Source of the DNA: Mariniphaga sp.
GTDB lineage: Bacteria > Bacteroidota > Bacteroidia > Bacteroidales > Prolixibacteraceae
NCBI GenBank assembly: GCA_024636975.1
Contig: JAGXGA010000055.1
Location: 310,001-374,000 of the forward strand
Length of the DNA stretch: 64,000 nucleotides
Direction of reading: 5' to 3'
Part shown: one piece after another, positions 1-64,000 of the stretch
Numbering within the stretch: position 1 is the stretch's first letter
Layout of the letters: each line of letters begins with the position of its first letter
Translations under genes and position numbers: made by a program
Notes under the pieces: model-generated
Databases searched by the model: none
Told to the model about the DNA's origin: nothing
The model's input: the letters and a program-made list of their open reading frames with translations, nothing else

Positions 1-227
1 GTGAGAAGAACTGTACTGCCTGTCATGATGGAAGCCCGGCTCCCGACTTAAGCGAAGCCAATGCTTATGCATCTATTAACAGTGCCAGTTACATTAACAG
101 AACCACTCCTGAAGAGAGCGTTATTTATACTGAACCTCATCCGGATGGAGAACATACTGTGAAATATTCTGCAGCCCAAGCTGCTTTGATTTTAGCGTGG
201 ATTGAGCAGGGAGCCGAAAATAACTAA
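1..227 (+). CDS. C-terminal part of a c-type cytochrome domain protein (starts before the window)
   Basis: Reading in the frame that begins at base 3, about 74 residues are open to a TAA at 225-227. The visible part carries one haem c attachment motif, CTACH, a few residues in, followed by a helical tail. This is typical of the C-terminal monohaem domain of periplasmic haem proteins, where the haem is attached covalently in the periplasm. The gene lies 11 bp upstream of the DUF5777-like barrel gene and heads the run of cytochrome genes, so it is probably part of the same electron-transfer operon. The N-terminus is outside the window, so the full protein cannot be named. Confidence 0.75.
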   Translation, partial: EKNCTACHDGSPAPDLSEANAYASINSASYINRTTPEESVIYTEPHPDGEHTVKYSAAQAALILAWIEQGAENN

Positions 228-238
228 CTGCAATTAAA

Positions 239-1153
239 ATGGTAAAAATGAAGTATTACATATTAACACTATTACTTTTAACTGTATCCTTTTCCAGTGT
301 TTTTGCACAGGAAGAAGAGGAAGTAGATAAACCGGTCAGGTTTCCATGGGCCAGCGGTTATTTGATCGATCAACAAACTACGTTGGTACCGGTTCCCGGA
401 ACCCTCGAGTTTGTGATGCAACATAAATTCGGTTCCATCGAAAACGGTATGTCTGATTTTTTTGGGATTTATTCACCCGGGGCTAATATCAGGCTAGGAT
501 TGAATTACGTTCCAGTTAACAACGTTCAGTTGGGGCTTGGACTTTCCAAAGAAAAAATGTATACCGATCTGAATGCCAAGTGGACGATTGTTGAGCAAAC
601 GCGTGAAAATACAATACCCGTTGCCGTGGCTTTATATGGCGTGCTTGCAATTGATGGCCGGAATGTTGATGCATTCGGTACGGGCGATGTCCTGCATTCA
701 GGAGAAGGGAATGAAACGTTCGATTTTGCATTTACCGATAGGTGGTCGTACTTTACTCAGCTGATTATCAGCCGGAAGTTTACTGAAAGACTTTCTTTGC
801 AGGTAGGAGCCAGTTTTACACATTTTAACCTGGTAGATACTGAATACGATCATGATAAGATTGGCGTTCACTTTAGTGGGAGGTATAATTTTACTCCACA
901 GTCATCATTTATATTTAATTATGATGTACCTTTAGAGATTCAGCAGATTTCGGAGCAGGTAGAAGTTCCTGAACATCATCAGCCGAATCTTTCATTGGGT
1001 TGGGAAATATCGACCAGTACGCATGCCTTCCAGATCTATGTTGGCAACTCAAGAGGGCTTCTGCCACAGGAAATCATGATGTGGAATTCAAATGGTATAG
1101 ATTTTGATAATCTGGCATTAGGATTCGTAATAACAAGACTTTGGAATTTTTAA
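239..1153 (+). CDS. Outer-membrane beta-barrel protein, DUF5777-like
   Basis: A 304-residue protein with a clear signal peptide (hydrophobic core about residues 6-20, ending at VFAQ) followed by alternating amphipathic strands and a C-terminal aromatic residue (ending RLWNF), the usual signature of an outer-membrane beta barrel. Barrels of the DUF5777 type occur in Bacteroidota beside c-type cytochromes, as here. Two in-frame ATGs (239 and 248) are possible starts; either leaves the signal peptide intact. The function is unknown. The setting between cytochrome genes suggests a role in placing or supporting an outer-membrane redox system. The barrel fold is well supported, the family name less so. 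Confidence 0.7.
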   Translation: MVKMKYYILTLLLLTVSFSSVFAQEEEEVDKPVRFPWASGYLIDQQTTLVPVPGTLEFVMQHKFGSIENGMSDFFGIYSPGANIRLGLNYVPVNNVQLGLGLSKEKMYTDLNAKWTIVEQTRENTIPVAVALYGVLAIDGRNVDAFGTGDVLHSGEGNETFDFAFTDRWSYFTQLIISRKFTERLSLQVGASFTHFNLVDTEYDHDKIGVHFSGRYNFTPQSSFIFNYDVPLEIQQISEQVEVPEHHQPNLSLGWEISTSTHAFQIYVGNSRGLLPQEIMMWNSNGIDFDNLALGFVITRLWNF

Positions 1154-1181
1154 TGTTTAACCATAAATAAATAAATTTATC

Positions 1182-1601
1182 ATGAAAAAAGGTAAGATGA
1201 AATTTTTAGCATATCCCTTAGTGGCTCTTTTTACTGGAATGTTTTTGATGGCTTTTGTTTCACCCCAAGAGGCTATTGAAAATTGGGATGTTCCTGCTAA
1301 GTACAAGGAAATGAAAAATCCTTATGCAGGCGATCAGTCTCTTGAGAAAGTAGGGAAAATGATGTATGCAAAACATTGTAAGTCGTGCCACGGTAATGTT
1401 GGCCTGGGTGACGGTGCTAAAGCTGCAAGCATGGAAGCAAAAATGACTCCATTTAACGATGCTAAATTCCAGGCTCAACCAGATGGTGTTATCTATTATC
1501 AGTCGATAATTGGACAAGAGGAAATGCCTAATTTCGAAAAGAAAATTCCGGACGAAGAAGATCGTTGGGCATTAATCAATTACATTAGGACTTTAAAATA
1601 A
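1182..1601 (+). CDS. Small monohaem cytochrome c
   Basis: A 139-residue protein with an N-terminal hydrophobic signal or anchor segment (about residues 8-27) and one haem c motif, CKSCH, at residues 66-70. The sequence after it (HGNVGLGDGAK) and the later EEMPNF with a candidate axial Met are typical of class I cytochrome c domains, as is the C-terminal helix ALINYIRTL. It would carry electrons in the periplasm, either membrane-anchored or soluble. It lies 28 bp after the barrel gene and is followed by a strong hairpin terminator, so the first transcription unit of the block ends here. Confidence 0.88.
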   Translation: MKKGKMKFLAYPLVALFTGMFLMAFVSPQEAIENWDVPAKYKEMKNPYAGDQSLEKVGKMMYAKHCKSCHGNVGLGDGAKAASMEAKMTPFNDAKFQAQPDGVIYYQSIIGQEEMPNFEKKIPDEEDRWALINYIRTLK

Positions 1602-1615
1602 GTTATAAAATAGAT

Positions 1616-1654
1616 AAACTGCTCTGGTGTATATCTCCCGGGGCAGTTTTTTAA
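1616..1654 (+). terminator. Rho-independent-type terminator after the monohaem cytochrome gene
   Basis: The arms AAACTGCTC and GGGGCAGTTT can pair, with an A-rich run before and a T run after them. It lies 15-53 bp after the stop codon at 1601 and just before the seven-haem gene that starts at 1668. Confidence 0.75.
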
Positions 1655-1667
1655 TTTTACTGTTTCC

Positions 1668-2624
1668 ATGAGAGGTTTCATTTTTGTGTTGCTGCTATTT
1701 AATATTGTTTTTTTTTCCGGTACAAATAAACTGAAAGGTCAAATACCTGAACAAAATCAAACCTGCCTTAAATGCCATACTTCACAAACTTTTACTCTTT
1801 ACAACGATTGGACTGAAAGGGAAGAAAAGAGGTTGATGAACCCTTTATATATACTGGATACTCTACAGCTTGCCATGGGAGTGCACAGCTCGTTCAATTG
1901 CATTGACTGTCATTCGATGGATTATGAGACATATCCTCATAACGGAGAATTGAAGCTGGAGCCAATGATGACATGTATCGATTGCCATGGAGGCGATGAA
2001 ACGTATGCATCATGGAAGTTTGATGAAATTCAGGAAGAATTTCATAAGAGTGTGCATTATGAACTATATGGTGATCAATTTTCCTGTTCCAAATGCCACA
2101 GCCAACATTACTATCGTCCTGTCGCAACAGTAAGTTCCAGTTTGCAGGAAATTGTGCGGGCCGATAATTCAATGTGCCTTTCGTGCCATGATAACATGGC
2201 CAGGTACCAGTTGGTTTCAGATACTGCCAATTTGCAGGTGGTTCAAATTCATGAGTGGCTGCCAAACCAGGAACTACATTTCAATCGGGTACGTTGTATT
2301 GAATGCCATACAGAAGTACAGGATTCATTACTGGTTTCGCATAATATCATGAGAAAAGAAGAGGCTACCAGAAATTGTGTTGAATGCCATTCAGAAAATT
2401 CTATGCTTCAGGCCTCTTTATACCGTTATCAAAACCTTCAGGCACGGACAGATCAAAATGGATTCCTGGCCGCTTTAAGTGCTGGAAACAGTGATTTATC
2501 AGATGAATATTATGTAATTGGAGCTTCTCGCATTCCATATCTGAATCTCATTTATGCCATCATATTCTTTGCAACTTTAGGCGGAATTGCTATTCATACA
2601 ATCTTTAGAATATTAAAAAAATAG
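1668..2624 (+). CDS. Seven-haem membrane-anchored cytochrome c
   Basis: A 318-residue protein with a signal sequence (about residues 1-20), seven CxxCH haem c motifs (CLKCH, CIDCH, CIDCH, CSKCH, CLSCH, CIECH, CVECH) and a C-terminal membrane helix (about residues 290-312) followed by a short basic tail. This is the layout of a periplasmic multihaem electron carrier held in the inner membrane. Its stop is 4 bp before the start of the b561-type gene, so the two are translationally close and very likely form a quinol-to-haem module. The exact redox partner cannot be named from sequence; a cytochrome c3/nitrite-reductase-like role is possible. Confidence 0.85.
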   Translation: MRGFIFVLLLFNIVFFSGTNKLKGQIPEQNQTCLKCHTSQTFTLYNDWTEREEKRLMNPLYILDTLQLAMGVHSSFNCIDCHSMDYETYPHNGELKLEPMMTCIDCHGGDETYASWKFDEIQEEFHKSVHYELYGDQFSCSKCHSQHYYRPVATVSSSLQEIVRADNSMCLSCHDNMARYQLVSDTANLQVVQIHEWLPNQELHFNRVRCIECHTEVQDSLLVSHNIMRKEEATRNCVECHSENSMLQASLYRYQNLQARTDQNGFLAALSAGNSDLSDEYYVIGASRIPYLNLIYAIIFFATLGGIAIHTIFRILKK

Positions 2625-2628
2625 ATTA

Positions 2629-3246
2629 ATGGGAACGGGAGAAAAACTCTATTTATATCCGGTTTGGCTAAGAATATGGCATGGGATCAATGCTCTGTGC
2701 ATTATTGCCTTAATTATCTCGGGAATAAGTTTACATTATTCTGGCAGAACCTTTTTTTTACTTGATTTTCAATCAGCAATTACTGTGCATAATATTGCAG
2801 GTTTCGTTCTTTCCATAAGTTACTTTCTATTCTTTTTTGGTAACCTATTTACTAAAAACGGAAAATATTACCGGGTAAAGATCAAAGGGCTTGATAAAAG
2901 GCTACTAAAGCAAATTAATTATTATGTATTCGGTATGTTTAAAGGAGAAGAATCACCTTTTCCTGTATCAGAGAAACGAAAGTTTAACCCGCTTCAAAAA
3001 TATGCCTACATTTTTATAATGTATGTTTTCATGCCCCTCTTAATTATTACAGGATTTGCTTTATTTTTCCCGGAGATTATTATAGAACAAATATTTCAGA
3101 TAAGTGGTATAATGTTTACCGCCGTTTTGCATGGCATAATAGGATTTTTTGTTTTTGTATTTTTACTTGTTCATTTATATGTGGCTTCAATGGGCAAATC
3201 TCCCGGAGAAAACTACAAAAGTATTATTACCGGCTGGCATTCTTGA
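2629..3246 (+). CDS. Cytochrome b561-type membrane subunit
   Basis: A 205-residue integral membrane protein with about four hydrophobic helices. The conserved start (PVWLRIWHGINALCI) has a His in the first helix, and further His residues occur in later helices (VHNIAGF, LHGIIGF, VHLYVASM). These are the usual b-haem ligands of the cytochrome b561 / formate-dehydrogenase-gamma / thiosulfate-reductase superfamily. It would oxidise menaquinol and pass electrons to the seven-haem protein encoded 4 bp upstream. The gene order (multihaem c then b561) supports a two-subunit quinol dehydrogenase. Confidence 0.82.
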   Translation: MGTGEKLYLYPVWLRIWHGINALCIIALIISGISLHYSGRTFFLLDFQSAITVHNIAGFVLSISYFLFFFGNLFTKNGKYYRVKIKGLDKRLLKQINYYVFGMFKGEESPFPVSEKRKFNPLQKYAYIFIMYVFMPLLIITGFALFFPEIIIEQIFQISGIMFTAVLHGIIGFFVFVFLLVHLYVASMGKSPGENYKSIITGWHS

Positions 3247-3319
3247 TTTTTTACATTGAGCTGGTAGTTATTAATAGATTACTTTATAATATAACTCAAA
3301 TTTTAATTATCTGCTAATC

Positions 3320-4822
3320 ATGAAACTACCGCAATCATTACGTAACTGGATTTCCATCATTGGAGCAGTCATTGCCATTTTGAACCTCTTTCTAATTTTT
3401 CTGCTATTCATTATCTCAATGATTTTTGATGTTGGAAGTTCCTATGTTGGGTTATTTATATACATAATTCTTCCAATGTTTATGGTAGTGGGATTGATTT
3501 TAATTCCAGTGGGTATGTATTATACCAAAAGGAAATTAAAAAGAGAACATAAATCCACTGAAGTAAAAGATTGGCCGGTCATTGATTTTAATAATCCTGC
3601 TACACGGAATGTTACAATTATTTTTTCCACGGGTACTTTCTTGCTCCTGATTCTTACTGCCGTGGGAAGTTATGAAGCCTTTCATTATACCGAGTCGGTT
3701 GAATTTTGCGGAACATTATGCCATCAGGTTATGGAACCTGAATATGTTGCTTACCAGGAATCTTCTCATGAGAGGGTATCTTGTGTTGAATGCCATGTTG
3801 GAAGCGGAGCCGACTGGTATGTTAAAAGCAAGCTGTCAGGATTGTACCAGGTGTATGCTGTTTTAACCAACTCCTATCCCACGCCAATACCAACTCCTGT
3901 TCATAGTTTACGTCCGGCACAGGAAACCTGTGAAGAATGCCATTGGCCCGAAAAGTTTTATGACCGAAAATTAGAAATTAAACGTTCGTATCTGGCTGAT
4001 GAGGAAAATACCGAATGGGATATACACATGTTATTAAAAACCAGTTCAGAGCACAGTGCTGATGGGTTAAGTGAGGGTATTCACTGGCATATAAATCCTG
4101 ATGTCAGAATAGAATACATTGCTGCCGATGATAAACGGGCGGATATTCCATGGGTAAGATATACCAATTTGAAAACAGGTGAATCAACAGTTTATATGGA
4201 TCAGGATAAAAAATTATCACAGAATCAACTAGATTCCCTGGAAGTGAGAGTTATGGATTGCCTTGACTGCCACAACAGGCCATCACATAATTATAAGGTA
4301 CCACAAAATTTCATTGATGAATATCTTGCTTCCGACGAAATTCCAAAAGATTTGCCTGATATTAAATCGGTTGCAATGGGAGTTTTTGTAGAAGATTACC
4401 CGACAAAAGACAGTGCTTTTTCTGCTATTGAGGCCCAGGTAAACGAATATTACGATATTATGTACCCGGAGCTGCTTGAATCAAGAAAAAAGGATATTGA
4501 GAGTGCGATTGCAAGTATCCAGGAAGGTTACTCACAAAACATTTTTCCTGTAATGAAAGTAAAGTGGAGTGCATATCCCAATCATCTTGGACATTTGGAA
4601 ACAGAAGGATGCTATCGTTGTCATAACGACCGACATACTTCCGATCAGGGAAGAGTAATTTCCCGCGACTGCAACCTGTGCCATGATATTACAGCACAGG
4701 GAACCCTTGCTAATATGGAAATTTCAAATATTACTGCACCTCTCGAGTTTCAGCATCCGGTTGATATAAACGAGGTTTGGCGGGATCAACATTGCTCCGA
4801 TTGTCACTTTCAGCTATACTAA
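3320..4822 (+). CDS. NapC/NirT/NrfH-like multihaem cytochrome c
   Basis: A 500-residue protein with two or three N-terminal membrane helices (about residues 13-35, 45-70, 95-115), then a periplasmic domain. The first haem site is CGTLCH followed by QVM, a CX3CH variant with a nearby Met like the first haem of NapC/NrfH quinol dehydrogenases. Six standard CxxCH motifs follow (CVECH, CEECH, CLDCH, CYRCH, CNLCH, CSDCH), seven sites in all. The NapC/NirT family draws electrons from menaquinol for periplasmic reductases. It is much longer than four-haem NrfH, so it resembles the enlarged NapC/NirT-like proteins of Bacteroidota. It precedes ccsBA, which is needed for its maturation. Confidence 0.85.
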   Translation: MKLPQSLRNWISIIGAVIAILNLFLIFLLFIISMIFDVGSSYVGLFIYIILPMFMVVGLILIPVGMYYTKRKLKREHKSTEVKDWPVIDFNNPATRNVTIIFSTGTFLLLILTAVGSYEAFHYTESVEFCGTLCHQVMEPEYVAYQESSHERVSCVECHVGSGADWYVKSKLSGLYQVYAVLTNSYPTPIPTPVHSLRPAQETCEECHWPEKFYDRKLEIKRSYLADEENTEWDIHMLLKTSSEHSADGLSEGIHWHINPDVRIEYIAADDKRADIPWVRYTNLKTGESTVYMDQDKKLSQNQLDSLEVRVMDCLDCHNRPSHNYKVPQNFIDEYLASDEIPKDLPDIKSVAMGVFVEDYPTKDSAFSAIEAQVNEYYDIMYPELLESRKKDIESAIASIQEGYSQNIFPVMKVKWSAYPNHLGHLETEGCYRCHNDRHTSDQGRVISRDCNLCHDITAQGTLANMEISNITAPLEFQHPVDINEVWRDQHCSDCHFQLY

Positions 4823-4888
4823 ACTACACCTAAATCCGTTATCATTTTTTTACCAACCATTGAGGGGAACATAATTGAAGATTGAGTT

Positions 4889-7800
4889 ATGAAGAAGATA
4901 GGTGAGTTTTTTTTCTCCATGTTATTCACAGGAGTTCTTACAGTTATTTTTGCTATTTCTATTGGTTACGCTACATTTATTGAAAACGATTACGGTACCG
5001 TAACAGCAAAAATCCTTATATACAATGCACGTTGGTTTGAAGCATTACTTGTGCTTTTATGTATTAATCTGATCGGAAGCATATTTGTAAATAATCTGTT
5101 AAGCCGGAAAAAATGGCCGATTCTGCTGTTTCATGTTGCATTTATATTTATTCTTATAGGCGCCGCAGTGACCCGTTATTATGGTTACGAAGGAATTATG
5201 CACATCCGAGAAGGTGAATCTACCGATTATATAATTTCAGAAGAAACCTATATTCAGATGGTTGTTAATAATGGCAATGAAACTGTCAGTGAGACAGAGC
5301 AGGTGCTGTTTTCCCCTTATACGGCAAACCGGTTTTCTGAAAACCTAAATGTAAACGGAAAAACAATCCACTTTAATAACCTTCAGTATATTCCCTCCGC
5401 CGTTGAAACCGTTGTAGCCGATCCCAATGGTGAGCCGGTTATATCTTTAGTCATGATGGGCAGCACTATGAACCGCACTGTTGTAAATCTCAGGGAGGGA
5501 GAAAAGAAAGTAATTGCCGGCCGGGCTATTGGATTCAATCCGGCAGGTGAAAAACCTGATGTTAATTTTACACTTAATGAAAATTCCGTGTTCGTCACCG
5601 CTTCCGACTCGGTTTTTGTGCTCGGTATGAACGGGCAATACACCAGTTCATTTTCTCCTGAAGTTCCAACTGTTATTAATACACAGACGGTATACTCGGC
5701 TGGGAATATCCATTTTGCTGTTGACAGGTTCTTTAAGAGAGGTAAGGTTCAGATTGGCTATTCACAGTCACAGGAAGCACAACTCAATGATGCCATTCAA
5801 ACTCAGGTTACAGTTGACGGTCAGTCTAAGGATCTTGTTGCTTATGGTAAAAAAGGACTTGTAGGTGAATTTTATTCCACAACCATTGAAGGAATTGATG
5901 TCTCTCTTTCTTATGGATCACGTAAAATTGAATTGCCATTTTCAATTCATTTAAACGATTTCCAGATGGAAAGATATCCCGGTTCCAACAGTCCATCCTC
6001 TTTTGCCAGTGAAGTAGTATTAATGGATGAAGGTCTGGAAAAGCCCTACCGGATTTTTATGAACAATATATTGAAATATGAAGGTTACAGGTTCTTTCAG
6101 TCATCCTACGATACCGATGAGAAAGGAACTGTGTTGTCTGTTAACAGCGATTCATTAGGTACTTCAATTACCTATTTCGGTTACTTTTTAATGATGTTTG
6201 GATTTGTTTTTACGTTGTTTATTAAGAACAGCCGGTTTACAAAGTTGATAAAAGCCTCAGCCAAATTGCGTGAAGAAAGAAAAAAACTCTTTGCTGTTAT
6301 TGTTTTAGGATTTATGGTGTCGGCAGTAAATGCCCAGTCTTCATTAAACATTCAGCCGTTAAACAACAGTCATGTCTCTGAATTTGAAGAGCTGCTTCTG
6401 CAACACAGTAAGGGGAGGATAGAACCTACTGCTACCCTTGCATCGGAAATCATGCGAAAGGTAGCCAAAAAGAACAGCTGGGAAGGGATGCCCGCTACTG
6501 AAGTGTTCCTGCACATGCAGGCCAATCCTATAAAATGGCAGGCCGTCCCAATCATTAAAGTTGCGAATACTGAGTTGCAAAGAACTCTTGGAATTTCCGG
6601 GGGGTATGCATCTTTTAACGACATAGTGCTTCCCAGGGAACAGGGAGGATATAAATTGGGTGCTCTGGCTTCAGAGGCATTCGCAAAAAAAAGCAATGAA
6701 CGAACCAAGCTCGATAAGGAAATTATTAATGTGGATGAACGGGTGAATATTTTATTCAATGTATTCTCAGGTCATTTTTTTACCGTATTTCCTATATCCG
6801 GTCATCCCAATAATAACTGGGTAGCAGCAAATGAAGCAAACCTGCTTGAGGGTGAAGATGAAGAATTTGCTAAACAGGTTTCTTCAAATTACCTGGCTGC
6901 AGTTGCCAACAATGACTGGGGGACTGCCACACAGTTATTGAATCAGATAAAGAGTTACCAAAGGCAGGAGGGAGGAGAGATTATCCCTTCCGATACCAAA
7001 ATAAAGCTTGAGGTTTTTTACCACAAGGCTGATGTATTCAGCAAGCTTTCCAAAATTCTTTTAACTGTTGGATTGCTTTTGCTTCTTCTACAGATTTATA
7101 CCATTTTTAATCCAAAGGTAAAACTCGACAAGGTAAAGAAAGCCGCTTTCATTCTTATTGCCTTTTTTTTCCTGGTTCAGACTGCCGGACTAGGCATACG
7201 ATGGTATATTTCAGGGCATGCGCCATGGAGCAATGGCTATGAATCGATGATATTTGTGAGCTGGGCTACTTTACTGGCAGGGCTGGTAATGGTCGGTCGT
7301 TCTGAAATCACCCTATCGCTAACCACTATGCTGGCCGGGCTTACCTTGCTTGTAGCCGGGTTTAGCTGGATGAGCCCTGAGATTACCAATCTGGTACCCG
7401 TACTTAAATCCTACTGGCTTATTGTGCATGTTGCCGTAATTATGGCCAGTTACGGCTTCCTCGGCATTAGTGCCATGTTGGGCCTTTTGAACCTGATATT
7501 GATGATTTTCAGGAATAGAAAAAATGAATCCAGGGTTAATCATACAATTAAAGAGCTGGTGGTTATAATTCATATTTCATTAATTGTTGGAGTATTTTTG
7601 TTGGCTGCAGGCTCATTTCTCGGAGGAATCTGGGCCAATGAATCGTGGGGAAGGTATTGGGGCTGGGATCCCAAGGAAACCTGGGCAATGGTTACCATAC
7701 TGGTTTACTCTTTCATCGTTCATATGCATAAGATACCCGGCTTTAAAGGGAATTATGCTGTTAGTGCGGCCGCATTGCTTGGCTTTGGTTCAGTACTGAT

Positions 7801-7972
7801 GACCTATTTTGGAGTAAATTACTATCTGTCGGGAATGCATTCGTATGCACAGGGGGAACCCCCGGCCATACCTTCAGGGGTGTATATTGCAATTGCATTG
7901 GTATTGTTCCTGGTGTTTTTTGCTTTTATTTCTGATAAGAACGCGAAACAGGATGAAGTGGTAATAACCTGA
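4889..7972 (+). CDS. ccsBA: Fused cytochrome c biogenesis protein CcsBA (ResB-ResC)
   Basis: A 1027-residue membrane protein. The N-terminal half has ResB-type features: early membrane helices (about residues 1-95), a large extracytoplasmic domain and another helix near residue 430. The C-terminal half has multiple helices and the tryptophan-rich haem-handling motif WGWDPKETWA, diagnostic of the CcsA/ResC/CcmC family. The protein exports haem and attaches it to CxxCH apocytochromes in system II biogenesis. The fused form is common in Bacteroidota and Epsilonproteobacteria. It sits directly after four multihaem cytochrome genes, its likely substrates. Confidence 0.93.
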   Translation: MKKIGEFFFSMLFTGVLTVIFAISIGYATFIENDYGTVTAKILIYNARWFEALLVLLCINLIGSIFVNNLLSRKKWPILLFHVAFIFILIGAAVTRYYGYEGIMHIREGESTDYIISEETYIQMVVNNGNETVSETEQVLFSPYTANRFSENLNVNGKTIHFNNLQYIPSAVETVVADPNGEPVISLVMMGSTMNRTVVNLREGEKKVIAGRAIGFNPAGEKPDVNFTLNENSVFVTASDSVFVLGMNGQYTSSFSPEVPTVINTQTVYSAGNIHFAVDRFFKRGKVQIGYSQSQEAQLNDAIQTQVTVDGQSKDLVAYGKKGLVGEFYSTTIEGIDVSLSYGSRKIELPFSIHLNDFQMERYPGSNSPSSFASEVVLMDEGLEKPYRIFMNNILKYEGYRFFQSSYDTDEKGTVLSVNSDSLGTSITYFGYFLMMFGFVFTLFIKNSRFTKLIKASAKLREERKKLFAVIVLGFMVSAVNAQSSLNIQPLNNSHVSEFEELLLQHSKGRIEPTATLASEIMRKVAKKNSWEGMPATEVFLHMQANPIKWQAVPIIKVANTELQRTLGISGGYASFNDIVLPREQGGYKLGALASEAFAKKSNERTKLDKEIINVDERVNILFNVFSGHFFTVFPISGHPNNNWVAANEANLLEGEDEEFAKQVSSNYLAAVANNDWGTATQLLNQIKSYQRQEGGEIIPSDTKIKLEVFYHKADVFSKLSKILLTVGLLLLLLQIYTIFNPKVKLDKVKKAAFILIAFFFLVQTAGLGIRWYISGHAPWSNGYESMIFVSWATLLAGLVMVGRSEITLSLTTMLAGLTLLVAGFSWMSPEITNLVPVLKSYWLIVHVAVIMASYGFLGISAMLGLLNLILMIFRNRKNESRVNHTIKELVVIIHISLIVGVFLLAAGSFLGGIWANESWGRYWGWDPKETWAMVTILVYSFIVHMHKIPGFKGNYAVSAAALLGFGSVLMTYFGVNYYLSGMHSYAQGEPPAIPSGVYIAIALVLFLVFFAFISDKNAKQDEVVIT

Positions 7973-8054
7973 TGGGTATTTTGCTGACTGGTAATCTGTA
8001 AATTTCTAATCCATCTAATTATAATTACTTTACACGGTCCTTGCTGACGACATG

Positions 8055-8495
8055 TTAAATTCCTTTAAGCCTGCTTAGAGTCCTTTCGGGATTATCCTTT
8101 TTTGCCAGACTCTGAATTGTTTCTACCGAAAGAAGCTGATCTATGGCTTCACGGATTGGCCCATAGGCATCGTGCAGCGGGCAGGGATTGTTTTCATCGC
8201 AGCGGCTTAATCCAAAGCCGCAACCTGTGAATATCTTATCACCCTCAATAGCCACAACTACCTGTTTTAACGGAATGGGAGGTTTATCGGGATTAAAATA
8301 ATAACCTCCGTTTTTACCTTTCATCGACTCCAGAAATCCCATACGAACCAAACGTTGCAGTATTTTGGCAGTAAATGGAGGAGGTGTGTCTATCTCCGAT
8401 GAAATCTCTACAATACCCGGCCACCTGCCCAATTGGGTTTGCATTTCAATGTATACCAGACTGCGTAAAGCATATTCAGTTTCTTTTTTAAACAT
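8055..8495 (-). CDS. Rrf2-family regulator, NsrR/IscR-like with three cysteines
   Basis: A 146-residue protein with the Rrf2 winged helix (about residues 1-80; KILQRLVRMGFLESMKGKNGGY is typical) and Cys at positions 92, 99 and 105. This spacing matches the Fe-S cluster ligands of NsrR and IscR. It is transcribed away from the quinol NO reductase gene, with a shared 115-bp promoter region. Known NsrR proteins lose repression when NO attacks their cluster, so local control of the reductase is a sound inference. Regulation by another Fe-S-linked signal cannot be excluded. Confidence 0.88.
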   Translation of the reverse strand: MFKKETEYALRSLVYIEMQTQLGRWPGIVEISSEIDTPPPFTAKILQRLVRMGFLESMKGKNGGYYFNPDKPPIPLKQVVVAIEGDKIFTGCGFGLSRCDENNPCPLHDAYGPIREAIDQLLSVETIQSLAKKDNPERTLSRLKGI

Positions 8496-8610
8496 AGCCT
8501 AAATTTTCTTATACAAATATACTAAAATGATGCAATGATTAAAGGACCTTATGGTCAACTAAGCAAAAAGTTTTTATATTTGTTGCAGTAAAAATAATAA
8601 ATCAGACTTT
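8496..8610. promoter_or_regulatory. Divergent promoter region between the Rrf2 regulator and the NO reductase
   Basis: The region holds TATATTTG at 8575-8582, which fits the Bacteroidota -7 consensus TAnnTTTG and lies about 30 bp before the reductase ATG. A partial inverted repeat (GGACC-TTAT-GGTC, about 8544-8555) lies upstream of it and is a candidate site for the Rrf2 regulator. The operator role is inferred from position. Confidence 0.5.
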
Positions 8611-10866
8611 ATGAAGGCAAGAAAATTGTGGCTGGCATTTATTGGAGTGATGGTTGTTTCATTTGCAGTACTCCTTTATTATGGCCGGGAAATTTATCGT
8701 GAAGCACCTCCGGTTCCGGAAAGGGTAGTAACGGAGGATGGACAAACTGTATTTACAGGGCAGGAAATTAAAGACGGGCAAAATGTATGGCAATCATTGG
8801 GGGGCCAGCAGTTAGGAACCATTTGGGGCCATGGTGCTTACCAGGCGCCCGACTGGACTGCCGACTGGCTGCACCGGGAAGCTGTTTTCATGCTTAACCA
8901 GTTGGCGGAAGAAAACCATGGCAAGCCGTATGTTGAACTGACTGAGGAACTGCAGGCATCGCTCAAGGTAACACTTCAGCGCGACATGCGAACCAACACC
9001 TATAATCCGGAAAATGGTGTCATTACAATCTCTTCTCTGCGGCAGGATGCCATTCAACACAACAGTGCTCATTACGGGGGATTGTTTACCGACGACCCGG
9101 CATTGGCTGATTTACGAGATGCATACAGTGTGCCGCTGAATTCATTGAAAGACTCCGAACGGGTAAAGCAACTGAATGCTTTTTTCTTTTGGGCTTCATG
9201 GGCATGTATTGCCGAGCGGCCGGGAAAGGATATTACCTATACCAATAACTGGCCTGCCGATGAATTGATCGGAAACAGGCCAACCGGTGATATGCTTTTA
9301 TGGACAGGCTTCAGCGTTATTTTATTAATTGCAGGAATCGGGTTGATGGTATGGTTTTATGCCGTAACAAAAAAGGAAGAAGAGTTAAAACCGCCCTCCA
9401 CTTTTCCGTTGAAAAATGTAGGACAAACGCCTTCCCAACGGGCAACTTTAAAATATTTTTGGGTAGTTACCCTGCTGATACTGGTACAGGTTATAATGGG
9501 AGTGATAACAGCCCACTATGGCGTGGAAGGCCAGGCCTTTTATGGCTTCCCGCTGTCGGAATGGCTTCCGTATTCCATTTCCCGCACGTGGCATGTGCAG
9601 TTGGCTATCTTTTGGATTGCCACATCATGGCTGGCTACCGGTTTGTTTTATGCACCGGCGATTTCGGGGAAGGAGCCAAAATTTCAGAAACTTGGAGTGG
9701 ATATATTGTTCTTTGCCCTCCTTGTTATAGTAGTAGGATCATTGGCAGGCCAGTGGATGGGTGTTATGCAAAAGCTGGGGCTTGTTGAGAACTTCTGGTT
9801 CGGGCATCAGGGGTATGAATATGTTGATTTGGGAAGGTTCTGGCAGATATTTCTATTTGCCGGGCTCTTTATCTGGTTATTTCTATTGGGCAGAGCAATT
9901 TGGCCTGCATTAAAAGTACCAAGTGAAAGCCGGCATTTAATCATTCTTTTCCTGATTGCATCAGTCGCCATTGCAACATTCTACGGAGCCGGGCTGATGT
10001 GGGGCCGCCAGACAAACCTTGCCATTGCCGAATACTGGCGCTGGTGGGTTGTTCACCTTTGGGTAGAAGGTTTCTTTGAAGTTTTTGCCGTGGTAGTAAT
10101 GGCTTTTCTTTTTGTCAGGCTGCAGCTTCTTAAAGCCGGCATGGCCACCATGGCAGTATTGCTGACTACAGTGATCTTCCTTTCAGGTGGTATCCTGGGA
10201 ACCTTCCACCATCTTTATTTTACGGGTACACCTACTGCGGTAATGGCCATTGGGGCCACGTTCAGTGCCCTTGAAGTAGTGCCCCTTGTTCTTGTGGGAT
10301 ATGAGGCGTACGATAACCTGAAGTTTTCAAGGAGCTCCAACTGGATTAGAGCCTATAAGTGGCCCATTTACAGTTTTATTGCCGTGGCTTTCTGGAACCT
10401 TGTGGGGGCAGGTATATTTGGCTTCCTCATTAATCCGCCTATTGCACTTTATTATATGCAGGGACTGAATACCACTCCTGTTCATGGTCACACTGCACTC
10501 TTTGGTGTTTACGGAATGCTTGGAATCGGCCTCATGCTTTTTGTACTGCGTGATCTGGATACCAATGTAGTATGGAAAGAAAAGTGGCTGAAGTTTGCAT
10601 TCTGGGCCATTAACATCGGGCTGGCTGCCATGGTGCTCATCAGTGTTCTGCCAATTGGTCTTGCACAAACTGTTGCAAGTGTACAGGAAGGTTTATGGTA
10701 TGCCCGTTCGGCCGAATTCCTGCAGCAACCCCACATTCATACACTGAAATGGCTCAGGGTGGTTGGTGATACACTATTTGCTTTGGGAACAGTGGCTTTG
10801 GTTTGGTTTGTTTTCGGATTAAAATTCGGATGGAGCATCGAAAAAGGACAAAAACTGGAAGAATAG
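8611..10866 (+). CDS. norZ: Quinol-dependent nitric oxide reductase (qNOR)
   Basis: A 751-residue protein of the haem-copper oxidase superfamily in its fused NorC-NorB (qNOR) form. There is one N-terminal helix, a soluble domain of about 200 residues with the typical GQEIKDGQNVWQSLGGQQ stretch, and then about 13 helices with conserved histidines (for example SRTWHVQLAIFW, VVHLWVEGFFEVF, TFHHLYFTG, VHGHTALFGVYG). It reduces two NO to N2O with electrons directly from quinol in the inner membrane. It diverges from the NsrR-like regulator and is followed by a strong terminator. The domain order and motifs leave little doubt. Confidence 0.95.
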   Translation: MKARKLWLAFIGVMVVSFAVLLYYGREIYREAPPVPERVVTEDGQTVFTGQEIKDGQNVWQSLGGQQLGTIWGHGAYQAPDWTADWLHREAVFMLNQLAEENHGKPYVELTEELQASLKVTLQRDMRTNTYNPENGVITISSLRQDAIQHNSAHYGGLFTDDPALADLRDAYSVPLNSLKDSERVKQLNAFFFWASWACIAERPGKDITYTNNWPADELIGNRPTGDMLLWTGFSVILLIAGIGLMVWFYAVTKKEEELKPPSTFPLKNVGQTPSQRATLKYFWVVTLLILVQVIMGVITAHYGVEGQAFYGFPLSEWLPYSISRTWHVQLAIFWIATSWLATGLFYAPAISGKEPKFQKLGVDILFFALLVIVVGSLAGQWMGVMQKLGLVENFWFGHQGYEYVDLGRFWQIFLFAGLFIWLFLLGRAIWPALKVPSESRHLIILFLIASVAIATFYGAGLMWGRQTNLAIAEYWRWWVVHLWVEGFFEVFAVVVMAFLFVRLQLLKAGMATMAVLLTTVIFLSGGILGTFHHLYFTGTPTAVMAIGATFSALEVVPLVLVGYEAYDNLKFSRSSNWIRAYKWPIYSFIAVAFWNLVGAGIFGFLINPPIALYYMQGLNTTPVHGHTALFGVYGMLGIGLMLFVLRDLDTNVVWKEKWLKFAFWAINIGLAAMVLISVLPIGLAQTVASVQEGLWYARSAEFLQQPHIHTLKWLRVVGDTLFALGTVALVWFVFGLKFGWSIEKGQKLEE

Positions 10867-10908
10867 GTTCGTTAATACAACATTTTTCAGTAAATTAATA
10901 AGTTTTTC

Positions 10909-10943
10909 AAAAAAAGGAGCTCACACTTTGAGTCTCCTTTTTT
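10909..10943 (+). terminator. Terminator after the NO reductase gene
   Basis: AAAAAAGGAG and CTCCTTTTTT form a perfect stem of about ten pairs around a 14-nt loop, with flanking A and T runs. It lies 43 bp after the stop codon. Confidence 0.85.
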
Positions 10944-10963
10944 AACCTTTTTAAAAATACATT

Positions 10964-12193
10964 ATGAGTGAAAATATTGACAATTCGAAATTCCGGAAAG
11001 CAAAACTCAAGGAACTTATTCTAAAACTGCACCAGGGAGAATCGCAGGAAGAAGTGAGGCACCAGTTGCTGGTGAGCCTGAGTAACATCCCCTACGGTGA
11101 AGTGGTAGAGGTGGAACAGGAGCTGATTTCAGAAGGGCTTCCCGAAGAGGAGGTGCTAAAACTTTGTGACGCCCATTCGTCAGTGCTCGAAGGCAGGGTT
11201 GATCTTTCGGCACAGAAAACCATCCCGAAAGGGCATCCGGTTGATGTGATGCTGGAAGAAAACAAGGCGTTGAAACATGTTGCTGAAAATATACTCGCGG
11301 AGTTGTCGGCATTGAAGTATGTCAAAGAGGAAAATCTTGCTGATACACTCCTCGGGTTGAAGGCCGGATATAACCAGCTGATCGATGTGGATAAGCATTA
11401 TCAGCGTAAAGAATACCTGCTGTTTCCATTTCTTGAAGGGCTCGGAATTACCGGTCCACCCAAGGTAATGTGGGGAAAGCACGATGAAATAAGGGATTTG
11501 CTTAAAGGCAGCATCGAAATTTTAAATACTCCCGATGTATCGAAGGACGATCTGATCGTTTCGGCAGAGCTGGTGTTGATGCCTGCTGCCAAACAGGTGC
11601 TCGACATGACGGTGAAGGAAGAGGAGATCCTTTTCCCGATGTCGATGGATGCCTTATCGGATGCCGACTGGTACCAGATACGGAAGCAATCTGTGGAAAT
11701 TGGTTTTTGCCTCTACGACCCGCCAACGGAATGGGTTCCTGAAGGAATACAGGAAGAAACAATCAATGAAGCACAGCAGCAGGGGGGTAACATACAACTT
11801 CCCTCGGGCGGCTTTACTGCTGAGGAATTGCTTGCCATTTTGAATACCGTGCCGGTGGATATGACCTTTGTTGACCGCAACGACAAGGTAAAGTACTTCA
11901 CCCAGGGCAGCGAAAGGATATTTCAGCGGAACCGGGCCATCCTGAACCGCGATGTGCGGCATTGCCATCCGCCTGCAAGCGCCCATATAGTTGATAAAAT
12001 CCTGGAAGACTTTAAAACCGGGAAACAGGAAAGGGCGCCGTTCTGGATTAATCTCAGGGGAAAATTCATTCACATCGAATATTTTGCGCTACGCAATGAA
12101 AAGGGAGAGTACCTGGGTACGCTTGAAGTTTCCCAGAACCTTACTGAATATAGAAACCTTGAAGGGGAACAGCGGATATTATCTTATAAATAA
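10964..12193 (+). CDS. DUF438 / hemerythrin-like / PAS protein
   Basis: A 409-residue cytosolic protein. Residues about 10-80 form the helical DUF438 domain (ending with the typical LCDAHSSV stretch). Residues about 95-240 match a hemerythrin HHE-type four-helix domain with scattered ligands (DKHYQRKEYLLFPFLE, WGKHDEIRDLL, KEEEILFPM). Residues about 290-400 form a PAS domain (LNTVPVDMTFVDRNDKVKYF). Proteins of this layout are linked to NO or redox sensing in anaerobes, and the place next to qNOR fits that. It is followed 5 bp later by the DUF1858-DUF2249 gene, so the two are co-transcribed. Confidence 0.88.
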   Translation: MSENIDNSKFRKAKLKELILKLHQGESQEEVRHQLLVSLSNIPYGEVVEVEQELISEGLPEEEVLKLCDAHSSVLEGRVDLSAQKTIPKGHPVDVMLEENKALKHVAENILAELSALKYVKEENLADTLLGLKAGYNQLIDVDKHYQRKEYLLFPFLEGLGITGPPKVMWGKHDEIRDLLKGSIEILNTPDVSKDDLIVSAELVLMPAAKQVLDMTVKEEEILFPMSMDALSDADWYQIRKQSVEIGFCLYDPPTEWVPEGIQEETINEAQQQGGNIQLPSGGFTAEELLAILNTVPVDMTFVDRNDKVKYFTQGSERIFQRNRAILNRDVRHCHPPASAHIVDKILEDFKTGKQERAPFWINLRGKFIHIEYFALRNEKGEYLGTLEVSQNLTEYRNLEGEQRILSYK

Positions 12194-12198
12194 AAGCA

Positions 12199-12726
12199 AT
12201 GGAAAATTCAGAAAAGATTATCATAACGCCAAAAACTAAGGTAATGCAGTTGATTGAAACCTGGCCTGAGCTTGAAGATGTGCTCATCGATTATGTGCCG
12301 GCTTTTAGTAAGCTAAAGAACCCTGTGTTGCGAAAGACAGTGGCGCGCATTGCTACTTTGCAGCAGGCCGCTTCAGTAGGGAATGTGAAGGTTGAAGACC
12401 TGGTCAACCACCTCCGGAAAGAGGTGGGGCAGGACTTGTTGTCGGAAGAAGGTGGGGCTGCCTACAATATAACCCGTCCGCGCTGGTACGACGAAAGCAG
12501 GCTGCACAGTGAGCTCGATGCGCGTGAAATGCTTGCTGCCGGAGAACACCCGGTTAACCAGGTTATGGCCGATCTGAAACAGCTTCCACCCGGGAAAATT
12601 TATAAGCTTGTTGCTCCCTTTTTGCCGGCCCCGCTAATCGATAAGGCAACTTCCATTTCCGTTGAACATTGGGTGAAGGAAGTCTCTGCCGGGCAGTTCG
12701 AAATCTGGTTTTATAAACCAGAATGA
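12199..12726 (+). CDS. DUF1858-DUF2249 domain protein
   Basis: A 175-residue protein. The N-terminal part (TKVMQLIETWPELEDVLID...) matches the short DUF1858 helical domain. The C-terminal part (ELDAREMLAAGEHPVNQVMADL ... EIWFYKP) matches DUF2249, a TusA-like alpha/beta domain that usually has a conserved E-L-D-(V/A)-R near its start, as here. Such proteins accompany hemerythrin and NO-reductase genes in many anaerobes; their biochemical role is not settled. It is co-transcribed with the DUF438 gene 5 bp upstream. Confidence 0.82.
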   Translation: MENSEKIIITPKTKVMQLIETWPELEDVLIDYVPAFSKLKNPVLRKTVARIATLQQAASVGNVKVEDLVNHLRKEVGQDLLSEEGGAAYNITRPRWYDESRLHSELDAREMLAAGEHPVNQVMADLKQLPPGKIYKLVAPFLPAPLIDKATSISVEHWVKEVSAGQFEIWFYKPE

Positions 12727-12967
12727 TTACAGACTATTCTAAGATCAAAAAGCATTAAAATTTTCAGTACAGGTAAAGGATCAGGATTGGATTCTTTACC
12801 TGTAAATACTGACCTTTATATTCCCGTTAAATAATTCTTTTAACCCCGGTATTGTATAAAAGGAACTTTTGTCGGCAAAAGATTGTTGTAAGCCATTGAC
12901 ATTGATACAAAAATTCATAAATTTATATTTTTAAATCAAACAATAATCATAACCAAAACCCAGGTTC

Positions 12968-13840
12968 ATGTTGGTTAAAGCTTACGGCAGCGCTGTTTTC
13001 GGAATCGATGCCACAACAATTACAATTGAAACAGACGTAGTTCAGGGAATAAAATTTATGCTTGTAGGCCTTGCCGACAGTGCCGTACGAGAGAGCCAGC
13101 AACGCATTGAATCAGCTTTGCGGTTGAATGGCTACAAGTGGCCCCGTCAGAAAATCATAGTAAACATGGCCCCTGCCGATATCCGAAAGGAGGGTTCGGC
13201 ATATGACCTTCCACTGGCTGCGGCTGTTCTGGCAGCAGATAAGCAGATCAGCGATCAGAAATTAGCGAAATATATATTGATGGGAGAATTGTCGCTCGAC
13301 GGAAACCTTCAGCCAATCCGGGGGGTCCTTCCAATTGCCATTAATGCCCGTAAGGAGGGGTTTGAAGGGTTTATCCTTCCCAAACAAAATGCCCGTGAAG
13401 CAGCTGTTGTTGATAAGCTGAAGGTTTATGGTGCTGAAAACATAAGAGAGGTCATTGACTTTCTGAATGGAAACAATTCACTGGAACAGGTTATTGTAGA
13501 TACCCGTGCTGAGTTTTATGCCCAGATAAACAATAACCCGCTCGATTTTTCCGATGTGAAGGGGCAGGAAAATGTGAAGCGGGCGCTGGAAATAGCTGCC
13601 GCCGGCTCGCATAACATTATCCTCATTGGCCCGCCCGGTTCAGGAAAGACAATGCTTGCCAAGCGAATTCCTACCATCCTTCCGCCGTTTACCTTAAAGG
13701 AAGCGCTCGAAACTACCAAGATTCATTCGGTAGCTGGAAAGATAGGAAAGGATACTTCGCTGATGACCCAAAGGCCTTTTCGCAGTCCTCATCACACAAT
13801 TTCTGATAATATAGTTATACAAAATGAGGTGTATAACTAA
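12968..13840 (+). pseudogene. comM: 5' part of comM (YifB/Mg-chelatase family), split by the mobile element
   Basis: The frame gives the N-terminal LonC/ChlI-like domain of ComM ([23 protein letters not shown]...) and the start of the AAA+ domain with Walker A GPPGSGKT at residues 221-228. Native sequence ends at HTISD (13807). The next 33 bases belong to the element and add a short foreign tail before a stop at 13840. The rest of the gene lies at 55664-56365, 41.9 kb away, in the same orientation. The split falls before Walker B, so the left product cannot be an active helicase. ComM is a branch-migration helicase needed for efficient natural transformation, so the insertion should impair that until the element excises. 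Confidence 0.93.
13799..13837 (+). other. attL of the serine recombinase element
   Basis: comM sequence ATTTCT is followed by the GA crossover (13805-13806), then a 7-base spacer and GTTATAC-AAAATGAGG-TGTATAAC (13814-13837). The reverse complement of that arm matches the arm at the right end of the element base for base in CACCTCATTT and TATAAC. The equal 7-base spacing on both sides is what places the crossover at GA rather than at the nearby shared TTC. Confidence 0.82.
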
Positions 13841-14120
13841 AAAAAGTTTTTATTAGAACACTCCACCTTTAGGGACTTCATATTCTGAAAGTTTGATGGG
13901 TTAAAGTTTATTTGAAAAGAGCCTCCTGGTATTTCTTCACTTCACAATATTTTCCATAGATATAGAAACTGCTTATTCTAACACCCCAGGGTAAGAGGAA
14001 TATAAGTTTCCTTGAAGTTATTACAAGCTCTTTTATGCCTTCAATAGAAGAGATATTAAATTGCTGTCTTGTGAAAAAATCAGCATTCTAAGTTCCTGAG
14101 TCAACTCATGGGCTATAGTG
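13841..14120. other. Left-end non-coding region with a reverse-strand gene relic (copy A)
   Basis: No intact gene is present. Reading the minus strand from about 14110 to 13910 gives a stretch open for about 60 codons (with EGIKELVITSRK) that ends near GAGGCTCTTTTCAAATAA. It resembles the matching segment of copy B at 14290-14530. Both look like decayed ends of the same unknown gene next to an attL. Confidence 0.45.
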
Positions 14121-14280
14121 GGTCTCCCGGTTCAGGAAAGACTATGCGTGCCAAACGGATTCCCACCAAGATTCATTCAAAAGCCGGAAAGATGGGCAAG
14201 GACACTCTGATAACACAGCGGTCGTTTCGCAGTCTTTATCATACCATTTCGGATGATATTATTATATATTAGGTGGTGAG
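14121..14280 (+). pseudogene. comM: Decayed second copy of a comM fragment plus an old attL
   Basis: From about 14121 the sequence repeats the comM segment found at 13622-13807: Walker A region (TCTCCCGGTTCAGGAAAGAC), the AAGATTCATTC stretch and the CGCAGTC...CATTTC end, with many substitutions and a 42-base deletion between two CTACC/CCACC repeats. It then runs into GGA (GA at 14252-14253) followed by an element-type arm ending GGTGGTGAG. That arm aligns without gaps to the arm of the current attL. The fragment is therefore a diverged attL left by an older related element, not simply a duplicated gene. Confidence 0.85.
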
Positions 14281-14984
14281 TAATTTGATTAGCTTAAGAA
14301 ACTACTTTATAAATTTTATTGGTTTATATCTTCATCCCCGGATGTTTTCCACCTCCAAAATTTATTCCAGTTGAGTAATATACATGCTCTTTTGAATTCC
14401 ACAAGTTCCCTGAAGCCATTATAGCCCACTGTACCATTGCCAGTAGGGAAACTAGATAAGTTACGTCTTTTGCTTAAAACAGCTTCACACGCTCCTGAAT
14501 AAGCTCATAGACTATATAGTTAATTGATAAGAAAGGGTATCTGTTCTTTAGAACTTATATTATAATAAACTGAAATAATTCAGTATATCCAATTGTATAA
14601 ACAGAAATTCATAGTTATTGCTTAATGGTATGTGGTCAAACTGCTAAAGATTATTTAAATAACACAACAGGCGTAGGCGTTAAAATCGCTGCATCTACTG
14701 CAATCAACTACCTAATTTAGTGTAAACACATAGGTGCAGGGGATGAGTGCAAGAGAAACCGGTTATCGCAGAGCATATCTGTTGACGCATTCAGGCGAGA
14801 TTGTCACGGGTTGTAAGTCTTGAAATATATATCAAAATTTACTGCTTTGAAAAAAAGCTAATCCATGCCTACAGGAAAACAGCAAGATGAAAACAAAAGT
14901 TCACTAAAGTTATTGCATAATAAAAATATTTGATTTAGTTTTATGTCTGTTAATTTCATTAGCAAACCTAAAAACTGATAAACT
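14281..14984. other. Non-coding stretch with a reverse-strand gene relic (copy B)
   Basis: No intact gene is present. About 14300-14525 on the minus strand is open for about 60 codons (with NGFRELVEFKRACILL). It aligns with the copy A relic, including CTGAATAAGCTCATAGACTA against CTGAGTCAACTCATGGGCTA on the plus strand. I see nothing recognisable from 14530 to 14984. Confidence 0.45.
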
Positions 14985-15179
14985 ATGCCAACACAAAAAT
15001 TGGTAACTTTAGTTTTTCCATTATATGCTGCTGATTACGATGAAGGATTCGAAGAGTATCAATATGAAAAACTTACTACATGTTTGGATGAGGGCTATAA
15101 AATCGTTGGTAAAATCGAAAACAAAAACTATCCAGAGAATGCATTAGCATATAAGATTACTTACATTTTGGAAAAATAA
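14985..15179 (+). CDS. Small hypothetical protein
   Basis: A 64-residue acidic protein (MPTQKLVTLVF...) with no motif I recognise. The composition (alternating hydrophobic strands, acidic middle DYDEGFEEYQYEK) suggests a small globular alpha/beta domain. It stands alone: about 700 bp of degraded sequence precede it and about 240 bp without a convincing gene follow. It starts at the first ATG of the frame, 21 bp after a stop-rich A/T tract. It could be real element cargo or a chance ORF; codon use like that of neighbouring element genes favours a real gene. Confidence 0.5.
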   Translation: MPTQKLVTLVFPLYAADYDEGFEEYQYEKLTTCLDEGYKIVGKIENKNYPENALAYKITYILEK

Positions 15180-15420
15180 GTTGAAAATACCAGTTGCCGG
15201 ACATGCAACATGGGATTAGGTAATGATGAAGGTAAAATCTGTAGTAGGTCAATTTTCGGATATTTCAATTGTTATGCCATGGGAAGAGCAAGACAACTTT
15301 TAGATGTGTTTTATTAGTCATTTGTTCTTACAGTATTATCCGGAAAGTAATATTTTACAACTTGGAACTTTGAAAAAAGAAAAGAAGTAAGTTCGACATC
15401 TTAAAATTTATTAATATAAT

Positions 15421-16206
15421 ATGGATATAGAAGATTCTATTAAATCTTTGGAGTATAGAGAATATGAAAATGAAGATATTCAATATTTAGTTTATTTCTT
15501 CGATGGTGATGAAAATAAAGAAATTCATGAGTTTCTTAGTCACTCCGAGTTTTACTATGCGATAGATATTACTTCAATAACAAGTAATAGTAGACTTCTA
15601 ACTATTATTTCAGACCCAGAAGTATATAAAAAATATTACAACAAATTGGATTCACTCAAAGAGACAATAAAAAAGTTATTGTATGAATTTTCTGGTGTAA
15701 CTATTATTTCAATTAGCATAAAACCGAACCTAAAGAAATTCCAGATTTCAGCGAATAGATATGTGCCGGTTATTACACCTTGGGAGGAAATAAATAAATT
15801 CCAAGAAATACTACTCCGACAATATAGAGAATCAAATGAATCTATTGATTATCAAAATATTGAAAGTGCGTGTAAAATGATAATGCAAAAATTAGCAATT
15901 ATTATTTTTGATATTTATACACATAAAGAAACTGAAGGAAGGTCTGTTACTGAAAGAGATTATAAAAATCGATTACATGCGTATATAAAATCTGAATTAG
16001 GAGGAAAGGCAAATGAAAAAATCAGAGGATTTACATTAGCATTGATAGATTTTACAGAGAAATCAGTAAATCAACCATATGACTCTACCCACTCATTAAA
16101 TGCTGAATCATTAATTGCAGAATCATGTGTTATAAGTACAATCTCCATAATAAATATAATTAGTATAATTGAAAATAATAAAAAAGCTTCATTAACAAGA
16201 TTTTAA
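15421..16206 (+). CDS. Hypothetical protein, mostly helical C-terminal half
   Basis: A 261-residue protein that I cannot assign. Residues 1-110 are rich in alternating hydrophobic and polar residues. Residues about 135-250 form long helices (QNIESACKMIMQKLAIIIFD, SLNAESLIAESCVISTISII). The helical half contains R-D-Y-K-N-R-L-H, which fits the loose HEPN pattern RX4-6H, but no other HEPN feature is clear. Its place at the left end of a defence island makes an antiphage role possible, but this is inference only. It is a single gene, with non-coding sequence on both sides. Confidence 0.6.
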   Translation: MDIEDSIKSLEYREYENEDIQYLVYFFDGDENKEIHEFLSHSEFYYAIDITSITSNSRLLTIISDPEVYKKYYNKLDSLKETIKKLLYEFSGVTIISISIKPNLKKFQISANRYVPVITPWEEINKFQEILLRQYRESNESIDYQNIESACKMIMQKLAIIIFDIYTHKETEGRSVTERDYKNRLHAYIKSELGGKANEKIRGFTLALIDFTEKSVNQPYDSTHSLNAESLIAESCVISTISIINIISIIENNKKASLTRF

Positions 16207-16643
16207 TAATTGTAGGGTTAACCAATGGTGTGAGCAGTTTTATTTACAGAATATTTAAACTAGATGTTAAAATTAATAAAAGCCTTGAACCCATTTGCAG
16301 GAATAGTAAAGAAATTGGGTCTTGATTGACACCATGAACAGCAATTGGAAATATAAAATTTGCACATGGGGAATATGGATACATAAAACTTCCATCTATG
16401 GATGAAACCATCTAATGTATGGGATATTTTACTTTGTTTCATTGGAACTCCTCACATCCCCACCATTTTTTAGGTCAGTAAAGATTACAGAGCATTTAGC
16501 TATTCAAAATTGATTGGGAATTGACTATTCAGGTCATACGCTATTGCTATATTGCGACCGGATTAGGAGAAATGAAATGAATAGAAATATGAGAATTCTT
16601 ATAAACCAAAGGTAATTCTGTTAAAGCACGTGTCGATATAAAT
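16207..16643. other. Intergenic stretch without a recognisable gene
   Basis: About 437 bases with stops in all frames; short open stretches on the minus strand overlap nothing recognisable. It precedes the 208-aa gene. I see no strong hairpin or repeat. Confidence 0.5.
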
Positions 16644-17270
16644 ATGGAAGTAATCACAAATAAGTTTTTAAAAACGATAACCGATAATCCTATTGAAGAA
16701 ATATTTGAAATGACAATTGAGTCCCCTAAACTAAAAGAACTGGATGAGCGGATGCAACACGATTCGTTAGTTGAAGGCTTTAAGTTGCTAATTAAAAATA
16801 GCGCAAAATTGAAAAGTTTATATTCTATCAATGGAGTAGATGAAGAAAAAGAAATTTTAATACAGTTTTCACCCTTAATTTATTATATCACCTTATTAGA
16901 CAAAACAGAATTGAGAAGACAACTTAAACATTGTCAAGAACTACTCAAATCAGATATTTGCTTGAGGAACGTAATGCTATTAGGCGAATTGGAAGTAGAA
17001 GCTCAAAAACTTGAGTCCGCCATAAATACAGACCATGTGAAAATTACATGTACCTCTTTAAATAATTTGTACAAAAAGGTTTATAAGAATTGGAATAGAT
17101 CTGACCGATATGTCAGGATAAGCGAAATAATGAATATTTTTTCAATTCCTAACTTCCCGTACTTTTACACTTTGAAGGAAGCGCAAGAGCACCTTTCAAA
17201 ATATAATATCCAAACTTCATCCCCTCGAAAATATATTGTAGATAAAATCAAACATTATATTTCAGAATAA
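16644..17270 (+). CDS. Hypothetical helical protein
   Basis: A 208-residue, largely helical protein with no motif I recognise. The central part (YYITLLDKTELRRQLKHCQELLKSD) resembles regulatory or replication-associated helical proteins of Bacteroidota elements, but I cannot match it to RteC or another named family. It sits directly upstream (about 100 bp) of the remains of an HTH gene, and both are upstream of the helicase-like gene. The group may be the element's maintenance region, which is an inference from position. Confidence 0.6.
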   Translation: MEVITNKFLKTITDNPIEEIFEMTIESPKLKELDERMQHDSLVEGFKLLIKNSAKLKSLYSINGVDEEKEILIQFSPLIYYITLLDKTELRRQLKHCQELLKSDICLRNVMLLGELEVEAQKLESAINTDHVKITCTSLNNLYKKVYKNWNRSDRYVRISEIMNIFSIPNFPYFYTLKEAQEHLSKYNIQTSSPRKYIVDKIKHYISE

Positions 17271-17372
17271 CTTATTGATATCCAATTGGGGAAAATTGCC
17301 CACTGCTTTCTTCCCCAAAATGATTCGTATACTATTAGTTTATTTGCTTGTGCATTTTTAAAATATAGAAAA

Positions 17373-17836
17373 ATGAATCAAAAGTTATTAATTGACAGCG
17401 AAAGTAATGCTGGTGTATTGAAGTACGAAATTACTGCAGAAGACTTGATGAAGGTAGTGATGGACATTATTCGTGAAACTACAAAATCCATTTTGACCAA
17501 ATATGATGAAGAGCGGTCTCCGGATTTTATACCAAGGAAAGAAGCTGTGGAGAAGTTTAAGTTGAAGATCCCCCTCATGAGCAGGCCCCCTCACCCTGTG
17601 CAGGCCCCCTCACCCTGTGCAAGCCCCCCCACCCTGTGCAGGCCCCCTCACCCTGTGCAAGCCCCCTCCACCCTGTGCAGGCCCCCTCACTATGTGCAGG
17701 CCCCCTCACTATGTGCAGGTGAGAAGAAAAGGTCTACCCGAGTCCTCCCAGGGTAGGAGGACGGATTTATTATCGGCAAGATGAATTAGTCGATGCGATG
17801 GAGAGATTTGAGAGAACGAATGAATGTTTAATTTAA
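17373..17836 (+). pseudogene. Helix-turn-helix (excisionase-like) gene broken by a minisatellite
   Basis: The first 64 codons from ATG 17373 (MNQKLLIDSES ... PRKEAVEKFKL) match the N-terminal part of small Bacteroidota HTH proteins that begin with a helix and continue into a MerR/Xis-like winged helix. The winged-helix end GGRIYYRQDELVDAMERF is found at about 17755-17820 in another frame and ends at TAA 17834-17836. Between them lie seven 19-20-bp repeats (17582-17715) in place of the recognition helix, and the frames do not join because a TGA precedes the downstream frame at about 17720. The product would be a truncated protein with a proline-rich tail ending at 17756. Confidence 0.7.
17582..17715 (+). 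repeat. 19-bp minisatellite, seven units
   Basis: Units follow CAGGCCCCCTCACCCTGTG. They start at 17582, 17601, 17620, 17639, 17658 (20 bp), 17678 and 17697; units 3 and 5 begin CAAG, and units 6 and 7 have CACTATGTG. A partial eighth unit (CAGG) follows. The repeat is very C-rich in an AT-rich neighbourhood and has no spacers. Confidence 0.95.
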
Positions 17837-17852
17837 AGAGAGAGAGAGAAAA

Positions 17853-18284
17853 ATGAGTGTTTTATTTAGAGAGTGGAAAGAATGCCATTTATTAATAATT
17901 GATTGTTGTAAAGTTACTGAGAAGGGAGAAGTGCTTTGGAATGAAGCAAAGATAATTAACTTCCTTGAAAAGTTAGGTTATCGAACATTATGGATAGGTG
18001 ATGAAGTGAAAATTGTACAAATAAAAGAAAATGACATAAAAAAAGTTAGCCTTGCGGAAATTAAAGAAGTAATATTAGAAAGGTTAAACCGCAGTGAGGG
18101 GCAAAAGATCAGAATGCATTTGGTTAGAAATAACATTTTCTTTTCCCAAGAACTAATAAATAAGCTTAAAGAAGCAATTCCTGATGAAGTATATAAAGAC
18201 ACTGTTTTTTTCCATTTTGATAATGGGAAATGGACTATTAATCATGATGAAATGTATTTTACTCTAGGGGAGTGGATGGAATAA
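17853..18284 (+). CDS. Hypothetical protein
   Basis: A 143-residue protein with an alpha/beta look (HLLIIDCCKVTEKGEVLWNEAKIINFLEKLGYRTLWIG). I do not recognise a family. The start at 17853 follows a GA-rich tract (AAAGAGAGAGAGAGAAAA) that could act as a purine-rich ribosome binding site. It is followed by a strong terminator at 18301-18368 and then by the helicase-like gene, so it is the last gene of its own unit. Confidence 0.65.
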   Translation: MSVLFREWKECHLLIIDCCKVTEKGEVLWNEAKIINFLEKLGYRTLWIGDEVKIVQIKENDIKKVSLAEIKEVILERLNRSEGQKIRMHLVRNNIFFSQELINKLKEAIPDEVYKDTVFFHFDNGKWTINHDEMYFTLGEWME

Positions 18285-18300
18285 CTTGAATTGCAAAGAG

Positions 18301-18368
18301 AAAGGAGGGAGCAAGAATTCTGAAAAACTCAATAAAGGAGATGGAAAAATTGCTCCCTTCCTTTTTTT
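18301..18368 (+). terminator. Terminator after the 143-aa gene
   Basis: AAAGGAGGGAGCAA (18301-18314) pairs with TTGCTCCCTTCCTTT, which is followed by a T run. The loop is long (about 36 bases), but the stem is strong and lies 17 bp after the stop. Confidence 0.75.
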
Positions 18369-18479
18369 AAAGGAGTAATTTATAGATGTGAGAAAAGGAG
18401 TAGGGGGCAAAAAATCTGAGAAAGTGTATATAAGAGATAATTAACTGCCCCCTCATTTGATAAATGCAAAAAAAAATGA

Positions 18480-20174
18480 ATGAAGAAAAATTTAAAATTT
18501 GACGCTGAGTTTGCAAGTGAGGTTATGAAAGAGATTCCTCCAGGCTATATTGATAAAACGGTGTGTGGATGTGGATTAACTTCTGTAGCCTTAGAAAATG
18601 ATGTAAAAACCGTAATTGCTGTTCCAACTATTTATTTGGCAATAAATAAAGCAGAACAATATCCTAATGAAAGATTTAATGGTAAGGTATTAGCTGTTTG
18701 GGGTGAAACAGAATGGACCGACATAGAATTTTACAGGTGGAATAATAATCCTCAAAAAATTATTGTGACCTATGATTCTCTTCCGAATGTAATTTATTTG
18801 CTTGATGACTATAATTACAAATTAATAATTGATGAATCAAATGAGCTTTTGTCGAAAACTCATTTAAAGCCTGATGTAATCGATAGAGTTTTTAGTATTG
18901 CAGAAGAATATAAAGACACTGTAAGTTTTATCTCTGCGACACCAACACCCTTAGAATATATGCCCCGTTGGATTTCTGAAATAGATCAGATAAGAATAGA
19001 GTGGGAAAAAACTGTAAAGGCACAACCAATACTTGTAGAGAGAAGTAATCCTTATCAAAGCCTTCGGAAGGAATTTATTTCTCCGATTGTTCAGAATGGC
19101 ATTTTGACTATAAAAGGGAAGACATTCAGTAAACTTATAATATTTATGAATTCAGTCAGGCAGATTGCGAATATTATAAAGGAAACCGGTTTAAATAAAG
19201 AGGAATGTGGTATTATTTGTGGTGCAAGTCTTAAAAATGATAGTAAAATAAATGGGATCAAAAGATATGTTTCAGGAGTGATGCCAAAGTTCTTGTTCAT
19301 TACATCATCAGGGTTTAGCGGGATTGATTTGTATGATAATGAGGCAATGACAGTTGTTGTGAGTAATACTAAGAGAAATTGGCAAATGATTGATATGCTA
19401 ACCGATCTCAAACAGGCTATTTCGAGACAGAGAAATAGAGACAATCCCAATTATGGTAGATTCATTTACATTTATAATCAGTCCATGTTTAGCAAATCAG
19501 AGGAGCAACTTCTCTCTAGTCTTGATGCTATTAGAAATCGTATTTTAAGTTCAATTAATTTGTATGAATATGGATTACAAAGTGGCAACGCAGATGGATT
19601 TGCTACATATCCTGATTTTATTTCTTATACGGTATTCAAAAATGGCAGATACGAATTAAATGAACAGGCATTTTTAGCTGATAAGTATTTTATACTTGAA
19701 ACAAGAAGACAATATCAAAAAGGTTTTGATATACGGGGTCAGTTTGAAAATTCCACTGAGGTTCAACCTATAGTGTTACCAGGTGAAGTTACGTATTCAG
19801 AATTGGTAAAGTATTTTAAAGAAAATAATAAGGATGGAGAAATTGATTGGGGAGTATATTCGACTAAAAATGAGTGGATATCGGTAATTGAAACATCTTA
19901 CAAATGTTATAAGAATGTATGGAAGGATTATACTTACGCCAAAATGATGATTAGCAATTTTGGTGATGTATATAATACAATTAAATCAGTAGCTAATAAT
20001 ATTTTCTCAGAAGGTAAATATTCCAGAAAAGAAGCTACAAAAAAGATGCAGAATATTTATGATGATTTAAAATTTTCGAGAAGTGTAAGACATCATGATT
20101 TTAATGAAATATTTAAGGAGGTAAAACATTCAAAGATAAGAGGTGAAAGATATGTTGAGATAGTAGAAAAGTAA
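18480..20174 (+). CDS. SF2 helicase-like protein, probable element replication factor
   Basis: A 564-residue protein with SF2-like motifs in order: a P-loop position CGCGLTSVAL (about residues 29-38) without the usual Lys, AVPTIYLAINK (motif Ia), LIIDESNELL (motif II, DESN instead of DEAD/DEAH), FISATPTPLEY (motif III) and AISRQRNRDNP near residue 320 (motif VI-like). The C-terminal 200 residues match nothing known to me. Relatives with G-x-G-x-T-T at the P-loop occur in Bacteroidota phages and elements, so the missing Lys may be a family trait. It is transcribed alone and ends in a hairpin terminator. A role in replication of the excised element is inferred. Confidence 0.65.
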   Translation: MKKNLKFDAEFASEVMKEIPPGYIDKTVCGCGLTSVALENDVKTVIAVPTIYLAINKAEQYPNERFNGKVLAVWGETEWTDIEFYRWNNNPQKIIVTYDSLPNVIYLLDDYNYKLIIDESNELLSKTHLKPDVIDRVFSIAEEYKDTVSFISATPTPLEYMPRWISEIDQIRIEWEKTVKAQPILVERSNPYQSLRKEFISPIVQNGILTIKGKTFSKLIIFMNSVRQIANIIKETGLNKEECGIICGASLKNDSKINGIKRYVSGVMPKFLFITSSGFSGIDLYDNEAMTVVVSNTKRNWQMIDMLTDLKQAISRQRNRDNPNYGRFIYIYNQSMFSKSEEQLLSSLDAIRNRILSSINLYEYGLQSGNADGFATYPDFISYTVFKNGRYELNEQAFLADKYFILETRRQYQKGFDIRGQFENSTEVQPIVLPGEVTYSELVKYFKENNKDGEIDWGVYSTKNEWISVIETSYKCYKNVWKDYTYAKMMISNFGDVYNTIKSVANNIFSEGKYSRKEATKKMQNIYDDLKFSRSVRHHDFNEIFKEVKHSKIRGERYVEIVEK

Positions 20175-20211
20175 AAGTTAATCCTGGGATATATTGTATA
20201 CCATATAAATA

Positions 20212-20246
20212 GAAGGGCTCAGTTCATTTCAGAACAGAGCCCTTTA
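20212..20246 (+). terminator. Terminator after the helicase-like gene
   Basis: AGGGCTC and GAGCCCTTT pair around a 16-base loop, 38 bp past the stop codon. As the next gene is convergent, it may serve both directions. Confidence 0.75.
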
Positions 20247-20276
20247 TTATACTATTATACAAAAGTCTCAGCCGTT

Positions 20277-20468
20277 CTAAGTGTTTTCGTCCGCTGCTAT
20301 TAGAAGAAACTCCTTAAACTCCGGGTCTCCACAGTTGGTGCAGAAGACAATTTTGCCGTGTGGCCAGTAGTAAGCTGCTGTTCCCCGTTTTAAACTGCAT
20401 CCGCAATTCGCACATTCAGAGTTAAACCGCACTGTAATCTTTCGAGGATCTCCTTTGTATGATTTCAT
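20277..20468 (-). CDS. Small zinc-ribbon protein
   Basis: A 63-residue protein with two CxxC pairs, CANC (then GC) and CTNC, about 24 residues apart, forming a typical zinc ribbon. The segment between is aromatic (TAAYYWPHGKIVFC). Such small ribbons are frequent in mobile elements of this phylum and are usually DNA- or RNA-binding or simply structural. It is convergent with the helicase-like gene and separated from it by a shared terminator. Confidence 0.75.
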   Translation of the reverse strand: MKSYKGDPRKITVRFNSECANCGCSLKRGTAAYYWPHGKIVFCTNCGDPEFKEFLLIAADENT

Positions 20469-20537
20469 AGATTTTGCCCTGCCCTAGGACTTGTATTGGC
20501 AACTGGCACGCCGGTTAATTTAAAGCTTTTACTAATC

Positions 20538-20966
20538 TCAATGGCCATCTATCCAGAAAGGAGCTCCGGAGCGAATATTTGCAAAGAATAAATACAAAAA
20601 ACCATTTAAGTTCAGTTTGTAGGTGAAACTTACTTCATAAGTAATGCTTGTTTTTGTATAAGATTTAATATTTAGATATCCGCCATCGATGAAGTCCTCA
20701 TAACATTCCTGAAGCATTATCTTCTGCCATTTATTATATACTGTTAATTCCTTTTTATGGCTGCGGAATGGATTCTGTTGATTCTTCTCGTTAACATGAT
20801 ACTGACTTTTTGATAATAGAATCTTTTTCATGATTGATTTTTTTAGCATTTTGTAAAACGAAAATTGAGAGTTCAGTATCAAATTGCTGTGTCCATTTTT
20901 AAATATTTTCTTGCTCAAAATAAAGATCAGATAGCCGAAAAGCGAATTTGCATTATAGGTCAACAT
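20538..20966 (-). CDS. Hypothetical protein
   Basis: The frame is open for 142 codons, but the first 45 residues are irregular and a likelier start is the internal ATG at 20831, giving about 97 residues (MKKILLSKSQYHV ... GAPFWIDGH). The shorter form has a helix with YNKWQKIMLQECYEDF and then beta strands with an aromatic C-terminus. I do not recognise it. It is on the same strand as the zinc-ribbon gene 70 bp downstream, so the two may be co-transcribed. Confidence 0.5.
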   Translation of the reverse strand: MLTYNANSLFGYLIFILSKKIFKNGHSNLILNSQFSFYKMLKKSIMKKILLSKSQYHVNEKNQQNPFRSHKKELTVYNKWQKIMLQECYEDFIDGGYLNIKSYTKTSITYEVSFTYKLNLNGFLYLFFANIRSGAPFWIDGH

Positions 20967-21449
20967 TTTTTATACAATTCCTGTCTTTTATACCATACCC
21001 TGAAACTAAGCTTTTAAAAAATTTATGTGTGTGCAATTTTAACCGTATTGGATGAAATTACCCATAATTATGGTTCAGCTTGTGTTTAAAACCCGAGAAT
21101 TGCATAGAAATTGAGAACCTCAAATCGTAGGAAAAGTGATACTGTATTTATAAAGGGAGGGAACCATTTATTTCATGTGTGATATCATGTGAAAATGGGG
21201 TCTGGTTACTGCCTGTCCGTTCGATTGTCACATTTTGTTTTTCAAGTTGACAACAACGTTCTAATCAGATGAAATGGTTATCAAATTGAGAATAAGGAAA
21301 AATGGAATTCCTCAGTCCATTACCAAATTATAAATGCTCTGGAAGTTTGATGGTTTGGTCTAATCATTCGTATAGCCATGGGAGGATATCCCATTTACAT
21401 GGGAAAAGACCTTTCAGGTTAAATATTAGCTCGCGTAAACAAAAAGTTT
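20967..21449. other. Intergenic stretch, nothing recognised
   Basis: About 480 bases with no convincing gene. A short plus-strand ORF (21302-21493) overlaps the end of the GIY-YIG-like gene and has no coding look. No strong repeat is seen. Confidence 0.45.
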
Positions 21450-21923
21450 TTAAACAACATTGCTGTAAAATTGATGAGTTGAAAATTCACTAACTATGAA
21501 ATTATATGGTATTACATATTTACCTTTTACAAAGTTAGAATCTGGATTTTGTATTAAACCGCAGTTCTTAGGTGTATCTTGAAGCAATTCACTGGATCCA
21601 CTGAATCTAATTGGTCCATTTAGGCCATTATAAAGAGAAAGATGTGGCACGTTACTATGTAACCCATATTCAATACCGGTGCTGTTTGAATTATTAAGTA
21701 TCGAAATCACCTCGTACTGTTTTATCTTGAATCCGGTTGCAGTTCTCATCTCTCTCAGAAACCGAATCACACGGTCGTGAAGAGGTTGCTTCGTTCTTCC
21801 TAACTTCAAACAAGTTTGAGAATTCCCTGAGTTATCTTCATAGTAAATGCGGATTAGATACACTTTTGGCAGAGCCAATTGTCCGTGCTTCCATTTTGTG
21901 AATAGATTAGTAGTTCCTTTCAT
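21450..21923 (-). CDS. GIY-YIG / T5orf172-like domain protein
   Basis: A 157-residue protein. The core VYLIRIYYEDN ... CLKLGRTKQPLHDRVIRFLREM has the layout of the Mug113/T5orf172 branch of GIY-YIG nucleases: a first strand with Y, then K-(L/I)-G-R-T and an Arg in the next helix. EYGLHSNV further on supplies the usual Glu, and F-S-G-S-S-E-L-L is also typical of the branch. These domains occur in phages and mobile elements as nucleases or DNA-binding modules. Activity is plausible but not shown. It is the last gene of the minus-strand block that starts at 23248. Confidence 0.6.
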   Translation of the reverse strand: MKGTTNLFTKWKHGQLALPKVYLIRIYYEDNSGNSQTCLKLGRTKQPLHDRVIRFLREMRTATGFKIKQYEVISILNNSNSTGIEYGLHSNVPHLSLYNGLNGPIRFSGSSELLQDTPKNCGLIQNPDSNFVKGKYVIPYNFIVSEFSTHQFYSNVV

Positions 21924-22016
21924 GATTTAAATTAACCTTCATTTTTTTGTAATTTTTGCAGCACAATAAGAGAGGAGAAATGTAGAGTGAAACGTGCGGA
22001 AAAATGAAGGAGTGAT

Positions 22017-22928
22017 TCACTTATTCCAATTCCTCTCCACCGAACTCTTACTCACTTCCAAAATAGAAGCTGTTTCTTTTTGTGAATACCCCTTGGATTT
22101 CAATTCATTTATCCTGGTCCGTTTCTCCTGTGCTGATAATCGCTTTTTCGGAGTGTGTCTTTTTCGGTTGTAGTCCTTCTTCTTCTCCTTTCTGTGTTTT
22201 TCTATTTCAGAGATGTAAGCCTCCTTATAAAAATCGCAAAGCAGGTTGCCAAGCATTTTTAAGTTTGCATTGGACAAAAATTCATATCCACTGTTTAACC
22301 AATAAGCTATGATTGCACCATCATCCAAACTCTTGTCCAAATCAGATGAATATTGATTTCTTAAATATATGGCTATGTTGGGAATATCTAAATTTCCCGT
22401 TGGCCGCCTATTTTTATACTCATCAGTATCATGTAAGAAATTAACAGCGTTTTTTATTTTGGAAATACCCTTCGTCTGTGTTGGATAGTTTGCATATTCT
22501 GCGAATAGTTCCAAATTTTCAAACAGTTTGTTAAGCTCTTGCCGTTGATTATAAATTTCATCTAATGCCCAGATGTACTGTTGTCTTAATACATATTCAT
22601 CCTTATATTTTTCTTTAAGCTCAGACGCCTTTTGCATAGATTCAGAGTTTTTCCTTGAATATAACTCATTAAATACATCATCGCATGAGTAGTTGTTCCT
22701 GCAGAGATAAGATAACGCTTTATAGGCAACCTTTTTTTTCTCAATTCGTGCATACCTGTTTTCTATACACAAAGGGCTCAGCTTTATAGCATGCTCAACA
22801 ATATCTTTCAAATAGTTGTCATTCCTCCAATCAATGTGTGCAATAAGATTCGTCATGTGATCAGGTATTTTGAGAGACACAACGAATCGCTTAAATTCTG
22901 ACTTCTTCAGTAAATGTTCCAGGATCAT
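22017..22928 (-). CDS. Hypothetical protein with C-terminal helix-turn-helix
   Basis: A 303-residue, almost all helical protein. Residues about 262-303 (SAQEKRTRINELKSKGYSQKETASILEVSKSSVERNWNK) form a clear Hin/resolvase-type HTH, preceded by a Lys/Arg-rich linker (HRKEKKKDYNRKRHTPKKR). The first 240 residues match no family I know. It overlaps the 63-aa gene upstream by 38 bp, which itself overlaps the ribbon-helix-helix gene, so three DNA-binding-type proteins are made from one message. A role in replication, partition or control of the element is likely by context. Confidence 0.65.
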   Translation of the reverse strand: MILEHLLKKSEFKRFVVSLKIPDHMTNLIAHIDWRNDNYLKDIVEHAIKLSPLCIENRYARIEKKKVAYKALSYLCRNNYSCDDVFNELYSRKNSESMQKASELKEKYKDEYVLRQQYIWALDEIYNQRQELNKLFENLELFAEYANYPTQTKGISKIKNAVNFLHDTDEYKNRRPTGNLDIPNIAIYLRNQYSSDLDKSLDDGAIIAYWLNSGYEFLSNANLKMLGNLLCDFYKEAYISEIEKHRKEKKKDYNRKRHTPKKRLSAQEKRTRINELKSKGYSQKETASILEVSKSSVERNWNK

Positions 22929-23082
22929 CGCTTTGAAGCTTTTGATTGTAAATAACTTTTGTAATTATACCTTTTCGAACAAGTGAGCGGAAAGCATCAC
23001 TACCGATGTTGAGTTTTTGTTTGCCCTCTTTCATATTATGAACGATGTAGCCATCAGGCAATTTATAATAATGTTTAGTCAT
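22891..23082 (-). CDS. Small hypothetical protein, probable DNA-binding
   Basis: A 63-residue basic protein (MTKHYYKLPDGY ... FRSLVRKGIITKVIYNQ). The segment NIGSDAFRSLVRKGIITKV has the look of a short helix-turn-helix followed by a wing, as in small excisionase-like proteins, but this is weak. Its ATG overlaps the stop region of the ribbon-helix-helix gene (23075-23248), and its end overlaps the next gene by 38 bp, a tightly packed operon. No function can be given. Confidence 0.6.
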   Translation of the reverse strand: MTKHYYKLPDGYIVHNMKEGKQKLNIGSDAFRSLVRKGIITKVIYNQKLQSDDPGTFTEEVRI

Positions 23083-23248
23083 AGCAGTTGGGGTTGATTT
23101 TTTGAAACTGTCCGATCATAAATTTAACCATTCCACTCACGGATCGTTCTTCCTTCATTGCACATGATTTTAATTTCTCAAATAACGAGGAAGAAACTCT
23201 TAGATGAATGGTATGATCAGATGATCTTCGGTTATCGCTTTTTTCCAT
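23075..23248 (-). CDS. Ribbon-helix-helix protein (57 aa)
   Basis: A short reading frame of 57 residues: MEKSDNRRSSDHTIHLRV, then SSSLFEKLKSCAMKEERSVSG and MVKFMIGQFQKINP. The strand-helix-helix pattern (HTIHLRVSSSLFEKLKSCA, then ERSVSGMVKFMI) is characteristic of Arc/MetJ/CopG-type regulators and of accessory proteins of plasmid partition or mobilisation. The last eight bases of its frame overlap the start of the 63-aa gene. It is first in its operon, so autoregulation at the A/T-rich promoter to its right (23249-23300) is likely. Confidence 0.75.
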   Translation of the reverse strand: MEKSDNRRSSDHTIHLRVSSSLFEKLKSCAMKEERSVSGMVKFMIGQFQKINPNCYD

Positions 23249-23362
23249 AAGGTGTATTATTTATATACGTCACTATACAATAATATAGTCAAAATAAATG
23301 TAAATGAAAAATTTCCAATAACCTTCGGGTAATGTGAGCCCAGAATGTTCTCCCTCATGGTT

Positions 23363-23399
23363 AAAGTCCGCCGGATCATTTAAGATCCGGCAAGACTTT
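23363..23399. repeat. Strong 14-bp hairpin flanked by CCCTCATGGTTA repeats
   Basis: GCCGGATC (23370-23377) and GATCCGGC (23384-23391) pair perfectly around ATTTAA, and AAAGTC/GACTTT extend the stem. Direct repeats CCCTCATGGTTA lie at about 23353-23364 and 23437-23448. There is no T run on either side, so it is not an ordinary terminator. It lies between the ribbon-helix-helix operon and a small membrane-protein gene. Confidence 0.8.
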
Positions 23400-23476
23400 G
23401 AGAAACCTTCGGTTCAACGTATCGCCCTTTCTGGTCCCCCTCATGGTTATCATCTTTGATTGAATTACAGATAGAA

Positions 23477-23689
23477 TTAATTCAATCGTTCAATCCATCC
23501 TGCAATTGCAATAGCAAGTAAATGACCTATGGAACTTAATATGCTCCAGATAGTGAGAAATCCTATGAACCCCCAAAAGCCTTGAGGGTTAACCATGCTC
23601 CAGGACAAAATGCCAGCTATGATTAAAAAAATCACGCTTAGAATCCACATTAATACGACTAATGCACCATTTGATTCACTCATACTCAT
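23477..23689 (-). CDS. Small membrane protein with two helices
   Basis: A 70-residue protein with two long hydrophobic stretches (about residues 10-30 and 38-62) joined by NPQGFWGF and ending WIERLN. It is an integral membrane protein with both termini probably on the same side. No family is recognised. The gene is about 85 bp from the radC-like gene on the same strand, so co-transcription is possible. Confidence 0.6.
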   Translation of the reverse strand: MSMSESNGALVVLMWILSVIFLIIAGILSWSMVNPQGFWGFIGFLTIWSILSSIGHLLAIAIAGWIERLN

Positions 23690-23774
23690 TTAGTTTTAGA
23701 AATTAGTAAATTAAAAAAGGGCTATGAAGCCCCTTCAGATAAAATGCATATTGATAATATTCAAGCTGCTTAAA

Positions 23775-24230
23775 TCAAAGCAAACCTTCATCTGCAAAAG
23801 AGAGGTGACTTAAATTTGTAATGATTAAATGGTCAAGCAGTGAAATGTCAAGGAAAGAACATGCCTCCTTTATTTTACGGGTTATTCTGATGTCTGCATC
23901 GCTTGCTTCCAATGTTCCGGACGGGTGATTATGTGCCAGGACTATTGAGGAAGTGTTAGACTTTAATGCTGCTTGCATGATTAGCCTAACATCAACAATA
24001 GTCCCTGTAATACCACCTTTCGAAACTTCGTAATATCCGAGGACTTTATTACCTCGATTCAGGAGCATTACATAGAAGTATTCGCGATGTTCTAACCCGG
24101 GGAAAACCTGCCTGAAAATATCTACAGCATCATTTGAGCATGTAATTTTGGGACGTTCTGAAGGGCTAATTTTCGTTGAGTAGGATAATTGCACCTCTGC
24201 GATGTTGTTAAGAAATAAGTTTTGATTCAT
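23775..24230 (-). CDS. RadC-like JAB-domain protein
   Basis: A 151-residue protein that is the C-terminal JAB/MPN domain of RadC without the HhH region. The metal-binding motif is VLAHNHPSGTLEASDADIRIT, where HxHP and the S-x-x-D are intact. The preceding strand (YFYVMLLNRGNKVLGYYEVSKGG) and the end (LDHLIIT) match the family. Short RadC proteins of this kind are very common in Bacteroidota mobile elements. The original link to DNA repair is doubtful, and the true activity is unknown. Confidence 0.88.
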   Translation of the reverse strand: MNQNLFLNNIAEVQLSYSTKISPSERPKITCSNDAVDIFRQVFPGLEHREYFYVMLLNRGNKVLGYYEVSKGGITGTIVDVRLIMQAALKSNTSSIVLAHNHPSGTLEASDADIRITRKIKEACSFLDISLLDHLIITNLSHLSFADEGLL

Positions 24231-24344
24231 TTAAATTGCCGGTGCCTTCCGGACATTCTTATTGGCGTATGGCCTTGCCAGTTAAACAATTGTTTTTAGA
24301 TATTAACTGTGAGTGGGTTAAAATAAGAGGGAGCCACAAAACAA

Positions 24345-24378
24345 AACAGGCAATAGAGATTAAATCTCCTTACCTGTT
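24345..24378 (-). terminator. Nested hairpin, possible terminator of the 56-aa gene
   Basis: AACAGG/CCTGTT form an outer stem and GAGAT/ATCTC an inner stem. It lies about 30 bp past the stop of the small minus-strand gene at 24407. A long T run is missing, so termination is uncertain. Confidence 0.45.
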
Positions 24379-24406
24379 CCTTTGACGAAAATAATTATGC
24401 TAAAAA

Positions 24407-24577
24407 TTAAGTGGCAAAACAATCCTTAAAAGCATCATATTCAAATGCTACTAATTTACTGTCAAGCAATTCGACAGCCCCTGGGAAATAAGTTGTTTCG
24501 AGAAAATCAACAAAGGCATCCCAAATGTTGATCCTTTGGTTATCCTCTTTACTGGTTCTGTACCTGTAAGAATTCAT
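24407..24577 (-). CDS. Small acidic hypothetical protein (56 aa)
   Basis: A 56-residue frame on the minus strand (MNSYRYRTSKEDNQRINIWD ... YDAFKDCFAT) with helix-forming, acidic and aromatic character. It lies between the radC-like gene and the first 86-aa gene, all on the minus strand, and has its own hairpin about 30 bp downstream. No family is recognised. The length is short, but the composition is protein-like rather than random. Confidence 0.5.
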   Translation of the reverse strand: MNSYRYRTSKEDNQRINIWDAFVDFLETTYFPGAVELLDSKLVAFEYDAFKDCFAT

Positions 24578-24662
24578 AAGTATCAATTTTTAAGTGATCA
24601 GATTTCAACTACAGGCTGTTTTACGGTTTAGAGAAAATTCAGATGAGAGTGTGGAAAGAAAT

Positions 24663-24692
24663 AAAAAAATCCCCGCCTAAATTGACGAGGAT
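24663..24692 (-). terminator. Terminator of 86-aa gene copy 1
   Basis: On the minus strand ATCCTCGTC and GGCGGGGAT pair (two G-T pairs) and are followed by seven T. The same hairpin follows copy 2. Confidence 0.85.
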
Positions 24693-24707
24693 TCTTTTAA
24701 CTACAAC

Positions 24708-24968
24708 CTATTTCTTCGGGTTGAGTACCTTCTTTTTCTTCTTTTCATCTGGTTCAACTTCAGGAGTTTCATCTTTAGTGGACACATAAGCTGTATGAGT
24801 GCGACCAAATTTGTCGACTTCCTGTAATCTTGCCAATTCGAACGTTAGATAATCTTGGCCCTCAAAAGAATGCTTAAATTTAAGCACTTCTTCCACTTTC
24901 AAATTTACTTTTACTAGATCGAGAGTTTCATGTTGTACACCCTTCCCGATGTATCGCTTCTTGTACAT
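24708..24968 (-). CDS. 86-aa conserved element protein, copy 1
   Basis: An 86-residue protein (MYKKRYIGKGVQHETLDLVKV ... FGRTHTAYVS) with a beta-rich core and a Lys-rich tail. It is nearly identical over its first 65 residues to the 84-aa product at 29033-29287. A third, broken copy lies at 53501-53690. Proteins of this type are common in Bacteroidota integrative elements; their function is unknown to me. The leader before the ATG (AACAACTTAAAAATTTTAACT) and the terminator are shared with copy 2, so the whole transcription unit was duplicated. A conserved hairpin element lies about 115 bp upstream. Confidence 0.75.
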   Translation of the reverse strand: MYKKRYIGKGVQHETLDLVKVNLKVEEVLKFKHSFEGQDYLTFELARLQEVDKFGRTHTAYVSTKDETPEVEPDEKKKKKVLNPKK

Positions 24969-25650
24969 AGTTAAAATTTTTAAGTTGTTCGAAGACTTTG
25001 TTGGTTTAAGAATGAAATGTATTAGGGTTAGATCTGTGAAGTAAGAATGATGCTCAAGAGGGAAAAATTATTTGAAAATGTTTGTCATGCCAGAATAATA
25101 CAGAGAAGACCCCCCGGGTGTTTACCCATTGTGAAAATTGTTTTTTAATGGTATAGTACTACGCTGAGCGGAGAATACATATTTTTTTTTAAAACTAAAA
25201 CTCCGGATAGGGGCCACACTGAAAAAGATTAATGATGCTGCAGGACTAAACGTTAATGTAAATGCTTTGCATGATGTTTATTTGATTGCGCAAATCCGAG
25301 CAATTGCGAACATGCCATTGAGTCAATCAGGCTCTATTAAGATATTGCATTGAGGAAAGTAGATAAGGTTGAAATGGACAAAGCAAGAAACTGAACGCAT
25401 TTGAAGAATATCAATACAATCGGAATTCCTTTACTGTTCCGACGGGCGATCAATTCCTTTGCCGGTATTTAGCGGAGGAAGGGAAGGGAGTCAGAGAGCA
25501 ATCGGTTGGCATGTTGCGGATCGGATTTCGAATAGCGGTCATGTCCGGATTTTACTACTCGCGATTTTTGGAATGCTTTTTTTTTATTCCATAGCGTTAC
25601 ACAGAATTAATGAAACCTTTGAAAATAAATTTAAAGACAAAGATTAATTG
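24969..25650. other. Non-coding region with conserved hairpin element copy 1 and gene debris
   Basis: It contains the repeated element at 25084-25190. From about 25200 to 25350 the plus strand is open (RIGATLKKINDAAGLNVNV...), with no start and a stop at about 25352, which looks like debris of a lost gene. A 62-codon ORF at 25459-25647 has no recognisable content. Confidence 0.5.
25084..25190. repeat. Conserved non-coding element, copy 1
   Basis: It runs from GTCATGCCAGAATAATA through GAAGACCCCCCGGGTG, the hairpin GGGT-GTTT-ACCC, ATTGTGAAAAT and GGTATAGTA to GCGGAGAATACATAT. Copies 2 and 3 at 29411-29500 and 30452-30560 share the order and most of these blocks. Confidence 0.8.
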
Positions 25651-26013
25651 TCAGATGAGTTTCCATTTTTCTTCAAGGATACAGAGTTGGTCTAATATTT
25701 CATTTTGTAAACCGGCTCTGCTTCCAGCTAAATGTATTTCTAATCTAATTCTCCCGTCTTTGCAGTCAATTCGTTCTGTTATTTTGTCTGGTAGGTGTTT
25801 TCTAAATCTGGAATACAATGTCGTGTCTTTAAATTCTTGAGTACTAAACTCTACTGATGATATTAATTCTCTTAATTGTCTAATAAAAACAATTCTTTCA
25901 TTGCGACGCAATTTTAATTTTTCAACTTGCCATTTTGCGAATGGTACAAAATACCCTGTTATAATACCAAATATACCAGCAATTATTGCAGTCCAAATAT
26001 CAATTTTCATCAT
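25651..26013 (-). CDS. Small membrane protein, third gene of the cyclase operon
   Basis: A 120-residue protein with one N-terminal membrane helix (about residues 7-25, WTAIIAGIFGIITGYFVPFA) followed by a basic helical region (KWQVEKLKLRRNERIVFIRQLRELI) and a mixed C-terminal domain. It begins 45 bp after the cyclase-like gene on the same strand, so it is the last gene of a three-gene operon. Membrane proteins are the usual partner (effector) of cyclic-nucleotide defence enzymes such as Pycsar, which suggests but does not prove that role here. Confidence 0.7.
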   Translation of the reverse strand: MMKIDIWTAIIAGIFGIITGYFVPFAKWQVEKLKLRRNERIVFIRQLRELISSVEFSTQEFKDTTLYSRFRKHLPDKITERIDCKDGRIRLEIHLAGSRAGLQNEILDQLCILEEKWKLI

Positions 26014-26058
26014 ATTATTATTATTTAAACATCAACCTGTTTTGCAAAAACCAATTTT

Positions 26059-26811
26059 TTATTCATTTTCTTCTTCAAGTAGTATTTTATTTCCTATTTC
26101 CTTCACTGTTTTAAGATAGTTCAATGTGTTATCAATGTACGTTCTTAAATGTCCGGAGGTATTTATTCGGAAGGCAACTACCTTCTTTTCTAATTCAGTT
26201 ACTGTGCTTTCTTCAAATTCTTCAGATAGTGATACTCCTGGGACAATTGTTTGGTGTATTGCACTTCCGCTTTTTAATGGGCAATTATATTCGACTACAG
26301 ATTCATCTTCGAAAATATCTCCATTAATTTCTGCTGTACCATGAACTACAATTCCATAGAATTTTAACTCTTCCTGAAGTAGGTATGCGTCAACCAAAGG
26401 TTGTCCGAAGAATATGGACTCCTCAAAATCTAAAGTCATTCTTCCAAATGCAATTGCTCCTTTATGAGGTATTCCATCTGTAAATAAAGAGTCTGATAAT
26501 GTGGAGATTGAGCCAATTAAGTTTTCAAGGCTATGAGAATCATCATCTCTGGTGTATAGCATGATACTGTCGGAAAATAGCAACATTGAAACATTGATGT
26601 CAATTTCAGCTTCTGATTCGTAATCAACTGAAAAAACTGACTGGATGGAACGAACTGATTTCGATACTTTCTTCATCATGCTGTAGACCTCATCATGAGG
26701 AATCCTTGATATCATATTTTTAAATCCCATGATATCTACAAATCCTACGTACCGATTTGTTGTTACCTTCCAAGGAGTTGTTTTATATTTCTCTTTTGAT
26801 TCTTTAGTCAT
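26059..26811 (-). CDS. Class III nucleotide-cyclase-like protein A
   Basis: A 250-residue soluble protein with the fold signature of class III cyclases: VGFVDIMGFKNMI (metal-site Asp26), then LLFSDSIMLY (second metal-site Asp81), then KGAIAFGRM and a later strand with GQPLVDAYLLQEE. Both metal-binding Asp positions are present, so catalysis is possible. Substrate-specifying residues cannot be judged by eye. The gene starts 25 bp after the HNH-GHKL gene and is followed by the membrane-protein gene. Single-domain cyclases in defence loci make cCMP or cUMP in Pycsar; membership of that family is plausible but not shown. Confidence 0.7.
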   Translation of the reverse strand: MTKESKEKYKTTPWKVTTNRYVGFVDIMGFKNMISRIPHDEVYSMMKKVSKSVRSIQSVFSVDYESEAEIDINVSMLLFSDSIMLYTRDDDSHSLENLIGSISTLSDSLFTDGIPHKGAIAFGRMTLDFEESIFFGQPLVDAYLLQEELKFYGIVVHGTAEINGDIFEDESVVEYNCPLKSGSAIHQTIVPGVSLSEEFEESTVTELEKKVVAFRINTSGHLRTYIDNTLNYLKTVKEIGNKILLEEENE

Positions 26812-26836
26812 TATCGATTAGGTGCTGGCAATTTTA

Positions 26837-27937
26837 TTATTCAATAATTATTATTTGACAATCCGGATAATTTTTACTCAATATTTCACTTACATTATCA
26901 GAAATTCTCTGCACAATGAATATCATTGAACTTGAAATTCCATTAAATTGAGGAAAGTTTCTTGGCATAAGATATACATCACTTAAGGAGAAATATGGAG
27001 GCAATACAACATAAAATTCCTTACAGTTTGCTGTTATAGTTAATGATTTTTTACCACTATGAAAATCCTTAAAACTTATATCAGCACTACAAGGAGTAAT
27101 ATTTAGTATTTCTTTACTTGCTCTTAAAAATGAAATGGTCGTTTGGTTCAAATTATTTATTCGATGTGTTGTAAAAACTATTTTACTCCCAAATTTGGAA
27201 AGCAAATACTTCAATGCATTTGTTCCTCCTGTTTCTGATTTTTTTGATAATAGCTCACGGGGATTATATTCCTTACCATTATCGCTGATTATAATTTTAT
27301 TGTCATTGATTTTGATTTCAAATTTAGTTGCTGAACCATGTAAAAATGAATTTCTTGCATGTTCAATAGCGTAATCTCTAATTGAATCGGATAGTTTATC
27401 GCCCCAAGCGATAGAAATACAACTATCAAATATTAAATCTCCTATTAGTTCATTTTCAACTCCAATTTGAGTCATTGAAATTTCATTTGTTAAAGGGTTT
27501 TTCCCTTGTATTAATTTTAATGCCGTTTTGAAATCATATCCGTTTTCTAACATTAACGTAGCAATTTCTTCGGCAAGAATTCTCCATGAATTAAGTAATT
27601 CAATTGAAAATCTTGTTTCATCCGTATCAATAAGCTTTCCGTGTTTATAACACATCCAAATCCCATTGCTTATATCCATACGTTGTTCAGGTGTCATAAA
27701 TTCATCGTAACGTCTAGCTCCTTTTCCCATTGAAGCCGCTGAGATATGACAAGCAGTACCAATTGAACTTGTTGAACTTTTACTTTCTTCACTAGGTCCA
27801 ATTGTCAACGTTCCGCAATATGGAAATGAACAAAGATATCCTGCTCTTTTCGCTAATCGTATTTTAGTATCTTCTGAAAATTCATCTCTCATAATACAGT
27901 TTTTATCATGATAGCACGGTCGTTTTTTTGCTTGCAT
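26837..27937 (-). CDS. HNH-like zinc domain fused to GHKL (histidine kinase-type) ATPase
   Basis: A 366-residue protein. Residues about 20-125 form an HNH-like zinc domain found at the start of many defence proteins: LAKRAGYLCSFPYCG, ACHISAAS, RRYDEFMTPEQR, NGIWMCYKHGKLID. Residues about 165-300 form a GHKL ATP-binding domain: IRDYAIEHARNSFLHG (N-box with Glu and Asn), IIISDNGKEY (G1 DxG) and SETGGTNALKYLLSKFG (G2-like). There is no phosphoacceptor His domain, so it is not a standard kinase. It is the first gene of the operon with the cyclase-like and membrane proteins. It could act as sensor, nuclease or regulator; no named system with this order is known to me. Confidence 0.75.
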   Translation of the reverse strand: MQAKKRPCYHDKNCIMRDEFSEDTKIRLAKRAGYLCSFPYCGTLTIGPSEESKSSTSSIGTACHISAASMGKGARRYDEFMTPEQRMDISNGIWMCYKHGKLIDTDETRFSIELLNSWRILAEEIATLMLENGYDFKTALKLIQGKNPLTNEISMTQIGVENELIGDLIFDSCISIAWGDKLSDSIRDYAIEHARNSFLHGSATKFEIKINDNKIIISDNGKEYNPRELLSKKSETGGTNALKYLLSKFGSKIVFTTHRINNLNQTTISFLRASKEILNITPCSADISFKDFHSGKKSLTITANCKEFYVVLPPYFSLSDVYLMPRNFPQFNGISSSMIFIVQRISDNVSEILSKNYPDCQIIIIE

Positions 27938-28137
27938 CTAAAGTTGTTATATATGTATTACATTTATTTCCATTCTACCAGAACTGGGATTAATTCTTTG
28001 ATTTCTATTGTTATATCCATTTAAAAACATTTGTAATTATTTAAAAACGCTTGTGCGATACATTAATTTTCGACTAAGTTAACAAAAGCCTATTTAATGA
28101 ATAGCTGTTTTTCAGCATATTAAAAGAAAAAATTGGA
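27938..28137 (-). promoter_or_regulatory. Probable promoter region of the HNH-GHKL/cyclase operon
   Basis: A 200-bp A/T-rich gap upstream of the first gene. On the minus strand, GTTTTTAAAT occurs twice within 30 bases (about 28022-28055), a possible regulator site. No clear TAnnTTTG was found, so the promoter position is not fixed. Confidence 0.35.
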
Positions 28138-28927
28138 TTATCGTATTCTGTCGGCAATTGTACTAATGATTGCTGATGGCTTTTTCCTCCAGGTGCTACG
28201 TTTATCCAGTTGGAAAGATTCATCGAACAGGGATTTGCCTTTGGGCTGAATCACTGAAGAGCTATTTGGGGCTTCCGAGAGAATTGGAGAAACCGGGATA
28301 GCATTCATTTTGTAAACCGGGTAGGGTTGCAACAGACAAAGGATATCGGAAAGGGAGGCAGAAGGTCTTAACCACCGATGTTCGTTGGTCGGGTCGAGTA
28401 TCACAGGCATACGGACAGCACCAAGGGATGAAATGATGGGATTGGCTACCGTGGTAATGATAGTGAAGGAAAAGACATCATCGCCAGTGTCTTCTGATAT
28501 GGATTGATTCCAGAGTCCGGCGAAACAAAAGGGGCGCATTTTGTTGCGCAGGTAAACAAGAAAAGGAGCATCAGGATTACCTGCAATAAACGCATCTGCA
28601 AGGACCAGGCAGCGCCGTGCACGAATGAGCCGGTTCATGCCAGGCTGCAAAAATGGCATTAGATCCTCTGTAATATGGATCATCATCCGGATTGCGTTAA
28701 CCTTCGGCCCGGAGGAAAGGTTGAACAGTACGGAATCCTTCCAGTCCAAACCGGAACCGCTGCATAAGCTTCGGATTTTCCCCTGTAATGACCCAGGTGC
28801 TGTCTCCTGGTCTGATGAAATAGTTTGGTACATATTCTTCCTGTTTAGGCAGCTCAACAAGCGGTTGCCTAGACTGAATTCTTTTAATACTGCTTGCTAA
28901 AGTGAAGCCATGAAACGTTGTGGTCAT
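28138..28927 (-). pseudogene. SRAP/YedK-like (HMCES) gene with a frameshift
   Basis: Two overlapping minus-strand frames together make one SRAP-type protein. The first (ATG 28925-28927) gives MTTTFHGFTLASSIK ... RPGDSTWVITGENPKLMQRFRFGL. The second continues DWKDSVLF ... VNAIR, then RRCLVLADAFIAG, PFCFAGLW and FTIITTVANPI. The shift lies near 28745. Standard SRAP proteins begin MCGR and use Cys2 to cross-link abasic sites in ssDNA; here Cys2 is absent (MTTT). The gene is therefore either a decayed copy or a degenerate element-borne variant. It lies between the cyclase operon and 86-aa gene copy 2. Confidence 0.6.
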
Positions 28928-28984
28928 ATTTCAGTCAAATTTAAAGATAGTAACTTAGTCAAAATAATGAGAAGATGAAACAGT

Positions 28985-29015
28985 GAAAAAATCCCCGCCT
29001 TGTAGAGACGAGGAT
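28985..29015 (-). terminator. Terminator of 86-aa gene copy 2
   Basis: ATCCTCGTC and GGCGGGGAT pair on the minus strand, followed by a T run, as after copy 1. Confidence 0.85.
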
Positions 29016-29032
29016 TTCTCAGTAGTTGTTAC

Positions 29033-29287
29033 CTACTTTTTCGGCTTACGACCTTTATTCCCTTTTTCAGGCACAGCTTCTGTAACTTCTTCTTTAACAG
29101 ACACATAGGCTGTATGTGTACGACCAAATTTATCGACATCCTGTAATCGTGCCAACTCGAATGTTAAATAGTCTTGACCCTCATAAGAATGCTTAAATTT
29201 CAGCACTTCTTCAACTTTCAAAGTTACTTTTACCAGATCGAGAGTTTCATGTTGTACACCCTTCCCGATGTATTGCTTCTTGTACAT
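29033..29287 (-). CDS. 86-aa family conserved element protein, copy 2 (84 aa)
   Basis: A paralogue of the product of 24708-24968, with the same first 65 residues apart from a few exchanges (KQYIGKG, VTLKVEEVL, HSYEGQDY, LQDVDKF) and a different Lys-rich tail. The leader, start context and terminator are also shared, so the duplication included regulatory sequence. Two similar genes kept intact 4 kb apart inside one element suggest either recent duplication or two captured element fragments. Function unknown. Confidence 0.75.
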   Translation of the reverse strand: MYKKQYIGKGVQHETLDLVKVTLKVEEVLKFKHSYEGQDYLTFELARLQDVDKFGRTHTAYVSVKEEVTEAVPEKGNKGRKPKK

Positions 29288-29765
29288 AGTTAAAATTTTT
29301 AAGTTGTTCGGAGACTTTGATGGTTTAGAATGAAATGATCTGGCGATTGTTAATTGAGTATAAAAAGGAAAAGTTGTTAGAAAAATTCCCTTAGCTAACC
29401 AATTAGTAAATAAAAACCCGCCGGGGGTAGTTTCCCATTGTGAAAATCTTTACATACGGCAGTAGTGGTTTGCAATGAGTAGAATACATATGATTTTTAG
29501 AAATACAGAAAAGGGAAAGGGTTAACTTAGTGTGAGGGTTACATGAGAATATTATCCTTACATCAAACAGCACAAGCAAAAATCTCGAGATAAAGACACA
29601 GACTCTTTTTTTTATGAAGACCACAAATAGGAAGTAGGGTAAAGTTGGCTCAGTACGAAGTTTGGTTTTTTAGTTTACTATTTTGAGTTTAAAAAATTTG
29701 ATAAAATAAGAAATATATTTACTATTGTAACTAGATGCTAATATTAGTTTAAAGCAGAGAGTAAT
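29288..29765. other. Non-coding region with conserved hairpin element copy 2
   Basis: It contains the leader of 86-aa copy 2 and the repeated element at 29411-29500. The remaining A/T-rich sequence to 29765 shows no gene. Confidence 0.55.
29411..29500. repeat. Conserved non-coding element, copy 2
   Basis: It has CCGGGGGTAGTTTCCCATTG, TGAAAATCTTTACATACGG, AGTAGTGG and TAGAATACATATGATTTTTA in the same order as copies 1 and 3. It lies about 125 bp upstream of the 86-aa copy 2 ATG, matching the position of copy 1. Confidence 0.8.
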
Positions 29766-29852
29766 ATGACAGTCATACAAGGTATGGCAGCATTCATAAG
29801 AAGGCATAATAGCGAACGTGAAAGAAAATTAATACAAATAAACAGCAGGTAA
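29766..29852 (+). CDS. Possible 28-aa leader or small ORF
   Basis: ATG at 29766 opens MTVIQGMAAFIRRHNSERER and eight more residues to TAA 29850-29852, three bases before the next ATG (29856). The tight spacing to the 119-aa gene suggests coupled translation, but the length is too short for certainty. Confidence 0.3.
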   Translation: MTVIQGMAAFIRRHNSERERKLIQINSR

Positions 29853-29855
29853 ATC

Positions 29856-30215
29856 ATGAGGTATACATACAAAAGTGGGGAATCAATTTCGTATAAAGGG
29901 TGGAATATCAAGATTGAAGAAATTACAGGATTTTTTAAGATATATTTTGCAATTGATGCAACTTCAATTTGTTTTGCTTACATGGATGCCGTAAAAAATT
30001 CTGGAATAAATGAGAGTGAATTTATAACAATTTGGGAAAAGACACTTTCAGAATCAACTAAATTAGATTCCAAGATAGTTGATTCGATTACTGTTATCCA
30101 TTTTGGATTTAGTATGTGGAAAAAATGTAGAGAAGATGCCCAATCACATATTGATAATGTCCTCGGTGATGGACTATCCTATGTGAAAAGTAAAAAATTA
30201 TTAAGTTTTATTTAA
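29856..30215 (+). CDS. Hypothetical protein
   Basis: A 119-residue protein (MRYTYKSGESISYKGWNIKIEEITGFFKIYFAIDATSIC...) with a beta-rich first half and a helical second half. I do not recognise it. It is the only plus-strand gene between 20.2 and 55.6 kb that looks real, standing alone between two copies of the conserved hairpin element. The start is the ATG three bases after the 28-aa frame. Its isolated opposite orientation suggests a separately acquired gene. Confidence 0.5.
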   Translation: MRYTYKSGESISYKGWNIKIEEITGFFKIYFAIDATSICFAYMDAVKNSGINESEFITIWEKTLSESTKLDSKIVDSITVIHFGFSMWKKCREDAQSHIDNVLGDGLSYVKSKKLLSFI

Positions 30216-30336
30216 ATATTATTTTCAGGAAAAATAAAGGTGTAGATCCCTAGCAAGTCCCTTTAATGGATCAGCTTTTTTTCATAGTGAGGAAAATCTA
30301 TTGCCAAGTCTCCGCACATCGGGTTGGCAGAGTCAA

Positions 30337-30451
30337 TGTCCGTTTTTCTCAGAAATCCTTGTCCGATTTGAACAAGTACTAGTGTCCATTTTCATCAGGA
30401 ACTGCTGTCCGCTTTGCTCAGGAACTGGTGTCCGCTTTCAGCAAGATTTTG
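30337..30451 (+). repeat. Five tandem 23-bp repeats
   Basis: Units begin TGTCC at 30337, 30360, 30383, 30406 and 30429, exactly 23 bases apart. The best-kept units read TGTCCGCTTTGCTCAGGAAC plus three bases. Units are diverged at their 3' halves but the TGTCC start is invariant. There are no spacers. Confidence 0.88.
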
Positions 30452-30560
30452 CAGTCAAGCCAGAATAATTTAGAAGACCCCCGGGGATAGTTCCCCTTCC
30501 TGGAAATTATTTCAGACGGGTATAGTGGGTCATTACGCGGAGAATATATATGATTTTTTA
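30452..30560. repeat. Conserved non-coding element, copy 3
   Basis: It shares GTCAAGCCAGAATAATTTAGAAGACCC... with copy 1 and has the hairpin GGGGA-TAGT-TCCCC in place of GGGT-GTTT-ACCC. It then has GGGTATAGTGGGTCATTACG and CGGAGAATATATATGATTTT. No 86-aa gene follows it. Confidence 0.8.
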
Positions 30561-31064
30561 AAGTCAAACATTCCATAGACTGATTACCAAGGACCAACGT
30601 GAAGTTAATGGTGCAAGTGAGCCTGGAGGTGTCAAAGAAGAACATAATAGTATTGGAGAATGAACTCAATTAAGATAACCTCCGGAAATTTAAGCTCTTA
30701 AGATAAAATACAAATAATCAATTATATATGTCATATATGTCATTGAGTATTTAAAAGCTATACTTGGAAGTTACAATTTATCAAAGGGTCATTCAATCAG
30801 CCATTATGATGTCAATAATTTAAAGCAGACCAGAAATCTTTAGAACAAAGACTCCTCGGCAAAAAATTAACTAGTTTGCAAAATCATATAACGAAAACCC
30901 GTTATACGTTAAAAGCGATATATCCTCAGTTTAATCAACACAAAAAATGAAACAGTAAATTGCCCCATTAAGTGTAAAAAGATGTGGAGGTGCCGTTAAA
31001 CTAAGCCAAGAGGTTATATTTCTTTCCTAATACACTACCTCCTCGGATGTAGTAATGAAGGAAT

Positions 31065-31694
31065 CTACGCCATGAATAAAAAATAAGGATCATTCAATTG
31101 ATAGTCCATTATCTTTTCCAATGAATGGTTGATTCGGAATGATTCTATGAAAATTTGATGTGTGATAGGAGAGGAGGCCTGCAGACCTTCTGTCCATCTG
31201 TAAAGTCCGGTAACTGGTCGTGAAAATAATCCAGCTTCAAGAAACATCGGCACTACACTATCAAGAGCATTCGGTAAGGAGCGATTTCCTCCATATAACC
31301 TCGATAACTGACGGGTTAAAGCTTCCCGGTTAACCTCCTCCTGAACTTTAAACAACCGTCCAAGTATTGAAAGGACATCGAATGAAAACTTGAAGCCTGT
31401 ATTCAGTAAGGCAATAAGAATCAAATTTCGGTCATCTTTTTTCTTGATGGACTGAAATACCTGGTCGGAATTTTTTAATATAAACTCACTTAAGGGACTG
31501 TTAGAAATAATTTTTTTAACTATTCGAAGTGACTTTTTCATACGATTCTCTCCCTGGAAATGAAGTCTAAGTTGCTCCATAATATATTCATCCGAATAGG
31601 TGCCTGTCAAATAACTTTCAAGTGCAGCGTGCAAAGTTTCCAGGGGTATACGCTGATTAATATCTATAGATTTTTCACTCATTGCTGATTTCAA
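31065..31694 (-). CDS. brxA: BrxA-like protein (BREX type 3)
   Basis: A 209-residue helical protein, last gene of the BREX operon. Features fitting the BrxA/DUF1819 family are its length, the helical N-terminal domain with repeated basic helices (RMKKSLRIVKKIISNSPLSEFILK), and its place after pglZ, as in type 3 BREX. BrxA is a small DNA-binding helical protein needed for phage exclusion. The frame overlaps pglZ by 20 bp; the second ATG (31682, MSEKSIDIN) may be the true start. Assignment rests more on operon position than on sequence identity that I can see. Confidence 0.72.
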   Translation of the reverse strand: MKSAMSEKSIDINQRIPLETLHAALESYLTGTYSDEYIMEQLRLHFQGENRMKKSLRIVKKIISNSPLSEFILKNSDQVFQSIKKKDDRNLILIALLNTGFKFSFDVLSILGRLFKVQEEVNREALTRQLSRLYGGNRSLPNALDSVVPMFLEAGLFSRPVTGLYRWTEGLQASSPITHQIFIESFRINHSLEKIMDYQLNDPYFLFMA

Positions 31695-33129
31695 TAAAAG
31701 GTATTAATACTTCCAGAAGGTGACTTCCTCCATGTGTAACTAAGGATTGTTCATTGGAAAAACTTAGGTCATTGGTAAAGTAGATTGTATGTTCATCAAC
31801 TCTGATTGCATCTTTAAGTTCCTTGTTCGCGTGAATAAATTCATCAGTTAGCCACTGCTCACTGTATTCAATGTGTCTTTGGCTCCGGCTACCTGATTTA
31901 TTCGTTCCAAGTTTTTCTCGCCCTTTTATACCACGCCACCCGGTAGCTTCTATATTTCCATGATCAGTGGTAAGGAATATTTTAAAACCGAGCTGTCTAA
32001 GGTTTTCAATAACTGAGATAATCTTACTACGTTCTATCCAGTCTTTCGTTAATCCCAGTAGCATTTTATAATCAGGTGAATGATGCATATGACCATCCAG
32101 ATCTTTGTAAACAACTGCCAGCTTTGTTACAGCAGCAATACTATCAAAATCTACTTTGTCAAACATATACGCAATATGACTTTCATTCACTCCTTTATCT
32201 TTCCAGAAGGATGTCCAAAGTTTACTTTCATTCGCAGGATTTTGTTTGTAATTCACCAGTGGCTTTCCTCCTCTGAATATAGCCTGGCGGGATAATTGAG
32301 TAATGGAAGGAAGCCAGGAAAAAATAACATGCTGATTCATGATTCCAGAAATCCTGTTTGCAAAAAGCTCGTATTGCCAAAAGGATAAACCATCAACAAC
32401 AATTAGTGCAACTTTTTCATTTCTGTAATTGAAGTTGAGGTATTCCAGAATCCTTGAGACGATTTGTGGTTTTTTAACTGCGCTTGAGTTTATTGCCTGC
32501 TTAAAGTTCTTCTCCAGGTATAGCTGGAAGTATTCATTAACTTTGTTTAAATGAATCTTCAGTTCTTCAATCTGACCTGTAGAAATTGCAATCGGAATTG
32601 ATTCTGAAAGAATACGGCAGATGTTGAGCCAATCAACCTGATCATTATTAAGTTCACTTTGTATTTTCTTTTCAATAACCAAAAGGTCAAGAGGCTTCAC
32701 CGTGCTTCCTAGTTGATGAATGATAGCTTCTACTTCTGCTTTTGTTTCCTTTTGATTCAACCGAAATAGCTTCTTTACATTGAATAGATGTTCTAATACT
32801 TCTATTTCTTGATTTAGGATGGTAGGGATGTGCCAGGCAGGTAAATATTGTTCCAGTCTAAACTCCAAAACTGCTGATGACGAACGAATATCCTCAAGTT
32901 GTTTTATCTTGTCCTTTGCAATTAAAACGAGAATTTCTTTATCACTCTTCAATTCATAAGCTATTCTTTGCTTTAGCGATGAACCTTGTACAATATTTAT
33001 ACCCTGGGATTCAAAAACAGAGCGGATGTCTTTCCTGAAAAGAAATCCATCATTGTTTTCAACAAGTAAGGTATCTTTACCGTAGCTCCTAAATTCATTA
33101 ATTATATTTTGCAGCAGACTTTTATCCAT
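31675..33129 (-). CDS. pglZ: PglZ, alkaline phosphatase-superfamily BREX protein
   Basis: A 484-residue protein. The N-terminal half is helical (with LLVENNDGFL and IRSVFESQGI). The C-terminal half is the PglZ phosphatase domain: ALIVVDGLSFWQYELF (first metal Asp), PSITQLSRQAIFRG (nucleophile region), and IFLTTDHGNIEATGW (second metal Asp/His). PglZ is a core protein of all BREX types and is thought to act in phage sensing or nuclease-related complexes with the methylase. It overlaps brxHII by eight bases (ATGGATAA) and brxA by 20, showing coupled translation. Confidence 0.9.
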   Translation of the reverse strand: MDKSLLQNIINEFRSYGKDTLLVENNDGFLFRKDIRSVFESQGINIVQGSSLKQRIAYELKSDKEILVLIAKDKIKQLEDIRSSSAVLEFRLEQYLPAWHIPTILNQEIEVLEHLFNVKKLFRLNQKETKAEVEAIIHQLGSTVKPLDLLVIEKKIQSELNNDQVDWLNICRILSESIPIAISTGQIEELKIHLNKVNEYFQLYLEKNFKQAINSSAVKKPQIVSRILEYLNFNYRNEKVALIVVDGLSFWQYELFANRISGIMNQHVIFSWLPSITQLSRQAIFRGGKPLVNYKQNPANESKLWTSFWKDKGVNESHIAYMFDKVDFDSIAAVTKLAVVYKDLDGHMHHSPDYKMLLGLTKDWIERSKIISVIENLRQLGFKIFLTTDHGNIEATGWRGIKGREKLGTNKSGSRSQRHIEYSEQWLTDEFIHANKELKDAIRVDEHTIYFTNDLSFSNEQSLVTHGGSHLLEVLIPFIEISNE

Positions 33130-35890
33130 TTAATCGTACCGTTAATAATTGGCGAATATCAGGAATAATACTCTGATTAAGCTGAAAACTTTTTAACCAA
33201 TCGTTATGTTCCTTTTCCAGTCGTTTCAGTTTTGCATTGCGAATATTTTCTATTCCAATTTTTTTTATCCGATGCTTCTGGAAATTATATGCGTTCATCC
33301 GGTTGTCATATTTAATCTTAATCCGCTCTTTCACATCAGCTTCCAGATTCTCAAAAGCAACAAAAAGTTTTTGGTTCAACAGCTCCTGAAAATCTTTACC
33401 AGTTGTGTGCAATTCCCCTTCAACTAATGAAAAATCACTCCCTCCTGTAACTAATCTGGTCCAGATATCATTGGCATATGCATCGTAGAATTTACCATTG
33501 TCAGCAATAAAGTAACTCTGATAAGAAGTTCTGGTTTCAAAAGCATTCAGGGCTATAATTTGCCATATGCTAAAATATCCGGGTGTTTCATCGGTTGTTT
33601 TTGACTGAATAACCGGGACTCCGTTAATTGTAATAAACTCCCCAAGTTCACTTAATATCCGGGTTATAAGGTTGTGTTGCAAAGTAAGGTGTTCTACCAC
33701 GGGATTTGCAAGTGCAATCTCTGAATCAAAGGTGAGGTTTGAATTCTGTCCGTCCAGATTCATTTCAAAAATACCCAGCAGGTTTTTATGAATTGTACCG
33801 CCTTTAATTTTCATATAATTTCTCAACAAATCCTCCAACCACTGCGGCAAAGGGCTATGCTTTATTTCAGCGGCCTTTTTGGGATCAATGTCTGATTCTT
33901 GTACTTCAGGTAGGATTCCTTCTGTAGCTTTAAAATTTCTTAGCTTTTCTCTAATTTCATGCAACCAGCTTTCTTCAGCAAAGTGGAAGTGTTCCGGATC
34001 GAGCAAACTACGCAGGTAAAGATGGTTGATGTCCTTCATTTCGATAGTCGAATCAAGTACATCCGAAGTTTTATCGATACCCAATTGGTCAAGAATGTTA
34101 TTCAGTTTTTCCACAATCACCTCATAAACACGCTGGTCAACACTGTTGTTGGTAAGCATATTGAAAGCTGCCACTTTCTTTTTTTGCCCAATTCTGTCCA
34201 CCCTTCCAATTCGCTGCTCTATCATCATCGGATTCCAGGGTAGATCGTAATTGAATACAATGTGGCAAAACTGCATATTTAATGATTCACCGGCGGCATC
34301 GGTAGCAACCAATATTTGAGCTTCATTTTTAAACAGCGTAAGTGAACGTTTTCTTTCATCCATTTCCTGATCTCCGTTAATGACAACACACTTGTATCCC
34401 TTTTTCTCAAAGAATGCTTTCAGCATCCTTTGTGTTGCACGGAACTCAGTAAAAACAATGATTTTCAGATTGTGATCTCCTTCCTCTTGCTGCATTCCCG
34501 AAAAGCGTAGCATTAAAGCTTCAGCTTTGGCATCGGTTTCTGTTTCCAAGCAGTCCTGTGCCTTATGGATAAGCTCTTTTAGAATTTCCATCTCATTGAC
34601 CAAACCATTTGAAATGGGTTGATACAACTTGTCGAAATCAATTCCTTCTTCCGTTTCATCTGAAATCACATCCATTTCATCGGCAAAATTATCCAGCGAG
34701 TCTTCTTCTCCATTGAGTAACCGCTCCAACCTGCCCTGCATTGCACTTAAAATGGCAGCAGTGGAACTGCTGACCAATCGTTGGAAAAGGACCATGATTA
34801 ATCCTCTAGCCGTGTTCTTCTGTTGCCTTGCTGTGTTGAATCCTCTGCGAACGTAACCGGTTACGGATTCATATAAATCAATCTGTTTATAATGTTTCAT
34901 TGGTTCCAGACTAACATCAAACCGGTGGGTGATTCGCTCCATAAAAAGCTTGTTGCCTTCGTAATCAACAGCCAGGCGTTTTTGGGTCCGTATCACATAA
35001 GATTCCAGTTCTTTGATTTCCGGCAAACCTTCTCCTGCAAAAGCATCAGGCTCGAGAAGTTGCAGGATGCGTCTGAAATGGTCTGACTTTCCCCGGTGGG
35101 GTGTGGCAGTCAACAACAACACGTTTGGAACTATATTGCAAAGTTGCTGAGCTAAAACATAGCGGGAGACAAGTGCAGTTGATCCACCCATTTTATGCGC
35201 TTCATCAATGATAATCAAGTCATAGTCGGCCTCTAAAACTGCCTCCAACCTGTACTTGTTATACTCGTCGATGCGTTCCTTAGTCCAGCCCTGCCTTTTT
35301 TCTAAAGGTTTTAAAGCATCTGTGGAAACAATAACCTGGTTGTGCTGCATCCAGAAGTTGTATTCTTCGTCAGCATTGATATTGGAGAAAATCCGGGTCA
35401 TGTGATTGATCATTACAGAATCATAAATGTGAAACATTTCGTTAAAGTGTTCCTTCATTTCGCTTTGCCACTGCAGCATGGATGATTTGGGAACAATGGC
35501 CAGAATTCTTTTAATTTCTCCCGTGAGTTTCAGTTCTTTTAATATGAGCCCGGTTTCGATGGTCTTTCCCATTCCTACTTCATCAGCAAGGAGAAACCGG
35601 TTTTGCTTTGATTGCATCACCTTTTCAAGTACCAAAATCTGATGGGGTAACGGGAGCAAGCTACTCTCATAAGGTGCCAAAATTTTCTTTTGGGCTATTT
35701 CGTCTTTAATTTTTGCAGCAATTGAAACAAAACGCAAATAAGCCAGCGAGATTGACCGGGCTTCTGTTTCCAGTTCCTCTCGAACCACCTGGATGAAAGA
35801 ATTATCTTCGAGAATCCGAATCCAGGCAATATGTTTCCCGAAAACCTCTTTTTCACCAACTAATTCTACCGCTTTGCCCTTATACAACAT
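33122..35890 (-). CDS. brxHII: SNF2-type helicase BrxHII (BREX type 3)
   Basis: A 922-residue SNF2/DEAH translocase. Motifs in order: FLLADEVGMGKTIETGLIL (motif I), ILAIVPKSSMLQWQ (Ia), LIIIDEAHKMGG (II), LLLTATPHRG (III), then a C-terminal helicase half with IIVFTEFRATQRML, LVATDAAGESLNMQ and MIEQRIGRVDRIGQ (VI). The last 250 residues are unique and coiled-coil-like. Type 3 BREX carries this kind of helicase between pglXI and pglZ, as here. Its ATG is two bases after the hipA stop (TAATAATG), so the inserted hipA is translationally coupled to it. Confidence 0.9.
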   Translation of the reverse strand: MLYKGKAVELVGEKEVFGKHIAWIRILEDNSFIQVVREELETEARSISLAYLRFVSIAAKIKDEIAQKKILAPYESSLLPLPHQILVLEKVMQSKQNRFLLADEVGMGKTIETGLILKELKLTGEIKRILAIVPKSSMLQWQSEMKEHFNEMFHIYDSVMINHMTRIFSNINADEEYNFWMQHNQVIVSTDALKPLEKRQGWTKERIDEYNKYRLEAVLEADYDLIIIDEAHKMGGSTALVSRYVLAQQLCNIVPNVLLLTATPHRGKSDHFRRILQLLEPDAFAGEGLPEIKELESYVIRTQKRLAVDYEGNKLFMERITHRFDVSLEPMKHYKQIDLYESVTGYVRRGFNTARQQKNTARGLIMVLFQRLVSSSTAAILSAMQGRLERLLNGEEDSLDNFADEMDVISDETEEGIDFDKLYQPISNGLVNEMEILKELIHKAQDCLETETDAKAEALMLRFSGMQQEEGDHNLKIIVFTEFRATQRMLKAFFEKKGYKCVVINGDQEMDERKRSLTLFKNEAQILVATDAAGESLNMQFCHIVFNYDLPWNPMMIEQRIGRVDRIGQKKKVAAFNMLTNNSVDQRVYEVIVEKLNNILDQLGIDKTSDVLDSTIEMKDINHLYLRSLLDPEHFHFAEESWLHEIREKLRNFKATEGILPEVQESDIDPKKAAEIKHSPLPQWLEDLLRNYMKIKGGTIHKNLLGIFEMNLDGQNSNLTFDSEIALANPVVEHLTLQHNLITRILSELGEFITINGVPVIQSKTTDETPGYFSIWQIIALNAFETRTSYQSYFIADNGKFYDAYANDIWTRLVTGGSDFSLVEGELHTTGKDFQELLNQKLFVAFENLEADVKERIKIKYDNRMNAYNFQKHRIKKIGIENIRNAKLKRLEKEHNDWLKSFQLNQSIIPDIRQLLTVRLNG

Positions 35891-35892
35891 TA

Positions 35893-37206
35893 TTAATAAC
35901 GAATTAGCGTTTTGTCAATCTCATCACGAAGTTGGGCAGAAACACCCACTTCGTCTGCAAAATTTTTCCATTGCCCAACAGTTTCGCTGATATCGGTAAT
36001 TGAAGTTTTTGCTTTCTTGTTTTTTATAGATTCTCCAATTATAAGTAAATCATCTTTGGTAATGTTATCGCGTTTCCCGTTAATGCTCAACGCATGTTGG
36101 CTCACCCATCTGTGTTTGGGTTGGTAGGCATGACAAATATCGTAAGCAGGAGCCAGCTCCCAAACACTATCTTTTTTTAACCGGAAAGCAAAATTTTTGG
36201 TGTGATCGTCGCAGTTACGGGCACATACATTGAACACCATCCGCCGAAACATTTGTTCTGCTGCCGGGTAGGGCAGTTTCAATTCACGCATGGTTTGAAA
36301 CAACTGCTCGTAGCTAAAACTGGTTACGTGATTATAGTCAAAGTGCTTCATAGCGCAGAAAGTTTGTATGTGATGTTTGATATTACTGCTTTCGCGATCG
36401 AAGCGTTTGGTCATAAAATGCGCCCGACCGTTCTCCTCCCTTAATTTCGACGGCATCATTTCAATTCCGCAGGCTGTGGCCATGTTGTAATATGCCATTT
36501 CGACCCGTCCATACCCTTTAGTCACTCCCAACTGCACATCGCTAACCCCATCAAGTTTAATCAGCCAATGCTCAAAGTTTTGGGGTACTTTTGTTTGTCC
36601 CGATCTTACTTCACCGTTTTTTTCGTTATAAGCGATCACAGCCTTTGGACGTGCTCCACCTGCAGAAGTACCGATACGCAGAATATCCATCATTGCTTTT
36701 TCTTCGTCCTTACTCAAGTCGGCAGCAAAGCTTTCCCGTTTTTTGAGCATCTTCTTAGCCAAATCCACTAAACTATCTATCTCTACAGAAAAGGTGTTCT
36801 TATGTTGCGGAAAAATGGCTGTTTCAAATTCCAGTGCCCCCATACCACGAGAACCAATAAAGCAAAGTTTTTCTACAGGATTCATGCTGTTCTGAGGGCG
36901 CCCCTGTTTAGCCAGCCACATATTGATTAGGTCGTTTCCGTACTTATCAGGTAGTGAATCAGCCAAAAGACCCGGTAAACCCTTAAAAGTATCAAGTTCG
37001 GAATCGAACTTTTGGCGTAATGCCGGAAAACTGAAATTGCTACGGTTTCCGGAAACCGGCATTTGCAGCGGCGCCAGTTTCCACTTTTTATTTTTAAACC
37101 GACTGTCGTATTCAAACGTAGCATATCCGGTACCTTCGTTCCACGCAACTGCTCCAACACGTTCTCCCCAAATATTTACCCATGCTGTTTTTACCATTTT
37201 TACCAA
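35893..37206 (-). CDS. hipA: HipA-like serine/threonine kinase toxin
   Basis: A 437-residue HipA protein. It has the N-terminal Couple_hipA-like region (GTGYATFEYDSRFKNKKWKLAPLQM), HWLIKLDG with the ATP-binding Lys, VEMAYYNMATACGIEM, FMTKRFDRE, then NCDDHTKNFAFRL with the catalytic Asp and APAYDICHAY with the metal-binding Asp. All catalytic positions are present, so the kinase looks active. Known HipA kinases phosphorylate tRNA synthetases or other proteins and slow growth. It overlaps hipB by seven bases and touches brxHII, lying inside the BREX operon. Confidence 0.92.
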   Translation of the reverse strand: MVKMVKTAWVNIWGERVGAVAWNEGTGYATFEYDSRFKNKKWKLAPLQMPVSGNRSNFSFPALRQKFDSELDTFKGLPGLLADSLPDKYGNDLINMWLAKQGRPQNSMNPVEKLCFIGSRGMGALEFETAIFPQHKNTFSVEIDSLVDLAKKMLKKRESFAADLSKDEEKAMMDILRIGTSAGGARPKAVIAYNEKNGEVRSGQTKVPQNFEHWLIKLDGVSDVQLGVTKGYGRVEMAYYNMATACGIEMMPSKLREENGRAHFMTKRFDRESSNIKHHIQTFCAMKHFDYNHVTSFSYEQLFQTMRELKLPYPAAEQMFRRMVFNVCARNCDDHTKNFAFRLKKDSVWELAPAYDICHAYQPKHRWVSQHALSINGKRDNITKDDLLIIGESIKNKKAKTSITDISETVGQWKNFADEVGVSAQLRDEIDKTLIRY

Positions 37207-37547
37207 TCGCTTTCTGGTTGATTATCCTGTTTCTTTTCGCGTACCCGCTGACGTTTTTCTTGTTCCATTTTAGCCAGCATGATCGGACTTATCTCTTTTT
37301 CTACATGAAATGCATCCATAACCTGTAACTGGTCGAGTACACGCAATACCTGTATCAATGTCGGCACAGTCACACTTCCGCCTCGTTCAAGTAAACTGAG
37401 TGTAGAGCGACTTATTCCTGAAGCACCAGCTACCGTGTCTTGTGTTTTGTTTTGCTCCATTCGGTGGTGTTTTACAAAGTTGCCAATGTGCTTGGCTAAA
37501 GCCTTATCGCTCAGTGAAACCCAGTTCTTGTATGAAATATCAGTCAT
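37200..37547 (-). CDS. hipB: HipB-like antitoxin / repressor
   Basis: A 115-residue protein with an XRE-type HTH (about residues 25-80: VKHHRMEQNKTQDTVAGASGISRSTLSLLERGGSVTVPTLIQVLRVL), followed by a charged tail rich in Glu, Lys and Arg. HipB proteins bind their kinase partner and repress their own operon at palindromic sites. Two matching ATGA-N4-TCAT sites lie just upstream of this gene. As hipA, brxHII, pglZ and brxA follow on the same message, HipB probably controls half of the BREX operon. Confidence 0.9.
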   Translation of the reverse strand: MTDISYKNWVSLSDKALAKHIGNFVKHHRMEQNKTQDTVAGASGISRSTLSLLERGGSVTVPTLIQVLRVLDQLQVMDAFHVEKEISPIMLAKMEQEKRQRVREKKQDNQPESDW

Positions 37548-37740
37548 AAAGTTAAATTTTAATCGTTAATGAATGAAATATCATCCAAATATACAGATTT
37601 TTTACATAAAGCAATGAATGGTTTACCATTCAATAAAGGCATTTTTTGTAGTTAATGAATGAAATGTCATGCAAATAGGTTAAAATTATGGCTATTTTCA
37701 TGTTGTATTTCTATTGTAGCAGTATCAAACATTTACTAAA
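37548..37740 (-). promoter_or_regulatory. Internal promoter with duplicated HipB-type operators
   Basis: Two 27-base direct repeats, GTTAATGAATGAAATATCAT plus CCAAATA (37565-37591) and its near copy at 37651-37677, contain the palindrome ATGA-AAT(A/G)-TCAT. On the minus strand the first site merges with TGTATATTTG, a TAnnTTTG -7 box, with a TTG about 18 bases further upstream. A perfect hairpin GAATGGT-TT-ACCATTC lies between them at 37616-37631. Operator function is inferred from the symmetry and the adjacent hipB. Confidence 0.65.
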
Positions 37741-38400
37741 TTAAAAAAAGATATTAGTGATGGAAACAATTAAGGTTAAAGTAATCAGAATAATAATAAT
37801 AATGGTAGTGATGTTATTTTTCTTATTATACTCTTCCAAATTCTGGTTAAGGGTGTTAAAGTTATCCTCATTTTGCTTTGTAACTACTTTCAATCTATGA
37901 TCTATAGAATTTGCAGTTGCTGTTATTGTTTTTATTTGTTTGTTTAAATCATCTAATTCTTTATTTATCTCTCTCTTCGCATCAGCAATTTGAGTAGATA
38001 AATTTTGAATACCACTGTTTACTGAAGCTATGGTTGCATCAATTTTATCAAGCCGCGCAGCGAAATTTACACTATTCAAATACTTGACTAACTTATCGGT
38101 TTCGCTTGCAAGCTGCTGGTAATTTTCAAACAATGCATTAACTGTTTTTGCATGATTAAGTACAATTTCTTCATAACTATCAAGAATTTTACTGCTATCT
38201 TTTTTTAGTTTGGAAGACCATTCATCCATCGATTTTTTAAAAATATCATGCTGGTCTTTCACTTTATTTATTGTGGCTGAAACACTATGAATTAGTTCGC
38301 CAGATGTTTTTTCTGTTTTTCTGATTATTTTAGCAGCATCGTCCAATTCATTAAGTGATCTTTCGAGCTCAATCAGTGCTTTTTGAATTTCTTCATTCAT
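37741..38400 (-). CDS. Coiled-coil protein with C-terminal membrane anchor
   Basis: A 219-residue protein. Residues 1-185 are a near-continuous coiled coil (heptads of I/L/V with Lys/Glu/Asp/Asn, for example VNKQIKTITATANSIDHRL-type stretches), and residues about 196-218 are one membrane helix (TTIIIIILITLTLIVSITNIFF). It is a tail-anchored rod-like protein. Its ATG directly follows the stop of the nuclease-RecQ gene (TAAATG), so the two are translationally coupled and likely work together. No named family is recognised. Confidence 0.75.
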   Translation of the reverse strand: MNEEIQKALIELERSLNELDDAAKIIRKTEKTSGELIHSVSATINKVKDQHDIFKKSMDEWSSKLKKDSSKILDSYEEIVLNHAKTVNALFENYQQLASETDKLVKYLNSVNFAARLDKIDATIASVNSGIQNLSTQIADAKREINKELDDLNKQIKTITATANSIDHRLKVVTKQNEDNFNTLNQNLEEYNKKNNITTIIIIILITLTLIVSITNIFF

Positions 38401-41400
38401 TTAGTTCTGTTTTAAGTTTTTTGTGAATCGGTTCTTAAAGGTCGTAGTCCATTTTACATGGCTCAAAAATCTCAACTGGTCATAAAATTCATTCAAACTT
38501 GTTATTAGTTTTTTATTGGTTATCTGCTCAAACAGCCGGTCAATAAATAATTTAAGTGAGTTGAAAAGTATTTCCGGTTCGGCGGACTCTTGATATTTCA
38601 AAAAACCCTCTCTGAAATCCGTCATTATTTTGGAAAGCCAGAACTCATTCATCCTGTTTTCTTCCAAAACACAAAAGGAATAGGCCCTTAGAATTTTAAA
38701 CACGTAATTGTCAGGATTAAGAATTAAAAGCCTTGTACAAGCTCCCTGCAGATGTTTCAGGTTATCTTTTTGTGCATTGTTTGGATCGTCCTGAGTGATG
38801 TACATAAAGTCCAAAATCCAATTAAAACTGACCTCTTTTGCTTCCTGGCTCCAATAAGAAAGAGATGCATTATATATGAAATCCTCGCCTTCAATCTTAA
38901 AATCGGGCAGAACTATATATTTATCCAAGTTTTTACCCGATAGGTCAATTTGATAATCCTTACGGGCATATTTTGAATTAAAATATAAATGAATCCAGGT
39001 TTTCATCTCGATGTTCCCATCGGTTAATCCAACCTGACAACAAGCCTTCATCGCTTTAATGGCTTCTCTTCTTTTCTTTGCAACTTCCAGGTAAATAAAT
39101 TCAACTACAAAATTTAATATGCGCTGAATCTCTGAATTCCCTCGGCGGCCAGGTAGAGCATTAATAATTTGTTCTGTCCGGAAGTTGGAATAATACTTCG
39201 AAATGTAATATCTCAAATGATCATGGTACTCTTCGTTAGTTTTCTTTCTGCCTTGAATTGTATAAGTTTTGTTGTTGTAATTTACTGTATAATCGTCAAT
39301 TACTCCTATCAATGATAAACGGTAAATGGCTTTTTCAGTATCGCTTTTGGTGCGAATAGAATCCAACGCAAACTGAATTCTTTGGAGAAATCCGTTGTTT
39401 TTTTCAGCGTCGTTGATAAATATTTTCTTCAAATACAATTTATGATCACCCCATTTTTTGTTATTAAATAAGGATTCAAGGAAATCATCCGCATTATCCT
39501 TTTTATTTTTCCGACAATCGTCAGGTGAAACTTTTATATTTATTTTATGTAATAGTCCGGCCAGACGATAATCAATTTTTTCAATATCATTTTCAAAGGG
39601 AACGACAATTTTAAACTGGCCCCCAAACTCAATTTCTTCCAGTATCCTTTCTATTCCCGGGGTGGGGTCAATATTTTCTTCTTTGTTTATCCATTTCCAC
39701 TGTTCAACGGGATTATGGCTTCCACTTAGTTCAATTACTAATTCGAGTAGCTTTTTCAGATAATGCAAGCTAACATCTGCCGGAAAATCAGATTTGGAAA
39801 TATCTGTTGCCTGAGAATTAAGCTTAATATGTCCATAAGTTTTCCTTTCTGTATTGTTTAAATAAAGATATTGTTTCGTTTCCCAGGGATTGATTACAAA
39901 ACCGGAATCAGTTTCATCGCCCAATAAAGCATTTTTTAATTCCTTTGACAATTCATAAGTAGTTTTCTTTTTAGGATGGCTAACTTCAGTCAACAGCTCA
40001 AAAATAATAGCCTTTTCTTTTTTCTCTCCTTTAAATGAATTGTTGTAAAAAGTCTGCTGAATATCAAAATCAACTTCAAATGTACTTTCCTGATTATCTA
40101 TATCTTCAAAAACCTGGTCATTGAAAACAATAGCAGAAACAGCCAGTTTTCCGTCCCTCCCGGCTCTGCCAGCTTCCTGAATGAAGCTCTCAATGGACCC
40201 TGGATAAGAAATATGTATGGTAGATCGAATATTGGGTTTATCAATCCCCATTCCAAAAGCTTTTGTAGCGCACATTAAATCCAGTTCATTGGCAATAAAT
40301 GCGTCCTGATTGAAATAATTGTCTTTTTCAATTCTTTCTGATGCTGCCTCGTCATCTGAATCTACTCCCATGTAAGTTCCAATTTTGAGCCAGCTCAGGT
40401 CCCCATCAGAAACAAATGAATCGTAAATTCCATTTAAAGCCTTTGCATTTGGCTTGTATTTATCAGTCACTCCATACCTCCAGGTGCGATGTGGAGTAAA
40501 TACCAGCCCGGCGTTTTTCCCTTTATCGTTCCAAAAATTAATAGCATCATTATGTCTCAATTCGCCATCCAATCGAATTTTTTTAAAAATTTGATTGACA
40601 GACGGCAGACGATCTGAGTTATAGGTCAGGCGAATTAAATCTTCATTCACAACTTGATTTGCATCTTCATTATATTTCGACAAAGTTGAAGGAACTTCCT
40701 TTAAAACTTCAATGATTTTATTATGCTTTAATTCACCAAGGAAATTTTTTACTGAGAATTCAAACCATCCTTTTCCTGCAGTTTTTTTTATTTGCTCCAG
40801 CTCATCTTCATGAATTTCAACCTTATAAACTTCAAATTGAAGTTCATCACGATTTGTAGTCTCATGCCTCACAATCGCTTCATCGGGAATGTTTTTTCCG
40901 GTAGTATTACCTGAAAGTTCACGTTGAACATCGGAAAGTACATCGTAAGATGCTGTTGCTGTTAACCCGAAAAGAGAAACATTCCCAACTTTTGGTTTAC
41001 AGCTGTCCAGAATATTTCTTCCCAGTGCCAGGTAGGAAGTCCTGAAATCATGTCCCCATTCCGAAACACAATGCACTTCGTCAATCACACCATAGCTGAA
41101 ATACTTACCTTCGTCAGCCATATTCTTCAATACATCCCGGAATGCTTCAATCTGCATACGCTCAGGAGAAATGAAACAGAAAAGTGCCTGACCTGATTCC
41201 ATTTTATGCATGGCTGCCTGCCTGTCTTCTAGGGTTTTCAGCGAAGAGTTAATATAAACCGTTCCTGTAATTCCTGCTTTAGCTAAACCATCAACCTGGT
41301 CTTTCATTAAAGATTTGATAGGGTCAACTACCATGGTAAAACCGGGCTGAAGCAACGATGCCAATTGATAGGTGAGCGATTTACCTCCTCCGGTTGGGAG

Positions 41401-42927
41401 CAATCCAATCACTGTTTGATTCTGAATGGCCCTGTTCAAAATTTCAAGCTGTCCTGCCCTGAAATCTTTTTTCCTGAATAAATGTTGCAAAAAGAACTGT
41501 AACACTTTAATGGCATCTTCATCTTTGGTCTTTTCATCCGAATCCGGATTGGGAATAACCGGCCTCCACTTAATCAATGAGGAGGAAAGGAAACCAGGTT
41601 TTTTTATTACCGTAAAAGCTGAGCGAATCTGTATATAATCTTCGTATTTTAACTCTATTGTTTTTCTCGATAATCCCTGCCTTTCCAGCATGGAAACGTC
41701 AATCAACAAATCGTATGCAGTATCGTCCAATTCTGCATATTCAAGGGTATAATTTTCTGTGCCGGCATTTAGATTGCATTCCCGGAATTCTTCTGTATTG
41801 TAAATTCGAAACTGAACATCAGGAACTTTTCTTCCTTTGTTTTCAAGTTTAAACAGGTGGTCCAGGGTACGCTGAAAATCTTCAATGGCCAACTTTCCAC
41901 ATGGTACATCTCTTTCAACAACCGCTACTTTCCATTCCCTGTCATCTGCGGAAAGTTTCCCGGTAAGAATAGTTTTAATCAGTGATAAGTGAATACGTGC
42001 AACAGCGAAAGGCGTTAATACCAACTCCATGGCTAAACGACCTTCTTCCAATTGATATAAAGGATATTTATAATTATCAATCAGAACCTGAAAATATTCA
42101 GTTTGCAATAACGGCTCTAACAGCCTGAAATGATTTTTCAATCCATGCTCATTAAAAGAAGCTGTTGGCAACCGAAGTGTTTTTACCCAATTTGAATCAT
42201 ACAGAGCATGATCACGCTGCGAATCCATGTGCTTTTGTGCAGGGTATTCGTGTTGTGAGCCATCAATCTCAATGCAAATCCCTCGTTTTCCATCCTTCTT
42301 CAATGGATAAGGATATTCCAGTACAAAGTCAGCATGTTGTTCGGTAAAATTCTTTTTCAATTCTTTAAGCGCTTTTTCAATGGTAACCATTGTGTTTAGA
42401 GAGCGCTGAGGTTCGAGCAATTGTATAAAGAAATCACCTTCTCCATTATTTATGAATCGGGGAACATCATTATATAAATAGGCTTCTTCGTATCTGCTTC
42501 CCAGGTTTTCCCAACTATTCCGGTAATTTTTATATGCTGTTTGCCTGTTGATACGTGGTTCAACAAGATGCAGGGCTTTTATCAGCCATTTTTTAAAACC
42601 TGCATCTTTATTTAACTGATGCACAAGAGTTCCAAATTTTTCATGGGCTTCTACTACCCCAACTTTCGTTGCAATGGATTGTTCGAGTTCCCAACCGGCA
42701 CGTGTAGGCATTCCCCTGATGATTAGGTTATGCAAAACAGCAGGAATGCTTTCAGGAAAGTTTTTCGTTTCATTTAGGTTAAAGCTGGAGGTAACTTCAA
42801 AGGAGGAAAGATACTGATAAAGCCTACGGATGATTTCCTTTTCATCCGGAGTACCTGCATTTTGGTTTAACCAATTGTAAACCGATTCCAGGTAATAACC
42901 TGCCCTTTGCTGTGACCTGTATGTCAT
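38401..42927 (-). CDS. Nuclease-RecQ helicase fusion inside the BREX operon
   Basis: About 1508 residues from ATG 42927. I chose this start because upstream codons overlap the methylase gene, while 42927 lies just beyond its stop. Residues about 198-245 carry a PD-(D/E)XK-like core as in VSR/DUF559 proteins: HADFVLEYP, then CIEIDGSQH and later D-x-x-R-D-x-A-L and WVKTLRL. A RecQ helicase follows: LLPTGGGKSLTYQL (I), VDPIKSLMKDQVDGL (Ia), VIDEVHCVSEWGHDFR (II), LFGLTATAS (III), AFGMGIDKPNIR (V), FIQEAGRAGRDG (VI). The last 600 residues are unassigned. It is coupled to the membrane coiled-coil gene. It is not a core BREX gene. Confidence 0.82.
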   Translation of the reverse strand: MTYRSQQRAGYYLESVYNWLNQNAGTPDEKEIIRRLYQYLSSFEVTSSFNLNETKNFPESIPAVLHNLIIRGMPTRAGWELEQSIATKVGVVEAHEKFGTLVHQLNKDAGFKKWLIKALHLVEPRINRQTAYKNYRNSWENLGSRYEEAYLYNDVPRFINNGEGDFFIQLLEPQRSLNTMVTIEKALKELKKNFTEQHADFVLEYPYPLKKDGKRGICIEIDGSQHEYPAQKHMDSQRDHALYDSNWVKTLRLPTASFNEHGLKNHFRLLEPLLQTEYFQVLIDNYKYPLYQLEEGRLAMELVLTPFAVARIHLSLIKTILTGKLSADDREWKVAVVERDVPCGKLAIEDFQRTLDHLFKLENKGRKVPDVQFRIYNTEEFRECNLNAGTENYTLEYAELDDTAYDLLIDVSMLERQGLSRKTIELKYEDYIQIRSAFTVIKKPGFLSSSLIKWRPVIPNPDSDEKTKDEDAIKVLQFFLQHLFRKKDFRAGQLEILNRAIQNQTVIGLLPTGGGKSLTYQLASLLQPGFTMVVDPIKSLMKDQVDGLAKAGITGTVYINSSLKTLEDRQAAMHKMESGQALFCFISPERMQIEAFRDVLKNMADEGKYFSYGVIDEVHCVSEWGHDFRTSYLALGRNILDSCKPKVGNVSLFGLTATASYDVLSDVQRELSGNTTGKNIPDEAIVRHETTNRDELQFEVYKVEIHEDELEQIKKTAGKGWFEFSVKNFLGELKHNKIIEVLKEVPSTLSKYNEDANQVVNEDLIRLTYNSDRLPSVNQIFKKIRLDGELRHNDAINFWNDKGKNAGLVFTPHRTWRYGVTDKYKPNAKALNGIYDSFVSDGDLSWLKIGTYMGVDSDDEAASERIEKDNYFNQDAFIANELDLMCATKAFGMGIDKPNIRSTIHISYPGSIESFIQEAGRAGRDGKLAVSAIVFNDQVFEDIDNQESTFEVDFDIQQTFYNNSFKGEKKEKAIIFELLTEVSHPKKKTTYELSKELKNALLGDETDSGFVINPWETKQYLYLNNTERKTYGHIKLNSQATDISKSDFPADVSLHYLKKLLELVIELSGSHNPVEQWKWINKEENIDPTPGIERILEEIEFGGQFKIVVPFENDIEKIDYRLAGLLHKINIKVSPDDCRKNKKDNADDFLESLFNNKKWGDHKLYLKKIFINDAEKNNGFLQRIQFALDSIRTKSDTEKAIYRLSLIGVIDDYTVNYNNKTYTIQGRKKTNEEYHDHLRYYISKYYSNFRTEQIINALPGRRGNSEIQRILNFVVEFIYLEVAKKRREAIKAMKACCQVGLTDGNIEMKTWIHLYFNSKYARKDYQIDLSGKNLDKYIVLPDFKIEGEDFIYNASLSYWSQEAKEVSFNWILDFMYITQDDPNNAQKDNLKHLQGACTRLLILNPDNYVFKILRAYSFCVLEENRMNEFWLSKIMTDFREGFLKYQESAEPEILFNSLKLFIDRLFEQITNKKLITSLNEFYDQLRFLSHVKWTTTFKNRFTKNLKQN

Positions 42928-42931
42928 TTGT

Positions 42932-45556
42932 TTACACCCTTGTGCTTGCAATATCGTAAAACTGCAACAGCACTTCATCTTCCATCAGTAGATTGTTAGG
43001 AGTACGGTCGCCTAACTGTACGATGGTTTTAAAATCCTTGTCCTGGTAACATTGTTTAAAGCCTGCACGCAAAGCTTCCACGCGGGCCTCTTTAACTTTT
43101 CCTCTTGGTTTCGAAGCTTCCTGTTTATAAATTTCAAATTGCCTCAAAAGGCGTTTGTTTCGCATCTTTTCCAAATCTACTTCATTTTCTGGATCGGGAA
43201 GATACCAATGGCCTTTTTCATCCTTCAGGAAGTTTTCTTCCAGTATAGTTTCCATTTCGGGTATGATATCTCCTTTGCGCACGCCGCCCAGAGCTTTCAT
43301 CCAATCGGGGCGGATATCCTGGTAATTGGAAGGATTGTCTTTCAGGTAATTTTTCATCCATAGTACACCATCTTGTTCCGATGAAACCAGAATAGACAAC
43401 TGTACAAACTCTGGCATTTCAGCCTTTTTTCGATCATATTCCTGCACCTGCTCAAGAGTAAAAAACATATCATCTCGCTCAACAAAACGTTCTCGTAAAC
43501 CTTTTTTAAATTTACCAGCATCAATGGGTACAGGTAAACCACGTTGTACGTAGAAGGCAATCAATCTATCAAATAAGATTTTTGAATTTCTTTCAATTAT
43601 TGCTGTTGTTGCATTTCCTTTTATTAAATGAATGGGAAGATGCTTCAAGTGTTCATTAATAAAATCCCATAATGCAAAATTTTGATTAATTTCTTTTTGA
43701 AAATTAAGTGTAAATTCCTCAGTAGGTTTATAACATGAAATAATTAAATCTTGATTAACTGCTGTCGGGGTTGTATACGAACTGATGCTTTTTTGTTTTT
43801 TATCCAAAGCTGAAACATTTGCAATAATGAAGCCTGCATAACTAATGCTGTTTTGTATCGTATTCCAAACAACCGCAGAAGGATTTGAAAACTCAACAGT
43901 CATCCATTTCCCAGGTTTTAATATTCTATAATATTCTGTAAAAGCTTTTATCATTAAGGATTGATATATTAGAATATCCTTACCTTTTTTTGAACTTTCT
44001 ATTGCCTCTGTACTCTCATTGGTATATACCTTAAGCCATGCTTCCCATAAACTATTTAGTTCAGAATACATAATATTTCCACCGAATGGGGGGTCCGTAA
44101 AAATATAATCTATGCTATTATCCTTAATTGTTGTTTGTGTTGCGGAGCCACAGCCATTAATTGAATTATTTTTATCAAATCCTGATACTTCAGAAAAGAA
44201 AGACTTTAACTGCCTAAGCTTCTTTGTATAAATTTTTAATGTATTTCCATCCGATGAGTTTCCTGGCATATAAAATGTACCTGTTTTTGGTCGATGTCCT
44301 CCACCTCCATTATATCGTCTCATTAAGGTTGAATGCCAGGTTGTATTGAAAAACCCAAATCTAAAGTGTTTATTATCTTTAGTCTGATTATATAAATATG
44401 AAGATGCGATTAAATTTCTTTTAGAATAAAATTGGTGGAAGTGAGTTATGCCAAACTTATCATTCCTCCTACCCTCACTCCCAAAGGGTGTTCTATCTGT
44501 AGGGAAGTAAAAAGGTATTTCAAAATTATTAATTTCAACTAAAAATTTTTTGTCCTCCACGTCTGGCTTTTTATTTATGCTTTTTTTATTATAAATGAAA
44601 TTAATAAGTGCAATTTCTCTTTTTCTTGTTCGGATAGTATCTCCTAAAACTTTGTCGTATACCGTATGATAAACCTGATCAATATTTTTATCATTTAAAG
44701 CAATATCACAGTACTCACATTTAGGACTTGGTTTTGGCATTCCACTTTCTAAATCCATGAATACATCCCAGCTCAAAAATTCTTTTTGACAACCTTTGCA
44801 AGAGTAAATATCGCTAATTATCATGTAGTTAATCGTGCACGATTTGCCTTTGTAATTAGTTTTGTAAAGCCATTCTACATTTTGAGTATAATTTTTTATT
44901 AGTGACGCTACATCTTTATCAAAAGATTCACCACAATAATCAGTATTGAAGCACGAAGATAAGAATGAAGCGATTGGAGATAAATCGCTACAAATAGCCC
45001 TTCTAATTCCCCATTCTGGAGTCTTATTAAATATTGCTGCAAATTCACTATTAATGGAATTTTTAATTTGCAAATTTTTAGTTCCACACATTTGAGCTGC
45101 TACTCCAGTCATACCCGTTCCTCCAAATCCATCAAAAATAACATCTCCTGGATTTGTGTAGTGCAGAATATATTTCATTATGACTTTATGAGGTACTTTT
45201 GTATAATAACTGTGTGCATTATATATATGATTATTTTTCCCTTCACTTATATCTGTAGCATATGGCTGTCTAACCTCAAAAATTTTTTTTCGTTTCCCCT
45301 GTTTTTCCAGTTCTTTTTTTTCTTCTTCCCATTCTGCTACAAAATCATTCAACCAAGGATTTGGGCAGGCAGTGTAATAGGGAGGGTCGGAGAGATTAAT
45401 TATGTCTTCGTCTTCACCAATGGGAAAGCCTTCCATTTTTTTGAGTTCAGGCAGTTTTTTACGCAGTTCATTGCGGAAATATTGTCGGCGTTCGTTTTCA
45501 GATTTAAACGTTTTGCCGAGAACAGAATTTGATTGTTTGGTTTCTTGATAAAACAT
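42932..45556 (-). CDS. pglXI: PglXI-type DNA methyltransferase (BREX type 3)
   Basis: An 874-residue SAM-dependent methylase. DPPY occurs early (residues 57-60), followed by VIFDGFGGTGMTGVAAQMCG (SAM-binding FxGxG), so the motif order is permuted. A second DPPFGG occurs near residue 485. A four-Cys zinc knuckle (CKGC...CEYC) lies about residues 255-285. BREX methylases mark the host DNA at one adenine of a non-palindromic site. It follows brxC by five bases, in the type 3 order. The target site cannot be predicted from sequence. Confidence 0.85.
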   Translation of the reverse strand: MFYQETKQSNSVLGKTFKSENERRQYFRNELRKKLPELKKMEGFPIGEDEDIINLSDPPYYTACPNPWLNDFVAEWEEEKKELEKQGKRKKIFEVRQPYATDISEGKNNHIYNAHSYYTKVPHKVIMKYILHYTNPGDVIFDGFGGTGMTGVAAQMCGTKNLQIKNSINSEFAAIFNKTPEWGIRRAICSDLSPIASFLSSCFNTDYCGESFDKDVASLIKNYTQNVEWLYKTNYKGKSCTINYMIISDIYSCKGCQKEFLSWDVFMDLESGMPKPSPKCEYCDIALNDKNIDQVYHTVYDKVLGDTIRTRKREIALINFIYNKKSINKKPDVEDKKFLVEINNFEIPFYFPTDRTPFGSEGRRNDKFGITHFHQFYSKRNLIASSYLYNQTKDNKHFRFGFFNTTWHSTLMRRYNGGGGHRPKTGTFYMPGNSSDGNTLKIYTKKLRQLKSFFSEVSGFDKNNSINGCGSATQTTIKDNSIDYIFTDPPFGGNIMYSELNSLWEAWLKVYTNESTEAIESSKKGKDILIYQSLMIKAFTEYYRILKPGKWMTVEFSNPSAVVWNTIQNSISYAGFIIANVSALDKKQKSISSYTTPTAVNQDLIISCYKPTEEFTLNFQKEINQNFALWDFINEHLKHLPIHLIKGNATTAIIERNSKILFDRLIAFYVQRGLPVPIDAGKFKKGLRERFVERDDMFFTLEQVQEYDRKKAEMPEFVQLSILVSSEQDGVLWMKNYLKDNPSNYQDIRPDWMKALGGVRKGDIIPEMETILEENFLKDEKGHWYLPDPENEVDLEKMRNKRLLRQFEIYKQEASKPRGKVKEARVEALRAGFKQCYQDKDFKTIVQLGDRTPNNLLMEDEVLLQFYDIASTRV

Positions 45557-45561
45557 AGCCT

Positions 45562-48500
45562 TTATTTCAAAATGATTCTGATTTTATTACGTTCTTTTCC
45601 CTTAGTTATCTCATCGATGTATTTTTTAAATGCATCAATGGCGCCGTCGGGTGTTAATGGTTTGCTGAAAGTAAATTTTAAAGCATCGACAGTGAGTTCA
45701 AGCTTTTCCAATCCTCTGTGCAATGCCATAATTGCATTGCGGATAGCAAGTGCATTGCTTTTCTTAATCGTTACTTTTCCCGATTTGAAGTTATGCAATA
45801 ACGTGCTTTGGTTTTCATCCAGAAGGCTCATGTTCTTTTTGGCAATAGGGTCGTCTAAAAATTCGAGAAGGGTCTCTTCCCATAACCTCAGCAGTTCATC
45901 AAATTCTTCTTTCAGTTGAACAACACTTGTAACAGGAGTCCCTTCATAATCAACCGGGTTAAAACCCTGATATGGGGCAGCCAAAATGATTTCTTTGTTT
46001 ACTTTATCGTCAGCTACCTGCAGCTTGTATAACTTATTTTCCCATTGAGTAAACTGTGCTTTCGACAAGAAATCGGCATCTTTTAATATGTCACAAACAG
46101 CTTTGGTTTCAGAATCGAGCAAAGCCATCTTTTTTATATTGTCAGCTTCACTTATTCTGTATTGCAGGTACAGTTTTAAATACCACTCAGCATATTTTTC
46201 CTTTAACTGATTCAGCTTCATTTGGTATGCATCCTTTTTTGCCTGATTGTCAGAGTCTAAAACAACAGACAAAAAATTGATGGCATCAGTAATATCTTGT
46301 TTGAATGTATGTTCGGTAACGTATTGTTTGCACTGCTGCAAATAATTGATATCATCTTTTAAGATATCAATTTCAATAAGTTGTTTTTCCAGCTTTTCAA
46401 TAACCGGTTTGGCTTCCAGTACTCTGTTGATTTCCTCAACGGAATACTTGAAATTTTTCATCTTTGCCTCTGTATTGTAATTAGCAACTTTATCACAGAA
46501 ACCTGAAAAACCAGTTAATTTCGTCCTGTAATGAATAGCATCGTCTTCTGATATAACTGCAAAACCTTTATATGTATATCCACCATTTATTTTACTGTTT
46601 AATGTAACGGCGCGTTTAGCCCAGTCATTTGCTGTACTTACAAGACTGGTATAAGTTGAAGGGTCTTTAAGCTGCTTGCTCAGATCACGGCCAAGTAGAC
46701 CTATGAACATAGCTTTTAATGCAGCCTCATTTAACCCCTTGGGTGGTTTAATATGTGTAAAAGAATAATAGTCTTCGCGGCTTAATGAGCGCAATTCATC
46801 CAGATTGGTAGAATTAATCGATTTTCCTGAAGAAAAGGTGATTTCAAATTCACCTAAAGCAGCAAGAGTTGCCAATACCAGGAATTCAAATTCAGCTTCA
46901 ATTTTAAACTCTTTTGTTAACCAAAGGTTATCGCTTTGTTCAACGTATTCAAGTATGTCCTCACGATTTAAGACTTTGCCTTCTCCTTTTTCTTTTAACG
47001 ACTGCATGAGACTAATGGCATAAGGCGAATGTTGATAGTCCAGCATACCCGGCACCCAAAGTCCCAATCCGGATAGGATAGCTTCTCCGTCTCTGTTTGA
47101 TTGTTCCGGATTGCTTATCTTTGCTAAAGCACTTTTAATCAAGCGATCGGTGTTGTCTTTAGATATGAAAAAATTCAGTTGTGTAAATTTCGGATAATTG
47201 GGACGTTCATTTTCGAACCAATTTTCAAGCACGCTTGATGCCACTTCAGAAAATATCTGTTCTTTAGTTGACCCTCCGGGAGGCAGTGCATATCCTTTTA
47301 AAGGAAGTTCCCTGCCCATGTAGTCAACAGTAGTTATTTGTACGAATTGCTCATCAAATAAAGCTCTTGCCTTTTTATTGAGTTCATCAATTTTTGTTTT
47401 ATAAATGCCTTTCTGAGATGAATCAGCTCTTTTCTCGAGGGCAAAGGCAGAGCCAAAAAGAGTTACAGCCTCTTTAAAATCATCGGATAATTTATCGAAA
47501 ATAAAATAGACTTCATCTTCTTCATGATTTCTTCGTTTTTTTTCTTCGTCGAATATGGGCATGAAGTACATGTAAAAATGCTGTCGGGGATGGGTTGTCG
47601 ATTTTTCATTGGGATTACCAAAAAAAATGTATCCTTCCCGATAAGTTTTGTGAGATTTCCAGTCCAACGTGTGTGTCCAAATATTGAACCCTGTCCGATA
47701 GGTATCATGCTCCAGGGGAAGGTTAATGCTTAGAAATTTATAGAAGTATTCATCCTTCTGTGATTCGGCCATTGTTTTCGCATAATCTTTTATCTTTTGG
47801 TCAAAATTAATGCCTCCTTCAATTCTTAAATGATATTCTCCGTTGTCAGGATTTTTATCGAAATACTGCCCGGCTGTGGCAGTAATTACCTGTTGTGCGG
47901 TAGAGTCTATAACATCTATCAAAAACTCACGATCATCAGCCAACTTATCGGTTAATGTCAGGTCATCAACAAGATGTTCAGAATTCGTTCCATTTTGTTT
48001 GTTCAGTTCATGCTGCAACACCTTAATTGCACAGGCATTGGAAATTCGTTGTGCAATTTCTTTTTTTACCTGGCGTACACCGGTAAAATAGGAGTCAATC
48101 TTATCGTTAATGGTATCTGTAATTTCTTTCACTTTCCGAACATCAGGAATAGCCATAAGATCCTGGTTCTTTTGAATGTCCTGCCAATACCTGTCGTAAG
48201 TGAGCAAGCCCGGGTTATTTTCAGGTACATGTTCATCAAGCATTTGCTCAAACTGATTGGATAATGTTTTTAATATCTCGCGCTGGCTCTTTCCTATACG
48301 GATGCGTTCAAAATTTTCAAAATAGGATGGATGGACAGGAAAAAGTTCAACGTAATCCTGTGTCCTGGCATGTAAATCGGTAAAGAATTTTAAAAACGGG
48401 TCAAGATGATCCCGAATCTTTTGTTTTTGATGTTCATTTTTTCGAAGAAGCCTGTTTTTAACTATATAGGCCACATCTTCTTTTGTAATCATGATGTCCT

Positions 48501-49221
48501 TATATCTGTCATTCACTTTCTGCAACATTTCCGCAGCGAATTGAAACTCCGGTGAATAATAGATCATTTCCTGGACACCAAACATGAACTTGAATTTCGA
48601 AGAGTCACAGGCTTGTCCAAGTGCCTGCAATACCTGCAGGTCATAATTTAATTTGTCAGGTGTGCTTCTGCTTTTCAGATAAGCCAGCATTTCATCAATT
48701 ACGATCAACAAACCCTTATCTGGGTATTTTTGCTCAAATTCAGCCATCATCAGCTGAAACTTCTCGAAGTAACTTTTGGGACCATGTCCTTCAAATGAAA
48801 AATCTATTTTAATTTCAGCAAGATAATTTTCAACTTTATATGTTATAACCTCCCAAAGACTTTCAGTATTTCCCAGCTCAAAACGAAGCACCTTAAATTT
48901 TCCGGCAATCTTCCGTAACTCCTCCTTTGGCTTCTCTGTGTTAACCAATTCAACAAGCTCAGCATTTTCAGCAATTAGTGAAACCAATGACATCAGATGA
49001 GATTTTCCTGTACCATAATTCCCCACTACATGAAGACCAAACGCTTCTCCGCTATAATTAAAATCAAGATTCCTCACCATGAGCGGAATGAGATGGTTCT
49101 TGAATGTTTCAGAAAATACGAACGTTTTTACAAGTGATTTCTGGTAAACAGAATCAATGGTGCGGCTAAACTTTACGACTTCAGTGATTGGTTCAAAGCT
49201 TAATAATTCATTGTACTTCAT
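45562..49221 (-). CDS. brxC: BrxC-like ATPase, DUF6079 (BREX type 3)
   Basis: A 1219-residue AAA-type ATPase: Walker A VVGNYGTGKSHLMSL (about residues 67-80) and Walker B GLLIVIDEMLAYLKSR (about residues 168-183). The rest is a long helical body with coiled coils towards the C-terminus. BrxC/PglY proteins of this length are the large ATPase of every BREX system. It overlaps brxF by four bases and precedes pglXI by five, in the type 3 order. Confidence 0.9.
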   Translation of the reverse strand: MKYNELLSFEPITEVVKFSRTIDSVYQKSLVKTFVFSETFKNHLIPLMVRNLDFNYSGEAFGLHVVGNYGTGKSHLMSLVSLIAENAELVELVNTEKPKEELRKIAGKFKVLRFELGNTESLWEVITYKVENYLAEIKIDFSFEGHGPKSYFEKFQLMMAEFEQKYPDKGLLIVIDEMLAYLKSRSTPDKLNYDLQVLQALGQACDSSKFKFMFGVQEMIYYSPEFQFAAEMLQKVNDRYKDIMITKEDVAYIVKNRLLRKNEHQKQKIRDHLDPFLKFFTDLHARTQDYVELFPVHPSYFENFERIRIGKSQREILKTLSNQFEQMLDEHVPENNPGLLTYDRYWQDIQKNQDLMAIPDVRKVKEITDTINDKIDSYFTGVRQVKKEIAQRISNACAIKVLQHELNKQNGTNSEHLVDDLTLTDKLADDREFLIDVIDSTAQQVITATAGQYFDKNPDNGEYHLRIEGGINFDQKIKDYAKTMAESQKDEYFYKFLSINLPLEHDTYRTGFNIWTHTLDWKSHKTYREGYIFFGNPNEKSTTHPRQHFYMYFMPIFDEEKKRRNHEEDEVYFIFDKLSDDFKEAVTLFGSAFALEKRADSSQKGIYKTKIDELNKKARALFDEQFVQITTVDYMGRELPLKGYALPPGGSTKEQIFSEVASSVLENWFENERPNYPKFTQLNFFISKDNTDRLIKSALAKISNPEQSNRDGEAILSGLGLWVPGMLDYQHSPYAISLMQSLKEKGEGKVLNREDILEYVEQSDNLWLTKEFKIEAEFEFLVLATLAALGEFEITFSSGKSINSTNLDELRSLSREDYYSFTHIKPPKGLNEAALKAMFIGLLGRDLSKQLKDPSTYTSLVSTANDWAKRAVTLNSKINGGYTYKGFAVISEDDAIHYRTKLTGFSGFCDKVANYNTEAKMKNFKYSVEEINRVLEAKPVIEKLEKQLIEIDILKDDINYLQQCKQYVTEHTFKQDITDAINFLSVVLDSDNQAKKDAYQMKLNQLKEKYAEWYLKLYLQYRISEADNIKKMALLDSETKAVCDILKDADFLSKAQFTQWENKLYKLQVADDKVNKEIILAAPYQGFNPVDYEGTPVTSVVQLKEEFDELLRLWEETLLEFLDDPIAKKNMSLLDENQSTLLHNFKSGKVTIKKSNALAIRNAIMALHRGLEKLELTVDALKFTFSKPLTPDGAIDAFKKYIDEITKGKERNKIRIILK

Positions 49222-49646
49222 AGGGTAATGTAACTCAGGTTATCTAATTTTATTTCTATTCCTTCTTTGGTTAACAAATATAATTTATTCTGTTCAACTT
49301 CTCCTTTCCATTCAATAAACAACAGATTGTCAGTGGAAAATTTCTTAAGAGTATATTCAAAATCTATCTTCAACTCCGGTTCAAACAGGATTCCCAGATT
49401 AGTTAAGGATAGTACTTTGCCAAATTCAGGATCCACATAAACTGCAGATTTAAGCAAGTTTTCCATTAACTGTTTAGCTTTAAATGAAATATTTCTGTCA
49501 CCGATTAGTCCTTCCAGACGGACAGCTAATTCTTTTCCGACATTAAGGGATTTCAATTCAGGTATAGGTTCTCTGTGAATAATAATTTTATTCAGAGAAG
49601 GGGAATTCATGTAAGACTTCAGTTTGTCGTGTGCAGAGTAAATCAT
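49218..49646 (-). CDS. brxF: BrxF-like protein without a P-loop (BREX type 3)
   Basis: A 142-residue protein, first gene of the BREX operon. The middle and end resemble BrxF: SLNVGKELAVRLEGL, then LTNLGILFEPELKIDFEYTLKKFS and FIEWKGEVEQNKLYL, which match the conserved LN...L, D/N-I-LF-PELK and W-G positions of the family. The usual N-terminal GxxGxGKS P-loop is missing; the matching region reads KIIIHREPIPELK. Length, position before brxC and the four-base overlap support the assignment. Loss of ATP binding is an unusual feature if confirmed. Confidence 0.65.
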   Translation of the reverse strand: MIYSAHDKLKSYMNSPSLNKIIIHREPIPELKSLNVGKELAVRLEGLIGDRNISFKAKQLMENLLKSAVYVDPEFGKVLSLTNLGILFEPELKIDFEYTLKKFSTDNLLFIEWKGEVEQNKLYLLTKEGIEIKLDNLSYITL

Positions 49647-49760
49647 CAGACTAATCAGGTTTAAATTTTATCTTCAAGTTATCATCAATGATAATTTATT
49701 TACAAGAAACTATCATTTACCGTAACGAAGCTTTCAAAAATAATGATTGTCGGTTGATTA
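49647..49760 (-). promoter_or_regulatory. Probable BREX operon promoter with palindrome
   Basis: TTATCAT-CA-ATGATAA at 49679-49694 is a near-perfect palindrome about 35 bp upstream of the brxF ATG, followed by a related ACTATCATTTACC. It is a candidate operator. A clear -7 box was not found. Confidence 0.4.
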
Positions 49761-50294
49761 ACCATGAAAAAAATCAGCAGGGGAATAACTTTTATGAAAA
49801 CGGCTGAACAATGAGTGCAAAAAATGAAGCTTGCGTAATGGTTTGCGGGCATTGTTCAAGCTTGCGAGCCGTCTGCGAGTAGGGCCTCCGGTGTCAGACA
49901 AAGAAGCCCGAAGAATAAGGGCGGTGGATGGCTACTGTTTACAGCAAGGGGCTGGCGTGAGTTTTTGTATATGCAAAAAGCCATTGATATTTTGCTCAGA
50001 TGTGCATACAAAAACCATGATAGCCCCGCAGCCGGAGGCCCTCGCAGGCGAGCCAAACACGGGCAGCGGCTGGATTTTAAGCTCTTGCACAAAGGTACGA
50101 CTGCAAGTGCTTAAAATACAGAGGTAGCTGCCGTGACGAGGATTGAGGAGCAGCAAAATACATGACAAGCTGCGATAGCACCCGTAGGGTTTTGAATGCA
50201 TTTTATACCATTAAAATCAATACGAATAAAATGCTTTCAAAAGCTTGGCGGGTATTTTGCCGACGATTGACGAGGAACACCTTTTCACCTGCTA
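49761..50294. other. Non-coding region with a large foldback element
   Basis: No credible gene. Short ORFs here are by-products of the inverted repeat at 49862-50054. The region separates the BREX operon from the cyclase/ParB/Dam operon, both of which are on the minus strand. Confidence 0.6.
49862..50054. repeat. Large imperfect inverted repeat (foldback)
   Basis: The outer arms are 49862-49890 (GCGAGCCGTCTGCGAG, GGGCCTCCGG) and 50031-50054 (CCGGAGGCCCTCGCAGGCGA). The inner arms are 49946-49974 (GGGGCTGGCGTGAGTTTTTG plus TATATGC) and 50000-50028 (GTGCATACAAAAACCATGAT plus AGCCCC). It is GC-richer than its surroundings. It may be a MITE-like relic or a structured RNA. Confidence 0.75.
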
Positions 50295-51251
50295 TTACTT
50301 ATACACTTTGGGCACAGTATTCTTTCTTTTCTCAATCCAATTGGCCTTTAATCCAAGTGAATCTATCTTTTTAATTTCAATCTTATTTGTCGGGTTATGT
50401 ATTTCAGGAACAATTAAATTATGTGAATAAATCATTATTTCTGTCCCTTTAGTAGCATTCGCTGCGTGATAATTTAGCTCATATGTTCTCTGTAGGAATG
50501 GTTGATAAAGATTTCTGATATTCAAGTCATTATCATAAGACACCAACCAAAATCTTTTTTTTAATTTTGCAATAAGTTGCGAAATCTGTTGATGGTCTGC
50601 GTGCTCGTAAAAGTTGATGTAAAGGTCTTTTCCTTTGTTGTAATAAGGTGGGTCAAAATAAAAAAGAGTCTTGTCGGGCAGTTCCTTATCCAATCTGATA
50701 GTCAAATCAACCGCATCTAAGTTGTATAAGGAAATTCTATTCTTGTAACGGCTTATTTTCTTTATTCGATGAATTAAATCTTCTTTATTAAATCTTGCGT
50801 CAATTTTCCAATCACCGTTTTGATTTTTACCACCAATTACACCTGCTTTTAAGATTCCTGACCTATTGGTTCTGTTTAAGAAAAAAGTTGAAAATCCAAT
50901 TTCAAGGTTGTTGTAGTTATTAGGGGCTTGCTGTATTTCCTTCTGCTTTTCCCAATTCTTTATTGTAATGTCAGTTTCAATTATTTTTTCGCAAAGTTGG
51001 TCTGTTTGGTTCAATACGCTGTCCCAAAATGCGTAAATTCGAAAGTCATAATCATTTATGTGGATTTTATGAACGTATTCGTTGAATAGCAATGAAAGAG
51101 CAACGGACGCACCACCCGCGTATGGTTCAACATAGTGGCCATCTGTCAATAGGTTATATTCAATAAGTAATTGAACATAATATGAAAGCTTCCCTTTTCC
51201 ACCTGGGTAACGAAGGGGCGAATAATAATTTGTGGTTAAATTAATTCCCAT
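50295..51251 (-). CDS. Dam-type DNA adenine methyltransferase
   Basis: A 318-residue D12-class adenine methylase: SPLRYPGGKGKLSYYV (motif X), YVEPYAGGASVALSLL (motif I), INDYDFRIYAFWDSVL, and LFYFDPPYYNKGKDLYINFY (motif IV DPPY). All core motifs are intact, so it should be active; the recognition site is not readable, though GATC-type specificity is common in the class. It overlaps the ParB-like gene by 16 bases and is third in the operon. No cognate restriction enzyme lies beside it. Confidence 0.9.
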   Translation of the reverse strand: MGINLTTNYYSPLRYPGGKGKLSYYVQLLIEYNLLTDGHYVEPYAGGASVALSLLFNEYVHKIHINDYDFRIYAFWDSVLNQTDQLCEKIIETDITIKNWEKQKEIQQAPNNYNNLEIGFSTFFLNRTNRSGILKAGVIGGKNQNGDWKIDARFNKEDLIHRIKKISRYKNRISLYNLDAVDLTIRLDKELPDKTLFYFDPPYYNKGKDLYINFYEHADHQQISQLIAKLKKRFWLVSYDNDLNIRNLYQPFLQRTYELNYHAANATKGTEIMIYSHNLIVPEIHNPTNKIEIKKIDSLGLKANWIEKRKNTVPKVYK

Positions 51252-52591
51252 AGTTTTACAAAAAATATTTCTAAGTTATCCCAATTTTTTTTCAACTGTT
51301 CAGCGTCTGGATTGAAGTCTTTGTTATGTACAAAGGCATTGAATGTGTCAATTGAAAAAATACTGTCTTTCATTGTTGAAGCAGTATATGCACCTTTTAA
51401 TTTGTTTTTATCAAGCACTCCTTTACTTTCTAAGTCTGATGCTACCGATTTTAGTTTATGACTTAATTTACTTTTCTCGATAACTCCTGAAATTGGATTT
51501 TTTTCAATGTAACTATCCATCGATAATTCAATAAACACACGAAAAGCAATCGCACCTGAGTTTTCAAAATCCCTTAAATCAAGGTCTTTGAGTTCGTGGT
51601 AAATCTTATTAACTCTGGGCTGACTAATAGGAATTATTGTGCTTTTAGGAATTATTGTATGCCGTTTAGAAATCAAAGGATTACTTTTTTTGCCTTTTGG
51701 CTTGTCTTTTTTGGGGTCAGCTTTTTTTGGTCTAGTTGTGCTAATCAATTCCCAATTTCCCGATAGTTCCTGAGTTTTGTCAGGTAGGTCTGTTTTTTTA
51801 AAAGTTTCCAGATAGTTGAGACGGTCGTCTTTGTAATAAATGTCTTTTACTGTAAAATTCTTTCTCAATAAATCATTTGCGGCTTTACTTAAAGGTTTTG
51901 CTACTTCTGATGGTTCATATCTAGTAATTACCTTTCCATCTTTGACATCAATTCCTGCAACTCTTCTAAAGTCAGGGTCAGTAACCAAACGTTGAAGTGA
52001 AGAAGATTTTACTTTGCTTAAATTCTTTTTAAGTTCAGAATCAACGGAATCTTCTTTTTGTAAAAAATCAATTACTTGTAGTGCATAACTTGAAGTTCCT
52101 TTAACTCGCTCATCATAACGAGCTTTTTGTTGTGCATCCCATACAACCGTTCCAACTCCATCGTTTTGGCCTGTATGCTTTAATTCAATCCAATGCTCTG
52201 CTTCCTTTTCTTCATCAAAAAGTATGCAAGGCATCTTTTCGATAGGTGATTTTGAGTATTGTTCAGATAGCTTTTTGAACTTATTTAAAAGAGACTTATT
52301 CGTTTCAGGAATTAAGTCGGGATTTTCAAGCAACTTTAGTGCAGTAACTCTACGATTTCCTTCTAAAACATTATATTGATTTGGTTGTTTTTCGTGTTTT
52401 GTTACAAAAATTGGGTCGCCTGGGTTTAACCCTTCATTGGTAATGTCTTCAGCTAACTTGGCCAATTTTTCTCCTTGGTCTTCAATCATTGTTTTGATAG
52501 CTTCCCTTTGATTGCCGACCATCTCAAATCTAGGATTTTCGATATTTATGTGTAAATCGGCTATGTCCAATAATGTTCGTTTGTGACTCAT
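51236..52591 (-). CDS. ParB/sulfiredoxin-fold protein
   Basis: A 451-residue protein. Residues about 1-110 match a ParB-N domain: ADLHINIENPRFE, IEDQGEKLAKLAEDITNEGL and NVLEGNRRVTALKLLENP (the box II/III region with E-G-N-R-R). The middle is helical, and residues about 295-330 are Lys-rich (KPKGKKSN). ParB-fold proteins outside chromosome segregation include CTPases and DNA-modification partners. It lies between a cyclase-like gene (5 bp upstream) and a methylase gene that it overlaps. A sensing or DNA-bound scaffold role is possible but unproven. Confidence 0.8.
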   Translation of the reverse strand: MSHKRTLLDIADLHINIENPRFEMVGNQREAIKTMIEDQGEKLAKLAEDITNEGLNPGDPIFVTKHEKQPNQYNVLEGNRRVTALKLLENPDLIPETNKSLLNKFKKLSEQYSKSPIEKMPCILFDEEKEAEHWIELKHTGQNDGVGTVVWDAQQKARYDERVKGTSSYALQVIDFLQKEDSVDSELKKNLSKVKSSSLQRLVTDPDFRRVAGIDVKDGKVITRYEPSEVAKPLSKAANDLLRKNFTVKDIYYKDDRLNYLETFKKTDLPDKTQELSGNWELISTTRPKKADPKKDKPKGKKSNPLISKRHTIIPKSTIIPISQPRVNKIYHELKDLDLRDFENSGAIAFRVFIELSMDSYIEKNPISGVIEKSKLSHKLKSVASDLESKGVLDKNKLKGAYTASTMKDSIFSIDTFNAFVHNKDFNPDAEQLKKNWDNLEIFFVKLWELI

Positions 52592-52596
52592 TTTGT

Positions 52597-53220
52597 TTAT
52601 GACTTTAAAGCGTTTATCATTCCTGCATATTTTAGAGAATAACTGTCTCTATAATTATTTTCGAAGTTTTGAATCTCTTCGGGGTTTTCTAGATGCCAAT
52701 AATAATATAGATGCTGTCTGTCGTTTCCCCTTTCGACTAAAAGCGTTATGTTTTCTATATTAATATCTGGTAAGTTTTGTTTTACCAACCTGCATTGACC
52801 GGGCTGAATTTTTGGCTTACCCGTTTCGTTGTCTAGAAATGACTGAACGTATGCACCGCCATAAATTGCATTCTTTTCAATGCCCTGAAATTCAATTTTT
52901 CCCTGATAATCAAAAGAACCGAATGAAATTGATGTAGTCAACATATAGTTCTTTTCAATCATTCTTTTGTTAATTTTCTTCACGGCATCCAAAATACTCA
53001 AAAGTTTCGTCTGGTTGTCTCCATTTCGGGAAAACAAAATTCCGCAATCAGATACAAAGAATCCTTCTACATTATCAGTATCCCTTAACACATTAAAGCC
53101 CGTCTGATAAAAATATTTTATAGCTTCTAATGCAGTTGCGTCATTTTTCATAAGTTCCTTAAAACCTGAAATGTCAGTAAACGCAACAAATGTATTTCCG
53201 TTAAAGTCTGCTATTGGCAT
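52597..53220 (-). CDS. Class III nucleotide-cyclase-like protein B
   Basis: A 207-residue soluble protein with the same fold signature as protein A at 26059-26811 but low identity: FVAFTDISGFKELM (metal-site Asp16), FFVSDCGILFSRNG (second Asp58), then LTTSISFGSFDYQGKIEFQG and AIYGGAYVQSFLDNE. Both metal-site Asp residues are present. It is the first gene of an operon with the ParB-like and Dam-type genes (5-bp gap). Whether it makes a cyclic nucleotide or only binds nucleotides cannot be told from sequence. Confidence 0.65.
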   Translation of the reverse strand: MPIADFNGNTFVAFTDISGFKELMKNDATALEAIKYFYQTGFNVLRDTDNVEGFFVSDCGILFSRNGDNQTKLLSILDAVKKINKRMIEKNYMLTTSISFGSFDYQGKIEFQGIEKNAIYGGAYVQSFLDNETGKPKIQPGQCRLVKQNLPDINIENITLLVERGNDRQHLYYYWHLENPEEIQNFENNYRDSYSLKYAGMINALKS

Positions 53221-53500
53221 AGTGTTGTGTTTTATATTGTGCCCAACTTGTGGTTATCGTCAATAAGCGCACCAGGTGAATTTATATCTCTATTAGTTAA
53301 TTCAGGCATAAGACATTGGAAAATTATATCCGTAATAAACGTTTAAAAAAACCTATCCGCAACTAAATTAGTAAAAGATTTTATAGTTGTTCAATTACTT
53401 ACTGAAAATTAGAATTTCCTGCTTTAGAACAATTTCTACGAAGTACCTCCAAAATCCCCGCCATAGCAGGGAACTTTTTTATGCTTCAGCCGTTCGATCT

Positions 53501-53690
53501 TTAGGCTTCCTTTCTCTTTTTTTTCGGGGCCGGTTCTTCTGCCGGTTCTTCTTCACTGGTGGTTACATATGCTATGTGTGTGCGCGGCCCTAATTATCTT
53601 TGTTTTGCATCCGGGCCACTTCAAACGAAATGTATGCTTCGCCGTTGTACTCATGCTGGTAATTCAGCACATCTTCTACTCTATGAATAA
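53501..53690 (-). pseudogene. Broken third copy of the 86-aa gene family
   Basis: On the minus strand HRVEDVLNYQHEYNGEAYIS, FEVARMQNKDN, a stop/frameshift, then RTHIAYVTTSEEEPAEEPAP and a Lys-rich end. It aligns to residues about 25-86 of the two intact copies (VEEVLKFKHSYEGQDYLTFE, ARLQDVDKFGRTHTAYVS). The first third is missing and replaced by TTGTCGCAA repeats. It is more diverged than copies 1 and 2 are from each other. Confidence 0.8.
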
Positions 53691-53715
53691 TTGCGACAAA
53701 ATTGCGACAAGGGCA

Positions 53716-53750
53716 TAAAAAAAGATCTGCAGTTTGTTCTGCAAGTCTTT
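53716..53750 (-). terminator. Terminator-like hairpin after the tRNA-like fragment
   Basis: On the minus strand AAGACTTGCAG and CTGCAGATCTT pair (9 of 11) around AACAAA, followed by seven T. It lies 14 bases after the acceptor-like end of the tRNA-like fragment. Confidence 0.7.
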
Positions 53751-53763
53751 GATTTTCAACAGT

Positions 53764-53815
53764 CTGGGTGACAAGGTTTGAACTTGCGACCTATCGCCCC
53801 TCATAAGAGGGGAGA
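53764..53815 (-). other. tRNA-like 3' fragment (possible attachment-site relic)
   Basis: On the minus strand GCAAG-TTCAAAC-CTTGT forms a canonical T-arm (five pairs with one G-U), followed by CACCCAG and A as an acceptor 3' strand, then a terminator. CCCCTC-TTAT-GAGGGG upstream could be an anticodon-arm remnant. No D-arm or 5' acceptor (CTGGGTG) was found, so it is only a fragment. Such 3' ends are typical tyrosine-recombinase attachment sites. Confidence 0.4.
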
Positions 53816-54014
53816 AGACTCATGGAGGATGGTTTGAATGTGTTACACCTATAAGAATGAACTTTAAAAACTAAGCATATAATAAGATTCATTATAAGAA
53901 TCCCTGAAATATGCTTAGTTATTTTTGGTTTATAATAGAATGAATTATACCATAGGTAAGACAATAAAAAATAAGAGTGCTTAATTTTGCTACGCACACA
54001 AATGAGGTTGTACC

Positions 54015-55607
54015 TTAAATAACAATCTTTTTACTATTATCAAGGCTAAAACCAGAATAGTTCCATACTTCTCTGTAGTTTTTTAATTGAAAACCATCAT
54101 CTGTTGATATCACACCATCATCAGCACCTACCAAAGTGAATACTCTTTTGTCCCTGGAACTAATATAATTAGTTAATACTTCATTTGGGTAAGACATAGT
54201 AATATCAATCTTGTATACAACATTATCCTTTCTTTGATTGAAAGGAGTAACCTCAAGAGGGACATTGCTAATGTCAATTCTTGAAATAACTTTCTGAAAT
54301 TCACCAATAAAATTTTCACCGGCCATATCAAACTTAAATTCTTTGGTTTGTTCAGGTACCACTTTTAGTTGCTGTTTGAACTTTTCTATTCTATTCCTAT
54401 CCTTTTTAATATTTGCTTCATGGTCTTCTGATATTTCTAAAAATATCCGCTCGTTGACATGCCCTTTCATAAAACTCCGAGTTAATTTCGAAAGCTCTTT
54501 AGTTAATTCTTCAACATGAGCTTCAACATTTGTAATCTTTGTGTTGAGCTGTTGGTTATGCTTCTCCGTTTTGCTTTTAATTTTATTCCAGTCAAATCTA
54601 TCAGACATCATAATTATTGTAAGTATGAACATATTTAACAAATCAATATTTATTCCTATCAAACCACAAGCGTTCTCTGCATATCTCAATTTAGTTGAAA
54701 GACATTTATAAGCATTATCAGATAGATCTTTTCTTCGATGCATATGTAAAGGTTTTCCACAGTTGCCACAAAAAACTAGACTTTTAAGAAGGTTAATATT
54801 TTTCGAGTCACGATGGTTATATAGTGCTTTCTTTTTAATTAAATCTTGGACAGCTTGCCATTTTTGGAATGGGATAATGATATCAAGATTATATGGCATT
54901 TTCTCTCCATTATGAAATCGTTCACCTTTATATAGGGGATTATGAAGAATGTCGTTTACGGTCTTATCTACCCACTGTTTTCCTTTTCTAGTTGAAATTT
55001 TCAGATCATTTAAATGTTGTGCAATTTTATGCATGCTAAATCCATTTAAGTATTTGTCATAAATGATTCTTACCATTTGAGCTTCATCAGGATTTATCGC
55101 TAACAATTTATTAACTGATTGAAATCCATATGGCTGAACTGCACCATTTGCACCTCCTTTTAGCTTTGAAGAACGTAATCCTGATTTTACCCTTGTTCGT
55201 AAAGTTTCTACTTCAGATTCAGCTATTGCTGAAAATATTGAAATGAAAAGAGTTGCATTATGGTTTTTGCTGCCATCGGGATTTAAGGTGGAAATATTCT
55301 CGTGTTTTGAATGTATACAAATCCCTTCTGATATCAAGTCTTCGATAATATTAATAGTATTACGATTATTTCTACCGATTCTAGATAACTCATGAACGAA
55401 AATATGTTTAATTTCATTTTCACGTGCAAACTTTAACATTCTCGAAAACTCAGGTCTATCAACTTGTTTTGTTCTACCAGAAATGTTTTCGTAAAAATTT
55501 TCAATTACCCGATATCCAAGGGTAATGGCATGATTGTTTAATTCATTAATTTGACGGTCAGAATTTTGATCCTCGGTACTAACCCGGGCATAAACTACAG
55601 CTTTCAT
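54015..55607 (-). CDS. Large serine recombinase (integrase of the element)
   Basis: A 530-residue serine recombinase. The catalytic domain (1-150) has AVVYARVSTEDQNSDRQ with nucleophile Ser10, then HELSRIGRNNRNTINII with the active-site Arg residues. The recombinase domain follows (GQ/AVQPYGFQS ... NGFSMHKIAQHLND ... DKTVNDILHNPLYKG). A zinc ribbon has CGNCG near residue 280 and two more Cys (YKCLST, NACGLI). A coiled coil lies about 345-410. It lies next to attR with its start 57 bp inside the crossover and recombines the GA-centred comM site. A recombination directionality factor was not identified; one of the small HTH or RHH proteins is a candidate. Confidence 0.94.
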   Translation of the reverse strand: MKAVVYARVSTEDQNSDRQINELNNHAITLGYRVIENFYENISGRTKQVDRPEFSRMLKFARENEIKHIFVHELSRIGRNNRNTINIIEDLISEGICIHSKHENISTLNPDGSKNHNATLFISIFSAIAESEVETLRTRVKSGLRSSKLKGGANGAVQPYGFQSVNKLLAINPDEAQMVRIIYDKYLNGFSMHKIAQHLNDLKISTRKGKQWVDKTVNDILHNPLYKGERFHNGEKMPYNLDIIIPFQKWQAVQDLIKKKALYNHRDSKNINLLKSLVFCGNCGKPLHMHRRKDLSDNAYKCLSTKLRYAENACGLIGINIDLLNMFILTIIMMSDRFDWNKIKSKTEKHNQQLNTKITNVEAHVEELTKELSKLTRSFMKGHVNERIFLEISEDHEANIKKDRNRIEKFKQQLKVVPEQTKEFKFDMAGENFIGEFQKVISRIDISNVPLEVTPFNQRKDNVVYKIDITMSYPNEVLTNYISSRDKRVFTLVGADDGVISTDDGFQLKNYREVWNYSGFSLDNSKKIVI

Positions 55608-55633
55608 TTTAAATTATTTTTTGGTTACAAATA

Positions 55634-55668
55634 TAATACACCTCATTTAATATAACAACTTCAGACGT
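55634..55668 (+). other. attR of the serine recombinase element
   Basis: Element arm TAATACACCTCATTTAATAT plus AAC (55634-55656), a 7-base spacer and GA (55664-55665), then comM C-GTC-GCT. With attL it predicts an attP of two ~23-base arms placed symmetrically around GA. Confidence 0.82.
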
Positions 55669-56365
55669 CGCTTTGGTTGGTGGGGGTAACTATCCCCAGC
55701 CGGGGGAAATTTCGCTGGCACATAACGGGGTGCTTTTTCTCGATGAACTGCCCGAATTCAAACGCACTGTGCTGGAGGTAATGCGCCAGCCGCTGGAAGA
55801 CCGTTTAATTACAATCTCCCGTGCTAAATTCTCGGTGGAATACCCAAGCAGCTTTATGCTGATTGCCTCCATGAATCCCTGTCCGTGTGGTTACTATAAC
55901 CATCCCACCAAAGATTGCCTGTGCGGACCAGGCATCGTTCAGAAATACCTGAACAAAATATCGGGGCCCCTGCTCGACCGTATCGACATTCACCTGGAGG
56001 TGGTTCCTGTGCCGTTTAAGAAGCTGTCGGAAATGGAATCGTCGGAAAACAGTGAAACCGTCCGCAAGCGGGTGATAGAGGCCCGTAAAATCCAGGAAAG
56101 CCGTTTTAAGGAGAACAAGGGGGTTTATGCCAATGCCCAGATGAGCTCGAAGCTTATCCGCAAACACGTGCAGCTCGATGAGGCAGGCAATGAACTTATA
56201 AAAAATGCCATGGACAAACTGGGGCTCTCAGCACGTGCCTACGACCGTATCCTGAAAGTGTCCCGTACCATTGCCGACCTCGAAAACGAGCCGCAGGTGC
56301 TTGCACATCACCTCTCAGAAGCGATACACTATAGAAGTTTGGATAGGGAAAACTGGGGAGGATGA
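55664..56365 (+). pseudogene. comM: 3' part of comM, split by the mobile element
   Basis: From GAC-GTC-GCT the frame reads [20 protein letters not shown] and [12 protein letters not shown] (Walker B), then the arginine-finger and lid regions ([27 protein letters not shown]) and the C-terminal helix bundle. It completes the ComM protein started at 12968. A TTG at 55673 could act as a start, but no promoter is evident, so the fragment is probably silent in the integrated state. Confidence 0.93.
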
Positions 56366-56436
56366 TTTATATTATGCTAGATTTTGAAATCTATAACTGA
56401 GAAGGATTTGTTTAAAATTAAAAATACTATAGAGCT

Positions 56437-57216
56437 ATGGAAAATCTCTCAGAGTCTTTGAAACAAATACATGAATTATTGAATAAGGCTGATACCATTT
56501 TTGATGAAAATAAATTCCGCTCGAAGGATAAATATGATGTACCGGAAATGCAGGTTGAATATTATATCGAAAGTGCATTTAGGCATACCTTAGTTTTGCT
56601 TGATAAATTAAATCTTACAAGAACTTATGATTTATTCATGGAAATATTCAGTGAAGCACAAAAGAAAGGTATGAGAGAAAGTGAGATGGGCATTGATGAA
56701 CCTTATTTAAAATGGTCGATAATAATATTTGATTTTTTAAAGTCCGTTGGAAATAGCTACAATACAAACCCATTTTCAGATTTTGTTATAAAGGATATTA
56801 AAACAATTTTAAGAGCTACACTATACTCTATTACTGATAAAAATTTATTCAGTAACCCACCAGATTGTGAAAGCGAGGTTCACTCCCGTATAGAGGCAGT
56901 ATTAAAGTGTGTTTTTCCAAATCTTAAACACAAACCAGTGATCAGCAAACCAATCAAGAATTTTGTGCCGGACACAGGACTTCCTTCAGTTCGAACATTA
57001 ATAGAATATAAATTTGTTTCAAATATTCAAGATGTAAAACGAATTTCTGACGAAGTTCTTGCAGATACCCGTGGTTATTTTTCACGAGAATGGGAAAAAT
57101 TTATTTATGTGATCTATGAAGTTAAGCGCATAAAACAAGAATCTGAATGGGTACTTATGTTAAAAGAGTGTGGTGTACCAAGTAATACAGAAATACTAGT
57201 TTTGCAGGGAGAGTGA
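56437..57216 (+). CDS. Hypothetical protein with PD-(D/E)XK-like C-terminal domain
   Basis: A 259-residue protein. The first 160 residues are helical. The end (about residues 185-255) reads NFVPDTGLPSVRTLIEYKFV, then ISDEVLADTRGYFSREWEKF and YVIYEVKRI, which fits PD-(D/E)XK nucleases: P-D, then E-Y-K, then a helix with aromatic residues and a V-I-Y strand. Such domains occur in restriction and other defence proteins. It lies 71 bp after comM, outside the element, in AT-richer sequence than comM, so it may be an independent acquisition. No partner gene is adjacent. Confidence 0.6.
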   Translation: MENLSESLKQIHELLNKADTIFDENKFRSKDKYDVPEMQVEYYIESAFRHTLVLLDKLNLTRTYDLFMEIFSEAQKKGMRESEMGIDEPYLKWSIIIFDFLKSVGNSYNTNPFSDFVIKDIKTILRATLYSITDKNLFSNPPDCESEVHSRIEAVLKCVFPNLKHKPVISKPIKNFVPDTGLPSVRTLIEYKFVSNIQDVKRISDEVLADTRGYFSREWEKFIYVIYEVKRIKQESEWVLMLKECGVPSNTEILVLQGE

Positions 57217-57344
57217 AGTTGATTAAAACATTTGATAGTAATTATACTTCCAAACTAAATATTTACTAATTCTTTAAACTAATGAAAGTAAATTAGGGAT
57301 AATAAATGAACTTGTGAAAAAGAGAATATCTTTTTTGTATATTA

Positions 57345-57674
57345 ATGAACCACCTTTACATACTCGACTTAGATAACACCCTTATTCATGCTACATATAG
57401 GAACGACCTGCTGGCAACTGTTTTGCTGCATTATTCCAGATACGTCATTTACGAAAGGCCCCATGCAAAGGAATTTGTGCACTATTGTAAGCAAATAGGG
57501 GATGTGGTTGTTTTTACTACCCCCGTTCTCGATTATGCCGAAAAGGTATGTCGCCATCTGAGCATGGAACCAGTCAAAATATTCTCCCGCGAGCACTGCG
57601 GAATAATAAACAACAGACACGTGAAATCGGTACCTGAAATACAGGCTTTGATGAAAATTTCAGCAATAGTATAA
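57345..57674 (+). pseudogene. Truncated HAD/FCP1-like phosphatase
   Basis: A 109-residue frame with the HAD motif LYILDLDNTLIHAT (DxDxT, residues 6-10) and the NLI-interacting-factor-like region (ERPHAKEFVHYCK, VVFTTPVLDYAEKV, FSREHCGIINNRH). The frame leaves homology after KSVPE and ends soon after. The missing part (TIVDDRP motif with the metal-binding Asp pair) is present in the broken second copy at 59205-59491. Without it the enzyme should be inactive. Confidence 0.72.
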
Positions 57675-57907
57675 CTATCCTCCTTTATGAGATCAAAAGT
57701 CTTATAAGGTATTCTTTTACTATGCTTTGCCATATTATATGCTTTAGGCTATAAAAAATACTCTGCTAAAACGTCTGAATTGTCCTTTTTTTGTCCTCTC
57801 CTATCCTCTCTATAATCCACAGATTTCGAAGTTCAACAATAATTTCACCCGTCTACATTTAGTGTTATGATATAATAGCCTGAATACTTTTCACTACTAC
57901 ATGAGCA

Positions 57908-58237
57908 GTGTACAGAAGGCTTTTCATTTTGTCCTTTCGTATTTCAAAAGAAAATTTCTATTTCGCAGGGCGAGGCAGGGCGCTCTCGAAAGCAACATTT
58001 TTAAATGCAATAGTCATGTGTAAAAACAAGCTTTCGAGAGTAAAAAGAGCCAGGGCAAGAAAGTATGTACCTGCCACTACCGCAAAATGTATCAAGTATA
58101 ACTACAAATCTTTCCTTTTACAAACAGGAAAATGGTTAGCAGGAATCATTATAACACTGATCTTACAACCATACATTGAGAATCTGGTTTTTTTGATAAA
58201 AATACTTGTTCGTAGTTATCTGGATTTTTTTCTTTGA
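57908..58237 (+). CDS. Hypothetical protein with a membrane segment (doubtful)
   Basis: An open frame of 109 codons with a basic first half (KNKLSRVKRARARKYV) and a hydrophobic helix near the end (WLAGIIITLILQPYIENLVFLI). I recognise no family. It stands alone between the truncated phosphatase gene and a 59-aa ORF, with no evident promoter. It may be a chance ORF. Confidence 0.3.
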   Translation: MYRRLFILSFRISKENFYFAGRGRALSKATFLNAIVMCKNKLSRVKRARARKYVPATTAKCIKYNYKSFLLQTGKWLAGIIITLILQPYIENLVFLIKILVRSYLDFFL

Positions 58238-58372
58238 CCGAGAGATAGATGGAATCAAGATTTACTATAACCTTTTTATTTTTAAAAAAATCTCTGGGTT
58301 ATAAAAATTATTTTTAATTTCGCTGGAAATTATTTACCTTTAAAAGCGATTACAAATAGCCTTTAATTAAAA

Positions 58373-58552
58373 ATGAAGAATGCTTCTTATAGAGGGATCC
58401 CTTGTTGGTACAATTCTGTAACAGAAGAATTGAAAGGCAAAAATTGGTTTTATGACCTACTTATATCCTTAAACATTTGGTTAGATTTTAATGTTATTAA
58501 AATAGACAGTCTTCCGCTCTGGATAGAAGTTGATGAAATTGAAAAAAAATAA
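58373..58552 (+). CDS. Small hypothetical protein (59 aa)
   Basis: ATG 58373 opens a 59-residue frame (MKNASYRGIPCWYNSVTEEL ... SLPLWIEVDEIEKK) with aromatic and acidic character. It ends exactly at a strong hairpin, which favours a real transcription unit. No family is recognised. Confidence 0.5.
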   Translation: MKNASYRGIPCWYNSVTEELKGKNWFYDLLISLNIWLDFNVIKIDSLPLWIEVDEIEKK

Positions 58553-58579
58553 AAGCAGCTGTCTGTTCACAGCTGCTTT
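58552..58579. terminator. Strong bidirectional hairpin terminator
   Basis: AAAGCAGCTGT (58552-58562) and ACAGCTGCTTT (58569-58579) pair perfectly around CTGTTC. It lies between convergent small genes, so it can end both transcripts. Confidence 0.88.
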
Positions 58580-58630
58580 CGAAAGCTACCAAGCGATTGG
58601 AACATCGCTCTACATTTTGGCAAACTTAAA

Positions 58631-58768
58631 TTACTGCTTCTTTTCGTCTACGGCTACCCAGAAGCGGAAGACTTTCGCCTTCTTAGGATAAATCCAACGT
58701 CCTTGACGCCTTACACGTCTGGCAAAGACTAGCTTCTCCAAACGACCGTTTTTAAATCTAAACTTCAT
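58631..58768 (-). CDS. Small basic protein (45 aa)
   Basis: From ATG 58766-58768 the frame gives MKFRFKNGRLEKLVFARRVR and 25 more residues (RQGRWIYPKKAKVFRF, then WVAVDEKKQ). It is very basic, with an aromatic pattern. The longer frame upstream (to 58879) looks less protein-like, so I chose the internal start. It is convergent with the 59-aa gene and shares its terminator. Function unknown. Confidence 0.5.
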   Translation of the reverse strand: MKFRFKNGRLEKLVFARRVRRQGRWIYPKKAKVFRFWVAVDEKKQ

Positions 58769-58879
58769 TATGTTTAAACTTGTTCCCATAAGGCAGGAAA
58801 CTTTGCCTTTTATCCAGCAATAGCTGGTAAAAATTTTCACCTTCAAATTCTTGTCATTCATAGTCAATTTTAAAGGCAA

Positions 58880-59204
58880 TGTTTAAACGAAGTTTAAAAT
58901 CTTTAAAAGAACGCATTAACTCATATGCAAAAATAATTAATCTGCCATTAAATTTATAATTTAAAAGGAGTTAGTTATTAACTGAATTTATCCACATATG
59001 TTTATTGTATACTAAAAAGTATTCTCACAACAAGTATTGCCTCTTATACTTCTGTTGAATCAACTTCAAAATTCTATTATAAGTTTCATAAAGCTTTTTT
59101 GAGGTTCCATTTCATTCCATTGAGAAAATGGCAATCTATGGGAAAAACGATGTTTAAATATCTCTTGAGCCTTTGGGGATAAGTTCAAATACTTAAATAT
59201 TTTC
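58880..59204. other. Intergenic stretch, nothing recognised
   Basis: A/T-rich, with stops in all frames and no clear signal before the phosphatase relic. Confidence 0.5.
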
Positions 59205-59491
59205 TTTTTACTACCGCTGTTCGCGAATATGCAGAAAAGGTATGCAGCCACCTGGATTTTGAACCAGTTTAACTATTCTCCCGTAAGCACTGCGGAATAA
59301 TTAGCAACAGTCATTTGAAATCGGTTCCCGATAAGTACTACGAAATTTATGGGTCCATCACCATAGTCGACGATCGGCCGGAAGTATGGGATGCAAAATC
59401 GCATGATAAAAGCCGGATCATTGGTGTATCTCCATTTATGGGATATGAGGATGAAGAGCTGCTAAAGATTAAAAACCAAAGCCTGTTGTGA
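59205..59491 (+). pseudogene. Relic of a second HAD/FCP1-like phosphatase copy
   Basis: It reads TTAVREYAEKVCSHLDFEPV, stop, LFSRKHCGIISNSHLKSVPD, then KYYEIYGSITIVDDRPEVWD and FMGYEDEELLKIKNQSLL to TGA 59489-59491. The first half aligns base for base to 57510-57640 of the truncated gene. The N-terminal DxDxT region is missing and there is one in-frame stop (TTT-AAC context at about 59270). It keeps the C-terminal metal-binding region lost from the first copy. Confidence 0.78.
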
Positions 59492-59967
59492 GATAACTTT
59501 GCCTGCCTTTCTTTTAACTTTTAGAGCTGTCTGTTCCCAAGTCACCGGAAGAACCCGGTCTGTACAAGGTATACCGGCCCGCCAGAATTTTTCGGGCAGC
59601 AGACTCGTTGAGCATTCAACCGATCAGGATAAGTACCTCTTTTCTCTTGATATAGGCATTACCATGTCTATATCAAATTAGATTTAAATTGGTGTTAAAT
59701 TCGGGGTTTACTTGTATTAAATACGTATTATCCCGAATAAACCCCGAATAAACCCCGAATAAACCCCGAGTTAATCCCGAAAATATATAGGAGCAGATAT
59801 ATAGTTGATCCCTTCTGTGCTAGTGCGGGAAAATGATTTTATACTTCATGTTTTAACAGCATCCCGGGGCATTCGGTTCAGCAGCTTACTTATTGTACCT
59901 TCTACAATCAAAAATTTTTCCATATATTCAACCCCTGATTGTTTATTAGTAACCTAAGTCAACAGAA
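59492..59967. other. Intergenic region before the GH9 gene with 11-bp repeats
   Basis: It contains the CCCGAATAAAC tandem array (59732-59786) and its upstream inverted match (59699-59710). A 60-codon ORF at 59499 has no support. Confidence 0.6.
59699..59786 (+). repeat. 11-bp tandem repeats with an inverted partner
   Basis: CCCGAATAAAC repeats at 59732, 59743 and 59754, then diverged units CCCGAGTTAAT (59765) and CCCGAAAATAT (59776). ATTCGGGGTTTA at 59699-59710 is the exact reverse complement of TAAACCCCGAAT, so a hairpin with several alternative registers can form. Confidence 0.85.
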
Positions 59968-61602
59968 ATGAAGAATAAAATTTCCTTTCTTATTGCATTG
60001 TTAATGTTTTCGTTTGCAGCTTTTACGCAAACCAATCCGGTACACCTGAACTCGATCGGGTTTTTGCCCGGATTGCCCAAAGTGGCTTCCATACCTCATG
60101 AATGCGGGGAATTTAAAGTGATAAATGCTGAAAGTGGTAAGGAGGTTTTTTCAGGTAAAACCACCGGCCCGGTTTACCAGAAGGACGTTGATCAGAATGT
60201 TTGGTCTGCCGATTTTTCGAAGCTGAAGAAGCCCGGCAAATATTATGTGGAAGTGCCGGGTATAGGCCGTTCCACTGAATTTGAGATTGCAAAGGATGTT
60301 TATGAGTTTGCCACCAAAACCAGTATGCGTGCCTTTTACCTGTGGCGTTGCGGCATGGCCGTTCATGGGGAGCACGATGGCAATGTATATGAGACAGAGG
60401 ATTGTCATTTAAACGACGGGTATGAAGATTATATCGGTAATTCCGGTTCGCAGCGCGACGGTACCGGTGGTTGGCACGATGCCGGCGACCATGGTAAGTA
60501 CACGGTGAATGCCGGCGTTACCCTTGGGTTGATGTTTTATGCATGGAACCATTTTCAGAAGCAGCTCGATAAGATTGATTACGAATTACCTGAAACGGCT
60601 CCCGGATTTCCGGAGTATTTGCAGGAGCTGAAATGGGAGACCGACTGGCTGCTTAAAATGCCTTACCCCGATGGCTCGGGCAGGGTATCACATAAATTGA
60701 CACGCACCAACTTTTCCGGCTTTATTATGCCGCAGGATGATGATGCCAAGCGCTATTTTACCGAGTGGAGCTCGGCAGCAACGGCCGACTTTGTAGCCAT
60801 GATGGCCATGGCTGCCCGCTATTTTAAGCCATACGATGCTGCGTATGCTCAGAAATGCCTCGATGCTGCCTGGACCAGCTACAGCTTTTTGCTTGAGAAC
60901 CCGGAACACAAACGGTTCGTACAGGGTGATTTTAAAACCGGCGGCTACCAGACCCGCGACGATGACGACCGGTTATGGGCGGCTGCTGAGATGTGGGAAA
61001 CTACTGGTGACCCTGTAGCCCTTGAAGATTTCGAGAAACGTGCTGCGGCGATGAACTTCGAAATAGATGAAAACTGGGACTGGAGCGATGTTTCCAACCT
61101 TGGAATGTATGCCTATGCACTGTCGAACCGCAAAGGCAAAAAAGCTGATACAGAGAAAACCATCAGGCAGAATATTGTTTCAAATGCCGATGCACTTGTT
61201 GCAAAAGCGGAGGAAGATGTTTACGGACGCCCCCTTGCAGGCCGCTACTACTGGGGATGCAATGGCACTGTTGCCCGCCAGACCATGAACCTGCAGGTGG
61301 CGAACAAAATACAGCCAAATAAGGAATACATTGAAACTGCGCTGAAAGCAGTTGACCATATTTTGGGCAACAATTACTACAACCGTTCGTATGTTACCGG
61401 TTTGGGCATTCAGCCTCCTATGAACCCGCACGACAGGCGCTCTGGTGCCGATAATGTGGTGGCACCATGGCCGGGTTACATTGTAGGCGGGGGCCATTCA
61501 GCTACCGACTGGGTAGATGTTGAGGAATCGTACAGCCATAATGAAGTGGCCATTAACTGGCAGGGTGCGTGGGTATATGCATTGGCAGGTTTTTTGAAGT
61601 AG
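59968..61602 (+). CDS. Glycoside hydrolase family 9 glucanase
   Basis: A 544-residue secreted enzyme. It has a signal peptide (about residues 1-20, ending at FTQ), an N-terminal Ig-like CelD_N domain (about 22-110, LNSIGFLPGLPKVASI ... KYYVEVPGIGRS) and a GH9 (alpha/alpha)6 barrel. Catalytic-base motif: GGWHDAGDHGKY. C-terminal proton-donor motif: EESYSHNEVAINWQGAWVYALAG. The conserved NPHDRRSGAD segment is also present. It should hydrolyse beta-1,4-glucans or mixed-linkage glucans in the periplasm or outside the cell. No SusCD pair is adjacent in this window, so its polysaccharide locus, if any, is elsewhere. Confidence 0.93.
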   Translation: MKNKISFLIALLMFSFAAFTQTNPVHLNSIGFLPGLPKVASIPHECGEFKVINAESGKEVFSGKTTGPVYQKDVDQNVWSADFSKLKKPGKYYVEVPGIGRSTEFEIAKDVYEFATKTSMRAFYLWRCGMAVHGEHDGNVYETEDCHLNDGYEDYIGNSGSQRDGTGGWHDAGDHGKYTVNAGVTLGLMFYAWNHFQKQLDKIDYELPETAPGFPEYLQELKWETDWLLKMPYPDGSGRVSHKLTRTNFSGFIMPQDDDAKRYFTEWSSAATADFVAMMAMAARYFKPYDAAYAQKCLDAAWTSYSFLLENPEHKRFVQGDFKTGGYQTRDDDDRLWAAAEMWETTGDPVALEDFEKRAAAMNFEIDENWDWSDVSNLGMYAYALSNRKGKKADTEKTIRQNIVSNADALVAKAEEDVYGRPLAGRYYWGCNGTVARQTMNLQVANKIQPNKEYIETALKAVDHILGNNYYNRSYVTGLGIQPPMNPHDRRSGADNVVAPWPGYIVGGGHSATDWVDVEESYSHNEVAINWQGAWVYALAGFLK

Positions 61603-61669
61603 TTATTTGGATAAATTAATATCTGGTAAGATTTTAAAATCCTTATTTGTATATTTAAATAAAAAAATA

Positions 61670-61861
61670 ATGGCAACAGTTATTATTGATACAAGCAGCG
61701 ATGAAGCCAAACGATTGGTTGATTATCTTAAAACTGTAAAATATGTAAAGGTTCTAGAAAATGTAGATTCAGAAACCTACGATTCCGAATTTGTAGAGAT
61801 GATTAACAACCGTAAAGATCAGGCATCAGTAAAAATAGATTTGGATAATCTATGGAAATAG
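61670..61861 (+). CDS. Antitoxin-like protein
   Basis: A 63-residue protein (MATVIIDTSSDEAKRLVDYL ... VKIDLDNLWK) of the type found before Txe/YoeB/RelE toxins in Bacteroidota. The frame is open further upstream (61607), but ATG 61670 gives the usual N-terminus. Its stop (61859-61861) overlaps the toxin ATG (61852-61854), the usual toxin-antitoxin layout. It should neutralise the toxin and, by its C-terminal region, wrap around it. Confidence 0.7.
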   Translation: MATVIIDTSSDEAKRLVDYLKTVKYVKVLENVDSETYDSEFVEMINNRKDQASVKIDLDNLWK

Positions 61862-62115
61862 AATTCAAAACTGGTGCTTTGGATGATATCGAATATTGGT
61901 AACATTCAGGTAATAAAAAAGCTCAAACCAGGATAACCAGTTTGTTAAAATCAATTGCTTTAGCTCCTGAAACTGGAATTGGAAAACCAGAAAAATTAAA
62001 AGCTGGTTTATCCGGCTTTTGGAGCAGGAGAATAAATAAGGAACACCGGATTGTTTATAAGATTGATTACCAAAGACAAGTAGTTACTGTATATTCTCTA
62101 AAAGGTCATTATTAA
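61852..62115 (+). pseudogene. YoeB/RelE-family toxin with a nonsense mutation
   Basis: The frame of 88 codons has one TAA at 61900-61902, after MEIEFKTGALDDIEYW. The rest is a complete toxin: HSGNKKAQTRITSLLKSIA, PEKLKAGLSGFWSRRINKEH, RIVYKIDYQRQVVTVYSLKG, HY. The GFWSRRIN...HRIVY...HY core is typical of Txe/YoeB mRNA interferases. The stop probably arose from AAA or CAA. Read-through would be needed for activity, so the system is likely dead while the antitoxin gene remains. Confidence 0.82.
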
Positions 62116-62123
62116 TAAGGAAA

Positions 62124-62162
62124 AGATGGCATTCATTTTTCGGAATGGATGCCATTTTTTTA
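62124..62162 (+). terminator. Terminator after the toxin-antitoxin genes
   Basis: GATGGCATTCATT and AATGGATGCCAT pair around TTTCGG, followed by a T run. It is nine bases after the toxin stop codon. Confidence 0.82.
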
Positions 62163-62203
62163 ATTGCACTTAGGTGTGTTATAAAGTTATACCTGCACGC
62201 TTT

Positions 62204-62767
62204 CTACTTTCGCCTATTCAGGCGCATGCGGGTCATTCGTTCGCGCATTCCACCGTTATTGAGGAAGTCTTCACCAAGGGATTGCAGCTGCTTGAAAAGC
62301 AGGTAATCGGTTTGTTTTATAAGGCAAATGGCTATATTGGCAATAGTTTCAGGAGGACGGGTTTTTATTAATGACATATAAAAAGCTGTGTCGTTATGCT
62401 TTCGCCCCAGCTCTCGCATCTTCTTTAATTCAATGGAGTCTTTTTCCCATTGGCGGTGCTCCCCTGAACGCAGATAATCTTCATAATCGTTCAGCAGTTC
62501 CTGTAAACTTGCCTTGCCCACATTTACCAGTTTAATTTCCATTTCTTTCGATGTGGCTGAGGCAGCGCAACTTTCCACAATGTTCTGCTTACCTGACCGG
62601 GCAGCCTGTACCATCTGGTCCACGGTTCGGTCGTTCCATTTCAGATAATTTCTGCAGAAATATTTAGTAATATCAAAAATGGCCTCGGCTTTCTGGTAGC
62701 TAAAAAGTTTTTTATAATTGCCGGTGCGGGGTATTAAGGGGTCTTCTTTTTGAGGGGTGGCAGCCAT
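62204..62767 (-). CDS. Four-helix-bundle protein (23S rRNA IVP-like)
   Basis: A 187-residue helical protein: YQKAEAIFDITKYFCRNYL, then DQMVQAARSGKQNIVESCAA and EMEIKLVNVGKASLQELLND, then YEDYLRSGEHRQWEKDS. This matches the four-helix-bundle proteins first seen encoded in 23S rRNA intervening sequences and later as free-standing genes in many Bacteroidota (the QAARSGKQNIVE stretch is typical). The family is pentameric in known structures and has no settled function. It is on the opposite strand to the toxin-antitoxin pair and follows the kinase gene. Confidence 0.85.
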   Translation of the reverse strand: MAATPQKEDPLIPRTGNYKKLFSYQKAEAIFDITKYFCRNYLKWNDRTVDQMVQAARSGKQNIVESCAASATSKEMEIKLVNVGKASLQELLNDYEDYLRSGEHRQWEKDSIELKKMRELGRKHNDTAFYMSLIKTRPPETIANIAICLIKQTDYLLFKQLQSLGEDFLNNGGMRERMTRMRLNRRK

Positions 62768-62847
62768 AGTAGATAGTTTTTTATGTTATTGCTTTTAAAG
62801 TCTTTAATGATCTTAAGTTCATTAAAGATAAGAAGAAATTTTGAGAT

Positions 62848-64000
62848 TCAGAACTCCAAAATGGCAACAGTTTGCCTGCCCGGAGTGGATTCCATTTTAA
62901 GGGTGCCGCCGTGCATGAGCATGATTTGGCGCGAGAGGCTGAGGCCAATGCCGGTGCCCGATTCCTTGGCAGTAAAGAATGGTATAAAAATCTTATCCAT
63001 CAGATCTTCAGGTATTCCGGGGCCGTTGTCTGTCACTGTTATCTGAACCCGGCTTGCGTTGGTATGTGATGCTCTTATTCTGATTGTTCCCCCGGGCATA
63101 TCTTTCAGTGCCTCCACTGAATTTTTCACCAGGTTTATCAGCACCTGCGAAATCTGCTTTTTATCGGCTAGCACCTGGAGATCAGGTGGGGCCACCTCCC
63201 GTGTAATTGGGATGTTATTACCAAGTGGTGAAGCGTTTATTAATGTGAGGGTATTATCAAGCAGGTGTTCCAGGCTTACCGGCTTTTTTTCGGGTGGCGG
63301 TATGCGGGTAAGCTTCCGGTAGTTCTCAACAAAGCTGATGAGACCGGCACCCCGTTCGTTTATTACTTCCAGTCCTTTAATGGTGTTATTGATTACTTTT
63401 TCAGAAGGCATGCTGCCGTTAAGGCTGGTAAAATACTGAAGAATGGTTTCTGAAAGGGAAGTAATGGGTGCCACCGAATTCATAATTTCGTGGGTAAGTA
63501 CCCTGATAAGCTTTATCCAACTTTCAAGTTCCTTTACTTCCATTTCATTTTTTACGTCGTGGAAGGCCACCAGCAGCAGGTTTTCACGTGCTGTTTTGAA
63601 TTGGGTTGATTTTACCGACAGCTGCCGTGTTTGATTTTTTCCGGTAAAGCTTACCAGTTTCTGGGCGCCGGGCTGCAGTTCCTTTACAGAAGTAAAAAGG
63701 TTTTTATCGATGCGCATCAGCTGGTTGATGTGGGTCAGCGATTCATATGCCAGCATCTTGCGGGCGGCCTCATTCGATAAGACAATGTTTCCGTTTTCAT
63801 TGTAAACAATAATACCTGCTGATACATGTTCCAGGATGGCCTTAAAATACTGCTCCTGTTCCTGCAGTTCGAACCGTATGGTTTTGATGAGTTCGTTGAT
63901 GCGGTTCAGGCTGCTGTTCAGATCATTTACAGCTTTATTCCCGGTATGGACAGGGAAACGTAGCGTAGAATCTTCATTTTTAACGGCTTCGAAAAAGAAA
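62848..64000 (-). CDS. PAS-domain sensor histidine kinase, 3' part (continues beyond the window)
   Basis: The frame is open from base 64000 to the stop at 62848. In order it shows a HAMP-like or linker helix (NDLNSSLNRINELIKTIRFE), a PAS domain (YFKAILEHVSAGIIVYNENG ... LSNEAARKML), a dimerisation helix with the phosphoacceptor (LIRVLTHEIMNSVAPITSLS; His in THEIMN) and a GHKL ATPase (ISQVLINLVKNSVEAL, VTDNGPGIPEDLMDKIF, AKESGTGIGLSLSRQIM). It resembles NtrY-type kinases, which usually pair with an NtrX/NtrC-like regulator. The partner gene is not in the window. Confidence 0.9.
   Translation of the reverse strand, partial: FFFEAVKNEDSTLRFPVHTGNKAVNDLNSSLNRINELIKTIRFELQEQEQYFKAILEHVSAGIIVYNENGNIVLSNEAARKMLAYESLTHINQLMRIDKNLFTSVKELQPGAQKLVSFTGKNQTRQLSVKSTQFKTARENLLLVAFHDVKNEMEVKELESWIKLIRVLTHEIMNSVAPITSLSETILQYFTSLNGSMPSEKVINNTIKGLEVINERGAGLISFVENYRKLTRIPPPEKKPVSLEHLLDNTLTLINASPLGNNIPITREVAPPDLQVLADKKQISQVLINLVKNSVEALKDMPGGTIRIRASHTNASRVQITVTDNGPGIPEDLMDKIFIPFFTAKESGTGIGLSLSRQIMLMHGGTLKMESTPGRQTVAILEF

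Follow-up and report, generated by a model that had tools for sequence, protein, structure and literature searches.

PD-Lambda-5 is the described system closest to the locus analysed here. It was published in 2022 as an anti-phage system and is called a 'compacted RM+Abi' in its founding paper; in this published case it defends without cyc, the cyclase-fold gene that we report below, and the word 'cyclase' occurs 0 times in the main text (Vassallo et al, 2022, PMC9519451). The passages of the literature that deal with PD-Lambda-5 give no worked-out mechanism for it. Pycsar offers a second comparison, and the solved PycC enzymes combine two Asp residues with the base-selecting residues F100/R142/Q144 or F60/K104/F109 (PMC11224242). 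In a body of literature that holds few subscription papers and lies outside bioRxiv preprints, the texts naming PD-Lambda-5 do not mention 'cyclase' alongside it, and no description of the present trio, or of class III cyclases in prophage defence, was found in the same body, including passages of PMC10952713, PMC12839542 and PMC12657218.

The window, by which we mean the whole 64,000-nt stretch of Mariniphaga sp. DNA that was analysed, carries on its minus strand an operon of three genes. These are cyc (52597..53220), whose 207-aa product has a predicted class III nucleotidyl-cyclase fold, as judged from the ORF list, the predicted structure and alignments; a ParB-like gene (51236..52591), whose 451-aa product has an EGNRR motif in a ParB-type N-terminal domain; and a gene (50295..51251) for a 318-aa D12-class (Dam-type) adenine-N6 DNA methyltransferase, in whose translation the motifs YPGGK and DPPYY can be read. 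According to the ORF list, cyc and the ParB-like gene are 5 nt apart and the ParB-like and methylase genes overlap by 16 nt, so that strand, coordinates and spacings are those given by a first-pass annotation made from the DNA letters alone. The 451-aa protein matches the PADLOC model PD-Lambda-5_A (PDLC03998) with E 1.7e-162 over residues 5-449 of 451, and the 318-aa protein matches PD-Lambda-5_B (PDLC04018) with E 7.5e-126; these values, together with a relative of cyc at 95% identity, dN 0.028 and dS 0.256, indicate that the three genes are not chance frames. The ParB fold that the first-pass annotation had suggested for the second gene is supported, weakly, by a ParB N-terminal domain (E 0.0042 in Pfam and 9.7e-6 in NCBIfam, both below the curated cut-offs), and the adenine methylase that it had suggested for the third is of the D12 class (Pfam/NCBIfam, E 5.6e-15, above the cut-off). 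No nuclease family was found above the Pfam cut-off within the operon, in keeping with the earlier statement that these three genes include no restriction enzyme; the endonuclease that a type II restriction-modification operon would contain was likewise not found in the three genes with Pfam. A scan for a Bacteroidetes-type promoter motif was uninformative (64 matches vs 86 expected).

Both protein families, the A-then-B order, the location on one strand and the overlapping or tight spacing are common to PD-Lambda-5 and the present locus. Judged by these family matches, the combination of ParB-like protein and methylase is the already known anti-phage pair published in 2022, from which an anti-phage role of this locus can be predicted. 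The new part is cyc: among the loci examined, the extra upstream cyclase-fold gene occurs only in this close clade. As to whether the trio was already a named system, a point raised in the first-pass annotation, the name PD-Lambda-5 covers the second and third genes.

Model searches with cyc returned no match in Pfam, PADLOC or NCBIfam at E <= 1 and none in PHROGs at E <= 0.01, and tblastn at E <= 1e-5 found none in plasmid and phage collections. Scans of IMG/VR with cyc, a six-row cyc alignment and the ParB-like protein yielded no confirmed relative, and the six-row profile recovered only the window's own genome from a sample of 395 genomes of the phylum; cyc is thus rare in the collections covered. 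A single scan, run over 84,980 species genomes with short peptide patterns, a method that catches close relatives only, gave five close relatives. Two of them head complete trios, in an Allomuricauda MAG (L044; cyc 75% identical, cyc-to-ParB spacing -4 nt) and a Flavobacteriales MAG (L046; 72%, +2 nt), with ParB-like proteins 88-89% and methylases 86-87% identical to those of the window; the neighbourhood conservation proposed earlier as a check on the trio is thus seen in both. A third, in a Bacteroidetes MAG (L042; cyc 95%), is followed at +5 nt by a ParB-like gene with a stop after 218 codons, close to the end of the contig, the methylase not being seen. The two others have different partners: in Halpernia humi (L043; cyc 80%) a 674-aa protein with GHKL-ATPase motifs, read by eye and giving no family match, begins 75 nt on, and in Chryseotalea sanaruensis (L045; cyc 66%) an Mrr-like protein (E 5.8e-6) flanks cyc on one side, with a PD-T4-3 protein (E 3.4e-46) 68 nt after cyc and then a HEPN/RES protein. 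PDLC03998 has no match in either of these genomes.

Cyc precedes PD-Lambda-5_A in four of the six loci, the window counted, and different genes lie upstream of it: the recombinase in the window, a gene of the choloylglycine-hydrolase family in L042, PDC-M34A and B, which are candidate defence genes, in L044, and one of TetR type in L046. Since two of the five relatives stand in full trios, one before a broken ParB-like gene and two beside other nuclease-type genes, the sequences indicate that the trio moves as a unit and that cyc also moves without it, swapping partners. On the same grounds cyc appears to be a portable module, since two other bacteria carry it ahead of other genes of nuclease type. 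It is under purifying selection (window vs L042, dN 0.028 and dS 0.256; the other 14 cyc pairs have dS >1 or are not computable), and it diverges faster than its partners, window-L046 identity being 72% for cyc, 88% for ParB and 87% for the methylase. A tree of the six cyc sequences has no well-supported inner branch. The first-pass annotation had also envisaged that the methylase alone might be conserved while the other two genes vary; the gene that varies is cyc, the other two being the named pair.

The distribution of the pair was evaluated by a survey of the 395 genomes with PDLC03998, which matched in 25, including the window's genome. From 23 of the 24 other matching genomes 24 stretches were taken, the 24th being that of L041, the nearest relative (ParB 81%), and these 25 stretches were searched by profiles for all three genes. 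In 11 stretches (L067-L074, L076, L077, L080) a full or frame-split A gene has B as its same-strand neighbour; L085, with a weak A and a strong B, and L041, whose B is cut by the contig end, raise the pair count to 13, and L099, a second PD-Lambda-5 in the genome of the trio carrier L044, raises it to 14. The count takes in 12 of the 24 stretches and leaves out L075, where a full A has no B beside it on its own strand; L084, L086, L089 and a second place in L075, where a methylase and a short A-like gene are arranged otherwise; L078, L079, L081-L083, L087 and L088, with an A-like gene alone; and L090, with no match. For L069, with 240 bp to the contig end, no upstream gene can be seen, which leaves 13 testable pairs. 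Searches of these 13 gave no cyc-family ORF (E <= 0.1 in the 25 stretches, <= 0.01 for L099), and none was found in the other stretches, whose PD-Lambda-5 matches are partial, distant or rearranged. In L041, the nearest cyc-less relative, no cyc lies within 10 kb of the pair; it is truly without cyc, because the gene upstream is sugar-nucleotidyltransferase-like (Pfam sugar nucleotidyl transferase domain, E 2.7e-28). The absence of a cyc relative from all 13 testable pairs elsewhere indicates, at the level of gene content, that A+B is the core and that cyc is an addition, dispensable in general.

We propose that the locus is probably a PD-Lambda-5 anti-phage system with an added nucleotide-binding module of cyclase fold that gates it. 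Following the founding paper and the protein families, the methylase would mark host DNA, and the ParB-like protein would act on unmarked incoming DNA, or upon failure of the marking, an action that would arrest or kill the infected cell. The most likely role of cyc would be that of a nucleotide-binding accessory gating this effector, which it could do by responding to altered nucleotides in the course of infection or by running a non-standard nucleotide reaction, and it may contact the other two proteins. The recurrence of A+B pairs in other genomes of the phylum and the tight cyc-ParB spacings behind differing upstream genes are observations on the favourable side of the gating explanation; on the other side, published PD-Lambda-5 works without cyc and 0 of the 13 other pairs have it.

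The assignment of cyc is structural. An AlphaFold2 model built from a 21-row alignment has pLDDT 84.9 and pTM 0.85, with residues 109-116 unreliable, while a model from the single sequence was unusable (pLDDT 36.9); the alignment omits two duplicate IMG/VR rows (L050, L060) and the relatives from the genome-sample search. The best 50 PDB matches to the model are all class III cyclase entries, headed by 3et6_B (Z 16.8, 3.0 Å over 165 residues), and of 112 Foldseek matches at E <= 0.001 the PycC structure 7r65 ranks 44 (E 1.4e-5). In a viral-structure library, 5 of 808 matches have E <= 0.001, and two of these carry the name guanylate cyclase domain. On this model cyc has a class III nucleotidyl cyclase fold, which gives substance to the cyclase-like label of the first-pass annotation. 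No reliable PDB match came from sequence searches, whether the query was cyc, the profile of its family, the ParB-like protein or the ParB alignment. By hhalign, the 21-row profile aligns to three class III cyclases with E 1.9e-4 and probability 47%, and the close cyc group alone with E 0.045 and probability 1.2%; because the close-group profile barely matches, the sequence link to class III cyclases is carried by the wider family and the fold.

This wider family, of pattern FxDxxGFK...SD...G, includes a gene of a second operon in the window (26059-26811). The same genome has a third copy elsewhere, and further members come from 6 other genomes in a sample of 149 and from 16 IMG/VR loci; distant relatives of this kind occur, with the six-row profile as the query, in 3 of 395 genomes, and with cyc as the query in 1 of 149 beyond the window's own. 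A phage family of unassigned function, phrog_23933, belongs to the same FxDxxGFK...SD motif family and is matched by 15 of the 21 aligned rows, but the window's cyc does not reach it at E 0.01, and its identity with the 15 distant rows of the alignment is 13-21%. It can be hypothesised, tentatively, that the FxDxxGFK...SD family represents a class of defence nucleotide enzymes or sensors that has not been described, with a class III cyclase fold and a non-canonical active site, and that it might here make or read a nucleotide signal switching PD-Lambda-5. An equally tentative part of this reading is that the family would reside in phages and prophages ahead of unrelated effectors (PD-Lambda-5, the GHKL-motif protein, Mrr-like and GIY-YIG nucleases), the window's cyc being a divergent branch. 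Membership of cyc in mCpol/Panoptes was considered and rejected: 1 of 9 family members reaches Pfam mCpol, at E 0.076, and the fold matches listed are class III cyclases (for Panoptes, see PMC12657218).

The active site of cyc is conserved in a particular manner. In 21 of 21 aligned rows F14, D16, G19, F20, K21 and D58 are invariant, and many residues are strictly conserved in the close group over 66-95% identity. Class III cyclases employ the Asn and Arg of a VNxASR-type motif in the transition state, and this motif is present in the three cyclase sequences aligned, one of which has Ile for Asn. In the hhalign alignment, D16 and D58 fall on the metal-binding aspartates of these enzymes, whereas V125 and L129 fall where they have the transition-state Asn and Arg; these two columns contain 1 Asn and 0 Arg in 21 rows, and 4 Asn and 0 Arg if the register is shifted by one. 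Cyc thus shares with class III cyclases the whole-domain fold (Z 16.8) and, by alignment, both metal-type aspartates, but is without the canonical Asn/Arg pair, which is replaced. It also differs in that the GF of its first motif is followed by an invariant Lys and in that its second motif has SD where the cyclases have GD. A lysine in this position is reminiscent of GGDEF enzymes. The base-selection positions of cyc, obtained by counting from the Asp residues and not by superposition, are F14, F54, V56 and I61, so that an aromatic residue is the only base-selection residue common to cyc and PycC; the close group has F and V/I at -4/-2 relative to the second Asp.

These features bear directly on the explanation that cyc is an active enzyme which makes a cyclic or other mono- or oligonucleotide on infection, with the ParB-like protein as its receptor or effector in the manner of Pycsar. 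A class III fold protein beside a defence gene, with two active-site Asp, is common to Pycsar and the trio, and the invariance of both metal aspartates, the presence of solved PycC 7r65 among the fold matches, the strict conservation of residues in the close group and the position of cyc ahead of PD-Lambda-5_A are all consistent with it. Unlike Pycsar, the trio contains no cyclic-nucleotide-binding effector recognised by Pfam: at E <= 1 neither the ParB-like protein, whose C-terminal half has no domain match, nor the methylase has a cyclic-nucleotide receptor domain. Nor does the receptor appear to be an added part, as the ParB-like protein of cyc-less L041 has 452 aa vs 451 aa in the window. 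The transition-state positions are Val and Leu, hydrophobic residues occupy the counted base-selection positions, with F and V/I at -4/-2 where the PycCs have R142/Q144 or K104, and cyc has no PADLOC match. PADLOC contains PycC models. A cyclic-nucleotide signal from cyc is possible; we regard the full signalling scheme as rather doubtful, and the pyrimidine cyclic-nucleotide signal suggested in the first-pass annotation is so far not supported, the Asn/Arg pair being absent, the counted positions hydrophobic and a receptor domain missing from the Pfam results. On the last two of these grounds an accessory gating PD-Lambda-5 is preferred over a standard cyclase.

It is unlikely that cyc is an independent single gene or an island passenger that came by chance to lie before defence genes, with the pair working alone. 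Two of the five other cyc genomes are without PD-Lambda-5_A, the pair lacks cyc in all 13 testable cases and the conservation of cyc is below that of ParB (72-75% vs 88-89%, window vs L046/L044), as such a passenger would lead one to expect; the tight spacing to the A gene at four loci (5, 5, -4 and +2 nt) behind differing upstream genes argues against it. If cyc is the gating module that we favour, a natural version of PD-Lambda-5 with an extra gene of nucleotide-binding type, found in several unrelated flanks, would provide a handle on the control of the ParB-like protein. A family of cyclase fold that lacks the usual catalytic pair and has varied nuclease-type partners is a candidate nucleotide-signal or nucleotide-sensing module, and it is the cyc family that deserves further attention.

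An ordinary type II restriction-modification system with a stray neighbour, to which the D12 methylase and, as cognate nuclease, a gene with a DpnII-MboI domain some 5 kb from it (56437-57216) would conform, is highly improbable. That gene was dropped as the missing nuclease since its position is past the interrupted comM half, outside the island, and a search of the 5 cyc loci and 25 other stretches gave no relative. The island itself splits a comM/Mg-chelatase-like gene, whose N-terminal half is at 12968..13840 (plus strand) and whose C-terminal half, at 55673..56365 (plus strand), forms the right edge; no repeat of >8 bases common to both end regions was found. A large serine recombinase with Resolvase, Recombinase and zinc ribbon domains (Pfam; 54015..55607, minus strand) lies upstream of the trio at the right end of the island. 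Downstream of the trio is a BREX system, with BrxF/BrxC at 45562-49646 (the BrxF-like gene at 49218-49646, PADLOC E 8.7e-7) and PglX, BrxHI, PglZ and BrxA further on, down to 31065. The trio thus lies within an island inserted in a comM-like gene, in agreement with its earlier description as cargo between BREX and the integrase.

A comM/Mg-chelatase-like gene, now in two separated pieces (12968-13840 and 55673-56365), is interrupted by an approximately 41.85-kb insert which contains the BREX system, the trio of cyclase-like protein, ParB-like protein and adenine methylase, and the serine recombinase. The break point lies after ...HHTISD and before VALVGGG..., and the G+C content is 0.36 within the insert, as against 0.40-0.42 outside. 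Directly beyond the island edge, and not inside the island, lies a gene (56437-57216) whose 259-aa product carries a nuclease domain of the DpnII-MboI type (E 2.4e-8); no relative of this gene was found near the cyclase-like gene or PD-Lambda-5 elsewhere, in a search of five loci with the cyclase-like gene and 25 other stretches.

In the Allomuricauda MAG (L044), the candidate defence genes PDC-M34A and PDC-M34B (DUF5343, Swt1-like HEPN; L044:6793-7989) immediately precede the trio. The ParB-like frame of the Bacteroidetes MAG (L042:2429-3085) ends after 218 codons and is 98.6% identical to that of the window up to the stop, which may reflect a broken gene or an assembly error.

The window holds a second operon (25651-27937) with a distant member of the cyclase-like family (26059-26811). 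The gene upstream of this family member encodes 366 aa; the N-terminal part of the product resembles SAVED-HNH/PDC-M68A effectors, and GHKL-like motifs were identified in the protein by eye. The product of the downstream gene is 120 aa long and has a hydrophobic N-terminus. The third family gene of the genome (contig C58:80837-81496) is 35-37% identical to the 26059-26811 gene. Family genes also occur, with other genes around them, in 16 IMG/VR contigs (L047-L062), where they correspond to phrog_23933, a family of unknown function.
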